Origin: Myxococcus sp. RHSTA-1-4
GTDB taxonomy: Bacteria > Myxococcota > Myxococcia > Myxococcales > Myxococcaceae
Assembly (NCBI RefSeq): GCF_020037125.1
Contig: NZ_JAIQDG010000041.1
Location: 1 to 64,000 of the forward strand
Length of the DNA stretch: 64,000 nt
Direction of reading: 5' to 3'
Shown here piece after piece: positions 1 to 64,000 of this stretch. Positions within the stretch are counted from its first letter, which is position 1; each line of letters starts with the position of its first letter. The notes beneath the pieces are model-generated. The model ran no database searches and was not told the origin of the DNA. It saw nothing but the letters and a program-made list of their open reading frames with translations. The translations under genes were made by a program, and so were the position numbers.

Positions 1-143
1 CGCTCCCCGAAGCTATCGCTACCTCTCCTGCCGCCCCGCCCGCCAGGGAGCCTCCTCCATCACCTTGAAAGGGGTGGTGCTGAGCCCCCCATTCCTCGAC
101 ACGGAGCTCACTGTGGTGGCCCCTGCGCCGGGCCGCCAACAAT

Positions 144-161
144 GGCGAAGCGCGCTTCGCC
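144..161. promoter_or_regulatory. Palindromic operator, upstream copy (putative enhancer site)
   Basis: GGCGAAGCGCGCTTCGCC is a perfect 18-base palindrome. A near-identical copy lies at 185-202, with centres 41 bp apart (about four helical turns). It sits about 120 bp upstream of the start predicted from the -24/-12 element at 245-261, the usual place for sites bound by sigma-54 activators. Binding by the activator at 6443-7798 is inferred. Confidence 0.5.
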
Positions 162-184
162 CAATCCCCCCGTCGGGAAGGCCC

Positions 185-202
185 GCCGAAGCCCGCTTCG
201 CC
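185..202. promoter_or_regulatory. Palindromic operator, downstream copy (putative enhancer site)
   Basis: GCCGAAGCCCGCTTCGCC matches the 144-161 site at 16 of 18 positions and shares the core CGAAGC-NN-GCTTCG. It lies about 80 bp upstream of the predicted transcription start. Two like-phased copies argue for cooperative binding of a dimeric or hexameric regulator. Confidence 0.5.
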
Positions 203-244
203 ACCGGCCTGAGCCCCTCCACGGGCGCGCCCACCGGGACGGTG

Positions 245-261
245 TTGGCACTGCTGCTGCA
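245..261 (+). promoter_or_regulatory. Sigma-54 type -24/-12 promoter of the 318-6427 operon
   Basis: TTGGCACTGCTGCTGCA has the invariant GG (247-248) and GC (259-260) separated by exactly ten bases. It matches 11 of 13 informative positions of YTGGCACG-N4-TTGCW. Transcription would begin near 272, leaving a leader of about 46 nt before the ATG at 318. Two enhancer-like palindromes upstream and a sigma-54 activator gene at the other end of the operon support the call. Confidence 0.6.
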
Positions 262-317
262 TCAAGGGGGTGTGTTCACCGGCCATGCAGGCCGAACCAC
301 CCACGAGGAGCACGCAG

Positions 318-935
318 ATGCACGACCTGGACATGCCGCAGGCCGAGTCCTTCGAGTTCGAGTTCAACTCCGAGGGCGAGTGGAATGAGGTGTTCCAAGA
401 AAGTGAGCTGAACGAGCTCGCCTCGGAGCTGCTGGGGGTCCAGAGCGACCAGGAGCTGGAGCAGTTCCTGGGCAAGCTCATCGAGACGGTGGCCAGTACC
501 GCGGGCAAGGTCGTGAAGTCGCCCGTGGGCAAGCAGCTCGGGGGCATGCTCAAGGGCGTGGCCAAGCAGGCGCTGCCGGTGGTGGGCGGCGCACTCGGCA
601 GCATGGTGGCGCCCGGCCTGGGCACCGCCGTGGGCAGCAAGCTCGGCTCCCTGGCCGGCAAGGCGCTGGGGCTGGAGCTGGAGGGGCTGAGCCAGGAGGA
701 CCGCGAGTTCGAGGCGGCCAAGCAGGTGGTGCGCCTGGCCGGCGACGCCTCCCGTACCGCCCTCGCCGCGCCCCCGGGGGCCAACCCCGCGCGGGTGGCC
801 GGTGCCGCCGTCGGCAAGGCCGTGCAGAAGTTCGCCCCCGGGCTCGCCGGTGTGGTGGGTGCCATGGCGGGCACGGGAGCCCAGAGCGGCCGCTGGGTGC
901 GCAAGGGCAACCGCATCGTCCTCTTCGGGGTGTGA
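318..935 (+). CDS. Glycine-zipper protein with acidic aromatic leader
   Basis: The 205-residue protein has no enzymatic motif that I recognise. Residues 1-30 are acidic with repeated Phe-Glu pairs (ESFEFEFNSEGEW). A Leu/Glu-rich helical stretch follows, and then a long Gly/Ala-rich hydrophobic segment (about residues 60-120) with GxxxG spacing that could form a glycine zipper or insert in membranes. The tail ends in SGRWVRKGNRIVLFGV. I recall many bacterial proteins of unknown function with this same layout of acidic leader, Gly-rich middle and basic -RIVLxGV end, but I know of no assigned role. The start at 318 is set by GAGGAG seven bases upstream; the longer frame from 270 lacks a site. 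Its stop overlaps the next gene by 4 bp (GTGA), so it is the first gene of a coupled operon. The acidic leader recurs in the last gene of the operon (5384-6427), which suggests a shared export or docking signal. Confidence 0.75.
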   Translation: MHDLDMPQAESFEFEFNSEGEWNEVFQESELNELASELLGVQSDQELEQFLGKLIETVASTAGKVVKSPVGKQLGGMLKGVAKQALPVVGGALGSMVAPGLGTAVGSKLGSLAGKALGLELEGLSQEDREFEAAKQVVRLAGDASRTALAAPPGANPARVAGAAVGKAVQKFAPGLAGVVGAMAGTGAQSGRWVRKGNRIVLFGV

Positions 936-2299
936 GCGCCATGGCCGCCGGCTCCTTCGCCTCGTGGGTGCTCGCGCAGGAGGCCCGCGCGCTGCTCACC
1001 CGGCTCGAGCGCGTCAAGTCCTTCGCGATGGCGGAGACGATGGTCCCGGCAGCCGCGCTCTCCGTCGAAGCGCAGGCGGCCATCGAGGCCTACCTGCTCA
1101 AGGGCCGCCGCGAGCTTCGCACCCAGGTGCGGGAGTTCCTCGCGTGGCTGGAGACGCCCCAGGGGCGCCAGGCCCCGCCCTCCGAGGGCCAGAAGCGCTT
1201 CACCTTCCTGCGGCTGCGCTTCAACGTGGTGCTTTCGCAGTTCGACATCTTCAGCGAGGCCCTCAGCCAGCGCAGCGAGGTGGACAACGGCATCTGGCTG
1301 GCCGGCCTGGACGTGGTCTCCCGGGACGCGCTGGAGCTGCCCGGCTACTACGAGGTGCCGCCCGTGCTCTGCTACCTGGCCCGGGGGCCTGGAGCCGCCA
1401 TCCGGCGCGCGCGCACGCGGCTGCCCGGAGGCGGGCAGAGCCCGGTCGCCATCATCCGCGTCCCCCGCGAGCGGATGGTCGGCAGCGGCATCGCCTCCTC
1501 GCTCATCCACGAGGTGGGCCACCAGGGCGCGGCCTTGCTGTCGCTGGTGCCCTCCTTGCGCCAGGCCCTCCAGCAGTCCGCGCCGGAGCAGGGCGAGGAC
1601 GCGAAGCGGGCGTGGGAGCTGTGGGGGCGGTGGATCTCCGAAATCATCGCGGACTTCTGGTCCGTGGCGCGGGTGGGGGTGACGTCCACGCTGGGGCTCA
1701 TGGGCGTGGTGAGCCTGCCTCGGCCCTTCGTGTTCCGGCTCAACGCGGAGGACCCGCACCCGGTTCCCTGGATTCGCGTGAAGCTGAGCAGCGCCATGGG
1801 CCAGGCGCTCTATCCGCATCCGCAGTGGGAGCGGCTGGCGCGCACCTGGGAGCAGTTCTACCCCATCGAAGGGCTGGACCCGGAGCGGCGGCGCGCCCTC
1901 GCGGAGCTCGAGGCGAGCATCCCGCGCCTGGTGAGGCTGCTGGTGGAGCACCGGCCCGCCTCGCTCCAAGGACGCACGCTGGCGGAGGTGATGGAGACCC
2001 AGGCCCGCCAGCCGGCGCGGCTCACGGCGCTCTACCGGGAGTGGCGCTCCCGGCGCCGGCGGGTGCGGGACGCGAGGCCCTCGCTGGTGTTCGCGGGCAT
2101 CGGCCAGGCCCGGGCCGATGGCGCCATCTCGCCCGAGGAAGAGGCCCGGGCCATGGCCGAGCTGCTCAAGTACTGGGCGCTGCGCAGCACGGTCGATGCA
2201 TCCGTCGTCTGCGCCTCGGCTTCCAGGGCGCGGACCTCCGCGGCGGCCGTCCGGCCTCCCGCGCTGCCCATCAATTCGTCAATCACTCGTGGAGGATGA
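932..2299 (+). CDS. Putative zinc metallopeptidase (HEVGH, gluzincin-like)
   Basis: The 455-residue protein contains HEVGH at residues 193-197 and EIIAD at about 237-241. That spacing, HExxH followed by ExxxD, is the zinc and catalytic layout of gluzincin metallopeptidases, so a peptidase is the likeliest function. The N-terminal 100 residues are helical and there is no obvious signal peptide. The GTG at 932 overlaps the previous stop (GTGA); an ATG at 941 is an alternative start. Its own stop lies inside ATGA just before the next gene, which implies translational coupling. The substrate is unknown; the neighbouring leader-bearing proteins are natural candidates. The C-terminal third is Arg/Ala-rich with no recognised domain. 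Confidence 0.75.
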   Translation: MSAMAAGSFASWVLAQEARALLTRLERVKSFAMAETMVPAAALSVEAQAAIEAYLLKGRRELRTQVREFLAWLETPQGRQAPPSEGQKRFTFLRLRFNVVLSQFDIFSEALSQRSEVDNGIWLAGLDVVSRDALELPGYYEVPPVLCYLARGPGAAIRRARTRLPGGGQSPVAIIRVPRERMVGSGIASSLIHEVGHQGAALLSLVPSLRQALQQSAPEQGEDAKRAWELWGRWISEIIADFWSVARVGVTSTLGLMGVVSLPRPFVFRLNAEDPHPVPWIRVKLSSAMGQALYPHPQWERLARTWEQFYPIEGLDPERRRALAELEASIPRLVRLLVEHRPASLQGRTLAEVMETQARQPARLTALYREWRSRRRRVRDARPSLVFAGIGQARADGAISPEEEARAMAELLKYWALRSTVDASVVCASASRARTSAAAVRPPALPINSSITRGG

Positions 2300-2301
2300 G
2301 C

Positions 2302-4263
2302 ATGGCTACCATCAAAATCACCTTAGACCCCAGAGAACCGGCCGTGGTGGGTGAGAGCGTCAAAGTCATCCTGGAGCTCGACGCGTCCCTCTCGGACGAC
2401 GTCGATCGCCGGTTCGAATGGGCGGTGGACAACAAGCCGACCACCTCGGTCTCGGGGCCCAGGCAGTCCGACGACTCGACGAAACCGCAGCGGTGGCTCG
2501 CCCACTGGGACACGAGCGGGTTTCCGGCCGGGCCGCACGAGCTCAAGCTCCGCTACCATGCGGATCAGCCGCCGGACGGGGGGACGGTCACCATCACGGC
2601 CACCACGGAGGTGACGCTGGTCGCGGCGCCGGGGGACAAGACCGAGGAGCTGGTGAAATCGGTGGTCAACACCGCCATCAACGTCATGGAGGAGCGTCGC
2701 CCGTCGTACCTCGGCGCGCCCCTGCCCGTGTCCTTGCGGCGCACCCACGTCGTGTCCAGCCCGGACGAAATCCTCTGGATGGTGATCCGCAAGAGCACCG
2801 ACAGGCTCTCGTTCCCGCAGTACGTCGACTTCATCGACACGTACCTCTGCCGGCGGGGCGGGAGCACCGACACCGCCGCGGTGGTGGGCCGGGAGCGCAC
2901 GGTGGCCGAGGCCCTCTCCCGCTCGCGCCTGGCGCTCCCCTTCACGGGGGTGGAGGCCTACCGCAAGCTGAAGGCCGCCACCGAGGTCTTCATGCTGGTG
3001 AATACCGGCGTCATGACGGACTTCCCGGCGCTCCTCGCCGAGCTCAGCCTCTCGGAGGAGGAGCGGCGCACCGGCCACGCCATCGAGGACCCCACCCCGG
3101 GTGACGCACTCGGCACCTTCGAGAGCCTGTGGGACGCCTACCTGGAGCGGGTCAACGGCCTGAGGCTGCCGCGGCGGACCCGGGGCAAACCGGTGGGCGA
3201 GGGCCGGACGGCCGAGGCCGGCGCGGAGCGCGTCCCCCGCCCGGGGGACTACGAGGCGCTGCCGTACCTGGCCCTCATCCGGGCGAAGCTGCCGGACGTG
3301 CCCGTCGTCCCCGGCCTCGGCGTCCAGGAGCAGGACCTCATCGAGTGCTACGGCATCATCCAGCGGAAGCTGAGCCTGCCCGTCTTCGTGGAGCTCATCT
3401 GGAGCTACTGGCACGAGGAGGGAATGCTCGTCCAGACGATGAACTACATCAGCCGGCGCTTCCAGAACATCCGCGCGCCGGGCGAGCGGGATCCGCTGGC
3501 CAACCTGGAGATCGATCCGCTGCGGCCGCTCAACAACCTGCTGTGGGGCTACGTGCAGGACGAGCAGCACCGGCTGAGCATCCTTCGCCGCGCGGCCGAG
3601 TACGCCCACGAGTACGGCTTCACGCTGCACGGCAAGGCGGTGGCCGGGCTGCGCGCGGCGGACCGGCGCTCCAAGTTCCTCGAGTCCTTCCACAACCTGC
3701 TGCACCAGTGCACGCAGTTCTTCCGGCAGGACGATGACACCACCGTGGTGGCGGACGGCTTCCCGGTGCTCAACTCCGTGAAGGAGACGCACTACCTGCT
3801 GGCGCATGGGGCCCACAACCAGTTCGGGGACATGCCCTCCACCTCGCGCCAGGAGATGCTGATGCAGATGTGGCTCCTGGCGCGCTCGGAGATGCGCGAG
3901 TTCCTCGGCGGGCGGGTCATGGTGCCGTACCCGGAGCCCTGGATGGACCGCGTGGACGCCATGAAGGCACTCCAGGGGTGGACGGACACCAGCGTCGTCC
4001 ATTTCCACGACCTGGCCGTCTTCGGTGAGCGGCTCCTGCTGTCCATCCGCTACGGCGGGTGGAGCGTGGTGAACGATGCGCAGCAGGCCGCCAACTGGGC
4101 CCGCTACTGGAGGCCGGACATCCAGAGCTACATCCACGCGTACCGGGCCGTCACCGGCGTGGACCTCACGGCCGACATCACCGACCAGCGGCGCCTGGCC
4201 GAGCGCTACGTGGCGCCCTCGGAGCACCTGCGCAACCAGCTGGCCCTGCAGCGGCGCAAGTGA
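2302..4263 (+). CDS. Conserved-type protein of unknown function with N-terminal Ig-like domain
   Basis: This 653-residue protein is not recognised as a known enzyme. Residues 1-110 (MATIKITLDPREPAVVGESV onward) alternate hydrophobic and polar residues, with a beta-sandwich look like an Ig or bacterial surface domain. The remainder is mixed helical, rich in Trp, Tyr and Arg, with two similar segments that mention LPYLALIRAKLPDVP and FVELIWSYWHEEG. There is no signal peptide and there are no membrane segments. The start at 2302 is chosen because GGAGG lies six bases upstream; ATG 2296 would overlap that site. It follows the metallopeptidase gene directly and ends in the same frame as the PLP enzyme that follows. 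A structural or carrier role in the same system is an inference from the operon alone. Confidence 0.7.
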   Translation: MATIKITLDPREPAVVGESVKVILELDASLSDDVDRRFEWAVDNKPTTSVSGPRQSDDSTKPQRWLAHWDTSGFPAGPHELKLRYHADQPPDGGTVTITATTEVTLVAAPGDKTEELVKSVVNTAINVMEERRPSYLGAPLPVSLRRTHVVSSPDEILWMVIRKSTDRLSFPQYVDFIDTYLCRRGGSTDTAAVVGRERTVAEALSRSRLALPFTGVEAYRKLKAATEVFMLVNTGVMTDFPALLAELSLSEEERRTGHAIEDPTPGDALGTFESLWDAYLERVNGLRLPRRTRGKPVGEGRTAEAGAERVPRPGDYEALPYLALIRAKLPDVPVVPGLGVQEQDLIECYGIIQRKLSLPVFVELIWSYWHEEGMLVQTMNYISRRFQNIRAPGERDPLANLEIDPLRPLNNLLWGYVQDEQHRLSILRRAAEYAHEYGFTLHGKAVAGLRAADRRSKFLESFHNLLHQCTQFFRQDDDTTVVADGFPVLNSVKETHYLLAHGAHNQFGDMPSTSRQEMLMQMWLLARSEMREFLGGRVMVPYPEPWMDRVDAMKALQGWTDTSVVHFHDLAVFGERLLLSIRYGGWSVVNDAQQAANWARYWRPDIQSYIHAYRAVTGVDLTADITDQRRLAERYVAPSEHLRNQLALQRRK

Positions 4264-4374
4264 GGGACGCCGCCCGCGCTCGACTTCACCTCCGCGCTCT
4301 ACCTGGGCCTGAGGCACCCCAGCCGGGCGCTCGAGCCCTGGGAGCAGCTCACCCTGGGGGCCCCCGCGGCCCTC

Positions 4375-5412
4375 GTGGAACCACCGGGGATGGCCGAGGC
4401 CTCCGCGGCGCTCGCGGCGCTGGTGGGAGGCCAGCGCGCGCTGCTCGCGGCCTCGACACTGCATGTGTTCTGGGACGTGTTCGGCGCGCTGGTGGACCGG
4501 CGGATGGCCCTCTTCTGGGACGAGGGGAGCTATCCCGTCGCGCGCTGGGGAGTCGAGCGGGCGGCGGCGCGCGGCGTGACCGCGCGGAGCTTCGCCCACC
4601 ATTCCCCGGAGGCGCTCGCGCGGCAGGTGGCGCGCGGCGCCAGGACGGGACGCCGGCCGGTGGTCGTCACGGACGGCTATTGCCCGGGCTGCGGCGCCCT
4701 GGCGCCCATTGACGCCTACCTGGAGGTGATTCGGGCCCACCGGGGCCTGCTGATTCTGGACGACACGCAGGCGGTGGGGATGCTGGGCACGCCCGCGCCG
4801 GGCATGCCCTATGGGGCCGGAGGAGGCGGCTCCCTGCGCTGGAGCGGCCTCCAGAAACCGGAGGTCCTCTGGTGCGGCTCGATGGCCAAGGCGCTCGGGG
4901 TGCCGTTGGCGGGGGTGGTGGGCAGTGAGGAGCTCATCGGCCGGCTGGAGGCGCGGGGCGAGACGCGGATGCATTGCAGCCCGCCCTCGGTGGCCACGCT
5001 TCACGCCGCCGCCCACGCGCTGGAGGTGAACGCGCGGGACGGAGACGCGCTGCGAGCGGCGCTGGGGCGGCGGGTCGGCCACTTCCGGACGTGGCTGCGG
5101 CGGGCGGGGATGTCGGCGGTGGGGGGCCTCTTTCCGGTGCAGCGGCTCGGCGCGGTGGACGGGGTGGACCCGAGGGAGCTCCACGCGCGGCTGTCCCAGC
5201 GCGGCGTGAGGACCGTGCTCCAGCGCTCGCGCTGTGGCCCGGAGGTGTCGGTGAGCTTCGTGTTCACCGCCCGGCACGGAGTGGAGGAAGTGGAGCAGGC
5301 CGTGGAGGCGCTGGAGGAGGCGCTCCACGGGAGACGGAAACCGGGCCGGGAGTCGGGGCCCCGTGCGAGCGAGGAGTGGTGGCATGAGCGCCTGGTACGA
5401 AGCCGAAGATGA
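4375..5412 (+). CDS. AONS-like PLP-dependent acyltransferase or aminotransferase
   Basis: This is a fold-type I PLP enzyme resembling 8-amino-7-oxononanoate synthase and related alpha-oxoamine synthases, which condense an amino acid with an acyl-CoA. LLILDDTQAVGMLG supplies the Asp that contacts the pyridine nitrogen, and SMAKALGVPLAG (Lys codon at 4888-4890) supplies the Schiff-base lysine. From GTG 4375 the protein is 345 residues. The frame stays coding-like upstream to about 4273 (PALDFTSALYLGLRHPS), where no ATG, GTG or TTG exists, and it is bounded by the TGA of the previous gene in the same frame. The true N-terminus is therefore uncertain: a one-base frameshift after a GTG at 4260 is possible. 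It overlaps the next gene by 29 bp. In the operon it could acylate or otherwise tailor a product, but the substrate is unknown. Confidence 0.75.
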   Translation: MEPPGMAEASAALAALVGGQRALLAASTLHVFWDVFGALVDRRMALFWDEGSYPVARWGVERAAARGVTARSFAHHSPEALARQVARGARTGRRPVVVTDGYCPGCGALAPIDAYLEVIRAHRGLLILDDTQAVGMLGTPAPGMPYGAGGGGSLRWSGLQKPEVLWCGSMAKALGVPLAGVVGSEELIGRLEARGETRMHCSPPSVATLHAAAHALEVNARDGDALRAALGRRVGHFRTWLRRAGMSAVGGLFPVQRLGAVDGVDPRELHARLSQRGVRTVLQRSRCGPEVSVSFVFTARHGVEEVEQAVEALEEALHGRRKPGRESGPRASEEWWHERLVRSRR

Positions 5413-6427
5413 GCTGGAAGCCTTGTTCGGAGAAGAGGAGGGCGAGCTCCGCCCCCCGCGGAGCTTCCGCGCCCCGGCTCCGCCGCGCCGGTCCTCCGCG
5501 CCCCGGCCCCTGAGCCCTTCGCGCCCGAGCCGAGCCGGGATGTTCCAGGCCGCGCCCGTGTGGCCGGGGTCCTGGCGCCAGCGGCGGCGCTGGCCGTGGC
5601 TCATCTACGGCGCCCGCCCGTATGCGAACGGTTACGGGTTTCCCGTCTTCCCGCCGCGCTCGGACGCGGAGCCCTACCCGGACGAAGAGAGCGAGGTCGA
5701 GTACGAGGCGAAGCGCGGGCCTCTCGGCACCACGATCGGCACCTGGAAGTTCAGGACTTTCCATGGCTGGCATCTCAAAGACGTCCCCGGCAGTCCCCCC
5801 CTTCCTCCCATCCCCCCGGGAGGGGGTGTGTACATCGTCGTCCAGGACAAGAAGCTCCTCGGAAAAAGGCCGTCCCCAGACGAGGTCCTCGCCAAAATAC
5901 GGGCCGACGACATGCTGCCCCTCTACGTCGGCGAGACCGACAACTTCTATCGCCGGTGGATGGGGCGGCTTCGAGATCTGTACCAGGTGGGCATCACCGA
6001 CCCGGTGGGGCGTTTGCCCCCGTACCACCGCCACATCCATGTCTGGTTCGGACCCATCCCCGCCCCCGCGGGCCCGAAGCTTCGGAAGACGGTGGAGCAC
6101 GCCATCGTCCGGACCCTCATCCACGCCAAGGTGGTGGCGGAGATCAGCAACAAGAAGCAGAGGAGCGACAAGGACCTGCGGAACCGGTCATCCTTCCTCA
6201 AGTTCAGCGCGATAGGAGCCCTCCCCAGTCCCCCGAGTGTCTCGATCGATATCAAGAACCTGCTTCCCCCAGTGCCCTGGTGGATGCAGAGGGAGGACCT
6301 CAAGGAACCAGAGAGACTCAAGATACTCAAGACACTCAAGGAGAAGGGCTACACGTATGACTCCAAGACCCGCGTGAGCAACCTCACCATTGGGACGGGA
6401 AAGAAATACGAGCTGTTCTTCGGCTGA
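5384..6427 (+). CDS. GIY-YIG nuclease-like protein with acidic leader
   Basis: The 347-residue protein starts with an acidic leader (MSAWYEAEDELEALFGEEEG), followed by a Pro/Arg-rich linker (about 30-75) and a C-terminal domain with GIY-YIG hallmarks. These are GVY at 148-150, YVG at 181-183, Arg at 190-191 and Glu in VEHAIVRTLI at about 238. These match the tyrosines, arginine and metal-binding glutamate of the GIY-YIG endonuclease fold. The start at 5384 is backed by GAGGAG seven bases upstream. The leader resembles that of the first gene of the operon. A nuclease preceded by a secretion-type leader suggests an effector or toxin. No immunity gene is evident, unless an upstream member plays that role. 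The nuclease assignment is motif-based, and the toxin role is inferred. Confidence 0.7.
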   Translation: MSAWYEAEDELEALFGEEEGELRPPRSFRAPAPPRRSSAPRPLSPSRPSRAGMFQAAPVWPGSWRQRRRWPWLIYGARPYANGYGFPVFPPRSDAEPYPDEESEVEYEAKRGPLGTTIGTWKFRTFHGWHLKDVPGSPPLPPIPPGGGVYIVVQDKKLLGKRPSPDEVLAKIRADDMLPLYVGETDNFYRRWMGRLRDLYQVGITDPVGRLPPYHRHIHVWFGPIPAPAGPKLRKTVEHAIVRTLIHAKVVAEISNKKQRSDKDLRNRSSFLKFSAIGALPSPPSVSIDIKNLLPPVPWWMQREDLKEPERLKILKTLKEKGYTYDSKTRVSNLTIGTGKKYELFFG

Positions 6428-6442
6428 GGGTCAATCCACCTG

Positions 6443-7798
6443 CTACTCCTCCCACTGGGCCCGGCGCAGCTGGAGCGCCCGGTCCGTGACGCCGAGCCGC
6501 CGGGCGGCGCGCTGGAGGTTGCCCTGCTCGTCCGCGATGGCGAGGCGGATGGCGGTGTCCGAGGCGCTGCGGCCAATCTCCTTGAGCCCCGCTCCGAGCG
6601 CCAGCGCCCGGCGGATGGACTGGGCGAACGAGGCGTCCTGCCAGTCACCGGGGCCCTCGGCGGGGGGCAGCTCGTCCGGGGGGATGTCGCCCACGCTCAT
6701 GGGGCCGGTGCCCACGTGCCGCTTGCAGATGCGGGTGATGAGCTGGCGCAGGTCGCGCACGTTGCCCGGGTAGCTGCGCCTCAGGAGGTACTCGCGGACC
6801 GGCTCGTCGAACTCCAGGGGCACGCCCGGGCGCAGCACCTGGAGGAAGTGCCGGGCCAGCGGGAGGATGTCCTCGGAGCGCTCCCTCAAGGGAGGGAGCC
6901 GGCAGACCCAGCTGGCGATGCGGTGGAAGAAGTCGCGCCGGAAGGTGCCCCTGGCCACCTCGTCGGCCAGCTCCCGGTTGGTGGCGCAGACGAGGCGGAA
7001 GTCCGCCTGGTGCCAGCCATTGCCGCCCACGCGCTTGTAGGTGCGCTCCTGCACCACGCGCAGCAACTGCGCTTGCAGTCCCACGGGCAGCTCGCCCACC
7101 TCGTCCAGGAACAGCGTCCCGCCGTGGGCCAGGGCGAAGGCGCCCTCACGCGCGCCCACCGCTCCCGTGAAGGCGCCCCGCTCGTGGCCGAAGAACTCGC
7201 TGCCCGACAGCTCCGGCACCACCGTGGTGCAGTCCAGGATGACCAGCTCGCGCTTCTGCGCACGAGCGTCCAGCGCGTGGATGAGCCGCGCCACCTCCTC
7301 CTTGCCGGTGCCGCTCTCGCCCAGGATGAGCACCGAGGCGTCGGTGAATGCCGCCACCTCGATGACCTGCCGCAGCACGGAGAGCCATGCCGGGGAGCGG
7401 CCCACCAGCCGGGCCTGCACCGTGCGTGATTCAATGAGGTGGTCCACCGCGGCCCAGCGCTCCAGCCGGGCGGCGATCTCCGCCGCGACGTCCCGTGCCC
7501 GGTCCCATACCAGCACGTCCGAGGCGCCGGCCTTGAGCAGCCTCCAGCAGGCGCCTTCCGCGAGCGCCGCCCCCGATGTGGCCACCGCGAGCACCCTCAC
7601 GGAGGGACGGAGCTGGAGCTCCCGCAGGGTCTCCAGCGTGGCCGTGTCCGCGGCGCCGAAGACGAATACCCCGGGGCCGGACAGCTCCCCCACTCCGCGC
7701 GGCACCGCTTGGACCCCCACGTGTCCCAGCTTCTCCAGCACGGCCATGCGCTGGCCCGAGGCCTCCTCCCCGACGAACTGGATCCAGGCCTGGAGCAT
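6443..7798 (-). CDS. Sigma-54 dependent transcriptional activator with pseudo-receiver domain
   Basis: The 451-residue protein is an enhancer-binding regulator. Residues 1-125 look like a receiver fold without the phospho-accepting Asp (the strand ends in GVFVFG). The AAA+ domain (about 140-370) has Walker A GESGTGKE, the sigma-54 contact loop GAFTGA, Walker [13 protein letters not shown] and the arginine-finger region. The C-terminal 45 residues form a Fis-type helix-turn-helix ([20 protein letters not shown]). The ATG at 7798 has AGGAGG four bases upstream. It lies tail to tail with the 318-6427 operon, whose promoter is of the -24/-12 type with two palindromic sites, so it is the natural candidate activator of that operon. 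Activity is probably controlled by something other than phosphorylation. Confidence 0.9.
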
Positions 7799-8093
7799 GA
7801 AGCCTCCTGGAGAGTTCAGCGGCTGACCACTCAGCGCGACCCATATCCCCCAGCCGCCGCAGTCTCGCGCCTCATGACGGGGCGTGCCCCGTCGCTGTCC
7901 GGGGAACCTCGGGAACCGGTGGAAAGACAACAGCCGCGCGAAGGCGAGCCGGTCCACCTCCAAACCCAGTGCTGGAAAGATTCGCAACTCCGGGCGCGTC
8001 CGTTCTTCACGGGCTGGAGGGCATGGTCGCGGTAGGACGGCCCTCGGCGGGCCGCCCCCGCACAGAGCCCAACGAGCGCTGCTGTCGTGAGCC
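7799..8093. other. Intergenic stretch with no gene recognised
   Basis: This is upstream of the sigma-54 activator and downstream of a transposase remnant. The open frames on either strand have no start site or protein resemblance. It should hold the activator promoter, but I cannot point to a convincing element. Confidence 0.4.
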
Positions 8094-8297
8094 TCAACAC
8101 CCTTCGGCCTGGGGTGGCCCGCGCGCCGGGGCCAACTTCGCACATGCCGTGGGCAAGCCGAGGTGCTCCAGAATCGCCTGCACCCGGGTGCTCCCTTCAC
8201 GTCCGCCAAGAGCCTTGAGCCTGCCTCCACACCTCACGCTGGCGAACACGTCGAACGTCCTCCTCAGCAGCTCCGCGAAAGTCCACTCGCGGCGTCC
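8094..8297 (-). pseudogene. C-terminal remnant of an IS91-type transposase
   Basis: Read on the minus strand from 8297 to the TGA at 8096-8094, the frame encodes about 67 residues with the motif pattern WTFAELLRRTFDV, CGGRLKAL, ILEHLGLPT and APARGPPQ. I recognise this as the C-terminal end of IS91-type transposases (usually CxxCGGR then ILxHLGLPT then APARPP). One of the two zinc-ribbon cysteines has become Val-Arg (ASVRCGGR). No start codon, no catalytic part and no element ends are present, so it is a decayed fragment. It abuts the truncated hydrolase gene at about 8340. Confidence 0.6.
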
Positions 8298-8339
8298 TCT
8301 CCCTCATCCGCTCCTTCCTGGCCGCTGCCTCAAGCCCCG

Positions 8340-8879
8340 CGCTCGCCTCCTCCGCACCTGCTTGGGGGCGCGCGCGCGCTGGCGTGGCTGCGCGCGCAGG
8401 GCCTGCCGGTGGAGCGCATCATCGCCGGCCCCATCCCGGCCAATCCCTTCGTGCGGGACATCATCGCCCTCGCGCCGGACCGCTACCACTTCGTCAGCGC
8501 CAACTTCCTGGAGCCGGAGGAGAACCGCCTCCGCTTCAGCGACGCGAGCCAGCCCCGGGAGCCCCAGCCCGGTCCCGTCATCCAGGCGGCCCTCGCCGCG
8601 CCGGAATTGCGAGGGCTCGCCACCTGGCTGCGCCTCACCACGTACGAGGTGGTGCGGACGGAAGGCGGCTGGCGCGTCACCATCCGCGACGTGCGCTACG
8701 CGCGGATGCAGAGCAACGGGCTGGGCACCGCCGTGGTGCACCTGGACCGTGAGTTGCGTCCCATGCGCGTGGGGCGCGCGACTGAAGTGGATTACCATCC
8801 GGCTTTCCTTCGCGCCTACACTGCGCTGTCGCCCCGGGGAATCCATGACACAGCAGGAGCGTCAATCTTCGCCGCGTAA
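8340..8879 (+). pseudogene. Truncated metal-dependent hydrolase (C-terminal part only)
   Basis: From about 8345 the frame reads ARALAWLRAQGLPVERII, then PIPANPFVRDIIALAPDRYH, and ends in IFAA at 8879. This resembles the C-terminal soluble part of membrane-bound metal-dependent hydrolases (YdjM/DUF457 type), where a PxPxNPF-xxD segment follows the membrane domain. The expected N-terminal membrane helices and histidine motifs are missing. What lies upstream in the same frame is Pro/Ser-rich low-complexity sequence, and the transposase remnant begins some 45 bp away. The likeliest history is decapitation by an insertion. A frame open from 8163 could still be translated. The family assignment is moderate. 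Confidence 0.5.
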
Positions 8880-10515
8880 TCAAGATGAGAAGCAGACGGA
8901 GAGTCGCTGGGCGGCGGTCTGGCGAGTCTGCCGGGTCGTGCTGGGCGTCTCGCTGTTCGTCGCCGCGGCGGGAGTTCTGGCGGTCTACTACCTGGGGGCC
9001 ATTTCTCCGTGGGATTGGTCGAAGCGCTTGCACACGTGCTTGCACGGAAGCTGTGAAGTCTCAGGGGGCATTGCCTCGCCGGGGAGAGCTGCCGCGTCAC
9101 AGGAGGCAGCCAAGGCATCCGCCGCGCAGGACGGCAAGTCGAACGGGACAGGCGTGCTCCTGGTCTTCGCCACCCTCATGCTGCTGGGAGTCCTCTCCCT
9201 GCGGCAGCAACTCCAGGGGGAGCGGGCGATGTGGGGGGTGGTGCTGGTGGCCATGCTCGTCGCGGCCTTGGCAAGCAACCTGCTCCCACCCAGTGCGCTC
9301 ATGGGGTGGGCACTGGCGGCGCTTCCCGCGGTCCTGGTCGTCCACCATGGGTTCTATCTGAGCCTCATCAAGCCCCGGTTCATCTCGCGAGAGGTGTTGA
9401 CCGGCCGCGAGCTCGGACCCCGCGAACTGGCCAACATCAAGGAGATGGTCGACGCGAATGAGCGCTACTTCGGTACGAGCAACATCGCGCTTCGCTATGG
9501 CCTGCCCGCGCTGGCCATCGTCGCCATCGGGGCGGTGGCCGTCCACGTCCTCAACCCCGCCTCCAAAGGCGCGCTCAACATCGTGCTCGTCAAGGACGGG
9601 CAGCAGTTGATTGGCAACACCACGCTGGAGGCGGCACGCCTGGGGGCGGTGGGCGCCTACGTCTACGTTCTCCTGTACCTGGGCCAGCGGGGCTTCCGCC
9701 ATGACGTTACCAGCGGCGCGGCACTCTGGTGTGCAGTCACCCTGGCCTTGGGGCCCTTGATGGCCGCGAGCCTGTCGAAAGTCTGGGTCAAGGGGATGGG
9801 GGGCTCCGATGTGGCCACGGGGTGGGGCACGCTGGCCCTGTACTTCGGAGTGGGCATGGCTCCCCGGTATGTGGCGCAGGCCATTGCCCGGCAGGCGCAG
9901 CGCATTGGAGCGGACGCGTCGAAGTTCGTCTCTCCAGAGCGGTCCGTTCCGCTGGCGATGCTTCGCGGCGTCACGCCACAGGTCGAGGAGCGGCTCCACG
10001 AGGAGGGCATCCACGACGTCGCGGGCATGGCCATGGCGGACCCGCTGCGCCTCCAGCGCAACACCAACTTCGACAAACACCAGATACTCGGGTGGATGGA
10101 TGCGGCCCTGCTGGCCCAGGCCCTGCCGGATGCCTGGGAGGACCTGGAGAAGAAGGGCCTACGGGGCGCCAGGGACCTGTGCTGGTACGTCAGCGGCTCT
10201 GCCGCGGAGAAGGCCAAGGGGTTCAGTGAGCTCGCGGTCAACGGGCTGACCGAGCCCTTGCTGAATGACGTGGCGCTGCGGCTGTCACAGGACTCGCAGG
10301 TCCAGCGCATCCAGTTGCTGTACCAGCTCGTGGAGGATGCCAGGAGCACCGAGGCGCGGAGCGCGCAGGGCTCCGCCAGTGAGACGCTGACGTCCGGGCT
10401 CAGGGGACTGTCCGAAGTCCCGCCCGCTGCTCCCGTGGCTACGGGAGCAGCGGAAACCCCCGCCGAGGCCCTGCAGGCCCCCGCCGGGGACGGGGCTCCC
10501 CGGCCGCAGGCGTAG
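8845..10515 (+). CDS. Multi-pass membrane protein with C-terminal helix-hairpin-helix-like region
   Basis: The 556-residue protein is not recognised as a known family. One hydrophobic helix lies at about residues 25-50. A soluble stretch containing Cys-Leu-His-Gly-Ser-Cys follows, then several transmembrane helices (about 95-165 and 215-330). The cytosolic C-terminal half has LRGVTPQVEERLHEEGI-HDVAGMA, which looks like a helix-hairpin-helix segment, and a Pro/Ala-rich tail. The ATG at 8845 overlaps the end of the truncated hydrolase frame by 35 bp, which suggests that the two once formed a pair or that the fragment now serves as its leader. No function can be inferred from the neighbours. Confidence 0.75.
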   Translation: MTQQERQSSPRNQDEKQTESRWAAVWRVCRVVLGVSLFVAAAGVLAVYYLGAISPWDWSKRLHTCLHGSCEVSGGIASPGRAAASQEAAKASAAQDGKSNGTGVLLVFATLMLLGVLSLRQQLQGERAMWGVVLVAMLVAALASNLLPPSALMGWALAALPAVLVVHHGFYLSLIKPRFISREVLTGRELGPRELANIKEMVDANERYFGTSNIALRYGLPALAIVAIGAVAVHVLNPASKGALNIVLVKDGQQLIGNTTLEAARLGAVGAYVYVLLYLGQRGFRHDVTSGAALWCAVTLALGPLMAASLSKVWVKGMGGSDVATGWGTLALYFGVGMAPRYVAQAIARQAQRIGADASKFVSPERSVPLAMLRGVTPQVEERLHEEGIHDVAGMAMADPLRLQRNTNFDKHQILGWMDAALLAQALPDAWEDLEKKGLRGARDLCWYVSGSAAEKAKGFSELAVNGLTEPLLNDVALRLSQDSQVQRIQLLYQLVEDARSTEARSAQGSASETLTSGLRGLSEVPPAAPVATGAAETPAEALQAPAGDGAPRPQA

Positions 10516-10518
10516 CGC

Positions 10519-11140
10519 GGCGGCGAGGGCCTACCGCTTCAAGTCGATGCGCACCCACTCCAACTGCCCTGGCTTCGCGGTGCGCTGGGGAGCGTCACCA
10601 CGCTGGTAGCCGCTGCCGAGGAAGTCTCGGACTCGGAGATGGAGCTGGGCATCCTCCGGATGACGGGCTCCCGGCTCCAGGCGGCCATGTTCGGCTCCAT
10701 GCTGCTGGCCGCATGGCTCGACTTCCTCACCCTCGCCGACGTCGTGCTCCGCGAGTGCCCCTACAGCGTCGAGGATTGTCGTCTCCGCCGAGTGGGTGGA
10801 GATGATTCGGCGGCTCGTGCAGGCGGGTGTCATCTCCATTCCCGCTGTCAGCGCCGCTGTCCGCATTCACGGCGGGCAGGTGATGATGGCGCAGGCGAAC
10901 GGGGACCTGCCGGAGGGCGTGCGCGACGCGCTGGGAGACAGTCCGGAAGTGCGTGGCATGCAGGTGACTGGCAGAGCGGGAGCGGGCATGTCCGAGGCAC
11001 CGAAGCACCACGTCCTGCCGCGAGAGCACCGCGAGTGGTTCGAGCAGCGCGGCTTCAAGGCGAAGAAGCCCGTATGGACGTTGCCATGGCGCTCGGTCGA
11101 TGGAGTGGCTACACCCCGGAAACCCATCAGGAGCGCGTAG
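10519..11140 (+). pseudogene. Broken DUF2380-type (myxobacterial) gene
   Basis: Two reading frames carry recognisable pieces of one family. Frame 1 (10519 to about 10775) gives LPWLRGALGSVTTLVAAAEE and then LLAAWLDFLTLADVVLRECP. Frame 2 (about 10775-11140) gives SRIVVSAEWVEMIRRLVQAG, RIHGGQVMMAQANGDLP and KHHVLPREHREWFEQRGF. As I recall the family, these are ordered blocks of a single DUF2380-type protein whose C-terminus bears an HH-type nuclease-like motif. No start codon precedes frame 1, the central part is deleted at the frame change, and the sequence after EQRGF does not look like the family. This is a degraded gene, possibly once a toxin-like protein. Confidence 0.55.
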
Positions 11141-11214
11141 ACCAGGCCAGCGATGCGCTCCCTCCCGGACAGTGTGTCGACGTCGTCCGGCTCGAGCCCC
11201 AGGACGCGCTCCTC

Positions 11215-11385
11215 TTACTTCTTCTGCGTGGGCTCGGGAGCCCTGGCGCCGACGAAGCACGTGCAGCTGGCATACTGGGTCGGGGTGTCGCGCTCGGCCT
11301 GGGGCGCCGCCTGTCCGGGCCGCTTGCCCCCGCCAAGGTTGCAGAGGGTCTCGACAGAGAGCTTCAGCTTCTTCTTTTCACTCAT
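11215..11385 (-). CDS. Candidate class I lanthipeptide-type precursor peptide
   Basis: The 56-residue peptide starts MSEKKKLKLSVETLCNLGGG. KLKLSVETLCNL fits the K-L-x-L-x-x-E-T-L-x-x-L leader motif of class I lanthipeptide precursors from myxobacteria and Bacteroidetes. The C-terminal half holds a compact Ser/Thr/Cys cluster (TPTQYASCTCFVG, Cys at 41 and 43), followed by a Pro/Lys tail. A full-length LanB dehydratase is encoded divergently 85 bp away, which is the main support. The ATG at 11385 has only a weak ribosome binding site. There is no clear GG cleavage site apart from GGG at 18-20. Some other short RiPP modified by LanB alone is possible. Confidence 0.6.
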   Translation of the reverse strand: MSEKKKLKLSVETLCNLGGGKRPGQAAPQAERDTPTQYASCTCFVGARAPEPTQKK

Positions 11386-11470
11386 GGCGTGACTCTGAAA
11401 TGACCCGAGTGAGACTGTCAATTCAGGGCACGTGGGCGTGGCACATTCCCACCGTCGAGCGTCTTCCTCC
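11386..11470. promoter_or_regulatory. Divergent promoter region between precursor peptide and LanB
   Basis: This 85-bp gap separates the start codons of the precursor gene (minus) and the dehydratase gene (plus), so both promoters or a shared operator must lie here or just inside the genes. It contains GGGCACGTGGGCGTGGCAC, a partly repeated GGCAC motif. I see no convincing -35/-10 or -24/-12 pair. Confidence 0.35.
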
Positions 11471-14400
11471 ATGGCTGACCCCAAGCACAGGCCCCCCGAC
11501 GAAGCCTTCCCCTTTGTCGCCCGCTTCTTCGCCCTCCGCACGCCGCTGTTGCCGTTCCACGAATTCCAGCGCTGGGGCGAGGCGCTGGAAGCTCCCCACT
11601 CTCCACGGGAGACCTCCACGCTCGGGGACGCGCTCGCTCGGGACCAGGTGGTGCTGCGCGCCCGCCTCCGCGTCCTGCTCGACCGGCCCGAGGTGCGTGA
11701 GGCGCTGTTCGTCGCCTCTCCGTCCCTCCATGAGAGCCTCGAGGTCTGGCGGCGTGAGCCGGACAGCGCGCACGGCGCCAAGGTGGAGCGCGTCCTGGTG
11801 CGCTACCTCGCGCGGATGGCTGGCCGGGCCACGCCGTTCGGTCTGTTCGCGGGCTGCTCGGTGGGGGACGTGGGCGCACGGACGCGGCTGCGGCTCGGTG
11901 CCCTCGCGGAGTACCGGCGGCACACGCGGCTGGACATGGACTTCGTCTGCGCGCTCGCGGAGGCCCTCTCGCGCGCACCCGAGCTGCGCCCCCGGCTTCG
12001 TTACACGCCCGCCGCGGACCTCTACCTCTCCGGGGGACGGCTTCGGTACGCCGCCTCGCGGGTGCTCGATGGGCTCCGCACGTACCACCTGAGGGCCGTG
12101 GAGCCGACGCCCTACCTGGAGGCCACGCTCACCCGTGCGCGGAGGGGCGAGCGGCCCGAGGTGCTCGCGCGGGCGCTCACCGGGGCCGAGGCGGACATCC
12201 CTCTCTCCGAGGCCCAGGAGTTCATCGACGCGCTCATCGAGCACCAGCTCCTGGTCTCCGAGCTGCAGCCGGTCGTCACTGGCCCGGAGCCCCTGCCCGC
12301 CCTCGTCTCCTGCCTGCGCGAGCTTCCCGGCGAGGACTCCGGGCTCGCCGAATCGCTGAGCTGCGTGCTGGACGCGCTCGAGCGTCTGGACGCTGGGGGC
12401 GTGGGTGCACCCGCCGAGCCGTACCGCGAGGTGGCGCGGACGCTGTCCGCGCTCCCGGCGCCTGTTGAACCCTCCAGGCTGTTCCAGGTGGACCTGTTCA
12501 AGCCCGCTCCCGGGCTGACACTGGGGCAGAACGTCATCCAGGAGCTGGCTCGCGGTGTCCGGGTGCTGCACCGGCTCGCGCCCACGCCCTGGGATGATGG
12601 CCTCGAGGGCTTCCGCCGCGCGTTCGAGGCCCGCTATGGCACGCGCGAGGTCCCTCTGGTGGAGGTGCTGGACGCGGAGGGGGGCATCGGCTTCGAGGGC
12701 CTCGCCACCTCGGAGAGCTCGCCCCTGCTGGAGGGCCTGGCGCCGCGGAGCGAGGACCCGGCGGCCACCACGCGCTTCGGCGCCCGCGAGGCCTGGCTCC
12801 TGGAGCGCTGGGAGGAGACGCTGAGCACCGGGGCCCAGGTGCTCCACCTGGAGGAGCGGGACCTCGTGCGGGGGGAGGGGAAGGACCGCTCGCCGCTGCC
12901 GGACGGGTTCTCGGTCATGGCCACCGTGGCGGCCGGGTCCGAGGAGGCCATCGCGGCGGACCGCTTCGAGGTCTGCCTGGACTTCGCCTCGGGGCCCTCG
13001 GGCGCCCACCTCCTGGGGCGCTTCTGCCATGGGGACGCGGAGCTGCGCCGGCGGGTGGAGGCGCACCTGCGCGCCGAGGAGGCGCTGCGGCCGGACGCGG
13101 TGTTCGCGGAGGTCGTCCACCTGCCGCAGGGGAGGCTCGGTAACGTCATCGCCCGTCCCGCGCTGCGCGAGTACGAGCTCGTCTACCTGGGACGCTCCGG
13201 CGCGCCCGTGGAGCGGCAGGTTCCGGTGACGGACCTCCTCGTGTCCATCCAGGGCCCGCGCATCGTGCTGCGCTCGAAGCGGCTGGGGCGCGAGGTGCTC
13301 CCCCGGCTGACCCATGCGCACAACTTCTCCTCCGAGCGGAGCCTCGGGCCGTACCGCTTCCTCGGCTCGCTCCAGCGGCAGGGCGTCCAGGGCTGGCTGG
13401 GGTGGAGCTGGGGGCCGTTGAACAGCGCCCGCTTCCTGCCGAGGGTGGTGTACGGGCGCTGCGTGCTGTCGCTCGCGCGCTGGCGGCTGGGGCGTGAGTC
13501 CCTGGAGTCCCTGGGCTCCGCGCGCGGCGCCGAGCGCTTCACCCGCGTGCAGACACTCCGGGCCGAGCGGCGCCTGCCCCGCTTCGTGGCGCTGGAGGAC
13601 GGCGACCACGTGCTGCCGGTGGACCTGGACAACGTGCTCTGCGTCGAGACTTTCGTCCACCTCGTCAAGGAACGAGACACGGCCACGCTGGTGGAGCTGT
13701 TCCCCGGCCCGGAGGCGCTGTGCGTGGAGGGCCCCGAGGGCCGCTTCGTCCACGAGGTCATCGTGCCCTTCGTCCGCGAGCAGCCCGCCCCGGAGGCCGC
13801 GCGGACCGGGGCCGCGTCACCTCCGTCCATCTCCCTTCCGCGCCGCTTCCTGCCGGGGTCGGAGTGGCTGTTCCTCAAGCTCTACACCGGGGCCGCGACG
13901 GTGGACCGCCTCCTGACCGAGGCAGTCGCGCCGCTGGTGGGCTCCCTGCTCGGCGCGGGCGCGGTGGACCGGTGGTTCTTCATCCGTTATGGGGACCCGG
14001 ACTGGCACCTGCGGCTGCGGCTGCACGGCGAGCCCGAGCGGATGCGCCGGGTCATCCCCGAGGCCCTCATGGCGGCCCTGGAGCCGCTCGAGCGCGAGGG
14101 CCTCTTCTGGAAGGCCCAGCTCGACACCTACGAGCGCGAGGTGGAGCGCTACGGCGGACCCGAGGCCCTCCCGCTCGCCGAGCAGCTCTTCCAGGCAGAC
14201 AGCGAGGCGGTGCTGGAGCTGCTCCCGTGGATGTGCGGCGACGCGGGCGCCGACCTGCGCTGGCGCCTGACGTTGCTCGGCATGGACCGCCTGCTCTCGG
14301 ACCTCGGCATGGACCTCGAGGAGCGGCTGGCCGCCACCACCGGGGGCCGCGAGGTGTTCGCGCGGGAGTTCCACTCCGGTGCGCTCACGGAGCGGCAGCT

Positions 14401-14731
14401 CAGCGAGCGCTTCCGCGAGGAGCGTGGAGCCATTGACGCGCTGCTGGAGGGCTCGGCGGACGAGGGCTCCCCGCTGGCCTTCGGGCTGGAGGTCTTCCGC
14501 CGCCGGAGCGAGAAGCTCGCCCCCGTCATGTCAGGGCTGCGCGCGCTCCATGGAGAAGGGCGGCTGCACATGCCCCTCCTGCACCTCGCGCGGAGCTTCC
14601 TGCACATGCACGCCAACCGCATGTGCCGGGCGTCGGCCCGCGCGCAGGAGCTCGTCCTCCATGACCTGCTGGTCCGCACCTACCGCTCTCGCAAGGGCCG
14701 TGAGCGGCGGGGCACCCGTCCCGCGGGGTGA
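11471..14731 (+). CDS. Lantibiotic dehydratase (LanB), full length
   Basis: The 1086-residue enzyme has the two-part architecture of class I LanB. The N-terminal glutamylation domain (about 10-720) includes RATPFGLFAGCSVGD near residue 118. The C-terminal elimination domain (SpaB_C / thiopeptide type, about 790-1075) starts with WLFLKLYTGAATVDRLLTEA and contains DRWFFIRYGDPDWHLRLRL. Such enzymes use glutamyl-tRNA to dehydrate Ser and Thr in a precursor peptide. The ATG at 11471 has no clear ribosome binding site; a GTG at 11432 is an alternative start. The divergent 56-residue peptide is its likely substrate. No LanC cyclase, protease or dedicated exporter gene is adjacent, so cyclisation would need an enzyme from elsewhere or be spontaneous. 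Domain integrity suggests a working enzyme. Confidence 0.9.
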   Translation: MADPKHRPPDEAFPFVARFFALRTPLLPFHEFQRWGEALEAPHSPRETSTLGDALARDQVVLRARLRVLLDRPEVREALFVASPSLHESLEVWRREPDSAHGAKVERVLVRYLARMAGRATPFGLFAGCSVGDVGARTRLRLGALAEYRRHTRLDMDFVCALAEALSRAPELRPRLRYTPAADLYLSGGRLRYAASRVLDGLRTYHLRAVEPTPYLEATLTRARRGERPEVLARALTGAEADIPLSEAQEFIDALIEHQLLVSELQPVVTGPEPLPALVSCLRELPGEDSGLAESLSCVLDALERLDAGGVGAPAEPYREVARTLSALPAPVEPSRLFQVDLFKPAPGLTLGQNVIQELARGVRVLHRLAPTPWDDGLEGFRRAFEARYGTREVPLVEVLDAEGGIGFEGLATSESSPLLEGLAPRSEDPAATTRFGAREAWLLERWEETLSTGAQVLHLEERDLVRGEGKDRSPLPDGFSVMATVAAGSEEAIAADRFEVCLDFASGPSGAHLLGRFCHGDAELRRRVEAHLRAEEALRPDAVFAEVVHLPQGRLGNVIARPALREYELVYLGRSGAPVERQVPVTDLLVSIQGPRIVLRSKRLGREVLPRLTHAHNFSSERSLGPYRFLGSLQRQGVQGWLGWSWGPLNSARFLPRVVYGRCVLSLARWRLGRESLESLGSARGAERFTRVQTLRAERRLPRFVALEDGDHVLPVDLDNVLCVETFVHLVKERDTATLVELFPGPEALCVEGPEGRFVHEVIVPFVREQPAPEAARTGAASPPSISLPRRFLPGSEWLFLKLYTGAATVDRLLTEAVAPLVGSLLGAGAVDRWFFIRYGDPDWHLRLRLHGEPERMRRVIPEALMAALEPLEREGLFWKAQLDTYEREVERYGGPEALPLAEQLFQADSEAVLELLPWMCGDAGADLRWRLTLLGMDRLLSDLGMDLEERLAATTGGREVFAREFHSGALTERQLSERFREERGAIDALLEGSADEGSPLAFGLEVFRRRSEKLAPVMSGLRALHGEGRLHMPLLHLARSFLHMHANRMCRASARAQELVLHDLLVRTYRSRKGRERRGTRPAG

Positions 14732-14920
14732 GCGCGCGCGGACCCCTTCGCGGAAGCGCCGGGTCAAATCCATGCCGCACCCCGGGGCCACCCCGGCCAG
14801 GCAGTCAGGACCCTGCCCAATACCCCGCTCTCCCGCCTGGCTCCGTGGCGCCGCCGGTTCTCCCACCGCGCGCTCCCCCCGGGCCCGGCGGCCCCCGGGA
14901 GCGGCGGATGCCCGAGCCGC
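14732..14920. other. Intergenic stretch after LanB, no gene recognised
   Basis: This is a very G+C-rich gap with no supportable gene. It separates the dehydratase from the ABC transporter operon and is followed by a promoter-like TTGACA at 14921, which argues that the two loci are transcribed separately. Confidence 0.4.
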
Positions 14921-14950
14921 TTGACAATCCCCACGGCTGCGACAGACAAA
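14921..14950 (+). promoter_or_regulatory. Candidate housekeeping promoter of the ABC exporter operon
   Basis: A perfect -35 hexamer TTGACA (14921-14926) is followed at 18 bp by GACAAA (14945-14950), a poor -10. The ATG at 14982 lies 31 bases downstream with GAGAGGA before it. Myxobacterial promoters often keep the -35 better than the -10, so this is plausible but unproved. Confidence 0.4.
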
Positions 14951-14981
14951 ACGCCGCTTCCGTACGGGGAGAGGACATCGG

Positions 14982-15911
14982 ATGATTTCGGTCGAAGGGC
15001 TGACCAAGTATTACGGTGAGCACGCGGCCATCCGCGAGCTGGCCTTCACGATTGGCCAGGGCGAGGTCATCGGCTTCCTGGGCCTCAATGGCGCGGGCAA
15101 GTCGACCACGCTCAAGATTCTCGGCTGCGTGCTGCTACCCACGTCCGGGCGCGTCGTCATCGACGGCCACGACGTGGTGAACAACCCCCACGAGGTACGC
15201 CAGCGCATCGGCTACCTGCCGGACGTGCCGCCGCTCTACGAGGAGATGACGGTGGGCGAGTACCTGGCCTACGTCGCGCAGTTGCGCGGCGTGACGGCCC
15301 GGGACACCGCGGCCCGGGTGGGGGAGGCGGAGGAGAAGACGGGGCTGCGCGAGGTGGACGGCGAGCTCATCTCCACGCTCAGCCACGGCTACCGCCAGCG
15401 CGTGGGCGTGGCGCAGGCGCTGGTGCACAAGCCGGCGCTGCTCATCCTCGACGAGCCCACCAGCGGGCTGGACCCGCGCCAGATTGTCGAGATGCGCGAC
15501 GTCATCCGCGGCCTCAAGGGCGCGCACACGGTGCTCGTCTCCAGCCACATCCTCCCGGAGATTTCTCAGACCTGTGACCGGCTCCTCATCATCCACAAGG
15601 GGACGCTGGTGGCGCAGGGGACCGAGGAGGAGCTGGGCATGAAGATGGGCGGCGGCGGCTCCATCGAGCTGGAGGTGCGCGGCGACAGGGCGCGCGCGGT
15701 GGAGGTGCTGCAGGGCTTCGGTCCGGTGGAGGTGGACCGGGCGGCGGACGGCGTGGTGGCGCTGACGGTGCGCGCGTCGCCGGACCAGCGGCCCCGGGTG
15801 GCGCAGGCGGTGGTGGGCGCGGGCCTGGAGTTGCTGCGGCTGGACCAGGGCGCGGGCCAGCTGGAGTCCATCTTCCTGCGGCTGACGCACGGACAGGAGG
15901 TGCGGGCGTGA
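14982..15911 (+). CDS. ABC transporter ATP-binding protein, GldA-like
   Basis: The 309-residue protein is a complete ABC ATPase. It has Walker A GLNGAGKST near residue 35, signature LSHGYRQR near 135 (a variant of LSGGQ, as in the GldA group), Walker B ALLILDEPTSGLD near 155 and the switch His in SSHILPEI. The C-terminal 90 residues form the small regulatory domain common to Gld/Nos-type exporters. It powers the permease encoded next (15908-16630), overlapping it by 4 bp (GTGA). In Bacteroidetes such proteins serve gliding, but in proteobacteria the role of GldAFG-type transporters is usually undefined, so the substrate is left open. Confidence 0.9.
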   Translation: MISVEGLTKYYGEHAAIRELAFTIGQGEVIGFLGLNGAGKSTTLKILGCVLLPTSGRVVIDGHDVVNNPHEVRQRIGYLPDVPPLYEEMTVGEYLAYVAQLRGVTARDTAARVGEAEEKTGLREVDGELISTLSHGYRQRVGVAQALVHKPALLILDEPTSGLDPRQIVEMRDVIRGLKGAHTVLVSSHILPEISQTCDRLLIIHKGTLVAQGTEEELGMKMGGGGSIELEVRGDRARAVEVLQGFGPVEVDRAADGVVALTVRASPDQRPRVAQAVVGAGLELLRLDQGAGQLESIFLRLTHGQEVRA

Positions 15912-16630
15912 AGGCGCTGCTCATCGCTCGCCGCGAGCTGGCCGGCTACCTGCGGACGCTCAGCGGCTATGTCATCATCGCGGTCATCCTCGCGTTGAAC
16001 GGGCTGTTCTTCAACGCGTACGCCCTGGGCGGCGCCAGCAAGCGCTCCGCCGAGGTGCTGTCGCAGTTCTTCTATTACTCGAGCGGCTTCACCATCGTCG
16101 CCTCGGTGTTCATCTCCATGCGCCTGCTGGCCGAGGAGCGGCAGACGGGCACGCTGCCCCTCTTGTACTCGTCGCCGCTGCGGGACAGGGACATCGTCCT
16201 GGGCAAGTTCCTGGCGGGCCTGGCCTTCCTGGCGCTGTACGTGCTGTGCACCGTGTACATGCCGCTGCTCGTCATGGTGAACGGCAAGGTGTCCTTCGGC
16301 CACGTGGCGGCCGGGTACCTGGGCCTGCTCCTGCTGGGCAGCGCGTCGCTGGCGGTGGGCACGTTCGGCTCGGCGCTGGCGCGCAACCAGTTGCTCGCGG
16401 CGATTACGTCCGCGGTGCTGCTGGTGGCCCTCATCCTCTGCTGGCTGCTGGCGCGAATCACCGAGCAGCCGCTGGCGGACGTCTTCAGCGCGATGTCGCT
16501 GTGGAACCAGCACTTCCCGCCGTTCCAGTCGGGGCTCGTCCACGTGCGCGACGTCGTCTACTACCTCGTGGTCACCTACGTGGCGCTGTTCGCGGCCACG
16601 CGGGTGCTCGAGGCCCGGAGGTGGCGATGA
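15908..16630 (+). CDS. ABC transporter permease, GldF-like
   Basis: The 240-residue protein has six predicted membrane helices, with the segment ISMRLLAEERQTGTLPLLYS between the second and third. That EERQTGT-type element is characteristic of the ABC-2 permease group (NosY/GldF). The GTG start at 15908 overlaps the ATPase stop. It is followed by the GldG-like gene with an ATGA overlap, so ATPase, permease and accessory protein are translationally coupled. Transport is inferred and the substrate is unknown. Confidence 0.88.
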   Translation: MKALLIARRELAGYLRTLSGYVIIAVILALNGLFFNAYALGGASKRSAEVLSQFFYYSSGFTIVASVFISMRLLAEERQTGTLPLLYSSPLRDRDIVLGKFLAGLAFLALYVLCTVYMPLLVMVNGKVSFGHVAAGYLGLLLLGSASLAVGTFGSALARNQLLAAITSAVLLVALILCWLLARITEQPLADVFSAMSLWNQHFPPFQSGLVHVRDVVYYLVVTYVALFAATRVLEARRWR

Positions 16631-18498
16631 GCACGCGTCCTGTGGGCAGTGGTCTGCCGGTGACGCTGGTGTACGTCGCGGGCCTGCTCGCGGTCTTCAT
16701 CGGCGAGCGGATTCTCGGCGCCGGCACCGGCCGCACCGTCTTCTCCGCGTTGGGCATGGTGGTGGCGGTGGGAGCGCTGGCCTGGCGCTTCACCCGCATG
16801 CGCTCGGCGGCGGCGGACCGGCGCGCGGTGGAGGGCTGGGTGCTGGGCCTGTATGGCCTGGGCCTGGTGGCGCTGCTGCTCTACTTCCTCCAGTCGGACG
16901 CGGGGGCCGCGCTCTTCGGCGGGCCGCTGTCGCAGAAGGCCCCGAAGCTGGCGGTGGTGCTGGCGGCGCTCTTCCCCGCGCTGCTCCTGTGCGCGCTGCT
17001 GCCCCTGGCGCTGGTGGAGGTGGCCGCCGCGGCGATGACTCGCGCGCCGGTGCTGGAGACGGGCCGCGCCCGCAGCGCGCTCTACTCCGGGCTGGGGCTG
17101 GCCTTCGTCGTCGTCTTCGCCTTCGCGTCCATGTACGTGGCCACGCAGGCGGACGTGACGTGGGACCTGTCCTACTTCCGCACCGCGAAGCCGGGCGACT
17201 CCACGCGCAAGGTGATTCGCGGCCTCAACGAGCCCTTGCAGGTGACGCTCTTCTTCCCGCCCGCCAACGAGGTGGGTGAGGCGGTGAACCAGTACTTCCG
17301 GGACCTGTCGCTGGAGAGCCCGCAGCTCCTCAACGTGGAGCGGCTGGACCAGGCGGTGGAGCCGGCCCGGGCGCGCTCGCTGGGCGTGCACAACAACGGC
17401 ACCATCGTCCTGGCGCGCGGTGAGCGGAAGGAGCCGCTCACGGTGGGGCTCGAAATCGACCGGGCGCGCGGCCAGCTCCAGCGGCTGGACCAGGAGGTGC
17501 AGCGCCGGTTGCTGGCGGTGGCCCGGCCGCGGCGCGTGGTCTACTTCACCGCGGGCCATGGCGAGCGCGCCGAGTCGCGGCCGGTGCCGGGCGAGACGCC
17601 CCGTCCGTCCGTGGCGCAGCTCAAGGAGCTGTTGCGCGCGCAGAACGTGGACGTGCGGCCGCTGGGCATGTCGGAGGGGCTGGGCTCCGAGGTGCCCAAG
17701 GACGCCTCCGCCGTGGTGGTGGTGGGCCCCACGCGCGAGTTCCTCCCCGAGGAGCTGAACGCGCTGCGCGAGTACGCGGACCGGGGCGGACGGCTGTGGC
17801 TGGCGCTGGAGCCGGACGGCCCGGACTTCCAGCCGCTGCTGGAGCCCATGGGCCTCAAGTACCTGAAGACGCCGCTGGCCAATGACCAGGTGTTCTTCCG
17901 CACCACGCGCCAGCAGAGCGACCGCGGCAACCTGGGCACGGCGAGCTTCTCCTCGCACCCGTCCGTCACCTCGCTGGCGGCGCTGGCGGGGCAGGCGCCG
18001 GTGGCCTTCCCCGGCGCGGGTGCCATGGACCAGATTCAGCCGCTGCCCAACGCCGTCATGCACGACATCTCCGTGCGCGCGCATGGCGCCACCTTCGCGG
18101 ACGCCAACGGCAACTTCGCGCAGGACGCGGGAGAGATGCGGCGCACCTGGCCGCTGGTGGTGGCGGTGGAGAAGCCCGCGCCGGCCGGCAAGGCGCCGAT
18201 GCGCGCCGTCGTCATGGCGGACGCGGACGCGGTCAGCGACCTGGTGCTGGGCAACCTGGGCAATGCGTACCTCGCGGTGGACACGCTGCGGTGGCTCACC
18301 GGCGAGGAGTCCATTGCCGGCACGGTGTCCACCGAGGAGGACGTGCCGATTCAGCACACGCGCGAGCAGGACGTGGCCTGGTTCTACGCCACCGTCTTCC
18401 TGGGGCCGGCCCTGGTGCTGGCGGTGGGCTTCGTGAAGACGCGGCGGCGGGGCCGGCGCGCGCCGCGGGCCGCGGTGGCGGCGGGAGGTGAGCGATGA
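16627..18498 (+). CDS. GldG-like ABC accessory membrane protein
   Basis: The 623-residue protein has four membrane helices in the first 150 residues and one at the C-terminus (about 600). Between them lies a large extracytoplasmic part. It contains the GldG_ABC-type region with LRYVNVERL-like sequence (LSLESPQLLNVERLDQAVEP) and an IFT52-like fold (VVYFTAGHGE and VVVGPTREFLPEELNALREY). GldG partners GldA and GldF in a single transporter. The ATG at 16627 overlaps the permease stop and has GGAGG upstream. It overlaps the DUF4340 gene by 4 bp. Confidence 0.85.
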   Translation: MSTRPVGSGLPVTLVYVAGLLAVFIGERILGAGTGRTVFSALGMVVAVGALAWRFTRMRSAAADRRAVEGWVLGLYGLGLVALLLYFLQSDAGAALFGGPLSQKAPKLAVVLAALFPALLLCALLPLALVEVAAAAMTRAPVLETGRARSALYSGLGLAFVVVFAFASMYVATQADVTWDLSYFRTAKPGDSTRKVIRGLNEPLQVTLFFPPANEVGEAVNQYFRDLSLESPQLLNVERLDQAVEPARARSLGVHNNGTIVLARGERKEPLTVGLEIDRARGQLQRLDQEVQRRLLAVARPRRVVYFTAGHGERAESRPVPGETPRPSVAQLKELLRAQNVDVRPLGMSEGLGSEVPKDASAVVVVGPTREFLPEELNALREYADRGGRLWLALEPDGPDFQPLLEPMGLKYLKTPLANDQVFFRTTRQQSDRGNLGTASFSSHPSVTSLAALAGQAPVAFPGAGAMDQIQPLPNAVMHDISVRAHGATFADANGNFAQDAGEMRRTWPLVVAVEKPAPAGKAPMRAVVMADADAVSDLVLGNLGNAYLAVDTLRWLTGEESIAGTVSTEEDVPIQHTREQDVAWFYATVFLGPALVLAVGFVKTRRRGRRAPRAAVAAGGER

Positions 18499-19607
18499 AG
18501 GTTCGAGACCTGGCCGTACAGGGAGCCCTGGCGGCGGTGGCCCTGGTGGCCGCCTTCCTCGTCTGGCAGCGGGAGCCCGCGGGCGCCCCGGGCGAGGTGA
18601 CGGTGGTGGATGCCCCGGCGCGCGCGCTGGACGGCGTGCGTTACGAGGACGAGGCCCGCTTCGTGGAGCTGTTCCGCGACGCGCAGGACCGGGACAGGCT
18701 CTGGGTGCGCCTGGGCTACAAGCCGCCGAAGCCGGTGCCGCCCGCTGAGAGCGTCGCGGATGGTGGCACGCCGGTGGCCTCGGCGGGCGTGGATGGTGGC
18801 ACCGACGCGGGGACGGCCGTGGCCGCCGCGGTGGATGCCGGCACGGCGCCGGTGGCCGCCAACAACGTGGAGCAGCCTCCGCCTCCGCGCGAGCTGCGCG
18901 CCAACGACGTGGCGGAGAAGCTGTTCCCCCGCTTCGCCCCGCTGCGCGCCATGCGCTCGCTGGGCGAGCTGGACGCGAAGAAGCTGGAGGAGGTGGGCCT
19001 GGCCGGAACCCAGCGCAAGCTGACGGTGACGGTGGGGGGCAAGGCGGAGGTCTTCTCCCTGGCCTCGCCGGCGGGAGGCTGGGGCACGCCGTACCTGCGC
19101 CGCGAGTCGGACGGCCGGGTGTTCCTCCTGGGCCCGGCGCTGCTGCCGGACCTGGAGAACGCCACCAGCCGGCTGGTGGACCGGCGGCTGCACACCTTCG
19201 ACCTGGGTGACTTCGACGCGGTGGTCATCACGGCGGCGGGCGCGTCGCGCACCTTCACCGCGAGCGGCAAGGCCCCCGGGCCGGTGTCCCTGGCGCCGGC
19301 GGAGTCTCCGGACCGTCCGGACGAGTTCGCTCGCAACTGGCATGACCGGGTGTGGCGGCTGATGCCGCTGGACCTCCTGGGCCGTGGTGAAGTGCCCCCC
19401 GGAGGCGAGCCGGAGGAGGCCTTCCGCGTGGAGTACCGCCGGGACGGCAAGCCGGTGGGCGAGGTGAAGGTGGCGCGCGGCGACGGCGGCTTCTTCGTCC
19501 GCACCGAGCACACCACCGGCTGGGCACGGCTGCACTCCGGCGTGGACAACCTGGCCTCCGAGGCGGCGAAGGTGACCGCCCAGGTGTCCTCCGCTTCGGG
19601 GAAGTGA
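18495..19607 (+). CDS. DUF4340 domain protein, partner of the Gld-type transporter
   Basis: The 370-residue protein has one N-terminal membrane anchor (about 8-25), an Ala/Gly/Val-rich linker (about 80-130) and an extracytoplasmic beta-rich domain of the DUF4340 kind (LTVTVGGKAEVFSLASPAGG and similar strands). DUF4340 genes regularly follow gldG-like genes, as here, and the protein is presumed to work on the outer face of that transporter. Its ATG at 18495 lies in an ATGA overlap. The gene closes the operon, and a strong hairpin follows at 19618. Confidence 0.85.
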   Translation: MKVRDLAVQGALAAVALVAAFLVWQREPAGAPGEVTVVDAPARALDGVRYEDEARFVELFRDAQDRDRLWVRLGYKPPKPVPPAESVADGGTPVASAGVDGGTDAGTAVAAAVDAGTAPVAANNVEQPPPPRELRANDVAEKLFPRFAPLRAMRSLGELDAKKLEEVGLAGTQRKLTVTVGGKAEVFSLASPAGGWGTPYLRRESDGRVFLLGPALLPDLENATSRLVDRRLHTFDLGDFDAVVITAAGASRTFTASGKAPGPVSLAPAESPDRPDEFARNWHDRVWRLMPLDLLGRGEVPPGGEPEEAFRVEYRRDGKPVGEVKVARGDGGFFVRTEHTTGWARLHSGVDNLASEAAKVTAQVSSASGK

Positions 19608-19617
19608 GCCGGGACTT

Positions 19618-19645
19618 CGCGGTGGCCTCGTGTCAGGCCACCGCG
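19618..19645. terminator. Bidirectional hairpin between convergent genes
   Basis: CGCGGTGGCCT (19618-19628) pairs perfectly with AGGCCACCGCG (19635-19645) around a six-base loop, an 11-bp stem. It lies 11 bases after the DUF4340 stop and overlaps the last codons of the convergent GvpL/F gene. No T-run follows, so intrinsic termination is likely but not certain. Confidence 0.6.
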
Positions 19646-20790
19646 CCGGGCTCCTCCGCCAGGCCCAGCCGCACGTCCACGAAGCTGTAGGGCGCCCATG
19701 GGCCGGTGAAGCGGAAGGCGTAGGTGTCCGAGCGCGCCGCGAGTGACTTCACCCGCGACTCGAAGGACTCCACCCAGTCGCGTCCCACCAGGAAGGCGGC
19801 GTTGAGCAGCATCCGGTCCCCCACCGGGGACAGGGTGCGGGAGGCGAAGGCGAGCGGGCGCAGGCCCTCCAGCAGCAGGGCCATGTCCCGCTCGACGCGG
19901 GCCAGCAGCGCGGTGCCGAGCCGGCGCTCGTGGTCGGCCTCGCCCTCACCCTCGCCGCGGAGCAGCTCCGGGTTGTCCAGCTCCAGCCGCCGGATGAGGT
20001 GCTCGCGGTGGTAGAGCACCTTCAACCCCAGCTCCACCTTGTCATCCAGCGCCTCCAGCGCGGCGACGAGCGAGTCATGTGCCGAGCGCAGCAGCGCGCG
20101 CACCTGCGCCTCGGAGCGCAGCACCGTCCCGAAGGCCACCGGCAGCAGCGTGTGCTCGCGCAGCACGGCCTCGGTGACGCGCTGGTGGACCAGCAGGTGG
20201 GCCCGCGTCGGGTCCACCACGTAGCCCGGCGCCGTGGACACCAGGGCCGCGAGCTGGCCCTCACGCACCGAGCGCACGTCCGCCGGGGGCACGCCCAGGC
20301 CAATCAGCCCGAAGTCCAGGTCGCCCTCCGCGCGCACCACGCCGTAGAGGTACTGGGGGCTCTCTTCGTCCTCCACCGCGTGAGCGAAGGGCGGGGCGGG
20401 CGTGACGCGTCCGTTGAGGGCCGCCCGTGGACCTCCCTCCGCCGCGAGCCGTTCCCCGGACGCAAGGGCTTCCGAGGCCGATGGTGTCGCCGCATCCGGG
20501 CGCTCCGCGGGCTGGGGGCTGGCGGCCGGCGGCACATCGCCATCACGCCGCGCCACGGGAGGCGCCGCTGGGGAAGCGGAGGCACGCAGCGCGGCTCCCT
20601 CGCTCCGCGCCCCAGGCGGAGGTGACGCGGCAACGGCCGACTCCTCGGGAGGGTGGGGTGGGGCCCCGGTGGGCGCCGGAGCCTCCTCGCGCGGCTTCCG
20701 CTTCTTCACCGGCGTGGAGACACGTCCCGCGCCGGTGGGGGTCCGGGCCTTGGCGGTGGAGCCTTTTCGGGTCCGTGACGTCCGGGGCAT
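19633..20790 (-). CDS. GvpL/GvpF family protein with long N-terminal extension
   Basis: The 385-residue protein has a Lys/Arg/Pro-rich N-terminal extension of about 130 residues, then a GvpL/F domain. The domain begins with YLYGVVRAEGDLDFGLIGL and continues through VVDPTRAHLLVHQRVTEAVL, LLPVAFGTVLRSEAQVRALL and a C-terminal WAPYSFVDVRLG. GvpF and GvpL are minor gas vesicle or nanocompartment assembly proteins. No full-length GvpA, GvpN or GvpK is nearby, so buoyant vesicles are not implied. The gene is last in an operon with a GvpA-like mini protein, a histidine kinase and a response regulator, eight bases after the latter. The ATG at 20790 has GTGAGG six bases upstream. A regulatory or scaffold role with the kinase pair is possible. 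Confidence 0.85.
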   Translation of the reverse strand: MPRTSRTRKGSTAKARTPTGAGRVSTPVKKRKPREEAPAPTGAPPHPPEESAVAASPPPGARSEGAALRASASPAAPPVARRDGDVPPAASPQPAERPDAATPSASEALASGERLAAEGGPRAALNGRVTPAPPFAHAVEDEESPQYLYGVVRAEGDLDFGLIGLGVPPADVRSVREGQLAALVSTAPGYVVDPTRAHLLVHQRVTEAVLREHTLLPVAFGTVLRSEAQVRALLRSAHDSLVAALEALDDKVELGLKVLYHREHLIRRLELDNPELLRGEGEGEADHERRLGTALLARVERDMALLLEGLRPLAFASRTLSPVGDRMLLNAAFLVGRDWVESFESRVKSLAARSDTYAFRFTGPWAPYSFVDVRLGLAEEPGAVA

Positions 20791-20798
20791 GGTGCGCC

Positions 20799-21205
20799 TC
20801 ACCCTGGCCGGGAGCCTCCACGCGTGGCGAGGACGCGGCGGACCTCGTCCACCAGCGCATCCGGGAGGCACGGCTTGGTGACGAAGGAGTCGCAGCCCGC
20901 GCCCTTCGCCTCGTCGGACTGGCCCGTCATCGCATGGCCGGTGAGGGCCACCACGGGGATGGTGCTCGTGCGGTCATCACTCTTCAGCCGCCGTGTCGCC
21001 TCCCACCCGTCGATGATGGGCAGCGACAGGTCCATCAGGATGATGTCCGGCCGCAGCTCGAAGGCCTTGTCCAGCGCCTCCTGCCCGTTCTTCGCCTCGG
21101 CCACGCGGAAGCCGGAGAACTCCAGGTACTCGGCGTACATCTCCCGCGCGTCCTGGTAGTCGTCTACGACGAGCACCAGCGGCTTGGGAGTCGTTGAGGG
21201 GTTCG

Positions 21206-21209
<4 letters not shown>
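20799..21209 (-). CDS. Single-domain response regulator (CheY-like)
   Basis: The 136-residue protein is one receiver domain with no output domain. It has the acidic pair DD in [10 protein letters not shown], the phospho-acceptor Asp in [13 protein letters not shown], a conserved Thr in VVALTGHAM and Lys in FVTKPC. It is encoded 4 bp overlapped with the histidine kinase gene upstream, the probable phosphodonor. With no output domain it probably acts by protein contact, perhaps with the GvpL/F protein encoded next. Confidence 0.93.
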
Positions 21210-23338
<2,129 letters not shown>

Positions 23339-23343
23339 ATGCG

Positions 23344-23562
23344 TCAGGCTCCAGGGAAATGGGGACGTGGAGGGGCTCCACGGGCGGGGTTGTCGTCGGT
23401 CCGCACCTCCATGAATGTCACCACGATGCGCGTCGCGCCCGGGGAGGCGGAGGCACGGCCCGGCACCGCTCGGGCGCTCGGTTCCCAGCGCAGGCCCCGG
23501 TCCAGCACCCGGTCCAGGACGTCGACGAGGCTCGTGCTTCCGACCGTTCTCTCCACGGGCAT
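23344..23562 (-). CDS. Truncated GvpA-like small protein
   Basis: The 72-residue protein has an N-terminal segment, [20 protein letters not shown], that closely resembles the first helix of gas vesicle shell proteins of the GvpA/GvpJ/GvpM family. The rest (residues 25-72) does not: the usual VIDAWxRVSLVGIEL hairpin is absent, replaced by a Pro/Ala/Arg-rich region with a single strand-like [11 protein letters not shown]. The ATG at 23562 has AGGAG seven bases upstream. It is the first gene of the operon with the kinase, regulator and GvpL/F genes. It could be a degenerate shell protein or a peptide that docks to GvpL/F through the kept helix. Confidence 0.6.
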
Positions 23563-23883
23563 CCGTGTGACTCCTGTGCTCGCGGCGGCTCCACGCCCCT
23601 GTCCACGATGTCTCAACTTGTATCGCGGGGGGGCGGGGCACCCCAGGTTCGCTTCCCCAGCCACCATGACTTGCGAACACCCGAGCGCGGCCACTGTCCG
23701 CCCGTACACATCTCAAAGGCCCTGAAGCAGGGCAGGCAGGCAGGCGGATGCTCCGGCCCCGCCGCTTATCGCACCCGCGTTGCATTCCTGGCCTTGGGCC
23801 ATTCGACCTGGAGCCGAGGCGCCGTCCGGCACGCAAGATTCGGGTTGCGCGGGCCGGCCGGAGCGGCGGCATGATTCCCCCTC
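23563..23883. other. Divergent intergenic region, promoters not identified
   Basis: The region separates the Gvp-type operon (minus) from the AlkA-like gene (plus). No gene is supported. It is locally less G+C-rich around 23600-23710, as expected for promoters, but I see no clear consensus pair. Confidence 0.35.
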
Positions 23884-24555
23884 GTGCCGCGTCCCGCTCC
23901 CGCCGCCCCGCGCCTCCCCGATGACTTCACTCCCGCGGCCCGCCGCTCCCTGGCGCGGGCGGACCCCGTGCTCGGCGCGCTGATGAAGCGCGTGGGCCCC
24001 TTCCGGCTCCAGCTCCGCCCGCTGCACAGCCCCTTCGCGGCGCTGGCGGAGTCCATCGTCTACCAGCAACTCCACGGCCGCGCGGCCGCCACCATCTTCG
24101 GCCGCGTGTGCGAGCGCGTGGGCCACGGGCGGCGCTTCACGCCCCAGGCGCTGATGGCCGTGCCGGACGCGGCGCTGCGTGAGTGCGGGCTGTCCGCCAA
24201 CAAGCTGGCCGCCATGAGGGATTTGGCGAGCAAGTCGCTGGAGGGCACGGTGCCGCCGCTGGCCCGCGTGCGGCGCATGGACGACGCGGCGCTCATCGAC
24301 CACTTCACCCAGGTGCGCGGCATCGGCCAGTGGACGGTGGAGATGCTGCTCATCTTCCGGCTCGGCCGGCCGGACGTGCTGCCCGTGGACGACTTCGGCG
24401 TGCGCAAGGGCTTCATGCTCGCGTACGGCCTGCCCGAGATGCCCCGCCCGAAGGAGCTGCTGGCACTCGGCGAGCGCTGGCGGCCCTGGCGCACGGTGGC
24501 GAGCTGGTACTTCTGGCGCGCGACGGAGCTGCCACAGGCCCCCGCCAGGGGCTGA
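23884..24555 (+). CDS. DNA-3-methyladenine glycosylase II family (AlkA-like HhH-GPD)
   Basis: The 223-residue protein removes alkylated bases from DNA, judged by the HhH-GPD fold. [19 protein letters not shown] is the typical opening, and [13 protein letters not shown] precedes the helix-hairpin-helix [15 protein letters not shown]. The catalytic Asp lies in [13 protein letters not shown]. It lacks the N-terminal beta domain of E. coli AlkA, as in the shorter Mag/AlkA2 type. The GTG at 23884 is used; no ribosome binding site is visible, so the start is uncertain. The gene stands alone, followed by two hairpins. Confidence 0.9.
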
Positions 24556-24578
24556 GCGCCGCCTCTGGAGGGAAACGG

Positions 24579-24617
24579 CCCGGCCGGAGGGCGCGGCGCG
24601 TGCGCCGTCCGGCCGGG
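24579..24617. terminator. Hairpin after the AlkA-like gene
   Basis: CCCGGCCGGA (24579-24588) pairs with TCCGGCCGGG (24608-24617), and the loop itself can fold further (GGCGC with GCGCC). It lies 24 bases after the glycosylase stop, between convergent genes, and probably ends that transcript. No T-run is present. Confidence 0.55.
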
Positions 24618-24627
24618 GGGGCACCTG

Positions 24628-24648
24628 CCCGCGGCGGCTCGCCGCGGG
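24628..24648. terminator. Second hairpin between convergent genes
   Basis: CCCGCGGCG (24628-24636) pairs with CGCCGCGGG (24640-24648) around a three-base loop, with outer CCTG/CAGG pairs that extend it. It lies 20 bases after the stop of the minus-strand gene at 24669 and probably terminates it. Confidence 0.55.
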
Positions 24649-24668
24649 TCAGGAGCCGCTCACGGGAA

Positions 24669-25442
24669 TCACTCCGTCCAGGTCCAGACCTTCACCATGC
24701 GCACGAAGCGCCGGTCGGTGCTCACCGCGGCCACGATGTAGCCGCCCATGTCGCCGGGGCCGCCGCCGCAGCCGTTGCACTGCCAGTTGGAGACGTAGAG
24801 GCGGTTGCTGTTGCGGGAGATCTGCGTGATGAAGGCCACCGCGCCGTCCACCTCGTCCGTGGTGACGGCGGTGCCGTAGTACCGGGTCTTCAGCGTGTCG
24901 ACGAGCTCGCGCAGGGTGATGGGCTCGAAGGTGCCGGGGTTGTCGACGCGGAACGTCTCATAGGCGCTGTAGGTCAGCGTGACCTGGTTCGCCACGCCCT
25001 GGCCGTTGGGGATGTAGCCCTCCACGATTTCGGAGGAGTTGGCCAGCGAGCCGCTCGCGCCGTACAGCTCCGCGGGGGTGGACTGCAGCCAGCCCAGGTA
25101 CAGCGGCGCGGCGGTGGTGGCCGCGTCGTTCAGCTCGTAGTAGTCGGTGAGGAGCTTCTTCGCCGTGCCGGTGAGGCCGGTGAGGAAGGTGGTGTCGCTC
25201 ACCTTCGTGCCCAGGTAGGCGCGCTCGGCGGCGTCCACGGTGCCGTCATCGTAGGTGAACTGGCCGAGCGCGCCGGCCATCTCGCTCCGGATGACGGTGG
25301 TGCCGCCGGGGCTGGTGGAGGCGCGGGCGGCGGCGATCTTCGCGTCGAACGCGGGGATGCTGGTGGTGCTACCAGCGAGGGCCGCGGGCGCGGCCATCAG
25401 GACGACACCGCCCAGGAGTGCTTTCAGGGATGGGGAGGACAT
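24669..25442 (-). CDS. Secreted protein of unknown function
   Basis: The 257-residue protein starts with a typical signal peptide (hydrophobic stretch LLGGVVLMAAPAALA, cleavage after ALAG or nearby). The mature part is Thr/Ser/Gly-rich and of mixed structure, with a Cys pair in WQCNGCGGGPGDMGG. The end, TDRRFVRMVKVWTWTE, resembles the close of small secreted proteins that I cannot name. The ATG at 25442 is preceded by AGAGGT. It is a single gene, so no function can be inferred from the neighbours. Confidence 0.75.
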   Translation of the reverse strand: MSSPSLKALLGGVVLMAAPAALAGSTTSIPAFDAKIAAARASTSPGGTTVIRSEMAGALGQFTYDDGTVDAAERAYLGTKVSDTTFLTGLTGTAKKLLTDYYELNDAATTAAPLYLGWLQSTPAELYGASGSLANSSEIVEGYIPNGQGVANQVTLTYSAYETFRVDNPGTFEPITLRELVDTLKTRYYGTAVTTDEVDGAVAFITQISRNSNRLYVSNWQCNGCGGGPGDMGGYIVAAVSTDRRFVRMVKVWTWTE

Positions 25443-25588
25443 GCGGTGTACCTCTCGCGGGCCGGAAGGCCCGTGGGAATGAGGGGGACGACGGCCCGCG
25501 ACTTAACACGCGCGACTGACATCCCTCCGCGACATCCATGCATCACATGTCTTACAGGCACACTGTGTTACGGGATTGAGACACTGCG

Positions 25589-26839
25589 TCAGGTGGCGGC
25601 CGGCGAGGCCTCCACGCGCCGCTGGCGTCTCATCGGCAGCAGCAGCACGAGGAAGGCCACGGACAGCACGATGCCGAGCAGGAAGACGGGTGCGTAGCCC
25701 AGTCCCACGCCGCGCGCCGGGTCCGCGAGCCAGGTCGCGAGGGGGCCGGCGGGTGCCTTGCCCCACACCTCCAGGCTGGCCAGCAGGGTGTAGTGCGTGG
25801 CGCCGATGCGGCGGTCCACGCGTGACATCATGAAGGCGAACATCACCGTGGTGAGCGCGCCGCCGAAGAACTCCTCGGCCAGGGTGACGCCGATGACCGC
25901 GGAGTCGCTGACGCCGGCCGTCGCGAGCCCCCAGCGCCCGACGAGCGGCAGCACCCGCAGCGTGGCGGTGAGGCCCACCGCTCCGAGCAGTGGCATGCGC
26001 GCGGCGAGGAGGCCTCCCACCGCGGAGCCGAGGAGGGAGGCCACGGTGCCCCACGTATTCACCCACAGGAGGATGCGCTCGGCGGGGATGCCAGCGTCGA
26101 CGAGGAAGAGCTTGTAGAGCACGTCCGACATGCTCTCGCCGAACTTGTACGTGCCGACGAAGAGCAGCAGCCAGCCCGCTCCGGGCAGCATCAGCACCTG
26201 CTTGATTCGCCCGGCGAGCTCGCTCCAGCTCACCCCCTTGACGGGGGAGCCGCCCTCGCGAGGCGCGGGTTCGCGTGCGAAGAACATCACCACGAACACC
26301 GCCAGGCTCATCACCGCCATGGCGAGCAACATGCCCGGCCAGCCGACGCGGTTGCCGGTCCAGGTCATCACCCCGCCTCCGGCGAACATCATCCCGAACT
26401 TGTAGCCCACCACCTGCGCGGTGTTGCCCGGGCCCAGCTCGTCCGGCCGCAGCGTGTCCACGGCGAAGCCGTCCACCGCGATGTCCTGCGTGGCGGCGAA
26501 GAGGTTCATCACGAGGACGAGCCCCATCAGCAGTGGCATGGCCCCTTGCGACGCCGCGAAGGCCGCGGCGGCGCAGCTCGCCGCGAGCCCGAGCTGCATG
26601 GGCAGAATCCAGGACCTGCGCCGCCCGAGGCGGGCCGAGCCATAGCGGTCCACCAGGGGGGCCCATAGCGCCTTGCAGGCCCACGGCAGCGACAGCGCGC
26701 TGGCGAAGCCGATGGCCGTCAGCGACACCCCCTGCGTGCGCAGGTACACGGGCAACGCGGTCGACTGGAAGCCGAAGGGCATGCCCTGCACGAAGTAGAG
26801 CATGCTCAGGAGCGCGAGCCGGGGCGACGGAAGTCTCAT
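25589..26839 (-). CDS. MFS transporter, AmpG-like
   Basis: The 416-residue protein has twelve predicted membrane helices and features of the AmpG/SLC33 branch of the major facilitator family. These are the start LSMLYFVQGMPFGFQSTALP, the motif DIAVDGFAVDTL after helix 4, and GYKFGMMFAGG. AmpG imports anhydro-muropeptides for cell-wall recycling, and proteins of this branch may also carry acetyl-CoA or other solutes. The length is shorter than E. coli AmpG (491), lacking the two extra helices. It stands alone; the substrate is inferred only by family. Confidence 0.82.
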   Translation of the reverse strand: MRLPSPRLALLSMLYFVQGMPFGFQSTALPVYLRTQGVSLTAIGFASALSLPWACKALWAPLVDRYGSARLGRRRSWILPMQLGLAASCAAAAFAASQGAMPLLMGLVLVMNLFAATQDIAVDGFAVDTLRPDELGPGNTAQVVGYKFGMMFAGGGVMTWTGNRVGWPGMLLAMAVMSLAVFVVMFFAREPAPREGGSPVKGVSWSELAGRIKQVLMLPGAGWLLLFVGTYKFGESMSDVLYKLFLVDAGIPAERILLWVNTWGTVASLLGSAVGGLLAARMPLLGAVGLTATLRVLPLVGRWGLATAGVSDSAVIGVTLAEEFFGGALTTVMFAFMMSRVDRRIGATHYTLLASLEVWGKAPAGPLATWLADPARGVGLGYAPVFLLGIVLSVAFLVLLLPMRRQRRVEASPAAT

Positions 26840-27238
26840 GGCTGGCGCAGCATAGGGCCTCCACGGCGAGGCGGGGCGGTACCAGGTAACAGGGAGCGCA
26901 CGGCCGGGAAGGCGCTCGCGGCGGAGTCCCGGCCCCGGGGGCGCTCAGGACCGCCGCCCGCGTCACGGAGCCTCCACGGGAATTAGGGCGCCCGGGGCGA
27001 TACCGGGCACGGGCTCGCGCCGGGACCGGCCTCATGAGGGGCGGCTCCAGGGGCGCGCTGGAGGGAAGGGCGGCGCCCGGCTGCCCGCCCGTGGTGTCCC
27101 CGCGACGAGGGCGCGTGGAAGCCCCACTGCGCATGGGCGGAGGCCGGTTGACCGGAAGTCCAGCGCCTCCCCGCGGCCACACCTCGGGTGCAGGTTGTGG
27201 CGTGCATCGGACAGTCCCGGCGCGCGGAGCACGACACC
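26840..27238. other. Intergenic region between divergent transporter genes
   Basis: These 399 bases lie between the MFS gene (minus) and the amino-acid permease gene (plus). Both strands have short frames with no ribosome binding site. The region is very G+C-rich and I see no element that I can support. Confidence 0.4.
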
Positions 27239-28681
27239 ATGCGGGAGCAGCAGGCATTGCCGGAAGGCCAGCGAGCGGCGGCGTCTCCAGCGCCCGTGGA
27301 GGGCATGGCCGCTCCCTCGCCCACGCTGCGCATCATCGACACGGTGGCGCTGACCGTGGGCATCGTCCTGGGCGCCGGCATCTTCAAGGCACCGTCGCTG
27401 GTGGCGGCGCAGACGGGGAGCGGCGGGGCCATGCTGCTGGCCTGGCTGCTGGGAGGCGTCGCCTCGCTGGTGGGCGCGCTCTGCTACGCGGAGCTGGCCA
27501 GCGCCTGGCCCCATCCGGGCGGGGAGTATCACTACCTGTCCCGCGCGCTCGGGCGGGGGCCGGCCTTCCTGTTCGCGTGGGCGCGGCTGACGGTGATTCC
27601 CACCGGCTCCATCGCGCTGCTGGCCTTCGTCTTCGGAGACTACGCCACGCAGCTCGTTTCGCTGGGGCCGTACTCGTCCTCGGTGTACGCGGCGGCGGTG
27701 GTGGTGGGGTTGACGGCGGTGAACATCGCCGGGCTGCGGCAGGGCACGCGCACCCAGAACCTGCTCACCGCCCTGGAGGTGCTGGGCGTGGGGGCCGTCA
27801 TCGTCGCGGGGTTGCTGCTCGCCCCCGCCTCCGCGAGCGCGGCGCCCGTGGCGGCGCCCTCCGGAACGTCCTGGGGGCTGGCCATGGTCTTCGTGCTGCT
27901 CACCTATGGTGGGTGGAACGAGGTGGCCTATCTGTCCGCCGAGGTGCGGGGCACGCGGCGCAGCCTCGCCCGGGCGCTGCTGGTGAGCATCGGCGTGGTG
28001 ACGGCGCTCTACCTGCTCGTCAATTGGGCGTACCTGCGCGGCCTGGGCCACGCGGGCATGGCGGGCTCGGAGGCGGTGGCCGCGGACCTGATGAAGCGGG
28101 CGCTGGGGACCGGGGGCGCGGTGGCCATCAGCGTGCTCATCGCCATCTCCGCGCTCACCTCCGCCAACGCCACGGTGCTCACCGGCGCGCGCACCCACTA
28201 TGCCTTCGGGCGTGACAGCGTGCTCTTCAACGGGCTGGGGCGCTGGCACGCGCGGGCCAACACGCCCACCCGCGCGCTGCTCGCGCAGGGGGCGATTACG
28301 CTGGCGCTGGTGGGGCTGGGCACGGTGACGCGCCAGGGCTTCCAGACGATGGTGGAGTACACCGCGCCCGTCTTCTGGCTCTTCTTCCTGCTGACGGGCG
28401 TGTCGCTGCTGGTGCTGCGCGTGCGCGAGCCGGGTGCGCACCGGCCCTTCCGCGTGCCGCTGTATCCGCTCACGCCGCTGCTCTTCGTCGGCATCTGCGC
28501 GTACGTCCTCTACTCGAGCCTGGCGTACACCGGGCCCGGCGCGCTGGCGGGGCTGGCCGTGCTGGGAACGGGCGCCGTGCTGCTCGCCGTGGAGGTGGCC
28601 CGGACCCGCCGCACGCCGCGTGGCAGCCAGCGCCGCGCGCGGCTCTCACCCCGGCTGCAACGACCCAAGGAGGCAACATGA
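27239..28681 (+). CDS. Amino acid permease, APC superfamily (LAT-like)
   Basis: The 480-residue protein has twelve predicted membrane helices. Helix 1 contains the APC substrate-binding break GIVLGAGIFKAPS, and helix 6 has VFVLLTYGGWNEVAYLSAEV, both typical of amino acid and polyamine antiporters of the LAT/SteT group. The ATG at 27239 is preferred to GTG 27188 because a GGAG lies about nine bases upstream and the extra 17 residues are not family-like. Its stop overlaps the methyltransferase gene (ATGA), so the two are coupled. Confidence 0.88.
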   Translation: MREQQALPEGQRAAASPAPVEGMAAPSPTLRIIDTVALTVGIVLGAGIFKAPSLVAAQTGSGGAMLLAWLLGGVASLVGALCYAELASAWPHPGGEYHYLSRALGRGPAFLFAWARLTVIPTGSIALLAFVFGDYATQLVSLGPYSSSVYAAAVVVGLTAVNIAGLRQGTRTQNLLTALEVLGVGAVIVAGLLLAPASASAAPVAAPSGTSWGLAMVFVLLTYGGWNEVAYLSAEVRGTRRSLARALLVSIGVVTALYLLVNWAYLRGLGHAGMAGSEAVAADLMKRALGTGGAVAISVLIAISALTSANATVLTGARTHYAFGRDSVLFNGLGRWHARANTPTRALLAQGAITLALVGLGTVTRQGFQTMVEYTAPVFWLFFLLTGVSLLVLRVREPGAHRPFRVPLYPLTPLLFVGICAYVLYSSLAYTGPGALAGLAVLGTGAVLLAVEVARTRRTPRGSQRRARLSPRLQRPKEAT

Positions 28682-29274
28682 AGCGTTTCACTCTCGTCCT
28701 GGCGCTCGTGGCGGGGGCCACGGCGTCCGCGCAGGGAATCACGACGGGCCAGTCGGTGCAGGTGCCGGAGCCTCCCGAGCTGACGACCCCGGCCCCGGAG
28801 GTGCCCTACGTCCCCACGCCCGAGGACGCCGTGGAGGGCATGCTGAAGCTGGCGGGGGTGAAGCCGGGAGACGTCGTCTATGACCTGGGCAGTGGTGACG
28901 GGCGCATCGTCATCTCCGCGGTGAAGAACCACGGGGCAATGCGCGCGGTGGGCGTGGACATCAACCCCGAGCGCATCGCCGAGGCCAACACGAACGCGCG
29001 CCGCGCGGGCGTGCAGGACAAGGTGGAGTTCCGCCAGGGCGACCTCTTCGACGCGGACATCGGCGAGGCCACCGTGGTGACGCTGTACCTGCTTCCCTCC
29101 GTCAACGAGCGCCTCAAGCCCAAGCTGCTGTCCGAGCTGAAGCCGGGCACGCGCATCGTCTCGCACGGCTTCGACATGGGAGACTGGAAGCCGGAGCAGC
29201 AGGTGCAGGAGGGCGGCCGCACCCTGTACCTCTGGGTCGTTCCGGAGCGCGGTGGCGCGGGTGCGCCACGCTAG
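28678..29274 (+). CDS. Exported class I SAM-dependent methyltransferase
   Basis: The 198-residue protein has a signal peptide (MKRFTLVLALVAGATASAQG), a Pro-rich linker and a Rossmann methyltransferase domain. Motif I is VVYDLGSGDGRIVI near residue 65, and the acidic ribose-binding residue lies in VGVDINPERI. The combination of a Sec signal with a SAM domain is odd, because SAM is not expected in the periplasm, yet such proteins occur in several proteobacteria. The ATG at 28678 overlaps the permease stop by 4 bp. The substrate is unknown. Confidence 0.82.
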   Translation: MKRFTLVLALVAGATASAQGITTGQSVQVPEPPELTTPAPEVPYVPTPEDAVEGMLKLAGVKPGDVVYDLGSGDGRIVISAVKNHGAMRAVGVDINPERIAEANTNARRAGVQDKVEFRQGDLFDADIGEATVVTLYLLPSVNERLKPKLLSELKPGTRIVSHGFDMGDWKPEQQVQEGGRTLYLWVVPERGGAGAPR

Positions 29275-29366
29275 CCGCTCCTACATCACTGTTTCACCTG
29301 TTTCGCTGTTGATGTGTGATATCCTTGACTCGCCGTGAATCACACGGCGGCCAAGGAGACACACGC

Positions 29367-29645
29367 ATGCAGGCAAAGAGCATCACGGGTGGACTGCTGT
29401 TGGCGGGACTGCTGTTGGTGGGCTGTGGCGGGCCGGAGATGGTGGAGGAGCCCCAGGCCCAGCTCGACTCGCGCGAGGACGCGCTGCCCTACTGCGGCAA
29501 CCAGTCGTACCTCATCGACTACTACTCAGACGCGACGTACACCAAGCTCGTCGGCTCCATGGCCTGCGCGTGTTACGAAACGGCGTATATCAGCGGCCGG
29601 AGGACGTCGTTCGCGGTGACGGACTTCATCTTCACCTGCGAGTAG
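29367..29645 (+). CDS. Small lipoprotein, DUF6289-like
   Basis: The 92-residue product has a lipoprotein signal (LLLAGLLLVGC, lipid Cys at about residue 20). A short mature domain follows with YCGNQSYLIDYYSDATYTKL and a second half holding ACACYE, so four cysteines may form disulfides. The pattern YYSDAxYxxxVG recalls DUF6289 proteins. The ATG at 29367 has AAGGAG about eight bases upstream; the frame open from 29316 is not favoured. Function is unknown. Confidence 0.78.
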   Translation: MQAKSITGGLLLAGLLLVGCGGPEMVEEPQAQLDSREDALPYCGNQSYLIDYYSDATYTKLVGSMACACYETAYISGRRTSFAVTDFIFTCE

Positions 29646-29664
29646 CCTCCGGCGACGTGGCAGG

Positions 29665-29697
29665 GGCCCGGCTCCCCCCCGCGAGAGGGGCCGGGCC
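29665..29697. terminator. Hairpin between convergent genes
   Basis: GGCCCGGC (29665-29672) pairs with GCCGGGCC (29690-29697), and the inner C-run and G-run can extend the stem with one bulge. It sits 19 bases after the lipoprotein stop and just before the end of the convergent aminotransferase gene. Confidence 0.6.
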
Positions 29698-29705
29698 ATC
29701 GCCCC

Positions 29706-30995
29706 TCAGGTGCCTGGAGGCGCCGAGTGCGGCGAGCGCGTGTAGTGCAGCACCATGGCCTCCAGCCGTGACAGCGCCTTCTCCAGCGTCTCCAGCGAGG
29801 GACCGAAGGACAGGCGCACGTAGCTGCGGAAGCGCGAGGGCCGCGCGCGGCGCTTGCCCGGATTCACGTCGAAGAACTCGCCGGGCACGCAGATGATTTT
29901 CTGCTCCAGCGCCGCCCGGAAGAAGCCCATGCCGTCGTTGAGCGGCGGCGGGAGGCCGGACACGTTGCCCCAGACGTAGAACGTCCCGTCCGGCGCCCGG
30001 TCCGTGCGGATGCCCATCCGCTCCAGCCGGGAGTGGAACCTGTCCCGCTTCTCGCGGAAGGCGCTGTGGATGGCCAGGGTCTCCGCCACCACCGAGTCCT
30101 CCTGGAGCAGCGGAATCGCCGCGCGCTGCAGCGGCCGGCTGCCGCCGCCGTCCAGGAAGCTGCCCGCGCTGGACACCGCCTCGATGACCTGCCGCGGCCC
30201 CACCGTCCACGTCATGCGCCAGCCCGGGTAGCGCCAGTTCTTGGTGAAGCCGTCGAAGACGACCACCGGGTCCTTGTTCACGTCCTCCACGTAGCGCGTG
30301 GCGCTCTCCACCGGCAGGTGCCCGGGGCGGCCCGTCCAGATGTAGTGGGAGTAGAACTCGTCGATGAGCAGCGTGCACTCCTGCTCACGGGCGACGCCCA
30401 CCCAGCGCGCCAGCTCGTCACCCTGCACCAGCTTGCCGGTGGGGTTGCAGGGGTTGGAGAAGAGCAGCGCGGACAGGCCGCGGCCCTGCACCTCGCGCCG
30501 CAAATCGTCCGCCGTGAAGGCGTAGCCGCGCTCGCCCTCCAGGAGGATGGGGATGGCGGTGAACGCCTTGAAGACGTCCAGCAGCTCCTCGTAGGCGGTG
30601 TAGTCCGGCAGGAAGTGGCCCAGGTTGATGGTGCCCAGGCTCGCCGCGGCGCGGGTGAGGGCCGCGCGTCCGCCGCCGGAGAGGCACACGTTCTCCGCGC
30701 TGTACTGGCTCGGCATGCCCCGGCGGTAGAGCCGGTTGTAGAGGCTGGCGATGACCTCGCGCACCTCCCACAGCCCCGCCACCGGCGCGTATTCCATGTC
30801 CGCCACGTCGATGTTCACCGAGCTCATCCGGGGCGGTGCGCCGGGCAGCTCTCCCGTCTCCGGCTGCCCCTGGCCCAGGTTGCACCAGTCGGGGTCGCTG
30901 GAACGGTAGCCGCGGCGGCTCGCCTCGGCGGTGACATAGATGACGCCCGTGCGGGGCACGGAGCGGAAGGCATGAATGGTGACGTCGTCGCTCAC
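29706..30995 (-). CDS. Class I/II PLP-dependent aminotransferase
   Basis: The 429-residue enzyme shows the fold-type I aminotransferase signature. It has SNPCNPTGK (substrate carboxylate and PLP contact), LLIDEFYSHYIW (Asp for the pyridine nitrogen) and FTKNWRYPGWRMTW with the Schiff-base Lys. The conserved Arg near the C-terminus is in YVRLSFG. The start is GTG at 30995 (VSDDVTIHAF); no strong ribosome binding site is visible. The specific amino acid cannot be deduced. The neighbour on the same strand upstream is a lipoprotein with unrelated features, so the gene is probably monocistronic. Confidence 0.88.
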   Translation of the reverse strand: MSDDVTIHAFRSVPRTGVIYVTAEASRRGYRSSDPDWCNLGQGQPETGELPGAPPRMSSVNIDVADMEYAPVAGLWEVREVIASLYNRLYRRGMPSQYSAENVCLSGGGRAALTRAAASLGTINLGHFLPDYTAYEELLDVFKAFTAIPILLEGERGYAFTADDLRREVQGRGLSALLFSNPCNPTGKLVQGDELARWVGVAREQECTLLIDEFYSHYIWTGRPGHLPVESATRYVEDVNKDPVVVFDGFTKNWRYPGWRMTWTVGPRQVIEAVSSAGSFLDGGGSRPLQRAAIPLLQEDSVVAETLAIHSAFREKRDRFHSRLERMGIRTDRAPDGTFYVWGNVSGLPPPLNDGMGFFRAALEQKIICVPGEFFDVNPGKRRARPSRFRSYVRLSFGPSLETLEKALSRLEAMVLHYTRSPHSAPPGT

Positions 30996-31042
30996 GGCGG
31001 CCCACCCTAGCGGAAGTGGAGGCCGGGTGCAGCGCGGGGGCT

Positions 31043-31849
31043 TCAGCGGACGATGGGAACCGTCACCGGCTCCTTGCCGTCGATGGTGACCTCCACCTTG
31101 CCCACCCGCCACAGGACCTCCTCGAAGCGGGCCTCCACCCGGCGCCCCTCGGCCGTCTCCAGCACCGCGGTGCCCGTCTTCGGCAGGTACTGGCCCACGT
31201 CGTAGAGCAGCGAGGTGAGGGTGAGGCGGTCGGTGCCCCCCGGACCCACCAGCTCGCCGGGGCCGTCCAGCACCAGCTCCGAGCCGCCAATCACCGGCAC
31301 CCCTGCCCGCATGCCCACCCGGCCGTCGATGTGGAAGCGGTGCTCCTCGCGCCCGGGCACGCTGCCCGAGACGTCCGCGAACACGCGCGTCTCGTCACCG
31401 CAGGTGCCGTAGCCGACCTCCGCCTGCACGGTGTGCCCGTCCACCGCCAGCCCGCGCAGGTCCGCGTGCACCTCCATCAGGTCCTCGCCGCCGCGATACA
31501 GGAAGGCCACCTGCCCGGTGAAGCGCAGGCCGTGCACCTCGCACCCGCCCTCGGCGAAGGTCATCACCACCGCGTCGGTGACGTCGTCCCGGACCTCCAC
31601 CGTGGCGGTGGCGCACGCGTACCTCGCGTGGACGCCCTCCGCCGCGCGGCCCACGAAGGAGCGGCGCGGCTCGCCGCACGTGTACACCGGCAGGATGCCC
31701 AGCGCCTCCAGCGCGCCGCGCGCCTGGTGCGCGGAGGCCACCGCGCGCTCCACCGTCTCACGGGCGGCGTCCACTTCTTCCTTCGTGGGGGCCTCCTCGC
31801 CACAGGCGGTGGCGAGGACGGCGAGGCACAGGGGGACAATGCGGCGCAT
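31043..31849 (-). CDS. Lipoprotein of unknown function
   Basis: The 268-residue protein has a lipoprotein signal (MRRIVPLCLAVLATAC, lipid Cys at 16). A helical stretch follows (about 22-50), and then a long beta-rich domain with a few cysteines (YTCGEPRRSFVG, YACATATVEV, GYGTCGDETR). The ATG at 31849 has GAGGAG close upstream. I know no family for it. It is likely anchored in the outer or inner membrane facing the periplasm. Confidence 0.8.
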   Translation of the reverse strand: MRRIVPLCLAVLATACGEEAPTKEEVDAARETVERAVASAHQARGALEALGILPVYTCGEPRRSFVGRAAEGVHARYACATATVEVRDDVTDAVVMTFAEGGCEVHGLRFTGQVAFLYRGGEDLMEVHADLRGLAVDGHTVQAEVGYGTCGDETRVFADVSGSVPGREEHRFHIDGRVGMRAGVPVIGGSELVLDGPGELVGPGGTDRLTLTSLLYDVGQYLPKTGTAVLETAEGRRVEARFEEVLWRVGKVEVTIDGKEPVTVPIVR

Positions 31850-31954
31850 GGAGAGCTCCTCGACAGGGGCGGGCCCCACCGCGTCGCGCGGCGGCCCGTG
31901 GCCTGGAGAAGAGCAATCGACATGCCCCCGCGTAAACCCACGGGAAGAGAGGGA

Positions 31955-31973
31955 GTGGCCCCGCCGGGGCCAC
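31955..31973. terminator. Hairpin between Dps gene and lipoprotein gene
   Basis: GTGGCCCCG (31955-31963) pairs with CGGGGCCAC (31965-31973). A one-base centre means that the actual loop will be a little larger. Together with the palindrome at 31996-32024 it lies downstream of the dps-like gene. Confidence 0.45.
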
Positions 31974-31995
31974 CCCGGGTGCGTGAAGCGCGCTG

Positions 31996-32026
31996 CACAC
32001 CCCGGGCGGGCCCGCCCGGGTGTGTG
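31996..32026 (-). terminator. Very strong palindrome after the dps-like gene
   Basis: Bases 32001-32020 form a perfect 20-base palindrome (CCCGGGCGGG and its complement), extended by CACA (31996-31999) with TGTG (32021-32024) across a one-base bulge. It starts 17 bases after the Dps stop on the minus strand and is the likely terminator. Confidence 0.6.
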
Positions 32027-32042
32027 GCGCCCCACGCGCGGC

Positions 32043-32519
32043 TCAGGTTTCCAGCGACGCGCGCAGGAACCAGGCGTGCTTCTCGAACTCGGTGATGATG
32101 CCGGTGACGAGGTCCACCGAGTCCGTGTCCTGGTTCTCCTCGAACGTCTTGCGGCTCTGGCGCAGGCCCTCGAGGTAGACCTCGATGCGCTCGGCCAGCA
32201 GCTTCACGTGCTCCATGTCCTTCGTCGTCTCCTGCGGGTACTCCGGCAGGCGGCTCGTCTTGCCCACGTGGCGGCTGGTGCCGTAGGCCTTCCCGCCCAG
32301 CGTCACCGCGCGCTCGGCGATGGAGTCGTTGTGGGCGGCCAGGCTCACCGCGAACGTCTCGAACAGCGGGTGCAGCGCGGCGAACTGCGGGCCCTTGATG
32401 TTCCAGTGGGCGACCTTGATTTGCGAGTGCAGGTCCAGGCCGTCCGCCAGACGGGCATTCAGTGACTCGGCGATGGCGGCGCGGGCCTTCTCGGGGAGGG
32501 GGCTGGGGCTTCGGTACAT
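32043..32519 (-). CDS. dps: Dps family ferritin-like DNA protection protein
   Basis: The 158-residue protein is of usual Dps length. The ferroxidase pattern is present: His38-Trp, His50 and Glu54 in ALHPLFETF, and Asp65/Glu69 in HNDSIAER. Dps forms dodecamers that oxidise iron with peroxide and coat DNA under stress. The ATG at 32519 has AAGGAA seven bases upstream. It is encoded just downstream of ahpC-ahpD on the same strand but is separated by a strong hairpin, so the three form a peroxide-defence neighbourhood rather than one transcript. Confidence 0.92.
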   Translation of the reverse strand: MYRSPSPLPEKARAAIAESLNARLADGLDLHSQIKVAHWNIKGPQFAALHPLFETFAVSLAAHNDSIAERAVTLGGKAYGTSRHVGKTSRLPEYPQETTKDMEHVKLLAERIEVYLEGLRQSRKTFEENQDTDSVDLVTGIITEFEKHAWFLRASLET

Positions 32520-32579
32520 GGTGACGTTCCTTTCGTTCGTGTCTTGGCGCCAGTTGAGATGCCCGGAGCCCGGAAATGG

Positions 32580-32611
32580 AGCGCCCCCCGGTGTTTCCAC
32601 CGGAGGGCGCT
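32580..32611. terminator. Hairpin between ahpD and dps
   Basis: A 14-base arm (32580-32593, AGCGCCCCCCGGTG) pairs with 32598-32611 with one mismatch around a TTTC loop. It lies 35 bases after the ahpD stop on the minus strand and probably ends the ahpCD transcript before dps. Confidence 0.65.
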
Positions 32612-32645
32612 TTGAATCCACGGCGATGACTCGCGACAGCCGTGC

Positions 32646-33170
32646 TTACGACTCGAGACCCACCGCCGCCGCGTGGATGACCGCGGCGATGCGGACGGCG
32701 TCGTGCACCTGGTCCTCGGTGAGGCCGCCCTCGAGGACGACCTTCTCGTGGTTCTTCATGCACATCTCGCAGCCGTTGATGGCGCTGACCGCGAGGCAGA
32801 CCAGCTCGAAGTCCACCTTGTTGGTCAGCACCTGCGCGAGCCGGTTCATCCGCAGCCCGGCGCGCTTGGTCGAGTAGGACTCCTTCCCGATCATGTGCCG
32901 GAAGCGGTAGTAGACGTTGTTCATCGCCATCAACGACGCCGCGGCGCGCGCGTCCTCGATGACCGGCTCCGGGTTCGCGAGGGCCTTCTTCGCCTCGTTG
33001 AGCATCGCCTCCTTCAGCCGCTCGTTACGCGCGGCGAAGGCGGAAGCGACGGCCACGCCCCAGCGCTGCTCCGGGGTGAGGCTCCCTCCCTCCAGGACGG
33101 CCTGGAGGTTGAGGCGGGTGTCCTTGTGGGCGTCCGCCAGCTCGGTGCGGACGACTTCGAGCGAGGCCAT
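32646..33170 (-). CDS. ahpD: Alkyl hydroperoxide reductase AhpD
   Basis: The 174-residue protein matches AhpD in size and motif. INGCEMCMKNHE places the redox cysteines at 134 and 137 and the catalytic His at 141. AhpD reduces AhpC using lipoamide-linked electrons. The ATG at 33170 lies six bases after the ahpC stop, so the two are co-transcribed. It belongs to the carboxymuconolactone decarboxylase fold. Confidence 0.94.
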   Translation of the reverse strand: MASLEVVRTELADAHKDTRLNLQAVLEGGSLTPEQRWGVAVASAFAARNERLKEAMLNEAKKALANPEPVIEDARAAASLMAMNNVYYRFRHMIGKESYSTKRAGLRMNRLAQVLTNKVDFELVCLAVSAINGCEMCMKNHEKVVLEGGLTEDQVHDAVRIAAVIHAAAVGLES

Positions 33171-33176
33171 GGTGGA

Positions 33177-33731
33177 TTACCCCGCCTTCGCCAGCTTCTG
33201 GGTCAGGGTCTCCTCACCCTTGGTCCAGTTGCAGGGGCACAGCTCGTCCGTCTGGAGCGCGTCCAGGGTGCGCAGCGTCTCGGCGACGTTGCGGCCCACG
33301 GACAGGTCGTTCACCGTGACGTGGCGGATGATGCCCTGCGGGTCCGCGATGAACGTCGCGCGCAGCGCCACGCCCTCCTCCTTGTGGAGGATGCCCAGCG
33401 CGTTGCACAGCTCGTGCTTCAGGTCCGCCAGCATCGGGAAGGGCAGGCCCTTCAGGTCCGGGTGGTGCGTGCGCCACGCGTGGTGCACGAACTCGCTGTC
33501 GGTGCTCAGGCCCAGCACCTGCGCGTCACGGTCGGCGAAGTCCTTGTTCTTCTTGCCGAACTCCGCGATCTCCGTCGGGCAGATGAAGGTGAAGTCCTTC
33601 GGCCAGGCGAACAGCACCAGCCACTTGCCCTTGTAGGTCTCGTTCGTGATGTCCGCGAACTCCTTGCCCTTCTCCAGGGACACGGTGGCCTTCACCTTGA
33701 AGCTCGGGATCTTGTCGCCAACGGTCAGCAT
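33177..33731 (-). CDS. ahpC: Peroxiredoxin AhpC
   Basis: The 184-residue protein is a 2-Cys peroxiredoxin. The peroxidatic Cys51 is in FTFICPTE, and C-terminal cysteines at 165 and 167 (ELCPCNW) include the resolving one. It reduces peroxides and peroxynitrite. The two C-terminal cysteines two residues apart fit the AhpD-coupled type. The ATG at 33731 has AAGGAG about ten bases upstream. The gene is preceded by a near-perfect sigma-54 promoter (33804-33820), and a sigma-54 activator is encoded divergently. Confidence 0.94.
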   Translation of the reverse strand: MLTVGDKIPSFKVKATVSLEKGKEFADITNETYKGKWLVLFAWPKDFTFICPTEIAEFGKKNKDFADRDAQVLGLSTDSEFVHHAWRTHHPDLKGLPFPMLADLKHELCNALGILHKEEGVALRATFIADPQGIIRHVTVNDLSVGRNVAETLRTLDALQTDELCPCNWTKGEETLTQKLAKAG

Positions 33732-33803
33732 GTCGTTACGGCTCCTTGGGTCTAGGGGCCGCCACAGGGACGACCCGGGAACGTGTGATGTGCCAACTGC
33801 TAA

Positions 33804-33820
33804 AGCAGGCCCCGTGCCAG
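33804..33820 (-). promoter_or_regulatory. Sigma-54 promoter of ahpC-ahpD
   Basis: On the minus strand CTGGCACGGGGCCTGCT matches 12 of 13 informative positions of YTGGCACG-N4-TTGCW, with GG and GC exactly ten bases apart. Transcription would start near 33793, giving a leader of about 60 nt before the ahpC ATG. A sigma-54 activator gene begins 130 bp away on the other strand. Confidence 0.65.
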
Positions 33821-33895
33821 CCTTCGACTTCAATGATTCCAGGGGTTTGACTCTATCCCCCGACTGTTCGGTGCCAGCGGGCCGGTGAATAACGA

Positions 33896-33930
33896 AATCT
33901 CGGTGGGTTTCGCCACTGCAATTTCGGTGG
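33896..33930. promoter_or_regulatory. Direct repeat, putative enhancer for the ahpCD promoter
   Basis: AATCTCGGTGG (33896-33906) and AATTTCGGTGG (33920-33930) differ by one base and are spaced 24 bp. A third partial copy, TTCGGTG, occurs at 33867-33873. They lie 75-115 bp upstream of the -24 element and just ahead of the activator gene, the normal place for enhancer sites that also autoregulate. Confidence 0.45.
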
Positions 33931-33950
33931 ACCGCTATTATTCGTGCAGC

Positions 33951-35537
33951 ATGTCGGACGGAATGTCAGGCCGAATCGAAGGCGCGCAGGATGCTCGGGA
34001 CCTGGTCGAGCTGGCAACCACGGAAGACTCGGTGGAGGAGCTGCTCCGTCGAGGACTGGACTGGTTGACGCGGGTGGTGCGCTTCGACCTGGCGACGCTG
34101 TTCCTTCTCAAGGAGGGGCGGCTGGTGTCGGTGGCGGCGCGGGGGCCCCTGGCCAACGAGAAGGTGCGCAGGCACACACTCAACCTGGCGGAGTTCCCCT
34201 CGCTGCGTCAGGCGCTGGAGACGCGGCGCGCGCGGGCCTTCACGGAGGAGGACCACTCGCACGGGGACGGGGACCCGTTCGACGGCGTGCTGGATTTGCC
34301 GCCAGGGCACTCGTGCATGGTGGTGCCGCTGTGCGCGGGTGAGCGCTGCTACGGGGTGCTGTCGCTGGACCGGGCCGAGTGCGAGACGTACCCGCAGCCG
34401 GTGGTGGACCTGGTGGAGGTGTACGGGCAGATGCTGGCCACGGCGCTGCAGGCCGCGGAGCAGCGCGCCACCTTCGAGCGGATGCACCGGCAGGACCACG
34501 AGCACGCGAAGCTCCTGGAGGCGCAGCTCGGCGGGGACTCGGAGGGCATCCTCGAGACGTCGCTGAGCCCGACGATGCGGGACCTCGCGCGCCGTGCACG
34601 GCAGGTGGCGGAGACGGACACGCCGGTGCTGATTACGGGCGAGACGGGCACGGGCAAGGAGCGGCTGGCGCGGGCCATCCACCGGTGGAGCGCGCGGGCG
34701 GACCAGCCCTTCGTCACGCTCAACTGCGCGGCGATTCCGGCGGGGCTCCTGGAGAGCGAGCTGTTCGGCCACGTGAAGGGCGCCTTCACCGGGGCCACGA
34801 AGGACAGGGCGGGCCGCTTCCAGATGGCCAGCGGGGGCACGCTGCTGCTGGACGAGGTGGGCGAGCTGCCGGTGGAGCTGCAGGCCAAGCTCCTGCGCGC
34901 CTTGCAGGAGAAGACCTTCGAGCCGGTGGGCAGCGACAAGACGGTGCGCGCGGACGTGCGCATCCTCGCCGCCACGCACGTGGACCTGCAGCAGGCCATT
35001 GCCCAGAAGCGCTTCCGCGAGGACCTCTACTACCGGCTGAGCGTCTTCCCGCTGCGGCTGCCGCCCCTGCGCGAGCGGCGCGAGGACCTGCCGCAGCTCT
35101 GCGCCTTCCTCCTGGAGGAGCAGGCGCGGCGCACGGGCCGGCGGGGCATGAAGGTGACGCCGGCGGGGCTGGAGCGGCTGGCGTCGTACGAGTGGCCGGG
35201 CAACCTGCGTGAGCTGGCCAACGCGCTGGAGCGCGCCACCATCCTCACGCGCGGGACGGAGCTGGGCGCGGAGGCGTTCGATGTCCCGGCGCGAGGGGCT
35301 GGCGAGGTGGCCCGGGAAGCGCAGGTGGCGGAGGCGCCGCTGAAGCAGGGCGCGGTGCCCACGCTGGCGGCGGTGCAGCGCGAGCACATCATGCGGGTGC
35401 TGACGCTCACCCGCGGCCGGGTCTACGGGCCGGGCGGGGCGGCGGCGCTGCTGGGGCTCAAGCCGTCCACGCTGCAGAGCCGGATGAAGAAGCTGGGCAT
35501 CGCCCGGCTGGAGCAGTTCGTCGTGGACGAGGCGTGA
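33951..35537 (+). CDS. GAF-domain sigma-54 dependent activator
   Basis: The 528-residue protein has a GAF-type sensor domain (about 15-170, [20 protein letters not shown]), an AAA+ domain (about 205-440) with [14 protein letters not shown] and [12 protein letters not shown], and a Fis helix-turn-helix at the C-terminus ([15 protein letters not shown]). This is the NorR/FhlA layout. The ATG at 33951 is preferred to GTG 33885. Position and promoter type make it the probable activator of the divergent ahpC-ahpD operon, with the GAF domain sensing peroxide, nitric oxide, redox state or a ligand; the signal is not known. Confidence 0.92.
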
Positions 35538-35555
35538 GCGGCCGGGCCGCGGGCC

Positions 35556-36908
35556 TCAGCGCGGCGCGTTCGGCAGCGGGTACGTGGTGCCGCTCCGGCC
35601 GAAGGGCGCGTCGAACAGGTGCGGGTCCGACTGGCGCGTGCGGAAGAGGTCGATGATGTAGTCCATCCGCTGCTCCAGCCGGCTCCAGTCCTTCGCGCCG
35701 GTGCCCTTGAGGCTGTCCGGGCTGTGGTCCAGCCTGCCGAGGAGGGCGCGCAGCTCCGGGTTCTGGATGGTGCGCAGGTGCGGCGGGAAGAGCGTGGACT
35801 CCATGCCCCTGGGCGGCGGCAAATCGTTGCCCAGCTTCAGCGCGCCGCCGGGCACGGCCAGCTTCATCATGTGCTCGGTGGCGACGCGGCGGAACGCGCC
35901 GGCCGCCGCGTCCACGACGGGGTTGAGCAGCGCGTCCACGGCGCCCGACTTCAGCGCGGCCTTGCCGGCGAGGTTGGCGGGGAAGGGGAGCGCGTTGATG
36001 GAGGCCTCGATGCCCTGCTTGAGCACCTTGCGGAAGGTCTCCTTCACCGGGGCGTTCAGGGCCTTGTCGATGAAGGGCTGGAGCTGCGTCTGCTCGTGCA
36101 GGCCCACCTTGTTGTTGGCCAGCAGCATCAGCTCGGCCTTCTTGTTCGGGTCCTTCTCGAACATGGCCTGCGCGTAGTGGCCGAAGGCCTCCTTCAAGAG
36201 CGGCTTGTCCTTGGGGAAGCCGTCCAGGTACTGCTTCACCTTGGCCGCGTCGTACTTCGTGTCGCCCTGGAACGTCTCGATGAAGCGGGCGAACTCCTGG
36301 CCCACCTCCCGGAAGACGAACTGGTTGCCGTCGGCGATGGCCTTGCTGACGCTGGTGAGCGCCTCGTTGCCGGCCGCACCAAGGTCTCCGATGGGGAACG
36401 CCGGCAGGCCCAGCTTGCGCAGGAAGTCATCCACCCTGGCCAGGGGGCCCAGCGCCCCGTCCGCGCCCTTGAGCGCGTCCGTGAGGAACCTGGGCATGTC
36501 CTCGCCGCGGATGCTCACGCCGGCCTGCTTCGAGGCCCACGTCGCGAAGGTGGCCCAGTTGGCGTTGTCGTCGCCCAGCATCTGGCTCATGGCGGCGGAC
36601 AGGTCCGAGTAGCCCTGCGTAATCGCGTAGTTGCGCGCCACCGGGTCCTTCATGGCGGAGATGGCCTTCACGTCCTCCGCGGTGGGATGGCTGCCCGGCT
36701 GGATGGGCGAGCCCTGGGGCGCGGCCACCGGCGAGGACAGCGCCACGGACGGCGAGCGGCCCTTCCCCGAGTCGAACCGGGACACCCCCACCGTGTCGGG
36801 CCGCGCGGCCTGCGGCGCCTTCGGCTTCACCTCGTTGCGCGGGAGGGACGGCTTCGGCGTCTCGAGGGGGCGAGGCTGGACGCGGGGGCCCTTGATGGGG
36901 GTCGTCAT
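35556..36908 (-). CDS. Protein of unknown function with proline-rich N-terminus
   Basis: The 450-residue protein has a Pro/Lys-rich disordered N-terminal 75 residues and a mainly helical rest. Recognisable segments are NWATFATWASKQAGVSIRGE (about 115-135), which has a ferritin-like or helical repeat feel, and a C-terminal stretch with RLEQRMDYIIDLFRTRQSDP. There is no signal peptide. The ATG at 36908 starts MTTPIKGPRV. I recognise no family with confidence, and the neighbours give no hint. Confidence 0.7.
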   Translation of the reverse strand: MTTPIKGPRVQPRPLETPKPSLPRNEVKPKAPQAARPDTVGVSRFDSGKGRSPSVALSSPVAAPQGSPIQPGSHPTAEDVKAISAMKDPVARNYAITQGYSDLSAAMSQMLGDDNANWATFATWASKQAGVSIRGEDMPRFLTDALKGADGALGPLARVDDFLRKLGLPAFPIGDLGAAGNEALTSVSKAIADGNQFVFREVGQEFARFIETFQGDTKYDAAKVKQYLDGFPKDKPLLKEAFGHYAQAMFEKDPNKKAELMLLANNKVGLHEQTQLQPFIDKALNAPVKETFRKVLKQGIEASINALPFPANLAGKAALKSGAVDALLNPVVDAAAGAFRRVATEHMMKLAVPGGALKLGNDLPPPRGMESTLFPPHLRTIQNPELRALLGRLDHSPDSLKGTGAKDWSRLEQRMDYIIDLFRTRQSDPHLFDAPFGRSGTTYPLPNAPR

Positions 36909-37208
36909 GCCGACAGTATCGGAGACTGGGAATCCGGAGTTGCGTGGTGCTGGAGGTCATGCGCGAGCTGCGCGCGAGGGGATGACCCTGTGCGTGGTGA
37001 CGCACGAGATGGGCTTCGCCGCGGACGTGGCCCACCGCGTGCTGTTCATGGGCGCGGGAAAGGTGGAGCGGTGACGGCCGGTCCCCAGCCGGTTGTCAGA
37101 CCCCTGGAGTAGGAAGGAGTGGACACGCCATCCCAGGTGGGGTTCTACTTCTTGGAGGCAGGGCTGATGATGGAAGGGCTGGGGGTTGTAGGACCGGGGA
37201 GTTCCGAG
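36909..37208. other. Short gene-poor stretch with an ABC ATPase remnant
   Basis: The only coding relic is at 36944-37074 (listed separately). The 37096-37208 part is the left unit of a tandem duplication that continues through the Uma2 genes (see the repeat feature). Confidence 0.5.
36944..37074 (+). pseudogene. Remnant of a polar amino acid ABC transporter ATPase
   Basis: VVLEVMRELRARG in one frame, followed after a one-base slip by MTLCVVTHEMGFAADVAHRV and LFMGAGKVER, reproduces the end of GlnQ/ArtP-type ATPases (VMxxLAxEGMTMxVVTHEMGFAxxVAxRVxFM). The H-loop His is retained, but Walker A, signature and Walker B are absent, and a frameshift lies at about 36978. It is a dead tail about 40 residues long. 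Confidence 0.6.
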
Positions 37209-37784
37209 ATGGGTGGAGAGACGAAGCGGCCGGCGACCTATGAGGACCTGCTGGCGCTGCCGGAGAACATGGTCGGGCAGATCATCGACGGGGAGCTCAT
37301 CGCCATGCCGCGGCCGGCGAGCCCCCATGCGGTGGCGCATTCCGTGCTTGGGGGCCTGTTGCTGACGACCTTCCAGGTCGGGCAGCGGTCTCCAGGCGGC
37401 TGGTGGATTGTGGACGAGCCCGAGCTGCACTTCGGTCAGGACGTGCTGGTCCCGGACATCGCCGGCTGGCGGCGCGAGCGCATGCCCCAGATGCGGAGGG
37501 TGCCCTTCTTCACGCTGGCGCCGGACTGGGTCTGCGAGGTGCTCTCTCCGTCCACCGCGTCACTGGACCGCAAGCGCAAGCGGGAGATCTACGCGCGTGA
37601 GGGCGTGGAGTACGTCTGGCTGGTGGACCCGGCTTCGCGGACGCTGGAGGTGTTCTGGTGGGACGGTGGGCAGTGGGTCCAGCGAGGCACGTACTCCGGC
37701 GAGGCACGGATTCGGGCCGAGCCTTTCGAGGCCCTGGAGCTGGACCTCGGCGCGCTGTGGCCTCCGGAGCTGGAGGCGCCCTGA
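37209..37784 (+). CDS. Uma2 family PD-(D/E)XK nuclease-like protein, copy 1
   Basis: The 191-residue protein is a DUF820/Uma2 protein. The opening KRPATYEDLLALPEN is followed by QIIDGELIAMPRPAS, ILDEPELHFG-type WIVDEPELHFGQDVLVPDI and WVCEVLSPSTASLDRKRKRE. Together these supply the Asp, Glu and Lys of the restriction-like fold, with the closing VEYVWLVDPASRTLEV. Uma2 proteins occur in large, often tandem families and their biological role is poorly defined. The ATG at 37209 has GGGGAG seven bases upstream. A conserved in-frame extension to GTG 37119 exists in both copies, but they share that DNA by descent. Confidence 0.85.
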   Translation: MGGETKRPATYEDLLALPENMVGQIIDGELIAMPRPASPHAVAHSVLGGLLLTTFQVGQRSPGGWWIVDEPELHFGQDVLVPDIAGWRRERMPQMRRVPFFTLAPDWVCEVLSPSTASLDRKRKREIYAREGVEYVWLVDPASRTLEVFWWDGGQWVQRGTYSGEARIRAEPFEALELDLGALWPPELEAP

Positions 37785-37961
37785 CCGGTGGTGTCGCTGG
37801 TGAGTCCTCCCTGCGAGCCCCCGTGCGTACCAGGTTGGCTCTCTCGTGTCAGACCTGTGGAGTAGGAGGGAGTGGACACACCATCAGGGGTGGGGTTTCA
37901 CTTCTGGGAGGCAGGGCTGATGATGGAGGGAGTGGAGGTCGGTGGACCGGGGAGTTCCGAG

Positions 37962-38537
37962 ATGGGCAAGGAGACGAAGCGACCCGCGACCTATGAAGAC
38001 CTGCTGGCGCTGCCGGAGGACATGGTCGGGCAGATCATCGACGGGGAGCTCATCGCCATGCCGCGGCCGGCGAGCCCGCATGCGGTGGCCAGCTCGGTGC
38101 TCGGGGCGTTGCTGCTGACGGCCTTCCAGATAGGGCGGCAGTCCCCTGGGGGCTGGTGGATCGTGGATGAACCGGAGTTGCACCTTGGGCGGGACGTCCT
38201 GGTCCCCGACATCGGGGGCTGGCGGTGGGAGCGCATGCCCGAGATGCCGACGGTGCCCTTCTTCATCCTGGCGCCGGATTGGGTCTGTGAGGTGCTGTCC
38301 CCCACCACCCAGACGCTGGACCGGGGGCGTAAGCGGGAGATCTACGCGCGAGAGGGTGTCCGGCATGTGTGGCTGGTGGACCCGGCCGCACGGACGCTGG
38401 AGGTGTTTCAACGGGAGGGCGACATGTGGGGGCTGCGTGGCACGTACTCCGGTGAAGCGCGTGTCCGGGCAGCGCCATTTGAAGACGTGGAGCTGAATCT
38501 TGGCGCGCTCTGGCCTCGGAGGAGGGAGGCGCCCTGA
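37962..38537 (+). CDS. Uma2 family PD-(D/E)XK nuclease-like protein, copy 2
   Basis: The 191-residue paralogue of the gene at 37209 has the same length and the same start context (GGGGAGTTCCGAGATGGG). The catalytic elements are all retained (WIVDEPELHLGRDVLVPDIG, WVCEVLSPTTQTLDRGRKRE). Differences cluster in the last third (VFQREGDMWGLRGTYSGEAR against VFWWDGGQWVQRGTYSGEAR), the part expected to vary in substrate contact. Both copies look intact. Confidence 0.85.
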   Translation: MGKETKRPATYEDLLALPEDMVGQIIDGELIAMPRPASPHAVASSVLGALLLTAFQIGRQSPGGWWIVDEPELHLGRDVLVPDIGGWRWERMPEMPTVPFFILAPDWVCEVLSPTTQTLDRGRKREIYAREGVRHVWLVDPAARTLEVFQREGDMWGLRGTYSGEARVRAAPFEDVELNLGALWPRRREAP

Positions 38538-38538
38538 T

Positions 38539-39414
38539 TCAGGGGGGAGACCGGAAGCGCTCCACATGCCGGCGCCACGCTTCGCGAGCCTCTTCAAGAC
38601 TCACAGCATGGAACCTCACCGGTGCACCCGGGCGCCGCGCGCACAGCCGGCCCCAGTCCGCGCGGATGACGGCGGCGATGAGCGGGTAGCCGCCCGTCGT
38701 GGGGTGGTCCGGTCCGAGCACGATGGGCTCTCCCGACAACGTCACCTGCATGACCCCGCGCACCATGGGCCGCGAGGTGCCTGCTCCCTCGTCTCCGTGT
38801 GTCAGCGTGGGCCCCTTCAGCCGCATCCCCACCCGGTCGCTCGCGGGGGACACCGTGAAGGCTCCCGTCAGTAGCGTGGATACCGTCGCCGGGTCGAAGC
38901 GCTCCGCGTCCGGCCCGAGCATCACCCGGATGGGCGCCGCCACGTCCAGCGCATCCCCGGGCTCCAACATCTCCGGTGTGCCGCCACCTTCACCAAGGGG
39001 CACCGTATCTCCGGGCCGCAGCGCGCGTCCCTCGTGCCCGCCCAGTCGCGCCACCAGCAGCGTGCCGTGCCCGCCCAGCACCTCCGGTACCGCGAGCCCC
39101 CCGTCCACCGCGACGTAGCGCACGCTCGTATTCTCGGGCGCGGGCACCGTGAAGGCCTCTCCCTCGGCCACGGCGAAGGCGCGCCCGTCCACCGACACCC
39201 GCGCTCCACGCCCACGCACCCGCAGCTCCAGCCGGCCGAACGCCTCCAGCGCCGCCGTGCCCCACGCGTTGCCCACCGCGCGGTTGGCCAGGGCCAGCAG
39301 CTCCGGCACCAGCGGTCCCCCCGTCGGCACGCCATGGTGCATCTGCCCCGGCCTCCCGGCGTCCTGCACCGTGGCGGGGCCTCCCACTCCCGCGATTTCG
39401 AGCCAGCCCGCCAT
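38539..39414 (-). CDS. pxpC: 5-oxoprolinase subunit C (PxpC)
   Basis: The 291-residue protein belongs to the biotin-dependent carboxyltransferase-like / KipA / PxpC family. It contains GVGGPATVQDAGRPGQMHHG at the start, VPTGGPLV, MLKPGD-like MLEPGDALDV, and the end block ASDRVGMRLKGPTL followed by GVMQVTLSGEPIVLGPDHPT-TGGYP. With PxpA and PxpB it hydrolyses 5-oxoproline to glutamate using ATP. The ATG at 39414 overlaps the stop of the fused pxpA-pxpB gene (ATGA). Its end is two bases from the Uma2 copy 2 stop. Confidence 0.88.
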   Translation of the reverse strand: MAGWLEIAGVGGPATVQDAGRPGQMHHGVPTGGPLVPELLALANRAVGNAWGTAALEAFGRLELRVRGRGARVSVDGRAFAVAEGEAFTVPAPENTSVRYVAVDGGLAVPEVLGGHGTLLVARLGGHEGRALRPGDTVPLGEGGGTPEMLEPGDALDVAAPIRVMLGPDAERFDPATVSTLLTGAFTVSPASDRVGMRLKGPTLTHGDEGAGTSRPMVRGVMQVTLSGEPIVLGPDHPTTGGYPLIAAVIRADWGRLCARRPGAPVRFHAVSLEEAREAWRRHVERFRSPP

Positions 39415-40700
39415 CAGTCCACCCGCTCGAAGCGCACCCGGTCTCCGAGCCGCAACACCGCGCCCTGCTCCGGCGTGAAGGCGGTGAAGTCCAGCGCGGT
39501 GCCGATGAGGTTCCACCCACCCGGAGACGCGAAGGGGTACACGCCCGTGCGCCCACCGGCGATGCCCACCGCCAGCGCCGGCACACGCGTGCGCGGCGTG
39601 GGCAGCCGGGGCACGGCGATGCGCGGATCCACCTCGCCCAGGTAGGCGAAGCCCGGCAGGAAGCCCACGCACCGCACCGAGTACTCGCGCGCCGCGTGGA
39701 GCCGGGCCACCTCCTCCACCGGGAGTCCCGCGCGCTCCGCCACCCCCGCCAGGTCCGGTCCGTCGTAGCGCACGCGGATGGTGGTGGGCGGGCGCTCATC
39801 CACGGGAGGTGGAATGCGCAGCAGCCGCGCCAGGGCCAGCCGGGGCTCCTCGGGGGGCGCGGCCGGGTCGAAGTACACGCAGGCGTGCTCCTCGGTGATG
39901 ACGGCGTCCACCACGCGGGGCAGGGCACACAGCGCCTCGCGCGTGGCGCGGCGCTCCAGGCCCTCGGGAAGCACCAGCCGCAGCGCGCCGTCCCCCAGCG
40001 GCTCGGCGGGCAGCGCGAGCGCATCCAGCGTGGCGCGGACCTCGCGGGCCATCTCCACCGCGCCCGGGGTGTCGCCATGAACGCAGAGCGTGTCCACGGT
40101 GCCTCCCGTGGCCAGCCGCACGGTGTTCTCCCGAGCCAGCGCCGGGTCGGTGAGCACGGCCCCGGGCTGCCCGCGCGGAATGAGCGAGCCATCCGGCCGC
40201 GTGCCCCGGTCCGCGAAACCCTCTCGTGCGTAGGCCAGCCCCACCTCCCGGGCCGCGTCCCGCAGGGCGCCCGTGCCCGGGCCGATGAAGGTGATGCCCC
40301 GGCCCAGTGCCTCCACCACGCCGTCCACCACCGCGCGAGCCAGCGCGGGCGACGCGTTGGCGGAGTGGTAGAGGGCGCCATGTGGCTTGGCGTACCGCAC
40401 CGGCACGCCCAGGCCGGACGCCAGCCGTGCGAGCCGCGAGCACTGGGCGGCCATCTGGCCCCGCATCACCTCCGGCGTGACGTCCAGGGCCTTGCGGCCG
40501 AAGCCCTCGCGGTCCTCATACGAGGGGTGCGCTCCGGCGCGGGTGCCATGGCGCGAGCAGGCTTCCAGCGCGCGGCGCATGGACGCGTCGTCCCCCGCGT
40601 GGCCACCGCAGGCGATGTTGGCCACGTGGGCGAGCGTGTAGAGCTGCTCGTCCTCCTCGGGGAGCTCGCCCAGGTCGATGTTGAGGAGGCACTCCGTCAT
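39414..40700 (-). CDS. Fused 5-oxoprolinase subunits A and B (PxpA-PxpB)
   Basis: The 428-residue protein joins two subunits normally made separately. Residues 1 to about 230 are PxpA (LamB/YcsF), with NIDLGE, ANIACGGHAGDD, GAHPSYEDREGFGRK, RYAKPHGALYH and VDTLCVHGDTPGAV. Residues about 235-428 are PxpB (KipI-like), with CVGFLPGFAYLGEVDP and the C-terminal ASPGGWNLIGTALDFTAF. It works with PxpC in ATP-dependent 5-oxoproline cleavage. The fusion would enforce 1:1 stoichiometry. ATG 40700 is preferred, as GTG 40709 adds only three residues. The gene overlaps pxpC by 4 bp. Confidence 0.88.
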   Translation of the reverse strand: MTECLLNIDLGELPEEDEQLYTLAHVANIACGGHAGDDASMRRALEACSRHGTRAGAHPSYEDREGFGRKALDVTPEVMRGQMAAQCSRLARLASGLGVPVRYAKPHGALYHSANASPALARAVVDGVVEALGRGITFIGPGTGALRDAAREVGLAYAREGFADRGTRPDGSLIPRGQPGAVLTDPALARENTVRLATGGTVDTLCVHGDTPGAVEMAREVRATLDALALPAEPLGDGALRLVLPEGLERRATREALCALPRVVDAVITEEHACVYFDPAAPPEEPRLALARLLRIPPPVDERPPTTIRVRYDGPDLAGVAERAGLPVEEVARLHAAREYSVRCVGFLPGFAYLGEVDPRIAVPRLPTPRTRVPALAVGIAGGRTGVYPFASPGGWNLIGTALDFTAFTPEQGAVLRLGDRVRFERVD

Positions 40701-40808
40701 GGGGCCCACCCTATGCGAGCCGGGGCCCCGGGTGCAGCTCGGACTCCCTGGGGGGACCCTTCAAGCGTGGAGTCCTCCCCCTGGCCGCGCGGCCGGCCCG
40801 CCGCCGCG

Positions 40809-41357
40809 TCAGGCGCGGCGCTCGAGCTCGGCGAGCTCCTCGTCCAGCCAGCACTCGTACCAGTCGAGGAAGCCATACAGCCGGCCCGTCGTCACGTCGG
40901 ACCAGGGGAAGTGCGAGTCGCCGGTGTGCCAGACACCGCCACTCAGCTCTCCGCGCACGAGCAGCCAGTCCTCCTCACCGCAGCCGTGCTCGCACAGCCA
41001 GAGCGCGGCGGGCGGCGGGCCCTCATAGGGCGGCGCGAGGAAGTTGCCCTCCTCGTCGATGGGCTCCCTCGCGCGCGTTTCGGCCTGGGCTCTGGAGAGG
41101 GGAAAGGTGCCCCCGCTCGGCGCGGCGTCCTCCGTCAATGGCCGCAACCCGTAGGCGGGGCCCGCACCGCCATTGCCCAGCTCCTGGAGGAAGGCCCGGT
41201 ACTCCTCTGGCAGTGGAGTCTCGTGGCGCGCTTCCCACCGCCGCAGCTCCGCGTCTGACAGGCGTGGACCCAGCTCGTAGCGATGGCGATTGGCGCCATG
41301 CACCTTCAGCGTGGTGTCCCGCTGCCGCAGCAGCTCCAGCTTTCGCTCCACCTGCAT
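40809..41357 (-). CDS. SMI1/KNR4 (SUKH) family protein
   Basis: The 182-residue protein has the SUKH hallmark LPEEYRAFLQELGNGGAGPAYGL near residue 50 and a Trp/acidic-rich C-terminal half (WLCEHGCGEEDWLLVRGELS, FLDWYECWLDEELAELERRA). SUKH proteins are commonly immunity proteins for polymorphic toxins, or general protein-interaction proteins. No toxin gene is next to it here, so an orphan immunity role is only a possibility. The ATG is at 41357. Confidence 0.82.
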   Translation of the reverse strand: MQVERKLELLRQRDTTLKVHGANRHRYELGPRLSDAELRRWEARHETPLPEEYRAFLQELGNGGAGPAYGLRPLTEDAAPSGGTFPLSRAQAETRAREPIDEEGNFLAPPYEGPPPAALWLCEHGCGEEDWLLVRGELSGGVWHTGDSHFPWSDVTTGRLYGFLDWYECWLDEELAELERRA

Positions 41358-41638
41358 GAGGCGGGCGCTCCATGTGCTTCCGGTGGCCAGAGGAACTCCG
41401 ACGAAGGGTTGGCGGCGAAGCCACCAGGGGCCGGGGAATGGAAGTCACACGTGCCACTCCGGGGCAGGGGCCGGTTAGCACCGGAGTGGCACGCGCCTCG
41501 AGGGTGGAACCAAGAACCACCCCCGAGGAACTTCCAATCGGAATACGGCGAGAGGGGGTTTTCCTGGCAATTTCGTCTGTCACTTCCCACCCGCCCGGGG
41601 GGGAGCGCACCTGCCTGGCCCAGGAGGGCGCGGCGGGC
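41358..41638. other. Intergenic region containing a long stem-loop
   Basis: No gene is supported in these 281 bases, which separate the SUKH gene from the cytochrome gene (both minus). The only structure is a perfect inverted repeat at 41451-41492, listed separately. Confidence 0.45.
41451..41492. terminator. 12-bp perfect inverted repeat with 18-base loop
   Basis: GTGCCACTCCGG (41451-41462) is exactly complementary to CCGGAGTGGCAC (41481-41492). It lies 147 bp past the cytochrome gene end and 94 bp before the SUKH gene start on the same strand. It may be a terminator, an operator or an attenuator; there is no T-run. Confidence 0.4.
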
Positions 41639-43210
41639 TCAGCGGGAGGGGGAAGGCAGCGAGGCGGGGCCGCCCGCCTTCACCCAGCGCACCAGGGCCC
41701 GCGCGGTCGGCTCGTCAATCAGCTCCGCGTAGGTGGGCATGGGGGTGCCCGGGAGGAACTGTTCAGGGTTGCGCACCCAGCGCACCAGCTCCGCCTCACT
41801 CCGGTCCGCCACCCGCGCGAGCCGGTCCTGGTAGCGGGCGCCGGGGCCATGGCAGCTCGCGCAGCCGAGCTGCACGAAGAGCTTCGGTGCATCCACCTTC
41901 GGCGTGGTGGGGCGCGGCTTCCGTGTGGGCGCACGGGGTGTGGGGGTCGCCGCCGAGCCGCGAGTCCCCGCTTGCGAATCGGCCGGGGGCACGGCGCCCC
42001 CCGCCCCCGCGGACGTGGAACCCGGTGCGCCACCATTGGCTGCCGGCGCCCCGGCGCCGTCCGTCCGAGGACTCGCCGCTTGCGTGGAGCCCTCCATCCG
42101 GGGCCCTGCGTTCGATGCGGAGCCCTCGGGTGTCCCGGAGCCGTGGGAGGCGGAGGCATCCCGCGGGCTCAGGCTCGCGGCCTCTGCGACGGCAGCCGCG
42201 GTGGCCGGGTCGACGTTGGCCTCGTCATGGGGCGTGCTCTCCACTCCCGCCGCCGCCACCCAGGAGGGACGCACGGAGGTGGCGGTGAGCCGGGGCCGCG
42301 CCCCTTCTACCTCGTTGTCCCGCGCGGGCACGGAGCGCAGGTAGTCATAGAGGGCCTGCGCCTCCACCGCGTCCATGCCCCGGAAGCGTGGCATGGGCGA
42401 GCGCAGCACGGAGCCATCCGGAGCGATGCCGTCGCGCACCGCGCGGGTGAAGTCCTCCAGCGTCCAGTGGGCGAGGCCCGTCTCATGGAAGGTGATGTTG
42501 CTGGAGTGGACCTTGCGCCCCTCCGGGTCCACGAAGGCCATGCCTCCGGCGAAGACGTCGTCACCCTCCGTCTTGCGCGGGCTGAAGCCGTCGGTGTGGC
42601 AGGACGCGCAGTCGTACACGTCATGCGCCATGTAGCGGCCGTACTCCCGCGTCGCGGCCCTGGGCGGCACGGGGATGCCCGCAGCGGGGCGCTCCACCGG
42701 TTCGTTGCCGGTGATGACGCGGAAGCCCAGGCCGCCGATGAAGCTGAACTCCGAGCGCGGCACCGGCCGCGCGTCCGGCGTGAAGAGCGGATGCCCGGAG
42801 CGCATGAACCCCAGCACCGCCGCCAGGTCCGCGTCGCCCATGCCGTAACTCGGCATCACCATCAGCCGCCCGTCCCGGCTCACCGCGTAGCGGATGGCGC
42901 GTGCCAGCTCCTCGTCCGTCGCGGAGCCGATGCCGGCCGTGGGGTGCGAGGTGAGGTTGGCCGCATGGAAGCGGCCCATGTACGAGGGCAGCTCACGCAG
43001 CGGCGCGCCGGACACCGTCTCCGCGTCCCCGCCGCGGTGGCAGGCCTCGCAGCTCGCGTGGAAGATGGTGGCCCCGCGCGCCAGCGCCGCCGGGGACATG
43101 TCCGCGCGGATGGGAGGGTAGGGCGCATGGACGGTGCCGGCGCAGCCCGCCAGCAGCGCCGTCCCCGCCAGCAGCGAGTTCCTCACGGCTCCCAGGATGT
43201 CGCGGCGCAT
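41639..43210 (-). CDS. Triheme cytochrome c lipoprotein
   Basis: The 523-residue protein has a lipoprotein signal (LLAGTALLAGC, Cys at about 23). Two cytochrome c domains follow (CEACH near 53, CASCH near 200). Then come a long Ala/Ser/Gly/Thr-rich linker (about 315-440) and a third cytochrome domain with CASCH near 460 and axial-Met candidate GTPMPTY. Three CxxCH motifs mean three covalently bound hemes. The first two domains resemble the diheme part of alcohol or sugar dehydrogenase cytochromes. The lipid anchor places it in the periplasm. No dehydrogenase gene is adjacent, so its electron donor is unknown. The ATG at 43210 has AGAGAGGG seven bases upstream. Confidence 0.88.
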   Translation of the reverse strand: MRRDILGAVRNSLLAGTALLAGCAGTVHAPYPPIRADMSPAALARGATIFHASCEACHRGGDAETVSGAPLRELPSYMGRFHAANLTSHPTAGIGSATDEELARAIRYAVSRDGRLMVMPSYGMGDADLAAVLGFMRSGHPLFTPDARPVPRSEFSFIGGLGFRVITGNEPVERPAAGIPVPPRAATREYGRYMAHDVYDCASCHTDGFSPRKTEGDDVFAGGMAFVDPEGRKVHSSNITFHETGLAHWTLEDFTRAVRDGIAPDGSVLRSPMPRFRGMDAVEAQALYDYLRSVPARDNEVEGARPRLTATSVRPSWVAAAGVESTPHDEANVDPATAAAVAEAASLSPRDASASHGSGTPEGSASNAGPRMEGSTQAASPRTDGAGAPAANGGAPGSTSAGAGGAVPPADSQAGTRGSAATPTPRAPTRKPRPTTPKVDAPKLFVQLGCASCHGPGARYQDRLARVADRSEAELVRWVRNPEQFLPGTPMPTYAELIDEPTARALVRWVKAGGPASLPSPSR

Positions 43211-43347
43211 GTGGTGCCCTCTCTTCCCAGGGCCCGACGCATACCGCATCCGCCCGCCGCGCGGGAGGAGGGGGGGCGAGCCGCCCCGGGAAGGCCGCCG
43301 CAAGACAGGGACCCGCCACGGCCCGGCCCGCGGGTACACTCGCGCGC

Positions 43348-44484
43348 ATGACGCGCTCGCTCGAGTCCTACCGTGCCCTCTTCCCCGTGCTCCAGGAGCA
43401 GCTCTACCTCAACCACGCCGGCGTGGCCCCCACCAGCCTGCGCGCGGCCGAGGCCGTGCGGGGATGGATGGACGACCTCGTCTACCACGGCCTCAAGCAC
43501 GAGCGCGGCTGGGAGGCGCACTGCGAGCGGGTGCGCGCGCTGGCCGCCCGGCTCGTCAACGCCGAGCCCGGCGAGGTGGCCTTCGTGCGCAACACCAGCC
43601 ACGGCCTCGGCCTGGTCGCCGAGGGGCTGGACTGGAAGCCCGGGGACGAGGTGGCCGTGGCCGCCTCGCTGGAGTACCCCTCCAACGTCTACCCGTGGCT
43701 GCACCTGAAGGACCGCGGCGTGGGGGTGCGCGAAATCGAGGCGCCCTCGGGCGGCGTCACCCCGGAGGCGGTGGCCGCGGCCCTCACCCCGCGCACGCGG
43801 CTGGTGGCCCTGTCCTCCGTGCAGTTCGCCACCGGCTACCGCACGGACCTGGACGCCATCGGCGCCCTGTGCGAGCGCGCGGGCGTCCTCTTCTGTGTGG
43901 ACGGCATCCAGAGCATCGGCTGCGTCCCCGTGGACGTGAAGAAGAGCCGCATCCATTTCCTCAGCGCGGACAGCCACAAGTGGATGCTCGGCATCGCGGG
44001 CATCGGCTTCCTCTACGTGGCGAAGGACGTGCTGCCCCGGGTGCGCCCGGTGCTGGTGGGCTGGCGCAGCACCACCGACGCGTGGAACTTCAACCGCAGC
44101 CACTTCGAGCTGCGCCCGGACGCGAGCAAGTTCGAGGAGGGCAGCGCCGCGTATACCGGCATCTACGCGCTGGGCGCCGCGCTGGAGCTCCTGGAGGAGG
44201 TGGGCCTGGACGCCATCGAGGCGCGCATCCGCGGGCTGCTCGCCCGGCTGGAGGAGGGACTGCGCGGGCTGGGCTGTGACGTGGGGCCCGCGCCGGAGCA
44301 CCGCGCGGGCATCCTCACCTTCCTGCCGCCCCGGGGAGAGGCGCGCGCGCTCAGCACGTGGCTCGCCGAGCGCGATGTCGCCCACTCCCTGCGCCGGGGC
44401 CGCATCCGCCTGTCACCCCACTTCTACAACCTGCCCGAGGAGATGGACCGGCTGGTGGAGCTGGTGCGGACGTACCCGGGCTGA
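43348..44484 (+). CDS. Class V-type PLP aminotransferase / cysteine desulfurase-like
   Basis: The 378-residue enzyme has the fold and signature of class V aminotransferases. It has YLNHAGVAPTSLRAAEAVRG at the start, FVRNTSHGLGLVAEG, FCVDGIQSIGCVPVDV (Asp for PLP) and FLSADSHKWMLGIAGIGFLY with the Schiff-base Lys. The desulfurase catalytic Cys loop seen in IscS/SufS is not obvious, so an isopenicillin-N epimerase-like or other class V reaction is equally possible. It ends three bases before the convergent cysK stop. Confidence 0.87.
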   Translation: MTRSLESYRALFPVLQEQLYLNHAGVAPTSLRAAEAVRGWMDDLVYHGLKHERGWEAHCERVRALAARLVNAEPGEVAFVRNTSHGLGLVAEGLDWKPGDEVAVAASLEYPSNVYPWLHLKDRGVGVREIEAPSGGVTPEAVAAALTPRTRLVALSSVQFATGYRTDLDAIGALCERAGVLFCVDGIQSIGCVPVDVKKSRIHFLSADSHKWMLGIAGIGFLYVAKDVLPRVRPVLVGWRSTTDAWNFNRSHFELRPDASKFEEGSAAYTGIYALGAALELLEEVGLDAIEARIRGLLARLEEGLRGLGCDVGPAPEHRAGILTFLPPRGEARALSTWLAERDVAHSLRRGRIRLSPHFYNLPEEMDRLVELVRTYPG

Positions 44485-44487
44485 GGC

Positions 44488-45411
<924 letters not shown>

Positions 45412-45457
45412 GTCTTGGGCCTCGTCGGGTGGGGGCTGTACGTGAGGGTGCGGCGGT

Positions 45458-46303
45458 TCAGATGTGGAACTCGATGGCGTCGAGCGTGCCGTCCGCGCCG
45501 CGCGGGCGCACCTCGCTGCGGCGGGTGACGACGGACTGCGGGGGGACGCTCTGCGTGAGCCAGGCGTTGCCGGCGATGATGCTGCCCCGGCCCACCACCG
45601 TCTCGCCGCCGAGGATGGTGGCGTTGGCGTACACCACCACGTCATCCTCGATGGTGGGGTGGCGCTTCTTGTCGGCCAGGGCCTTCTCCACCATGAGGGC
45701 GCCCAGGGTGACGCCCTGGTAGAGCTTCACATTCTCACCGATGAGCGTCGTCTCGCCGATGACGACGCCGGTGCCATGGTCGATGACGAAGCGCCGGCCG
45801 ATGGTGGCACCCGGGTGGATGTCCACGCCGGTGCGCTGGTGGGCGAACTCGGTGAGCAGGCGCGGCAGCAGCGGGAAGCCGAGGCCGTGCAGGGTGTTGG
45901 CCACGCGGTAGATGGCGATGGCGTAGAAGCCCGGGTAGGTGAGGATGACCTCGTCCACGGTGCGGGCGGCGGGGTCGGCCTCGAAGATGGCCTGGGCGTC
46001 CTGCCGGAGCCAGTCATAGAGGCCCGGCAGGCGCTCCATGAAGCGCGAGGGCAGGGCGGGGTTGATGTCGGGGTAGAGCGGGGCCAGCGTCTCGCGAATC
46101 CGGTGGAGGCTGGCCTCCACGGTGGTGACGTCGCGGCGGACGGCGGCGGCCGTACACTCCAGGCGCTCGGAGAAGTGTGGGAAGAGCAGGCCGAGGACCT
46201 GCCCGATGAACTCGGGCGCCGCGCGGCGCACGTCTGGAGGGAAGCAGTGGCGCTGGCGGGCTTCGAGGAGGGCCGCGACCAGCCTGGGGTTGAAATCGTC
46301 CAT
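45458..46303 (-). CDS. cysE: Serine O-acetyltransferase
   Basis: The protein of about 281 residues acetylates serine to feed CysK. The C-terminal left-handed beta-helix has the hexapeptide pattern with [33 protein letters not shown] and [16 protein letters not shown]. The N-terminal helical domain (about 1-150) is longer than in E. coli CysE, as in the EpsC type. ATG 46303 ([10 protein letters not shown]) has GGAG six bases upstream and is preferred to ATG 46315, which has no site. It lacks a clear -Ile C-terminal peptide apart from EFHI, which could still bind CysK. Confidence 0.92.
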
Positions 46304-46655
46304 GAGCCGCTCCATTTAATGCGGCGCGTGGTGGCGCCGCACGACCTCTGTCTCTCTTCATGTCCGGGGCGCGCGGCGAACGCCCGGAAGATGTGGGCCA
46401 GGGGACAGCGGGAAGGGCCTGGCGGGGGCGCGGGCGGGCTGCTCCGCCGGGGGCCGGGCGGGCGGGGCGCCCGGGGTGGCGGGGACGGGTGGGCCGGATG
46501 ACCCGGGGGGATGCCTCAAGGGCGCGGCATCCACCGGGTTGCCAGGGCGTGGAGGCGGTGCCGCGTGGCCGGAGGAGGCGCCGGTACCGCGCGGGTTGGG
46601 GCTCCCAGCATGCTCGTGCTTGCCGCGAGCCGGGTGACGGCGGGACGATGGCCGC
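46304..46655. other. Divergent promoter region between cysE and an acyl-CoA ligase
   Basis: These 350 bases of extreme G+C content contain G-runs and C-runs but no supportable gene. Promoters for cysE (minus) and the ligase (plus) must be here; none stands out. Confidence 0.4.
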
Positions 46656-48305
46656 ATGACCCACGCCTCGGTTCCTTCCTACGTCCACGGCACCAGCACC
46701 ACCCCGCTGCTCGGGGAGACGATTGGCCAGAACCTGCGCCGCACCGTCGAGCTCCACGGCGCCCGGGAGGCGCTGGTGGTCGCCTCGCAGGGGTACCGGG
46801 CCACGTACCGGCAGCTCTGGGACACCACCACGCAGGTGGCGCTGGGCCTGCTGGCGCTGGGTGTGGAGAAGGGGGACCGGGTGGGCATCTGGTCCCCGAA
46901 CCGCTTCGAGTGGGTGGTGGCCCAGTACGCCACCGCGCGCATCGGCGCCATCCTCGTCAACCTCAACCCGGCCTACCGCACCTCGGAGCTGGAGTACGCG
47001 CTCATCCAGTCCGGCGTCAGCGTGCTGCTGTTCTCCCGGGGCTTCCGGCAGACGGACTACCGGGCCATGGTCGAGGAGGTCCGCCCGCGCTGCCCCGGCC
47101 TGCGGGTGACGCTGGTGCTGGATGATGACTGGCAGCTCCTGCTCTCCAACGCGAAGCACGTCAGCGAGCGCACGCTGGCGGACCGCGAGGCGTCGCTCCA
47201 GTTCGATGACCCCATCAACATCCAGTACACGTCCGGCACCACGGGCTTCCCGAAGGGGGCCACGCTGTCGCACCACAACGTGCTGAACAACGGGTTCTTC
47301 ATCGGCGAGGCGCTGCGCTACGGGCCGGAGGACCGCGTCTGCATCCCGGTGCCCTTCTACCACTGCTTCGGCATGGTGATTGGCAACCTGGCCTGCACGT
47401 CCCACGGGGCCACCATGGTGATTCCGGGCGAGGCGTTCGACGCGCTGGCCGTGCTGCAGACGGTGCAGGCGGAGCGCTGCACGTCGCTGTACGGCGTGCC
47501 CACCATGTTCATCGCGGAGCTGGACCACCCGCGCTTCGGCGAGTTCGACCTGAAGTCGCTGCGCACGGGTGTCATGGCGGGCTCGCCGTGTCCGGTGGAG
47601 GTGATGAAGCAGGTGCAGTCGCGGATGAACATGCGCGAGGTGACCATCTGCTACGGGATGACGGAGACGTCGCCGGTGTCCACGCAGAGCGCGCTGGATG
47701 ACCCGCTGGACAAGCGCGTGTCCACGGTGGGGCGCGTGCACCCGCACCTGGAGGTGAAGATTGTGGACCCGGAGACGGGGGCGGTGGTGCCCCGGGGGAC
47801 GCCGGGCGAGCTGTGCACGCGCGGGTACAGCGTGATGCTGGGGTACTGGGAGAACCCGCAGGCCACCGCGGCGGCGGTGGACAAGGCGGGGTGGATGCAC
47901 ACCGGCGACCTGGCGACGATGGACGCGGACGGCTACGTGAAGATTGTCGGCCGCATCAAGGACATGATCATCCGCGGTGGGGAGAACATCTACCCGCGCG
48001 AGGTGGAGGAGTTCCTGCACACGCACCCGGGCGTGAGCGAGGCGCAGGTCATCGGCGTGCCGAGCAAGAAGTACGGCGAGGAGGTGATGGCCTGGGTGAA
48101 GCCGAAGCCGGGTGTGACGCTCACGGCGGAGGAGCTGACGAAACACTGCACGGGCCGCATCTCGACGTACAAGGTGCCGCGCTACTGGAAGTTCGTGGAC
48201 GCATTCCCGATGACGGTGACGGGCAAGGTGCAGAAGTTCCGGATGCGCGAGGTGTCCGTCATGGAGCTGGGGCTGGAGGACGCGGCGGCCATCAAGACGG
48301 CGTGA
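46656..48305 (+). CDS. Acyl-CoA ligase (AMP-binding enzyme)
   Basis: The 549-residue protein belongs to the ANL superfamily. It has the ATP loop [19 protein letters not shown] near residue 185, the adenine motif [12 protein letters not shown] near 330, [20 protein letters not shown] and the C-terminal catalytic Lys in [14 protein letters not shown]. It should activate a carboxylic acid to an acyl-adenylate and then a CoA thioester. The overall form is that of medium- or long-chain fatty acid ligases, and the exact chain length is not decidable. The ATG is at 46656; the gene is monocistronic. Confidence 0.92.
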
Positions 48306-48414
48306 GGAGCTTTGGGAGGACGGGAGGTGCTCGCTCGGCTGCTTGATTGCTGCTCCGGCGACTCTCCCGGCTTCGTGGGCAGCCTTCCGGCGAGGCCAGT
48401 GCTAGATTGGGCTC

Positions 48415-48663
48415 ATGGCCTCCTCCGCGGACGACCTGCTGCCAGATGCACTTCAGCTCCCACCCGAGGAGAGGGCCCGTCTCGCGCACAAGCTGCTGCT
48501 CAGCCTCGAAGACGGAGACGCGAGAGCTGATGCTGACGCCGAGTGGGCGGCGGAACTCGGGCGGCGTGCTCAGGAGGTGGTCTCCGGCAAGGTGAAGACC
48601 TACGACGCGCGCCAGGCCATCGAGGAAGTCAGGGCGCAGCTGCGGGTACGCCGCGGGGGCTGA
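48415..48663 (+). CDS. Antitoxin of a RelB-like addiction module
   Basis: The 82-residue acidic protein fits the putative addiction-module component family. It has LPPEERARLAHKLLLSLEDG, and then a helical tail that wraps the toxin (WAAELGRRAQEVVSGKVKTY, EEVRAQL). The toxin gene begins nine bases after its stop. Such antitoxins usually also repress their own promoter. Confidence 0.82.
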   Translation: MASSADDLLPDALQLPPEERARLAHKLLLSLEDGDARADADAEWAAELGRRAQEVVSGKVKTYDARQAIEEVRAQLRVRRGG

Positions 48664-48671
48664 GTCCACTC

Positions 48672-48995
48672 GTGCGCGCTGAGTTGCATGAGGAGGCGCG
48701 GCGGGGGCTCTCCGCCGCCGCCAGTTGGTACGAGGAGCGCACCCCAGGTCTTGGAGATGACTTCGCTGTCGAGGTGCTCCATGCACTCGACTCCATCGAG
48801 GACGCTCCCGAGACATGGCCTGCATGGCCTGGAGTGCGTCACGCTCCAACCATCCATCGCTTCCTGCTCTCCGACTTTCCCTTTGCGCTGCCCTATACCG
48901 TGCTGAAGGAGCGCAGCGTGGTCCTGGCCGTTGCCCACGTGCGCCAACGCCCGGGCTATTGGCTCAAGCGCACGAAGGCCTTGCGTGCTCAGTAA
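48672..48995 (+). CDS. Toxin of the RelE/ParE superfamily
   Basis: The 107-residue protein is a RelE/ParE-type toxin. ELHEEARRGLSAAASWYEER is the typical opening, and the ending AVAHVRQRPGYWLKR carries the conserved Arg, Tyr and Trp of ParE/RelE proteins. Whether it targets gyrase or ribosome-bound mRNA cannot be read from the sequence. The GTG at 48672 is used; the frame open upstream to 48543 overlaps the antitoxin and is not supported. It pairs with the antitoxin at 48415-48663. Confidence 0.82.
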   Translation: MRAELHEEARRGLSAAASWYEERTPGLGDDFAVEVLHALDSIEDAPETWPAWPGVRHAPTIHRFLLSDFPFALPYTVLKERSVVLAVAHVRQRPGYWLKRTKALRAQ

Positions 48996-49022
48996 GACAG
49001 CCGCGAGAGGTTGGAAGCCTCG

Positions 49023-49475
49023 TCAGGTCTGTCGGGTACGTGAGGTGGACTTCCGCGCCGGCTTCTTCGCGGCCTTCTTCACCGGGGCCGCATTCTTGCT
49101 CGCGGGAGCCTGCTTCGCCTGGGCCTTCTTCTTCGGCGCCTTCTTCGCCGCGGCCCGCTGTGCCGCGTCCACCGCGCGGCGCGCCCAGGGCAGCAGCGCG
49201 TAGGCGTCATCCGCCGCGTCCGCGGGCGGCGTCCAGTAGCCCATCTCCACCGTCTTGCCGCCGCCCTCATAGATGAAGGGCCGGCCCCCCGCTGCCTGGA
49301 ATTCGGGCTTCGTGACGTCGTCCACCTTCAGGAAGAGCTGCCCGTCCGCGATGAGCCCGAACATCCGCCCACCGAAGTACAGGCCCCAGCCGCCGAACAT
49401 CGACCGCGCCCGCACCGGCCCGAGCTTCTCCAGCAACTCCACCGTGTATTCCACGAAGCTGTCCGTCCGGGCCAT
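49023..49475 (-). CDS. TfoX N-terminal domain protein with basic tail
   Basis: The 150-residue protein has a TfoX/Sxy N-terminal domain (about 1-100: RSMFGGWGLYFGGRMFGLIA, LFLKVDD, GYWTPP). A Lys/Ala/Pro-rich tail of about 45 residues follows, rich in KKA and AKK repeats, like the tails of histone H1-type proteins. TfoX controls competence in some gammaproteobacteria; here the domain lacks the TfoX C-terminal part. The tail suggests DNA or RNA contact. The ATG at 49475 has GGAGGA upstream. Confidence 0.85.
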   Translation of the reverse strand: MARTDSFVEYTVELLEKLGPVRARSMFGGWGLYFGGRMFGLIADGQLFLKVDDVTKPEFQAAGGRPFIYEGGGKTVEMGYWTPPADAADDAYALLPWARRAVDAAQRAAAKKAPKKKAQAKQAPASKNAAPVKKAAKKPARKSTSRTRQT

Positions 49476-49490
49476 GGCTCCTCCTTCTCC

Positions 49491-50279
49491 TCAGCGGAAC
49501 GTCGCCACCAGCGGGTTGTGGTCCGACGCGTCTCCCACGTCGATGACCTCCGCCGACACCAGCCGCTCCGCCATCCGCGGCGACGCGAAGACGTAGTCCG
49601 TGCGGTAGTCAATCGTCACTCCGCCCCGGTTCCTCCTCGCCGTCACCCACTTCGACGATGCCGGCCGCGCCAGCAGCGTGTCCACCCAGCCGTACTCCTC
49701 CACGTCGTCAATCACGTCGAAGCGCGGCGGATGGCCATACTTGTCCGTCCCCGCCCGGCGCAGCCGGTCCTCCAGGTCCACCGGGTACGGGTCCTTCCGC
49801 GACAGCGAGTTCAGGTCCCCCGCCAGCAGGAACTGGCCCTCCCGGAACGCCGCCGTGTCCAGCAACGAGCGCAGATACCGCGCCTCCACGTACCGCAGCT
49901 TCTCGTGGTGCGCGTCGAAGTGCGTCCCGAACAGCGTCACCGGCCCATTCGCGTCGAAGTCACACCGCACGATGCAGTGCCCCAGGAAGTGCCGGTCGTT
50001 GTGCACGCTCACCGAGCGCAGGGGAGGGCGGCTCACCACGGCCACGTGGTAGCAGCGCCCGCTCGGCCGTGAGCGGGACTGCCCCAGCACCATGTGCGCG
50101 TCGTCCTGCGGCACCTCCAGCGCCTCGGCCACCCGGCGCAGCCTCCCGCCGTCATCCCAGCCGAGGCACTCCTGCAGCACCAGCACGTCCGGGGACTCCC
50201 GTGCCAGGAAGGTGAGGATGGCGTCGAACCGCTCCTCTCCTCCTTGCAGGACGTTGAACGTCATCACCTTCAGCGCCAT
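49491..50279 (-). CDS. Endonuclease/exonuclease/phosphatase family protein
   Basis: The 262-residue protein is a complete EEP-fold hydrolase. It has the N-terminal metal-binding FNVLQGGEERF, VLVLQECLGWDDGGR with the Glu, TLFGTHFDAHHEKL (catalytic His), FLLAGDLNSL with Asp/Asn, and the C-terminal ASDHNPLVATF with the final catalytic His. There is no signal peptide. The substrate could be DNA, a phosphoinositide-like lipid or a nucleotide. The start at 50279 has GAGAGG six bases upstream. Confidence 0.88.
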   Translation of the reverse strand: MALKVMTFNVLQGGEERFDAILTFLARESPDVLVLQECLGWDDGGRLRRVAEALEVPQDDAHMVLGQSRSRPSGRCYHVAVVSRPPLRSVSVHNDRHFLGHCIVRCDFDANGPVTLFGTHFDAHHEKLRYVEARYLRSLLDTAAFREGQFLLAGDLNSLSRKDPYPVDLEDRLRRAGTDKYGHPPRFDVIDDVEEYGWVDTLLARPASSKWVTARRNRGGVTIDYRTDYVFASPRMAERLVSAEVIDVGDASDHNPLVATFR

Positions 50280-50309
50280 GACAGACCTCTCCCGCCAGCC
50301 CGCGGCAGG

Positions 50310-51254
50310 CTACCGCACCCGGGGACCCGAGGGGGCTCCCGTGCCACCCCTCCGCGTCCCCCACGGCTCGGGCATCGCGCGGATGCTCTCCACGAGGAAC
50401 GCCTTCAGCGCCCGCGCCGCCGCCGTCAGGTAGCCCTCGCCCCGGTGCACCAGCGCCACCTGCCGCTTCGGGCCCCGCACCAGCGGCACCACGTCGAAGC
50501 CGCGTGACTGGTGGTCTCTCGCCATCAACTCCGGCACCAGCGCCACGCCCAGCCCGCGCTCCACCATGCGGCGCATGGCCTCCGCGTTGTCCGTCTCCAG
50601 CGCCAGCTTCGGCGTCACCCCGCGCGCCTCGGATTCCGCCTCCAGCGCCCGCGTACCGGCCATGCCGGGGATGACCACCCACGACTCCTCCACCACCTCG
50701 CCCAGCGTCACCGGCTTCCCCAGCCGCGTCAGCCGGTGCCCGCGTGGCACCGCGAGCACCAGCGACTCCTCCCACAACTTCTGCGCCACCAGGTCCGCCC
50801 GCCGCACAGGCAGGGACAGGATGGCCAGGTCCAACGTCCCCTTTGCCACGCCCTCCTCCAGCGCCGCCGCCATGCCCTCGCTCAGCCGGGGCCGCACCTC
50901 CGGATACTTCCGGGCGAAGGCCGGGATGATGTCCGGCAGGAGGTACGCGCCCACCGTGTGCAGCGTGCCCAGCGACACCATGCCCCGGGGCGTGCCCGCC
51001 AGGTGCTCCAGCTCGGACGTGCCCGCCTGCAGCGCCTCCAGCGCCCGGCGCGCGTGGGGCAGGAAGCGCTCCCCCGCGTCCGTCAGCACCGCCCCGCCTG
51101 GGGTACGGACGAGCAGTCGCGTGCCCAGCTCCGCCTCCAGCGACTGCAGTTGCCGCGACAATCCGGACTGGGACAGGCCCAGCCCCCGGGCCGCGCGCGA
51201 GAGACGGCCCTCCTGGGCGACCAGGAGAAAGGCCCTGAGCTGTTCGGTGGTCAT
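50310..51254 (-). CDS. LysR-type transcriptional regulator
   Basis: The 314-residue protein has an N-terminal winged HTH (about 1-60, with FLLVAQEGRLSRAARGLGLS and SRQLQSLEAELGTRLLVRT) and a periplasmic-binding-like effector domain, in standard LysR form. The ATG at 51254 overlaps one of two identical TGCGGTTTCCGCA dyads, so the protein probably represses or modulates itself. It is divergent from an MFS efflux gene 70 bp away, which it likely controls. The ligand is unknown but may be a substrate of that pump. Confidence 0.9.
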   Translation of the reverse strand: MTTEQLRAFLLVAQEGRLSRAARGLGLSQSGLSRQLQSLEAELGTRLLVRTPGGAVLTDAGERFLPHARRALEALQAGTSELEHLAGTPRGMVSLGTLHTVGAYLLPDIIPAFARKYPEVRPRLSEGMAAALEEGVAKGTLDLAILSLPVRRADLVAQKLWEESLVLAVPRGHRLTRLGKPVTLGEVVEESWVVIPGMAGTRALEAESEARGVTPKLALETDNAEAMRRMVERGLGVALVPELMARDHQSRGFDVVPLVRGPKRQVALVHRGEGYLTAAARALKAFLVESIRAMPEPWGTRRGGTGAPSGPRVR

Positions 51255-51266
51255 GCGGTTTCCGCA
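51254..51266. promoter_or_regulatory. LysR-type operator, proximal copy (overlaps regulator start)
   Basis: TGCGGTTTCCGCA is a near-perfect dyad fitting T-N11-A. It overlaps the start codon of the LysR gene, and a second identical copy lies at 51285-51297, 31 bp away. Confidence 0.55.
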
Positions 51267-51284
51267 AGCAGTCTATGCGCAAGA

Positions 51285-51297
51285 TGCGGTTTCCGCA
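51285..51297. promoter_or_regulatory. LysR-type operator, distal copy
   Basis: TGCGGTTTCCGCA again, flanked as ATGCGG-TTT-CCGCAT (51284-51298), a full palindrome. It lies 28 bp before the efflux gene start. Two identical dyads three helical turns apart fit the recognition and activation sites of a LysR tetramer. Confidence 0.55.
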
Positions 51298-51324
51298 TGG
51301 CCTTCCGGGGCGTACACGTTACGT

Positions 51325-52701
51325 ATGAGTGGAAGCGGCTTGACGGTGGAGCCCGGAGTCACAGCGCGTCCCGGCACGGCGCGGCGGATGGCCACCGGCG
51401 CGGTGCTGCTGGCCCTGGTGGTCAGCGCCTTCGAGGGCACGGTGGTGACGAGCGCCATGCCCACGATTACGCGCGAGCTGGGCGGCGAACACCTCTACTC
51501 GTGGGTGTTCTCCGCCTTCCTCTTCGCCTCCACCGTGGGCGTGCTCGTCTCCGGGAAGCTGGCGGACCGGCTGGGGCGCAGGCCCGTCTTCTTTGGCGGC
51601 ATGGCCCTGTTCCTGGTGGGCTCCGCCCTGTGCGGCCTCGCGGACTCCGTGCCCATGCTCATCGCCTTCCGCGTGCTGCAAGGCCTGGGGGCGGGCGCGC
51701 TCCAGCCCACCACGCTCACCATCAGCGCGGACCTCTACACCCTGCGCGAGCGCGCCGCCGTGCAGGGCCTCTTCACCGGTGCCTGGGGCGTGGGCAACGC
51801 CACGGGCCCGCTCATCGGCGGCTGGCTGGTGATGCACGCCTCCTGGCGCTGGGTGTTCCTGGTCAACGTGCCCGTGGGCCTGTTCGCCGCGGCGCTGCTG
51901 TACCTGTCCTACCGGGACCCGCCGCGCCGCTCGGACGTGACGCTGGAGCGGTGGGGCCCCCTGCTGGCCGGCACCTCCGCGGCGCTGCTCCTCTTCTCGC
52001 TGGAGCCCGGGGCCGCCGGGCTGCGGTGGCTGTGCGCGCTGGCCGCGGTGGGTATGGGCACGGTGCTGGTGCGCCAGCAGCGCGCGTCCCCGTCTCCGCT
52101 GCTCCCGGGTGAGCTGGTACGAGACCGCACCGTGCTCAGCGGCGTGGTGGGCAACATCACCGGTGGCGCGCTGCTGTACAGCATGGCCGCGTGGGTGCCC
52201 CTGTGGATGACGGAGCAGGGCGGGCATACACCCGTGGGCGCGGGGCTGGCGCTGCTGCCCATGCTGCTGGGCTGGTCCGTGGGCTCCACCTTCGGCGTGA
52301 AGCTGCTGGTGCGCGGCGGCATGCGCCTGAGCGCGGGCGTGAGCTTCGCGGTGTCCGCGACGGGCGCCGGGTTCCTGTCCCTGTCCGCCGCGCTGGGGTG
52401 GGGCGTGCCCGCGGCCCTCGTGGGCCTGGGAATCCTGGGCCTGGGGCTGGGCCCGGCCGCGAGCACCTCGCTGATTGGTCCCCAGTCCCGCGCGCCCTGG
52501 CATCACCGGGGCATCGTCACGAGCAGCCTCTACGCCATGCGCCTCCTGGGAGGCGCGCTCTCGGTGGCCCTGCTGGCGCTGGCCCGGGGACACTTCGCCG
52601 CGCAGTTCGCCATCGCCGCCGGGCTCGCCGCCACCGCCGCGCTCATGCTGGCGCTGTTCGCTCCCGGCAGGACGCCGGAGGCGGCGGCGACCGGCGCATG
52701 A
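51325..52701 (+). CDS. MFS drug efflux transporter, DHA2-like
   Basis: The 458-residue protein has about twelve or fourteen membrane helices and MFS motif A SGKLADRLGRRPVF after helix 2. The pattern AMPTITRELGG and GAWGVGNATGPLIGGWLV (motif C-like, antiporter) places it with proton-coupled drug exporters. The ATG at 51325 lies 70 bp from the divergent LysR regulator gene with twin operators between them. Substrates are unknown; self-protection against a compound is the usual role of such a pair. Confidence 0.88.
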   Translation: MSGSGLTVEPGVTARPGTARRMATGAVLLALVVSAFEGTVVTSAMPTITRELGGEHLYSWVFSAFLFASTVGVLVSGKLADRLGRRPVFFGGMALFLVGSALCGLADSVPMLIAFRVLQGLGAGALQPTTLTISADLYTLRERAAVQGLFTGAWGVGNATGPLIGGWLVMHASWRWVFLVNVPVGLFAAALLYLSYRDPPRRSDVTLERWGPLLAGTSAALLLFSLEPGAAGLRWLCALAAVGMGTVLVRQQRASPSPLLPGELVRDRTVLSGVVGNITGGALLYSMAAWVPLWMTEQGGHTPVGAGLALLPMLLGWSVGSTFGVKLLVRGGMRLSAGVSFAVSATGAGFLSLSAALGWGVPAALVGLGILGLGLGPAASTSLIGPQSRAPWHHRGIVTSSLYAMRLLGGALSVALLALARGHFAAQFAIAAGLAATAALMLALFAPGRTPEAAATGA

Positions 52702-52782
52702 CCTGGGAGGAGGCCGGCGGGAGAGGGCTCCCAGCGGCCCGGAGCCTGGGGTTGAGGAGACTGCACGCGGCACCCGTTCCGC

Positions 52783-53856
52783 TCAGGCGGGGGCCTTGAG
52801 CACCTGGGGCCACAGCTTCGCCAGCGCGGTGCGCAGCGCGGCGGCGTCGGGGTAGCGGTCCTCGGGCCGCTTCTCCAGCAGCTTCATGATGACGCGCTCG
52901 AAGGGCTCCGGCAGGTTCGGGCACAGGGTGCGCGGTGCCACCGGGGCCTGCTGCACGTGCAGGAACATCAGCGGCACCGGCTCCGCGTGGCGGAAGGGGA
53001 GCTGCCCGGTGAACAGCTCGTACGCCACCACGCCGAGCGCGTACAGGTCCGTGGCGGGGGACACCGGGGGGCTGCCCATCACCTGCTCGGGCGCCATGTA
53101 CTCCGGCGTGCCGAGCACCGCGCCCTGCGCCGTGGTGCCCGGCACGTGCATGCTCTTGGCGAGGCCGAAGTCCATCAGCTTCAGCACCCCGGTACGGGTG
53201 ATGAAGAGGTTGGCGGGCTTCACGTCCCGGTGCAGCACCCCGCGCCCGTGCGCGTGCTCCAGCGCCACGGTGGCGTGGGTGAGCCAGCGCAGGGCCTCGG
53301 TCCATGAGGGCCGCCGCTCCGCCAGCACCTGCCGCAGGTCCGAGCCCTCCAGCAGCTCCATGGTGAGGAAGTGGCGCTCGCCGTCGTCGCCCACGTCGAA
53401 GACGCGGAGGATGTTGACGTGCTCGAGCGCCCGCACGTGCTCCACCTCCTTGCGGAAGCGCGCCACCAGGTGCGCCTCCGCGTGGGGCACGGCCAGCACC
53501 TTGAGCGCCACGTGCTCGCCCTGCTGGAGGTCCGTGACTTCGTACACCGTGGAGCTGCCCCCGGCGCCCAGCCAGCGCTCCACGCGGTAGCGGCCCGCCA
53601 CCACCTGCCCCGGCACCAGCCCCCGCACCATCATGGAGAGCGGCAGCGGCGTCGTGAAGCCCTGGAGGAGCGTGCCCTGCGGCGACACCGGCGTGGCCGG
53701 CCGCAGCGTGTCCGCCAGCGACACCGCTGGCGGAGGCGTCACGGGCCGCAGGTCCGCGCCTGGAGGTGTCACCGGCGAGTATGGGGCGGGTACCGCTTCC
53801 GGCGCGGCCCCGCCCAGGTAGGCCACGTCGCCGGCATCATCGTCCGTCGGCTGCAC
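52783..53856 (-). CDS. Eukaryotic-type Ser/Thr protein kinase
   Basis: The 357-residue protein is a complete protein kinase after a Pro-rich N-terminal region (about 1-85). It has the glycine loop LGAGGSSTVYEV, catalytic Lys in VALKVLAV, catalytic loop GVLHRDVKPANLFITR, LMDFGLAKS (DFG) and GTPEYMAPEQ. There is no transmembrane helix or sensor domain, so it is a cytosolic Pkn-type kinase, common in myxobacteria. GTG 53856 has GAGGGAGGG upstream. It follows the diiron protein gene by 36 bp on the same strand, so the two probably form an operon and may share a signalling task. Confidence 0.92.
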   Translation of the reverse strand: MQPTDDDAGDVAYLGGAAPEAVPAPYSPVTPPGADLRPVTPPPAVSLADTLRPATPVSPQGTLLQGFTTPLPLSMMVRGLVPGQVVAGRYRVERWLGAGGSSTVYEVTDLQQGEHVALKVLAVPHAEAHLVARFRKEVEHVRALEHVNILRVFDVGDDGERHFLTMELLEGSDLRQVLAERRPSWTEALRWLTHATVALEHAHGRGVLHRDVKPANLFITRTGVLKLMDFGLAKSMHVPGTTAQGAVLGTPEYMAPEQVMGSPPVSPATDLYALGVVAYELFTGQLPFRHAEPVPLMFLHVQQAPVAPRTLCPNLPEPFERVIMKLLEKRPEDRYPDAAALRTALAKLWPQVLKAPA

Positions 53857-53892
53857 CAGCCCCTCCCTCGATTCGTGTGGGTGCGCCCCGGC

Positions 53893-55050
53893 TCACGGGT
53901 CCAGCAGTGAGACGTGGGACGGAGCCCCCGCGCCCTCGAGGTCCAGGTGCGGAGTGGGCAGGTTGTATTCGGCGGCGGCGCTGGTGGCCTCCACGATGAT
54001 GGGGCCGGCGATTTCGGGCGGCTCGCCGTGGCACAGCAGGGACACCACGTGCTCCAGCGTCCACTTGCCCAGCTTGTTCACGTGGAGGCTCTTGCCGTCG
54101 TACGTGGCCGTGTCCGAAAGCTCCTTGCTGGCCGCCAGCTTCGCGTCCACGGAGGCGCCCAGGTAGCCGCGCGCCAGCGACAGCACCCGGTCCAGCACCG
54201 CGTTCCAGGCCTGCAGGTGCGTGCGGTCCTGCGCCTCGTCCATGATGTCCAGGCCCACCTGCAGCCGCTCCATGCGCTCCAGGAACTGCTGCACCAGCGG
54301 GCCGCGGATGATGCGGCCGTGCTGCGGGGCAATCATCTCCACGCCCGGCTCCAGCTTGCGGATGGCCGCCACCGCGCGCGCCAGCGCCGCGTTCACCGGC
54401 ATGTAGATTTGGTGGAAGGCGCGGATGCCCGTCCAGTCGGACTCGTCCGCCCACAGCCCCTTCGCGTTGGAGTCGGTGAGGCCGCCGAAGAGGTCGCCGG
54501 AGAAGAGCACCCGCGTCTGCGGGTCATAGAGCATCACCGCGCCCCGGAAGTGGCAGAAGGGCGAGGGCACCGGCAACAGCTTGTGCCCGGTGGGCACGCT
54601 CAGCCCCTGGGCGAACTTCTCCGTGGGGATGAAGCGGTGGCGCGGCAGGTTCTGGTGGACGATGAGCCGCCACGTGTCCTCCGAGCAGAGGATGCCCGCT
54701 CGGGGCGCGTAGCGCGCGGAGATGAGGCTCGCCGACGAGCCCACGTCCGGGTCCTGGTGGTTGACGAACATGGCCGACAGGCGCTCCATGCCCCCGATGA
54801 GCGCGGTGACCTTGGTGTGCATGGCGGAGAAGTCGCTGCTGGAGCCCGGGTCGATGAGGAGGTTGAACTCCGTGGGCCGCTGCGTCTTCGTGTCCGTGCC
54901 GCGGAAGCGGCGCAGGTATGGGTTGGCGTAGAAGATGTTGCCGGGCTCTCGCTTGCCCACCCAGAACGTCTCGGGGGCAATCTCCACCGGAACCAGGCGG
55001 ATGTCGGAGCTCGGATTCAGGCTCGGAGAGGGGACGACGGTGCTGCTCAT
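53893..55050 (-). CDS. ODP (oxygen-binding diiron) family, MBL-fold protein
   Basis: The 385-residue protein has an N-terminal metallo-beta-lactamase-like fold of the flavodiiron/ODP type. The motif NHQDPDVGSS (about 97-106) replaces the hydrolase HxHxDH, as in oxygen-sensing ODP proteins and flavodiiron cores. Further ligands are SPFCHFRGAV and FSGDLFGG (Asp), and APQHGRII provides the last His. The C-terminal part (about 245-385) is helical and has no flavodoxin domain, so it is a sensor or oxygen-handling protein rather than a nitric oxide reductase. The Ser/Thr kinase encoded next may be its output. Two palindromic repeats precede it (55146-55189). Confidence 0.85.
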   Translation of the reverse strand: MSSTVVPSPSLNPSSDIRLVPVEIAPETFWVGKREPGNIFYANPYLRRFRGTDTKTQRPTEFNLLIDPGSSSDFSAMHTKVTALIGGMERLSAMFVNHQDPDVGSSASLISARYAPRAGILCSEDTWRLIVHQNLPRHRFIPTEKFAQGLSVPTGHKLLPVPSPFCHFRGAVMLYDPQTRVLFSGDLFGGLTDSNAKGLWADESDWTGIRAFHQIYMPVNAALARAVAAIRKLEPGVEMIAPQHGRIIRGPLVQQFLERMERLQVGLDIMDEAQDRTHLQAWNAVLDRVLSLARGYLGASVDAKLAASKELSDTATYDGKSLHVNKLGKWTLEHVVSLLCHGEPPEIAGPIIVEATSAAAEYNLPTPHLDLEGAGAPSHVSLLDP

Positions 55051-55145
55051 GATGTCGGCGTTCCTTCGCGCGGGGGAAAATTCCTACCCCAAGGCCCTAG
55101 CAATCCGTGCGCCGTCGGACAGTGCCCCGGCGGGCGAGCCTGTTC

Positions 55146-55189
55146 GCGCAGTTCTTGCGCCCCCGGGGAGGTGGGCGCAATTCGTGCGC
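55146..55189. promoter_or_regulatory. Paired palindromic repeats upstream of the ODP gene
   Basis: GCGCAGTTCTTGCGC (55146-55160) and GCGCAATTCGTGCGC (55175-55189) share the dyad GCGCA-N5-TGCGC and lie 29 bp apart. A further inverted repeat TTGCGCCC / GGGCGCAA (55155-55162, 55173-55180) links them. They are about 95-140 bp upstream of the ODP start and look like a two-site operator. Confidence 0.45.
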
Positions 55190-55195
55190 GGAGGG

Positions 55196-55498
55196 CTACT
55201 GCTCCAGCGGGGGCTGCAGCGTGCCGAACTGCTCGATGCCCTCGTCCACCGCTGAGCGCACCGCGTGCAGCACGGCGTCGTCGGTGAGTTGCCGCACCAG
55301 CACCAGGCGTGTGGCGAGCAGGGAGGGCGCCGCGGCCAGCCGCCGCTGCAGCACATGGAGTGGCACCAGGGTGAGGGTGAACCCACGGCCGTCGCGCAGT
55401 CGCACCACCACGTCCAGGCCGTCTCGTCGCGGCAGCGCCGGGTCATCCGCGACGAGGATGGAGGCCACCCTGGCATCTCCCGAGTCGATGGCGCGCAT
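55196..55498 (-). CDS. Small protein of unknown function
   Basis: The 100-residue protein starts MRAIDSGDARVASILVADDP and has alternating strands and helices with a VRLRDGRGFTLTLVPLHVLQ core. The ATG at 55498 has GGAGGAG close upstream, a strong reason to accept it over the 148-residue longer frame. It is 145 bp ahead of the ODP gene on the same strand. It is not recognised; a ligand-binding or regulatory role is possible. Confidence 0.65.
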   Translation of the reverse strand: MRAIDSGDARVASILVADDPALPRRDGLDVVVRLRDGRGFTLTLVPLHVLQRRLAAAPSLLATRLVLVRQLTDDAVLHAVRSAVDEGIEQFGTLQPPLEQ

Positions 55499-55814
55499 GT
55501 CTCCTCCGAGGTGAGGCGTGGCCACGCACGGGCCCACGGGGTCTTCATGCGTCCGCTCCTGGCGGGCAGGCAAGCCGACGCGAGGGCGGGCTGCTCGGGA
55601 GCGGACGACTGGCCCGCTCACACTCCGTCCGGAGTCACTCACTCCGGGTGAGGGGATGCCATGACACCAACATCACCGCCCGGCCCCTCCTGGCGCCGGA
55701 ACCACGAGGAGGCCCCTTCGCCTCCGAGAGGAAGGTGGGTGCCGGGCGCCCGGTGTGAAATCACCCCGGCCCCTCCTGGCGCGTGGCAAGCTCACCGCCC
55801 TTCTTCGTCCCTCC
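55499..55814. other. Intergenic region with a 17-bp direct repeat
   Basis: The stretch lies between divergent genes. CCGGCCCCTCCTGGCGC occurs at 55680-55696 and again at 55766-55782, 86 bp apart, and each copy is preceded by ATCACC. The second copy lies 33 bp before the membrane protein gene. No gene is supported. Confidence 0.5.
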
Positions 55815-56285
55815 ATGCCGGACCCATCCACACTCTCCGCCTGGGGCCTGCCGGGCCTCTTTCTCGTCGCGGCGATGGCCGGCTCGGTGGTGCCGGTGCC
55901 CTCGGAGGCGGTGCTGGCCGCGCTCATCTATGGTGGCACGGCCCCGGCGCTGGCCATCGGGGTGGCCACCACCGGCAACGTGCTGGGGGCCCTGTCTCTC
56001 TATGTGCTGGGCCGGTGGGTGGCACGAGGCGGAGGCGGCCCGCTGGGGCGGTGGTACACGCGCCGGCGCGCGAAGGAGGGGCCGCGCATGGAGCGTGTCG
56101 AGGCGCGCGTGCGGACGTGGGGCGCGCCCGCGCTGCTGATGTCATGGCTGCCCGTGGTGGGCGATGCCTTCGTCATCGCCGGGGGCATGCTCGGCGTCCG
56201 GCCGCTGCCGTTCGTCCTCTTCGTCACACTGGGCAAGGGTCTGCGCTACCTCTTCGTCGCGCTGTCCACGGCCGCGGCCCTGTAA
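55815..56285 (+). CDS. DedA/YqaA-like membrane protein (SNARE-associated domain)
   Basis: The 156-residue protein has a re-entrant and transmembrane pattern typical of DedA/SNARE-associated membrane proteins. It has VVPVPSEAVLAALIYGGTAP near residue 30, GATTGNVLGALSLYVLGR-like helix 2 and the C-terminal membrane helix KGLRYLFVALSTAAAL. It is closest to the short YqaA group. DedA proteins help lipid carrier recycling and membrane homeostasis. The ATG at 55815 lacks a clear ribosome site, and an upstream GTG at 55755 is possible. The gene stands alone. Confidence 0.78.
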   Translation: MPDPSTLSAWGLPGLFLVAAMAGSVVPVPSEAVLAALIYGGTAPALAIGVATTGNVLGALSLYVLGRWVARGGGGPLGRWYTRRRAKEGPRMERVEARVRTWGAPALLMSWLPVVGDAFVIAGGMLGVRPLPFVLFVTLGKGLRYLFVALSTAAAL

Positions 56286-56449
56286 TCCTCGCGGCCATAT
56301 TTTTTCACTCAGGTTTCACGCAACGCTGGCGCAGGCTGCCCCGATAAATCGGATGGGTGGTTCGTGTGCGCTCGCGCGCCACGGCCACTGCCCAGGTGTC
56401 TTCACCGACCCCTCTCAACAGCTCCCGGCAGGGAGAAGGACCGTACATC

Positions 56450-58168
56450 GTGCGAACCCACAACACTCGAACCAGGCCCACGCAATCTCCCTGGCGGTAC
56501 GCAGCCGCCGCGCTTTCCCTGTTGCTCGCCGCTTGCGGTGGCATGGAGCCCTCGGTGGAGTCCGCCGACGAGGCCGCTGCCGTGGGAGTCCAGGAGGACT
56601 CGCTGAGCAACGTCCGCATCCGGCTGATGGCGGCCAACACCACCAGCGGCACGGGCCAGGACTATGACCCGGGTCACGGAATCCGCATCTTCCAGGGCAC
56701 GGACCCGGACGTGGTGATGATCCAGGAGTTCAACTACAAGACGAACTCCGCGACGGACCTGCGCGCCTTCGTCGACACGGCGTTCGGCCCGGAGTTCCAC
56801 TACTCCATCGAGGGTGGGGCGCAGATTCCGAACGGCGTCATCAGCCGCTGGCCCATCATCGCCTCGGGTGAGTGGGACGACCCGTACGTCTCCAACCGCG
56901 ACTTCGCCTGGGCGCGCATCGACGTGCCGGGCCCCAAGGACTTGTGGGTGGTGAGCGTGCACCTGCTGACGTCCAGCAGCGGCACGCGCAACTCGGAGGC
57001 CAGCAGCCTGGTGAGCCGCATCAAGGCCAACATCCCGGCGGGGGACTACCTGGCCATCGGCGGGGACTTCAACACCGACAGCCGCTCCGAGTCGTGCTTC
57101 TCCACCTTCTCCCAGGTGGTGACGACGAGCAGCCCGTACCCGGCGGACCGCAACGGCAACGGCAACACCAACGCCGCCCGCGGCAAGCCCTATGACCACG
57201 TGCTGGTGGACAGCGACTTGCGCCAGTACCAGACGGCGGTCGTCATCGGCTCCAGCTCGTACGCGAACGGGCTGGTGGTGGACACCCGCGTGCACTCGCC
57301 GCTCTCCGAGATTTCGCCCGCGCTCTATGGCGACAGCGGCGCGTCCGGCATGCAGCACATGGCGGTCATCAAGGACTTCCTCATCCCCGGGGACTCGGTG
57401 TCCGGCAGCGTCACCGTGACGGCCCCCAACGGGGGTGAGAGCTGGGCGGGCGGCAGCGCGCGGAACATCACCTGGACGTCCTCGGGCGTGACGAACGTGA
57501 AGGTGGAGTACACCCTGGACGGCAGCACCTGGAGCACCCTCACCTCCAGCACCGCGGCCTCGGCGGGGAGCTTCGCGTGGACGGTGCCCTCCAGCGCCAC
57601 GTCCTCCGCGCGGGTGCGCGTGACTGACGCGGCCGACGCCACCGTCACCGACACCAGCGACGCGGCCTTCACCATCACCACCTCCACCCCCGGCGGCACG
57701 GGCAACGTCATCATCAACGAGGTGCTCGTCAACGAGCCGGGCTCGGACGTCAACGGCGAGTTCGTGGAGCTGGTGAACGTGGGCGGCGCGGCGGTGGACC
57801 TGAGCGGCTGGACGGTGTCGGACGCGGCGTCGGTGCGGCACACCTTCCCGAGCGGCACCACGCTGGCGGCGGGCGGGGTGCTGGTGGTGTTCGGCGGGGC
57901 CTCGGCCATCCCCGCGGGCACGCCCGGCGCGGTGGCCGCGTCCACGGGCTCGCTGGGCCTGTCCAACAGCGGTGACACGGTGACGCTGAAGAACAGCTCC
58001 GCCACGGCGGTGGACACCGCGACGCTGGGCTCGGGCCTGACGGGGACGGACGGCGTGTCCGCCAACCGGAGCCCGGACGCCACGGCGGGCGCCACCTTCG
58101 TGCTGCACACGGGCCTGTCCAGCCTGTCGTCCTCGCCCGGCCTGCAGGCCAGCGGCGCGGCGTTCTAG
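56450..58168 (+). CDS. Secreted lipoprotein nuclease/phosphatase with Ig-like and lamin-tail domains
   Basis: The 572-residue protein has three parts. A lipoprotein signal (LLLAAC, Cys at about 29) leads to an EEP-fold catalytic domain (about 50-310, with LMAANTTSGTG, DVVMIQEFN, GGDFNTDSRS and DHVLV). A Ser/Gly-rich Ig-like domain follows (about 325-420, GGESWAGGSARNITWTSSG). The end is a lamin-tail domain (about 425-550, INEVLVNEPGSDVNGEFVEL, LSGWTVSDA). Such proteins are extracellular nucleases or phosphoesterases, with the lamin-tail domain helping to attach or bind. The GTG at 56450 has AAGGA nine bases upstream. It probably digests DNA or phosphoesters outside the cell, a fitting tool for a predator. 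Confidence 0.85.
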   Translation: MRTHNTRTRPTQSPWRYAAAALSLLLAACGGMEPSVESADEAAAVGVQEDSLSNVRIRLMAANTTSGTGQDYDPGHGIRIFQGTDPDVVMIQEFNYKTNSATDLRAFVDTAFGPEFHYSIEGGAQIPNGVISRWPIIASGEWDDPYVSNRDFAWARIDVPGPKDLWVVSVHLLTSSSGTRNSEASSLVSRIKANIPAGDYLAIGGDFNTDSRSESCFSTFSQVVTTSSPYPADRNGNGNTNAARGKPYDHVLVDSDLRQYQTAVVIGSSSYANGLVVDTRVHSPLSEISPALYGDSGASGMQHMAVIKDFLIPGDSVSGSVTVTAPNGGESWAGGSARNITWTSSGVTNVKVEYTLDGSTWSTLTSSTAASAGSFAWTVPSSATSSARVRVTDAADATVTDTSDAAFTITTSTPGGTGNVIINEVLVNEPGSDVNGEFVELVNVGGAAVDLSGWTVSDAASVRHTFPSGTTLAAGGVLVVFGGASAIPAGTPGAVAASTGSLGLSNSGDTVTLKNSSATAVDTATLGSGLTGTDGVSANRSPDATAGATFVLHTGLSSLSSSPGLQASGAAF

Positions 58169-58190
58169 GCCAGGGACTCGAGGTTTCCGC

Positions 58191-58225
58191 GGCCCCGCTT
58201 CCGGTGCGTGCCGGAAGGCGGGGCC
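58191..58225. terminator. Strong hairpin after the secreted nuclease gene
   Basis: GGCCCCGCTTCCGG (58191-58204) pairs with CCGGAA and GCGGGGCC (58211-58225) around TGCGTG with one bulged G. It is 23 bases past the stop and lies just before the convergent AI-2E family gene, so it should serve both. Confidence 0.65.
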
Positions 58226-58241
58226 GTGGTCGTTTCGGGGC

Positions 58242-59432
58242 TCAGTGCGAGTCCATGGGCGTGGGCGTCAGCGGCACCCGCTCGCCCGTCGCCTCCGAGC
58301 GCGCCGTGGGGAGCTTCCGGCCGCCGTCGGTGGTGCCGCCGCCCGGTCCCGGTGTCGCCGGGTCTCCCGCGCGCGGCGTGGAGCGCCCGTAGTCGCGCTC
58401 CCAGATGCGCACCAGGGCCAGGAAGAAGGCGACGATGAGCGGGCCCAGCAGCAGGCCCACCGTGCCGAACGCGGCGAGGCCGCCGAGCAGGGCGAAGAAG
58501 ACGATGGCGCCGTGCTGGTGCATGCCGCGCTTGGCCAGCAGCGGCTTCACCACATTGTCCACGAGCCCCACCACCACCGTGCCCCAGATGGCGAGGAAGA
58601 GCGCCGCCCAGGGGTGGCCGCTGAAGAACATCAGCGCCGCCGCCGCCAGCACGACGATGGCCGCGCCCACGGCGGGGATGAGCGCCAGGAAGAAGGTCAG
58701 CCCGGCGAAGAACAGCGGCGCGGGCACCCGGGCGATGACGTAGCCGATGAGCGCCGCCGCCGCCTGCACGCCCGCGGTGGCCACGGAGGAGAGGAGCACC
58801 GCGCCGGACACGCTGCGGAACTCGCGCATGATTTCCCGCGTCTGCCCGCGCCTCAGCGGCGACACGCTCTCAATCCAGTCCACCAGCCGCTTCCCGTCCG
58901 TGAAGAAGAAGAAGAGGGCGATGAGCATCATGATGGTCTGGAAGGCGAGGGAGCCGGTGGCCGCCACCGCTCCCGTTACCGCCTTGGCCGCGGTGCCGCC
59001 CTGCGTCGTGACCTGCTCCTGGAGGGTCCGGTTCAGGTTCTGCTCCGCCATGGGGAGCCGCTTCATCAAGCCCTCCGCCGTCTTGCGCACCGGCCCGGGA
59101 AGCCGCTCCACCAGCCCGCTCACCCCCTCCTGCTGCACCGTGCGGGTGACGAACTGGGCCCCTTCCGTCACCTCGGTGACGACGAAGGCGGTGAGGCCGC
59201 CCAGCGGGAGCAGCAGGGCGAGAACGACTCCCGTGGTGAGGATGCCCGCGGACACGTTGGCGCGGCCGCGCAGCCTCCGGGTCAGCCGCTTGTGCAGGCC
59301 GTGGAAGGCCGCCGCCAGCACGGCCGCGAAGAAGAACGCCTCGGCGAACGGGCGGATGACCAGGGCCAGCAGGAAGATGGACAGCAGGATGAGGCCGGTG
59401 AATATCCGGCGAGCGGTGAGCTCGGATGCCAT
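58242..59432 (-). CDS. AI-2E family transporter-like membrane protein
   Basis: The 396-residue protein has eight or so membrane helices and the typical PerM/TqsA pattern. It has an N-terminal pair, a long soluble stretch with ERLPGPVRK, FFFTDGKRLVDWIESVSPLR after helix 3, and GHPWAALFLAIWGTVVVG-LVDNVVKPLL near the end. Family members have been linked to autoinducer-2 or sodium-proton export; the actual function here is unknown. The ATG is at 59432. The gene is divergent from the DoxX-like gene and convergent with the secreted nuclease gene. Confidence 0.87.
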   Translation of the reverse strand: MASELTARRIFTGLILLSIFLLALVIRPFAEAFFFAAVLAAAFHGLHKRLTRRLRGRANVSAGILTTGVVLALLLPLGGLTAFVVTEVTEGAQFVTRTVQQEGVSGLVERLPGPVRKTAEGLMKRLPMAEQNLNRTLQEQVTTQGGTAAKAVTGAVAATGSLAFQTIMMLIALFFFFTDGKRLVDWIESVSPLRRGQTREIMREFRSVSGAVLLSSVATAGVQAAAALIGYVIARVPAPLFFAGLTFFLALIPAVGAAIVVLAAAALMFFSGHPWAALFLAIWGTVVVGLVDNVVKPLLAKRGMHQHGAIVFFALLGGLAAFGTVGLLLGPLIVAFFLALVRIWERDYGRSTPRAGDPATPGPGGGTTDGGRKLPTARSEATGERVPLTPTPMDSH

Positions 59433-59552
59433 GGGCGTGAAGGTAGGGACGCCCGGGGGGGAAGGCAGGAGAGCGCTGGCCGACGCCTGCCCGCCTGTTC
59501 CACGGGCGAGAAGACTTGGGCCCGGCCGGAGGGCGGCTAGAGTGGGCGCGCC

Positions 59553-59969
59553 ATGCCGTCCTTCGAATCCACCGACTTCACCTTCTGGCTGCTCCAGGCG
59601 CTCTGCGCCGCCTTCCTCGCCATCCTCTTCCTCCAGTCCGGCCTGGACAAGGTCTTCGACTGGAAGGGCAACCTGGGCTGGCTCACCGGCCACTTCGCCA
59701 AGAGTCCGCTGCGGGGCGTGGTGCCGCTGATGCTGGCCACCCTCACGGTGATGGAAGTGGCGGCCGGCGCCCTCAGCGGGGCGGGGCTGGTGGCCCTGGT
59801 CGTCACCGGCGGCGCGACGCTGGCCTTCTGGGGCGCGCTCCTGTCGGCGGTGTCGCTGGTGGCCCTCTTCTTCGGCCAGCGCATGGCGAAGGAGTACGCG
59901 GGCGCCGGCGCGCTCGTGCCCTACTTCCTGCTGTCCCTGGTGGCGGTGTACGTCACCCGCCTGCGCTGA
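59553..59969 (+). CDS. DoxX-like membrane protein
   Basis: The 138-residue protein has four membrane helices with the DoxX-type start FTFWLLQALCAAFLAILFLQ-SGLDKVFDW and a charged loop GNLGWLTGHF. DoxX-family proteins are found with quinone or thiosulfate redox systems; nothing nearby confirms that here. The ATG is at 59553. It is divergent from the AI-2E gene by about 120 bp. Confidence 0.8.
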   Translation: MPSFESTDFTFWLLQALCAAFLAILFLQSGLDKVFDWKGNLGWLTGHFAKSPLRGVVPLMLATLTVMEVAAGALSGAGLVALVVTGGATLAFWGALLSAVSLVALFFGQRMAKEYAGAGALVPYFLLSLVAVYVTRLR

Positions 59970-59982
59970 GGCCTCGCGGCCT

Positions 59983-61242
59983 TCAGAGCACCTTGCGGCT
60001 GGGCACGAGGGCGTTGGCGGACAGCAGTCCCGCCACCAGCGCCACGGCCACCATCAACATGGAGAAGGCCGTGTCCACCCCGGCCACCACGTCCCGCTCC
60101 AGCAGCGAGGACAGGCTGCGGAAGCCGACGCTGCCGGGCACCAGCAGCATGAGGCCGGGCACCACGGTGATGACGGAGGGCCGGTTGCGCAGCCGCGCCA
60201 GCGCGTTGCTGGCGATGCCCAGCAGCAGCGCCCCCACGAAGGCGCCCAGCTGCGCTCCCAGCAGCAGCGCCCCCAGCCGCGCGCCCGCGAAGGCGAAGGT
60301 GCACGCCCCGGCCATCCAGCCCCAGTCGCGAGGGCGGGCGCGGAAGAGCACCCCCACCGCGAAGGTGGCCACGGCCAGCGACACCGGCTGTGTCCAGCCG
60401 GGCAGCACGGGAGGCAGCGGCGTCAGCGGCGGTGGAGGCAGCAGCGTCGACACCCGGCTCCCCAGCGCGACGCCGAAGCCGAGCTGCAGGAACACCAGCG
60501 CCGCCGCGGTGAGCCGCGAGGTACCGGAGATGAGGTGGCGCGTGGCCAGCTCGTTGAGGGCCACCGTCAGCGACAGCCCCGGCAACAGGACGATGAGGCC
60601 GGCCAGCGTGGCCACCTGCACGGACAGCGGGCCCATGAAGCTGGCGGCCAGCGCGGCGAGGGCGGAGGAGAGGATGGCGGCCACCGGCTCCAGCACACGG
60701 GCGGTGGTGGGCTGCCGCTGGGTCAGCTCGCCCAGCGTGCCGATGAGCAGGCTGCTCAGCGCCGCGACCGCCATTTCCCGCAGGCCGCCGCCGAACAGCC
60801 GCGCCGCGGCGCCGCCCGCGAGCGTCCAGCACAGGAGCTGGAGCGCGGGGCCATAACGAGCCGGCCGGGCGAGGATGTCCTCCACCTTCCGGGCGCCCTC
60901 GGCGGGTGTGAGCCGGCCCTGGATGACGTCGTCCGCCAGCACGTCCAGCAGCGTCAGCCGCTCCAGGTCCATGTCCCCGGGTTCCACGCGGATGAGGCTG
61001 GTGCGCAGCGCCTCCGGTGGCCCGAAGGAGGCGAAGAGGGAGGTGGGCGTGGAGAAGAAGCGGCCCTCCAGCCCCAGCCGCTCGGACACACGCTGCATCA
61101 GCCCTTCCAGGCGGTGCGCGGGCGTGCCGTAGCGGTGCAGCGCCTCGGCCAGCCGGAGCGTGAAGGCCACGGCGGGGCCCGGCGGCGGAGGATGATTCAG
61201 GGACGCGAGCAGCTCGGGAGGGACGGCCACGGCGGCGCACAT
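59983..61242 (-). CDS. Threonine/serine exporter (ThrE-like)
   Basis: The 419-residue protein joins the ThrE N-terminal domain (about 20-260, with RLAEALHRYGTPAHRLEGLM, FFSTPTSLFASF and LDVLADDVIQGRLTPAEG) to the C-terminal ThrE_2 part with several membrane helices (about 270-410). The ThrE family exports threonine and serine; full-length fused forms like this carry both halves. The start ATG is at 61242. It is the gene downstream of a terminator hairpin and seems independently transcribed. Confidence 0.88.
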   Translation of the reverse strand: MCAAVAVPPELLASLNHPPPPGPAVAFTLRLAEALHRYGTPAHRLEGLMQRVSERLGLEGRFFSTPTSLFASFGPPEALRTSLIRVEPGDMDLERLTLLDVLADDVIQGRLTPAEGARKVEDILARPARYGPALQLLCWTLAGGAAARLFGGGLREMAVAALSSLLIGTLGELTQRQPTTARVLEPVAAILSSALAALAASFMGPLSVQVATLAGLIVLLPGLSLTVALNELATRHLISGTSRLTAAALVFLQLGFGVALGSRVSTLLPPPPLTPLPPVLPGWTQPVSLAVATFAVGVLFRARPRDWGWMAGACTFAFAGARLGALLLGAQLGAFVGALLLGIASNALARLRNRPSVITVVPGLMLLVPGSVGFRSLSSLLERDVVAGVDTAFSMLMVAVALVAGLLSANALVPSRKVL

Positions 61243-61273
61243 GGCAGAGGCCGCGGGCCCAAGTCAAACGGAA

Positions 61274-61309
61274 GGGGAGCAACAGCCCGGTGACGGACCG
61301 TTGCTCCCC
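61274..61309. terminator. Hairpin after the DUF3618 gene
   Basis: GGGGAGCAAC (61274-61283) pairs with GTTGCTCCCC (61300-61309), and CGGT with ACCG inside the loop adds to it. On the minus strand it is 26 bases beyond the DUF3618 stop and is followed by a T-rich TTCCGTTTGACTT stretch, so it is a good terminator. Confidence 0.65.
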
Positions 61310-61334
61310 CGACGACTGCTCGTGTTTCCGTGGC

Positions 61335-62636
61335 TCAGTGCACCTTCGTCACGTCATCCAGGGGAGGCAGCGGGGGGATGCGCGACGAGCTGGAGGGCGA
61401 CGAGGCCAGCGCGTCCGCGTCGTCCTCCGTGCCCGCCACGCTCACGCCGGAGGTGCCCGCGGCGCCGAGGCCGGACGGGCTCGACGGGGTGCTGATGCTG
61501 CTCGCCCCGAAGCCTGTGTCAGTGGAGGCGGACGTGCCGAGGTCCGAGGTGTCCTGGCGGCCCTCGTAGCCGTACGCGCGCTCCTCATGGCCCTGGAGCT
61601 TCTGGTTGAGCTGGTCACCGAGCTGGGAGATGCCCTCCTCGGCGCGGCGCTTGGCCGGCTCCATGAAGCGGCGCTCCTTGTTCGACACCGGGATGAGCGT
61701 GGAGGCGAGCATGCCCAGGGCGATGCCGCCGAGCGCCAGCAGGATGGGCTGCTCGTCCACCGTGCGGGTGAACCAGTCCGAGGTCCGGTTGCGCATCACG
61801 TCGCGCGAGGGGATGCGCTCGCGCATGTGCGACGCCCGCTCACGCAGGTGGCCCACCGCGCCCACGGCGCGCTCACGCACTTCGGAGGCCTTGCCGGACG
61901 CGCGCTCCTTCATGTCCATGGCGCGGTCCTTCACGGTGTGGGCCACGTCGGACGCGTGTTCCTTCACGCTGGACATGGCCTCGCCGGCGCGCTCCTTCAT
62001 CCCGCCTTCACTCTCCACGGGGCTGGTGCCGATGCCGCGGGAGGACACGTCGCCGTAGCCGGACACGCCGCCGTAGCGGGTGCCCGCGCCCTGGCCGATG
62101 TCGCCGCGCGCGGCGGACTCGTAGCGGTCCTCCTCGGAGTAGCGCATGCCGGGGCTCTCGGAGCGCAGCCCTTCGTAGCGCCAGCGGTCGTCCTCCTCGC
62201 GCCAGCGGTCCTCACGGTAGCGGCCGTAGCGCGGGGCGTACCGCTCCCCCTCGCTCCATCGTTCCTCGCGCACCGTGAAGGCCTTGCGCATCAGGGCCGA
62301 CCCCACGCCGGCGCCGATGAGGGCGCCCAGCAGGCTCCACCCCTTGGGGGTGTCGGCACGTTCCTTCAGCTCCGTCGTCCTCTGCATCACGGTCTCCTTG
62401 GCGTGTGTCTTGAGTTCCGTGGCCTTTCCCACGGCGGCATCCTTCGCGTGCTGCTTCAGCTCGCCCGCCTTCTCCGTGGCGAACTCCTTGGCACGCACCT
62501 TCAGTTCCCCGGCCTTTTCCTGGGCCATCGCCTTCAAGCGGTCCGGCTCCGCCTTGCGGGCCAGCTCATCCGCCAGCTCGCTCAGGCGTGCCCGTGCATC
62601 TGCGATTTCATGGAGTGCGCGGTCCTGCTCGCCCAT
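61335..62636 (-). CDS. DUF3618 domain protein with amphipathic repeats
   Basis: The 433-residue protein starts with a DUF3618 region (about 5-40, IADARARLSELADELARKAE). Ala/Lys/Glu-rich repeats follow (KAGELKVRAKEF, KAGELKQHAKDA, KATELKTHAKET) of apolipoprotein-like amphipathic helices. Then come a hydrophobic helix (about 97-112), a Tyr/Arg-rich middle, a second repeat set (VKEHASDVAHTVKDRAMDM) and a membrane helix near 300. It is likely a peripheral or single-pass protein that stiffens or shields the membrane, as in the YqjD/ElaB group. The ATG at 62636 has AAGGAGG seven bases upstream. It overlaps the holin-like gene by 55 bp. Confidence 0.82.
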   Translation of the reverse strand: MGEQDRALHEIADARARLSELADELARKAEPDRLKAMAQEKAGELKVRAKEFATEKAGELKQHAKDAAVGKATELKTHAKETVMQRTTELKERADTPKGWSLLGALIGAGVGSALMRKAFTVREERWSEGERYAPRYGRYREDRWREEDDRWRYEGLRSESPGMRYSEEDRYESAARGDIGQGAGTRYGGVSGYGDVSSRGIGTSPVESEGGMKERAGEAMSSVKEHASDVAHTVKDRAMDMKERASGKASEVRERAVGAVGHLRERASHMRERIPSRDVMRNRTSDWFTRTVDEQPILLALGGIALGMLASTLIPVSNKERRFMEPAKRRAEEGISQLGDQLNQKLQGHEERAYGYEGRQDTSDLGTSASTDTGFGASSISTPSSPSGLGAAGTSGVSVAGTEDDADALASSPSSSSRIPPLPPLDDVTKVH

Positions 62637-63052
62637 TGCCCGTCCTCCTTCAGGGTTTGGATTGTCCGTTGAGGTCCATGGAGGCGCTTCAGCCGCCCGA
62701 GCCCAACCCAGGCGACGGCGGCACCCACCGCCAGCAGCACCACGGCCACGATGAGGGCCGAGGCCCACACCGGCAGCGCCATGGCCAGCGCGGCCACGAG
62801 GAAGCCGACGAAGGTCAGCGCTCCCAGCAGCAGCACCACGCCTCCGCCCGCCAGCAGCCCCGCGCCGGCCGACGCCTTCTTCGCTTCCGAGCGCAGCTCC
62901 GCGCGCGCCAGGGTGATTTCGGCGCGCAGCAGGCGACGGCCCTGCTCCATGAACTCGGAGAACAGCTCGCCGAAGCCGCGTCCCCCGAATGCATCGGGAC
63001 TCACGCGCCGGGTGTCCGACGGACCGTCATGGTGTGGAGTCGTTGGTTCCAT
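62582..63052 (-). CDS. Phage holin-like / YqjE family membrane protein
   Basis: The 156-residue protein has a soluble N-terminal region (ELFSEFMEQGRRLLRAEIT, then LARAELRSEAKKA) and two membrane helices (about 60-85 and 90-115). It fits the Phage_holin_3_6/YqjE family, which despite the name is a chromosomal membrane protein. It follows the YqjD-like gene by 14 bp and overlaps the DUF3618 gene at its 3' end, giving a tight three-gene operon. Confidence 0.85.
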   Translation of the reverse strand: MEPTTPHHDGPSDTRRVSPDAFGGRGFGELFSEFMEQGRRLLRAEITLARAELRSEAKKASAGAGLLAGGGVVLLLGALTFVGFLVAALAMALPVWASALIVAVVLLAVGAAVAWVGLGRLKRLHGPQRTIQTLKEDGQWASRTAHSMKSQMHGHA

Positions 63053-63066
63053 CCGCGTGTCCCCCG

Positions 63067-63507
63067 TCAGACCTTGATGAACCGGCCGAGCGCGAAGCCG
63101 ATGGCCGCGCAGCCCGCGACGAACAGCGCCGGACGCTGGCGGACCTGGTCCTGGACGTCCGCGATGAGCTCCTCGGTGGTGCCGTTCTCCAGCCGGTCCG
63201 ACGTCCTGCGCAGCAGGCCCACGGCACTGGTGATGAGCGGACGCACCATGGCGGCCTCTTCGTTGTTGGAGGCATTCTCCAGCGTCGACACGAGCCCCTG
63301 GATGCCCTTGACCAGCTCACCCTTGCGGCTGTCCACCCGCTGGTACACGCGGCCCTTCGCGACGCCGCCGAGATGCTTCACCTGCTCCTTGCCAGCCTGG
63401 GCGATTCCGCCCGCGGAGTGCTCATCGCCGGGGATGCGCGAGGCTCCCTCCGGCCGTTGCGTGAAGCTGCTGCCCTGTACATTGGACCCTTCCAGTACGC
63501 TGCCCAT
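63067..63507 (-). CDS. YqjD/ElaB-like membrane-tail protein
   Basis: The 146-residue protein has a hydrophilic helical body (TGRVYQRVDSRKGEL-like, GIQGLVSTLENASNNEEAAM) and a C-terminal tail anchor VRQRPALFVAGCAAIGFALG, the signature of the YqjD/ElaB/DUF883 group of inner-membrane ribosome-binding or stress proteins. The ATG at 63507 has GGAGGAG five bases upstream. It is the first gene of the three-gene operon. Confidence 0.8.
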   Translation of the reverse strand: MGSVLEGSNVQGSSFTQRPEGASRIPGDEHSAGGIAQAGKEQVKHLGGVAKGRVYQRVDSRKGELVKGIQGLVSTLENASNNEEAAMVRPLITSAVGLLRRTSDRLENGTTEELIADVQDQVRQRPALFVAGCAAIGFALGRFIKV

Positions 63508-63699
63508 GCAGTCTCCTCCAGTGCGAGTGATGACCTGTCGAGAGGGGGCTGCCCGGCGCCTTTGTGCCCGCGCCCCGTTGTTCCTGAAGGTAGGCACGCG
63601 GCGTTGGATGCTCGACGGAATGGCAGCCTCGACGGGAGGGCGGGCGGGAGGGTAGGCGGTGGCTGCTGGTGGGAATGACCGAGCTCAGGAGGCGAGTGG

Positions 63700-64000
63700 A
63701 TGGCGCGCAGACAGCGGACCCCGAAGTGGCTGGAGGCGGCACGGCGCCGCGGGCCCGGGGACGTGCCCGAGGATGGGCGCTCGGACTGGCTGGCGAGGGC
63801 GCTGGGGCGGGCAGGCGTGCTTCCCCGCGCCGAGGCCGAGGTGGCCATCCGCGAGGGGCGGGTGGAGGTGGACGGGCGCGTGGAGCGCGAGCCCTTCGCT
63901 CCCGTGCGGCCCGGGATGGAGGTGCGGGTGGATGGGCGGGTGCGCGAGCTGGCCACGTCCGTGCTGGCGCTGATGTTCCACAAGCCCGCCGGCCCGGTGG
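63700..64000 (+). CDS. S4-domain rRNA pseudouridine synthase, partial at window end
   Basis: The first 100 residues are in the window and the frame stays open at base 64000. An N-terminal basic stretch leads to an S4 RNA-binding domain (LARALGRAGVLPRAEAEVAI, REGRVEVDGRV). LMFHKPAGPV follows, the start of the RsuA/RluB/E/F-type synthase domain (usually YxxNKPxG). The ATG at 63700 has GGAGG about seven bases upstream. It should isomerise a uridine in ribosomal RNA; the catalytic Asp lies beyond the window. Confidence 0.82.
   Translation, partial: MARRQRTPKWLEAARRRGPGDVPEDGRSDWLARALGRAGVLPRAEAEVAIREGRVEVDGRVEREPFAPVRPGMEVRVDGRVRELATSVLALMFHKPAGPV

Follow-up and report, generated by a model that had tools for sequence, protein, structure and literature searches.

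Two genes on the minus strand form the core of the locus in the window, as we call the whole 64-kb stretch of DNA analyzed here from Myxococcus sp. RHSTA-1-4, a soil bacterium. The first is an open reading frame of 385 amino acids encoding an ODP-family di-iron protein (53893-55050). The second encodes a Hanks-type Ser/Thr kinase of 357 amino acids (52783-53856) and starts 36 bp past the ODP stop codon (gap at 53857-53892), as the initial annotation had described.

The 385-amino-acid protein scored 166.2 bits against the Pfam ODP family PF19583 (curated cut-off 27.2), and ODPs from the PDB ranked at the top by both sequence and fold. The Pfam scan yielded the ODP domain of metallo-beta-lactamase fold at residues 63-245 (54316-54864, minus strand), a sub-threshold Lactamase_B match and nothing else, hence no flavodoxin domain, in agreement with the original description of an ODP-type protein lacking this module. 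The NHQDPDVG motif on which that description relied lies at residues 97-104 (54739-54762, minus strand) and aligns with HQDPDV of the PDB ODPs, with H98, D100 and D102 as presumed ligands. Together with H167, D186, Q243 and H244, they complete the set of seven presumed iron ligands, each aligned with an identical residue in both PDB ODP sequences. They are invariant in the nine sequences of alignment A1, which was collected without a motif search and in which N97 to V103 are unchanged throughout, and in the 46 sequences of alignment A2, where conservation at NHQDPDV[GSA] and VP[ST]PFCHF is partly by construction because loci were recruited through these two patterns. The protein thus carries the ligand set HxDxD, H, D, QH given for ODPs, with the Gln of motif 5 in place of the third His of motif 2 (PMC7785958). 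Cys166, beside the ligand His167, is likewise invariant in A1, in contrast to the Leu or Met found there in the two PDB ODP sequences.

In a structural search with the ODP model, the Thermotoga maritima ODP (TmODP) ranked first among 999 aligned chains (Z 30.7, 244 residues, rmsd 2.6), as expected for an ODP fold. Beyond the Pfam ODP match, the AlphaFold2 model places a C-terminal helical domain at residues 276-361 (53968-54225, minus strand), with a block pLDDT of 86-95 for residues 281-360 and no Pfam match. In the whole-protein structural search, PqsE chains aligned up to about residue 336, with Z of about 20 and rmsd mostly of 4.1-4.7. This domain and the sigma54-like element described below had both been overlooked in the initial annotation.

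The kinase matched the Pfam Pkinase domain with 170 bits and has the motifs VALK, HRDVKPAN and DFGLA, which contain the catalytic Lys, HRD and DFG of Hanks-type domains. We found no membrane-like stretch (highest 19-residue hydropathy mean 1.06), as expected for the cytosolic Pkn-type enzyme originally suggested, and no Pfam match to a sensor domain within the kinase itself. Its catalytic domain and motifs are those of other cytosolic Hanks-type (Pkn) kinases of myxobacteria; what sets it apart is a candidate sensor in the neighboring ODP, fused to the kinase in relatives. Eukaryote-like Ser/Thr kinases are very numerous in myxobacteria, and for most of them no input signal is known.

Upstream of the ODP gene, the two-site palindrome noticed before was found as two exact copies of GCGCA-N5-TGCGC, a distal site S1 (55175-55189) and a promoter-proximal site S2 (55146-55160), with a gap of 14 bp. 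The window contains three single matches to this motif versus 0.66 expected, and one of 100 shuffles reached three. Adjoining the sites, 48 bp ahead of the ODP ATG, lies a sigma54-like -24/-12 element, CGGCGCACGGATTGCT (GG-N10-GC; 55099-55114, minus strand), that agrees with the consensus at 9 of 12 scored positions. GCGCA-N5-TGCGC is the published binding site of NmpR, a low-oxygen activator of Myxococcus xanthus; according to that study, 14-15 bp is the preferred spacing of NmpR enhancers, and a spacing of 17 bp was seen only in an unbound promoter (PMC11841059). Taken alone, the sigma54-like element is common, matching at 8 or more positions in 5,524 of 18,684 control stretches; two sites and the element together occurred in none of them. 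This full arrangement precedes the ODP gene at 24 of the 27 loci of the genus and at all six loci of group g3, four of which have their sites 17 bp apart. A looser two-site pattern matched the 11.24-Mb genome 12 times and its reversed control not once; all 12 matches have core spacers of 16-18 bp, where 10-22 bp were permitted. Across the 27 genomes of the genus it matched 2-12 times versus 0-3 for the reversed control, which equaled or exceeded the pattern in three of them (G111, G116 and G119), so that in some genomes the pattern by itself lacks specificity.

The genome also encodes the corresponding regulatory system: a CBS gene and NmpR-, NmpS-, NmpT- and NmpU-like genes lie at C54 in the published order. 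Besides the ODP gene, the two-site element precedes the CBS gene of this nmp locus, a USP gene, two genes with hemerythrin domains and an S30AE ribosome-hibernation gene. The window promoter shares the exact two-site enhancer, the 14-bp spacing and the sigma54-like element with the NmpRSTU regulon of M. xanthus, among whose genes MXAN_1578 is named (PMC11841059). Judged from gene order, the ODP gene is probably the orthologue of this NmpR-regulated MXAN_1578, and it is likewise gene order that would tie ODP and kinase to that regulon.

A universal link to NmpR could be rejected. The full element was absent from the ODP loci of g5 (0/2), g6 (0/9), g7 (0/4) and g20 (0/1) and from seven of the eight loci of g8/g9. 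Among 22 doubly tested genomes, 17 have an NmpU match, and six of these possess the full element at ODP; the five others all lack it. At only 48-49% identity, the NmpU matches of g5 are possibly not orthologous. Several genomes that lack the element have NmpU; the ODP-kinase pair can therefore exist without NmpR control. At one further locus, L153 from a MAG, NmpU/NmpS-like genes directly follow the ODP gene.

Linkage within the pair is conserved. A kinase gene lies downstream of the ODP gene at all 55 evaluable related loci (56 fetched; seven g6 genomes, out of 63 other genomes in which a full-length ODP match was seen, are outside this set). At 27 of the 56, all 12 other window neighbors are missing within about 9 kb. 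Five of 77 region loci (L103-L107) had been dropped as they showed no ODP at an e-value of 1e-8. Beyond these, a single open frame encodes both kinase and ODP at 19 of 79 named loci, taken from the best 80 of 132 recruited via the peptide patterns NHQDPDV[GSA] and VP[ST]PFCHF; at 34 of the same 79, a kinase is neither fused to the ODP nor encoded next to it. The fused frames belong to Polyangium, Minicystis, Lujinxingia and MAGs, that is, other Myxococcota plus one Acidobacteria MAG. Pfam confirmed all six of the 19 fusions that were checked, and the columns of the catalytic Lys, HRD Asp and DFG Asp are invariant in all 19 fused kinases. The conserved linkage that the initial annotation had proposed as a check thus extends to other genomes, and its proposal of an oxygen-responsive phosphorylation system gains support from linkage, fusions, ligands, fold and the NmpR-type low-oxygen promoter.

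We therefore propose, with a probability of roughly 0.6, that the two genes form one operon in which an ODP module, induced in hypoxia, gates the activity of its Ser/Thr kinase partner with O2 or iron as the signal. Under falling oxygen, the two GCGCA-N5-TGCGC sites would be bound by phosphorylated NmpR, which would drive transcription by sigma54 RNA polymerase from the -24/-12 element; ODP and kinase would consequently be made in hypoxia. Here the DNA elements are observed and the regulator is predicted. Judging from ligands and fold, the ODP may load iron at low oxygen and capture O2 that remains or comes back in a di-iron peroxo species, as has been described for chemotaxis ODPs (PMC7666581, PMC6978683, PMC7319448, PMC7785958). 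The fusions and conserved operons suggest that the altered ODP would then change the activity of its partner kinase, probably via the C-terminal helical domain, and the kinase would phosphorylate proteins that adjust the response. The pair would form a second oxygen-sensing tier beneath the heme-based NmpU sensor.

The closest comparison is with the chemotaxis ODPs of Treponema denticola and T. maritima (PDB 6qnm, 6r9n, 6qrq and 6qwo), which have the ODP domain, the same presumed ligands, the lack of a flavodoxin domain and the fold (Z 27-31) in common with the window protein. This likeness in ligand residues and modeled fold to ODPs described as oxygen sensors is compatible with the sensor type first suggested. 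The window protein differs in its extra C-terminal helical domain, in the Cys next to the ligand His and in its neighbor, a Ser/Thr kinase instead of a chemoreceptor. No chemoreceptor gene was found among the seven proteins scanned (50.3-58.2 kb), which places it outside the chemotaxis-ODP subgroup.

We infer that O2, not Fe(II) or NO, is the signal. It is possible, if rather unlikely, that the ODP serves the kinase as input domain and responds to Fe(II), NO or reactive oxygen species instead: the ODP of a 2019 study by Muok et al. is reportedly termed an Fe(II) and oxygen sensor in its title, NO reductases are among the related di-iron sequence matches, and the invariant Cys166 could add a redox or NO response. 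Against this stand the NmpR-type, low-oxygen promoter found in the genus and the description of ODPs as oxygen-binding in the work cited above.

We consider it improbable that the ODP is a hypoxia-induced catalyst of O2 or NO removal which the kinase regulates or with which it is merely co-expressed. The promoter of hypoxia-regulon type would suit such an enzyme, and flavodiiron proteins and flavorubredoxin share the metallo-beta-lactamase di-iron fold (Z about 25-29) and the sigma54-activator control predicted here; norV is under the sigma54 activator NorR. However, the window ODP has no flavodoxin module and matches these proteins weakly in sequence, with 34 bits versus an NCBIfam cut-off of 711; the seven scanned proteins contain no flavodoxin or rubredoxin domain by Pfam, and the occurrence of ODPs fused with kinases or with a receiver domain favors signaling.

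Equally doubtful is a reading in which the kinase phosphorylates the ODP and so tunes a sensor that acts on something else. An operon or a fusion alone is compatible with either direction of control, and elsewhere ODPs act on chemoreceptors, as described for the chemotaxis systems; yet this ODP type occurs with varied outputs, the usual pattern of an input domain. Next to the kinases, these include a receiver in a REC-DUF4388-ODP fusion (L193) and a GAF-GGDEF gene 24 bp downstream of the ODP (L186). That ODP and kinase are chance neighbors in a kinase-rich genome (154 Pkinase matches in 11.24 Mb, about one gene in 60 assuming some 9,000 genes) is ruled out for practical purposes by the conserved adjacency, even where other synteny is lost, and by the fusions.

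If the gating of the kinase by the ODP holds, eukaryote-like kinases would gain a defined gas-type input, and heme-based (NmpU protoglobin) and di-iron (ODP) oxygen sensing would be joined in one regulatory cascade. The pair names a candidate input, O2 or iron at the di-iron site, for a conserved kinase, and the family can be tested in M. xanthus DK1622, for which NmpR strains exist (PMC11841059). We give even odds to the wider claim that Myxococcota and at least one Acidobacteria MAG share a class of Ser/Thr kinases under the control of an ODP module that binds O2 at a di-iron site and has its own C-terminal helical domain, built as one polypeptide or an operon pair, and that in Myxococcus and probably Archangium this class forms a second oxygen tier under NmpU-NmpR. 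Fusions of ODPs to signaling domains are already reported; the pairing with a Ser/Thr kinase and the NmpR-type promoter distinguish the present case. A narrow literature search yielded no description of the ODP-kinase pair, also for MXAN_1574 to 1580; the primary ODP paper (Muok 2019) may list fusions.

In a quick kinase tree the operon kinases form one group and the fused kinases fall into other groups, so from these sequences the association with ODP probably arose more than once. The number of fusion origins is uncertain since the trees are quick, with at least two label changes forced by starred branches and four on the best tree. Descent of the window kinase from a fused form is unsupported: the operon kinases make up a tree group of their own, and their scores against fused kinases (112-150 bits among the matches listed) do not exceed those against other kinases, which reach 174. 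The predicted structure of a fused protein has a pTM of 0.49 and a low-confidence linker, with both domains mostly confident.

The ODP-family gene (53893–55050, minus strand) encodes a protein of 385 aa that matches the oxygen-binding di-iron protein (ODP) family of Pfam (PF19583) with 166 bits and has no flavodoxin match in the Pfam scan. The gene of a Hanks-type Ser/Thr kinase (52783–53856, minus strand; 357 aa; Pkinase, 170 bits) starts 36 bp past the ODP stop codon. Its product carries the motifs VALK, HRDVKPAN and DFGLA but lacks any membrane-like stretch, in agreement with the flavodoxin-free ODP and cytosolic Pkn-type kinase of the initial annotation. Between the VTT gene and the ODP gene lies a further reading frame of ~100 aa (55196–55501, minus strand), without Pfam or NCBIfam match and present in only part of the related loci.

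By sequence, the closest solved structures are oxygen-binding di-iron proteins (E-values 3e-26 and 9e-25), with flavodiiron proteins ranking behind. The presumed ligands H98, D100, D102, H167, D186, Q243 and H244 align with identical residues in both PDB ODP sequences. All seven are invariant in nine of nine aligned ODP sequences that were collected without motif searches (identity down to 40%), and also in 46 of 46 rows of a larger alignment of the window protein with 45 of 79 loci, which is partly circular at residues 97–103 and 161–168 because these loci were found via patterns covering both stretches. In the Thermotoga maritima ODP (TmODP), the third His of motif 2 is replaced by the Gln of motif 5 (PMC7785958), and the window protein carries the corresponding Gln (APQHG). 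An AlphaFold2 model computed without templates reached a mean pLDDT of 87; compared with 999 PDB chains, it matched TmODP best (Z 30.7 over 244 residues, rmsd 2.6). Unlike the PDB ODP chains (253 and 255 aa), which stop short of this region, the window protein extends through a C-terminal helical domain (residues 276–361) beyond the ODP domain, without Pfam match. Cys166, next to the ligand His167, is invariant in the nine sequences and, partly by construction, in the larger alignment; the PDB ODPs have Leu or Met there.

A full-length ODP match of at least 78% identity was found in 63 other genomes, from which 56 loci were fetched, which represent about eight genus groups and are not independent. 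The kinase gene lies directly downstream of the ODP gene in 55 of them, the contig ending at this point in the 56th (L034). In 27 of the 56 loci, three of them with less than 15 kb of sequence each, none of the 12 other window neighbors occurs within ~9 kb, except for an acyl-CoA-ligase paralog of 27% identity in one (L078). As the kinase is kept where the neighbors are otherwise lost, the ODP and kinase genes are the unit that survives rearrangement, and the pair is indeed conserved across genomes. Any ODP match was present in 80 of the 145 genomes of the order; the more distant matches (L087–L102) have no kinase gene next door. One Myxococcus-type locus with its neighbors (L133, BNCN01000002.1) is titled Comamonas sp. 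KCTC 72670, a label that is probably wrong.

A scan of named genomes, restricted to the best 80 of 132 relatives, yielded 79 loci: 25 with the kinase downstream, many from genomes already counted among the fetched loci, one truncated by a contig end, 19 in which a single open frame holds both kinase and ODP, and 34 with neither arrangement. The one-frame loci belong to isolates (four Polyangium records, the complete genome of Minicystis rosea and Lujinxingia vulgaris) and to metagenome-assembled genomes (MAGs; several Myxococcota, one Acidobacteria). All six that were scanned with Pfam contain Pkinase and ODP, and the columns of the catalytic Lys, HRD Asp and DFG Asp are invariant in 19 of 19 fused kinases. 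The order differs: the kinase domain is N-terminal in the fusions, whereas in Myxococcaceae the kinase gene follows the ODP gene. A quick tree of 77 kinase domains placed those encoded in operons in a single group (100, starred) and required at least two label changes for the fused kinases; the ODP tree likewise united the ODPs from operons (97, starred), with at least three changes for the fused ODPs. On these sequence comparisons, the simplest reading is that kinases were recruited more than once by ODPs of the window type.

Upstream of the ODP gene, both copies of GCGCA-N5-TGCGC noted initially are exact (55146–55160 and 55175–55189, 14 bp apart), so that with ODP and kinase the earlier observation stands. 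NmpR, the NtrC-like activator ending the NmpU-NmpS relay in Myxococcus xanthus, binds this sequence, usually at two sites separated by 14–15 bp, ahead of sigma54 promoters; hypoxia increases expression of a target gene, an effect that depends on NmpR (McAllister et al. 2025, PMC11841059). The window sites match this arrangement, and a sigma54-like element (CGGCGCACGGATTGCT; 55099–55114; GG-N10-GC) matches 9 of 12 consensus positions. Within the genus, 24 of 27 loci carry a GCA-N5-TGC dyad pair upstream of ODP together with a suitably spaced sigma54-like element; two of the other three are contig ends. All six loci of the genus group g3 have this combination too, four of them with a 17-bp gap between the sites, as in an unbound promoter of the NmpR study (PMC11841059). 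It occurs in 1 of 8 loci of g8/g9 and in 0 of 16 of g5, g6, g7 and g20 together. In 18,684 control stretches drawn at random from these loci, the combination was found 0 times, the pair alone 17 times and the sigma54-like element alone 5,524 times. In the Corallococcus-type group g6 (L065, L067, L073–L079) the upstream region appears to differ, with stretches such as GAGAAGCGGCGCTCATGCC and GGCTGGTAGG recurring in several loci.

In M. xanthus, mxan_1578 belongs to the NmpR regulon, without description in the text available (PMC11841059), and MXAN_1576 encodes a major facilitator transporter (PMC4509775). Because a contig of strain AM003 has the order ODP, kinase, MFS, MXAN_1578 and MXAN_1577 are probably the ODP and kinase genes; as this contig begins 120 bp before ODP, only one of the two sites is visible. 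The next gene, MXAN1579, was placed in a non-ribosomal-peptide gene cluster (PMC7910581), which the neighbors seen here neither reconcile nor exclude. In a Myxococcales MAG (L153, 3490–7668), an ODP gene of 68% identity lies 74 bp ahead of the gene for a protoglobin histidine kinase (39% identity over 376 aa to the window genome's NmpU, a heme-based sensor), after which come a receiver and an NmpS-like receiver-histidine kinase. ODP therefore meets the heme-based oxygen relay through its promoter type in some lineages and through its position in another.

The nmp genes are present in the window's genome, where a relaxed two-site pattern is matched at 12 places, all with core spacers of 16–18 bp (reversed control 0); across 27 genomes of the genus the counts were 2–12 against 0–3 in the control, which was equal or higher in three. 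The genes at the other 11 places (L118–L128), chosen by hand where reading frames occupy both strands, encode the CBS protein opening the nmp locus, another CBS protein, a USP, two hemerythrin-domain proteins, S30AE, YwiC, acetyl-CoA hydrolase-GNAT, FtsH and one protein without Pfam match; L125 was ambiguous. A sigma54-like element scoring at least 8 lies on the picked side at 10 of the 11, USP being the exception. The S30AE, ScdA_N-hemerythrin, YwiC, acetyl-CoA hydrolase-GNAT and FtsH genes with their candidate NmpR-type sites presumably form a DosR-like set; the portion of the M. xanthus text available does not name them as NmpR targets.

Most likely, the module is an O2- or iron-gated Ser/Thr kinase, induced in hypoxia in the Myxococcus genus group. 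The oxygen-responsive phosphorylation system proposed initially is right in outline, with oxygen as one of two candidate signals. According to PMC7319448, a 2019 study of ODPs had reported them both in operons with signal-transduction genes and fused with signaling domains, so the general idea was known already. This analysis adds the conservation of an operon that joins ODP to a Ser/Thr kinase, fusions in which the kinase residues are conserved, a C-terminal domain, a promoter of NmpR type and a location adjoining nmp-like genes. Our literature search found no account of any of these, though the 2019 study may include kinase fusions.

For 24 of the 34 loci with neither arrangement, the ODP chain itself or some neighbors were scanned. 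One encodes a REC-DUF4388-ODP fusion (L193), and three Fermentibacterota MAGs have HEAT repeats above cut-off fused N-terminally to ODP (L194, L195, L206). A GAF-GGDEF gene lies 24 bp downstream of ODP in L186, a response-regulator gene upstream in L187, L191 and L200, with an adjacency that is not constant, and a USP gene upstream in L203. L153 has the Nmp-like genes described above, and the scanned parts of the others among the 24 contain no signaling partner. In three of eight tested cases (L094, L098, L099), a Roadblock/LC7 gene immediately precedes a short ODP (~250 aa) from the same order, a hint at a small-GTPase-type partner. Four tandem ODP genes were found in a MAG labeled Acidimicrobiia (UBA2766; L159:4903–10408).
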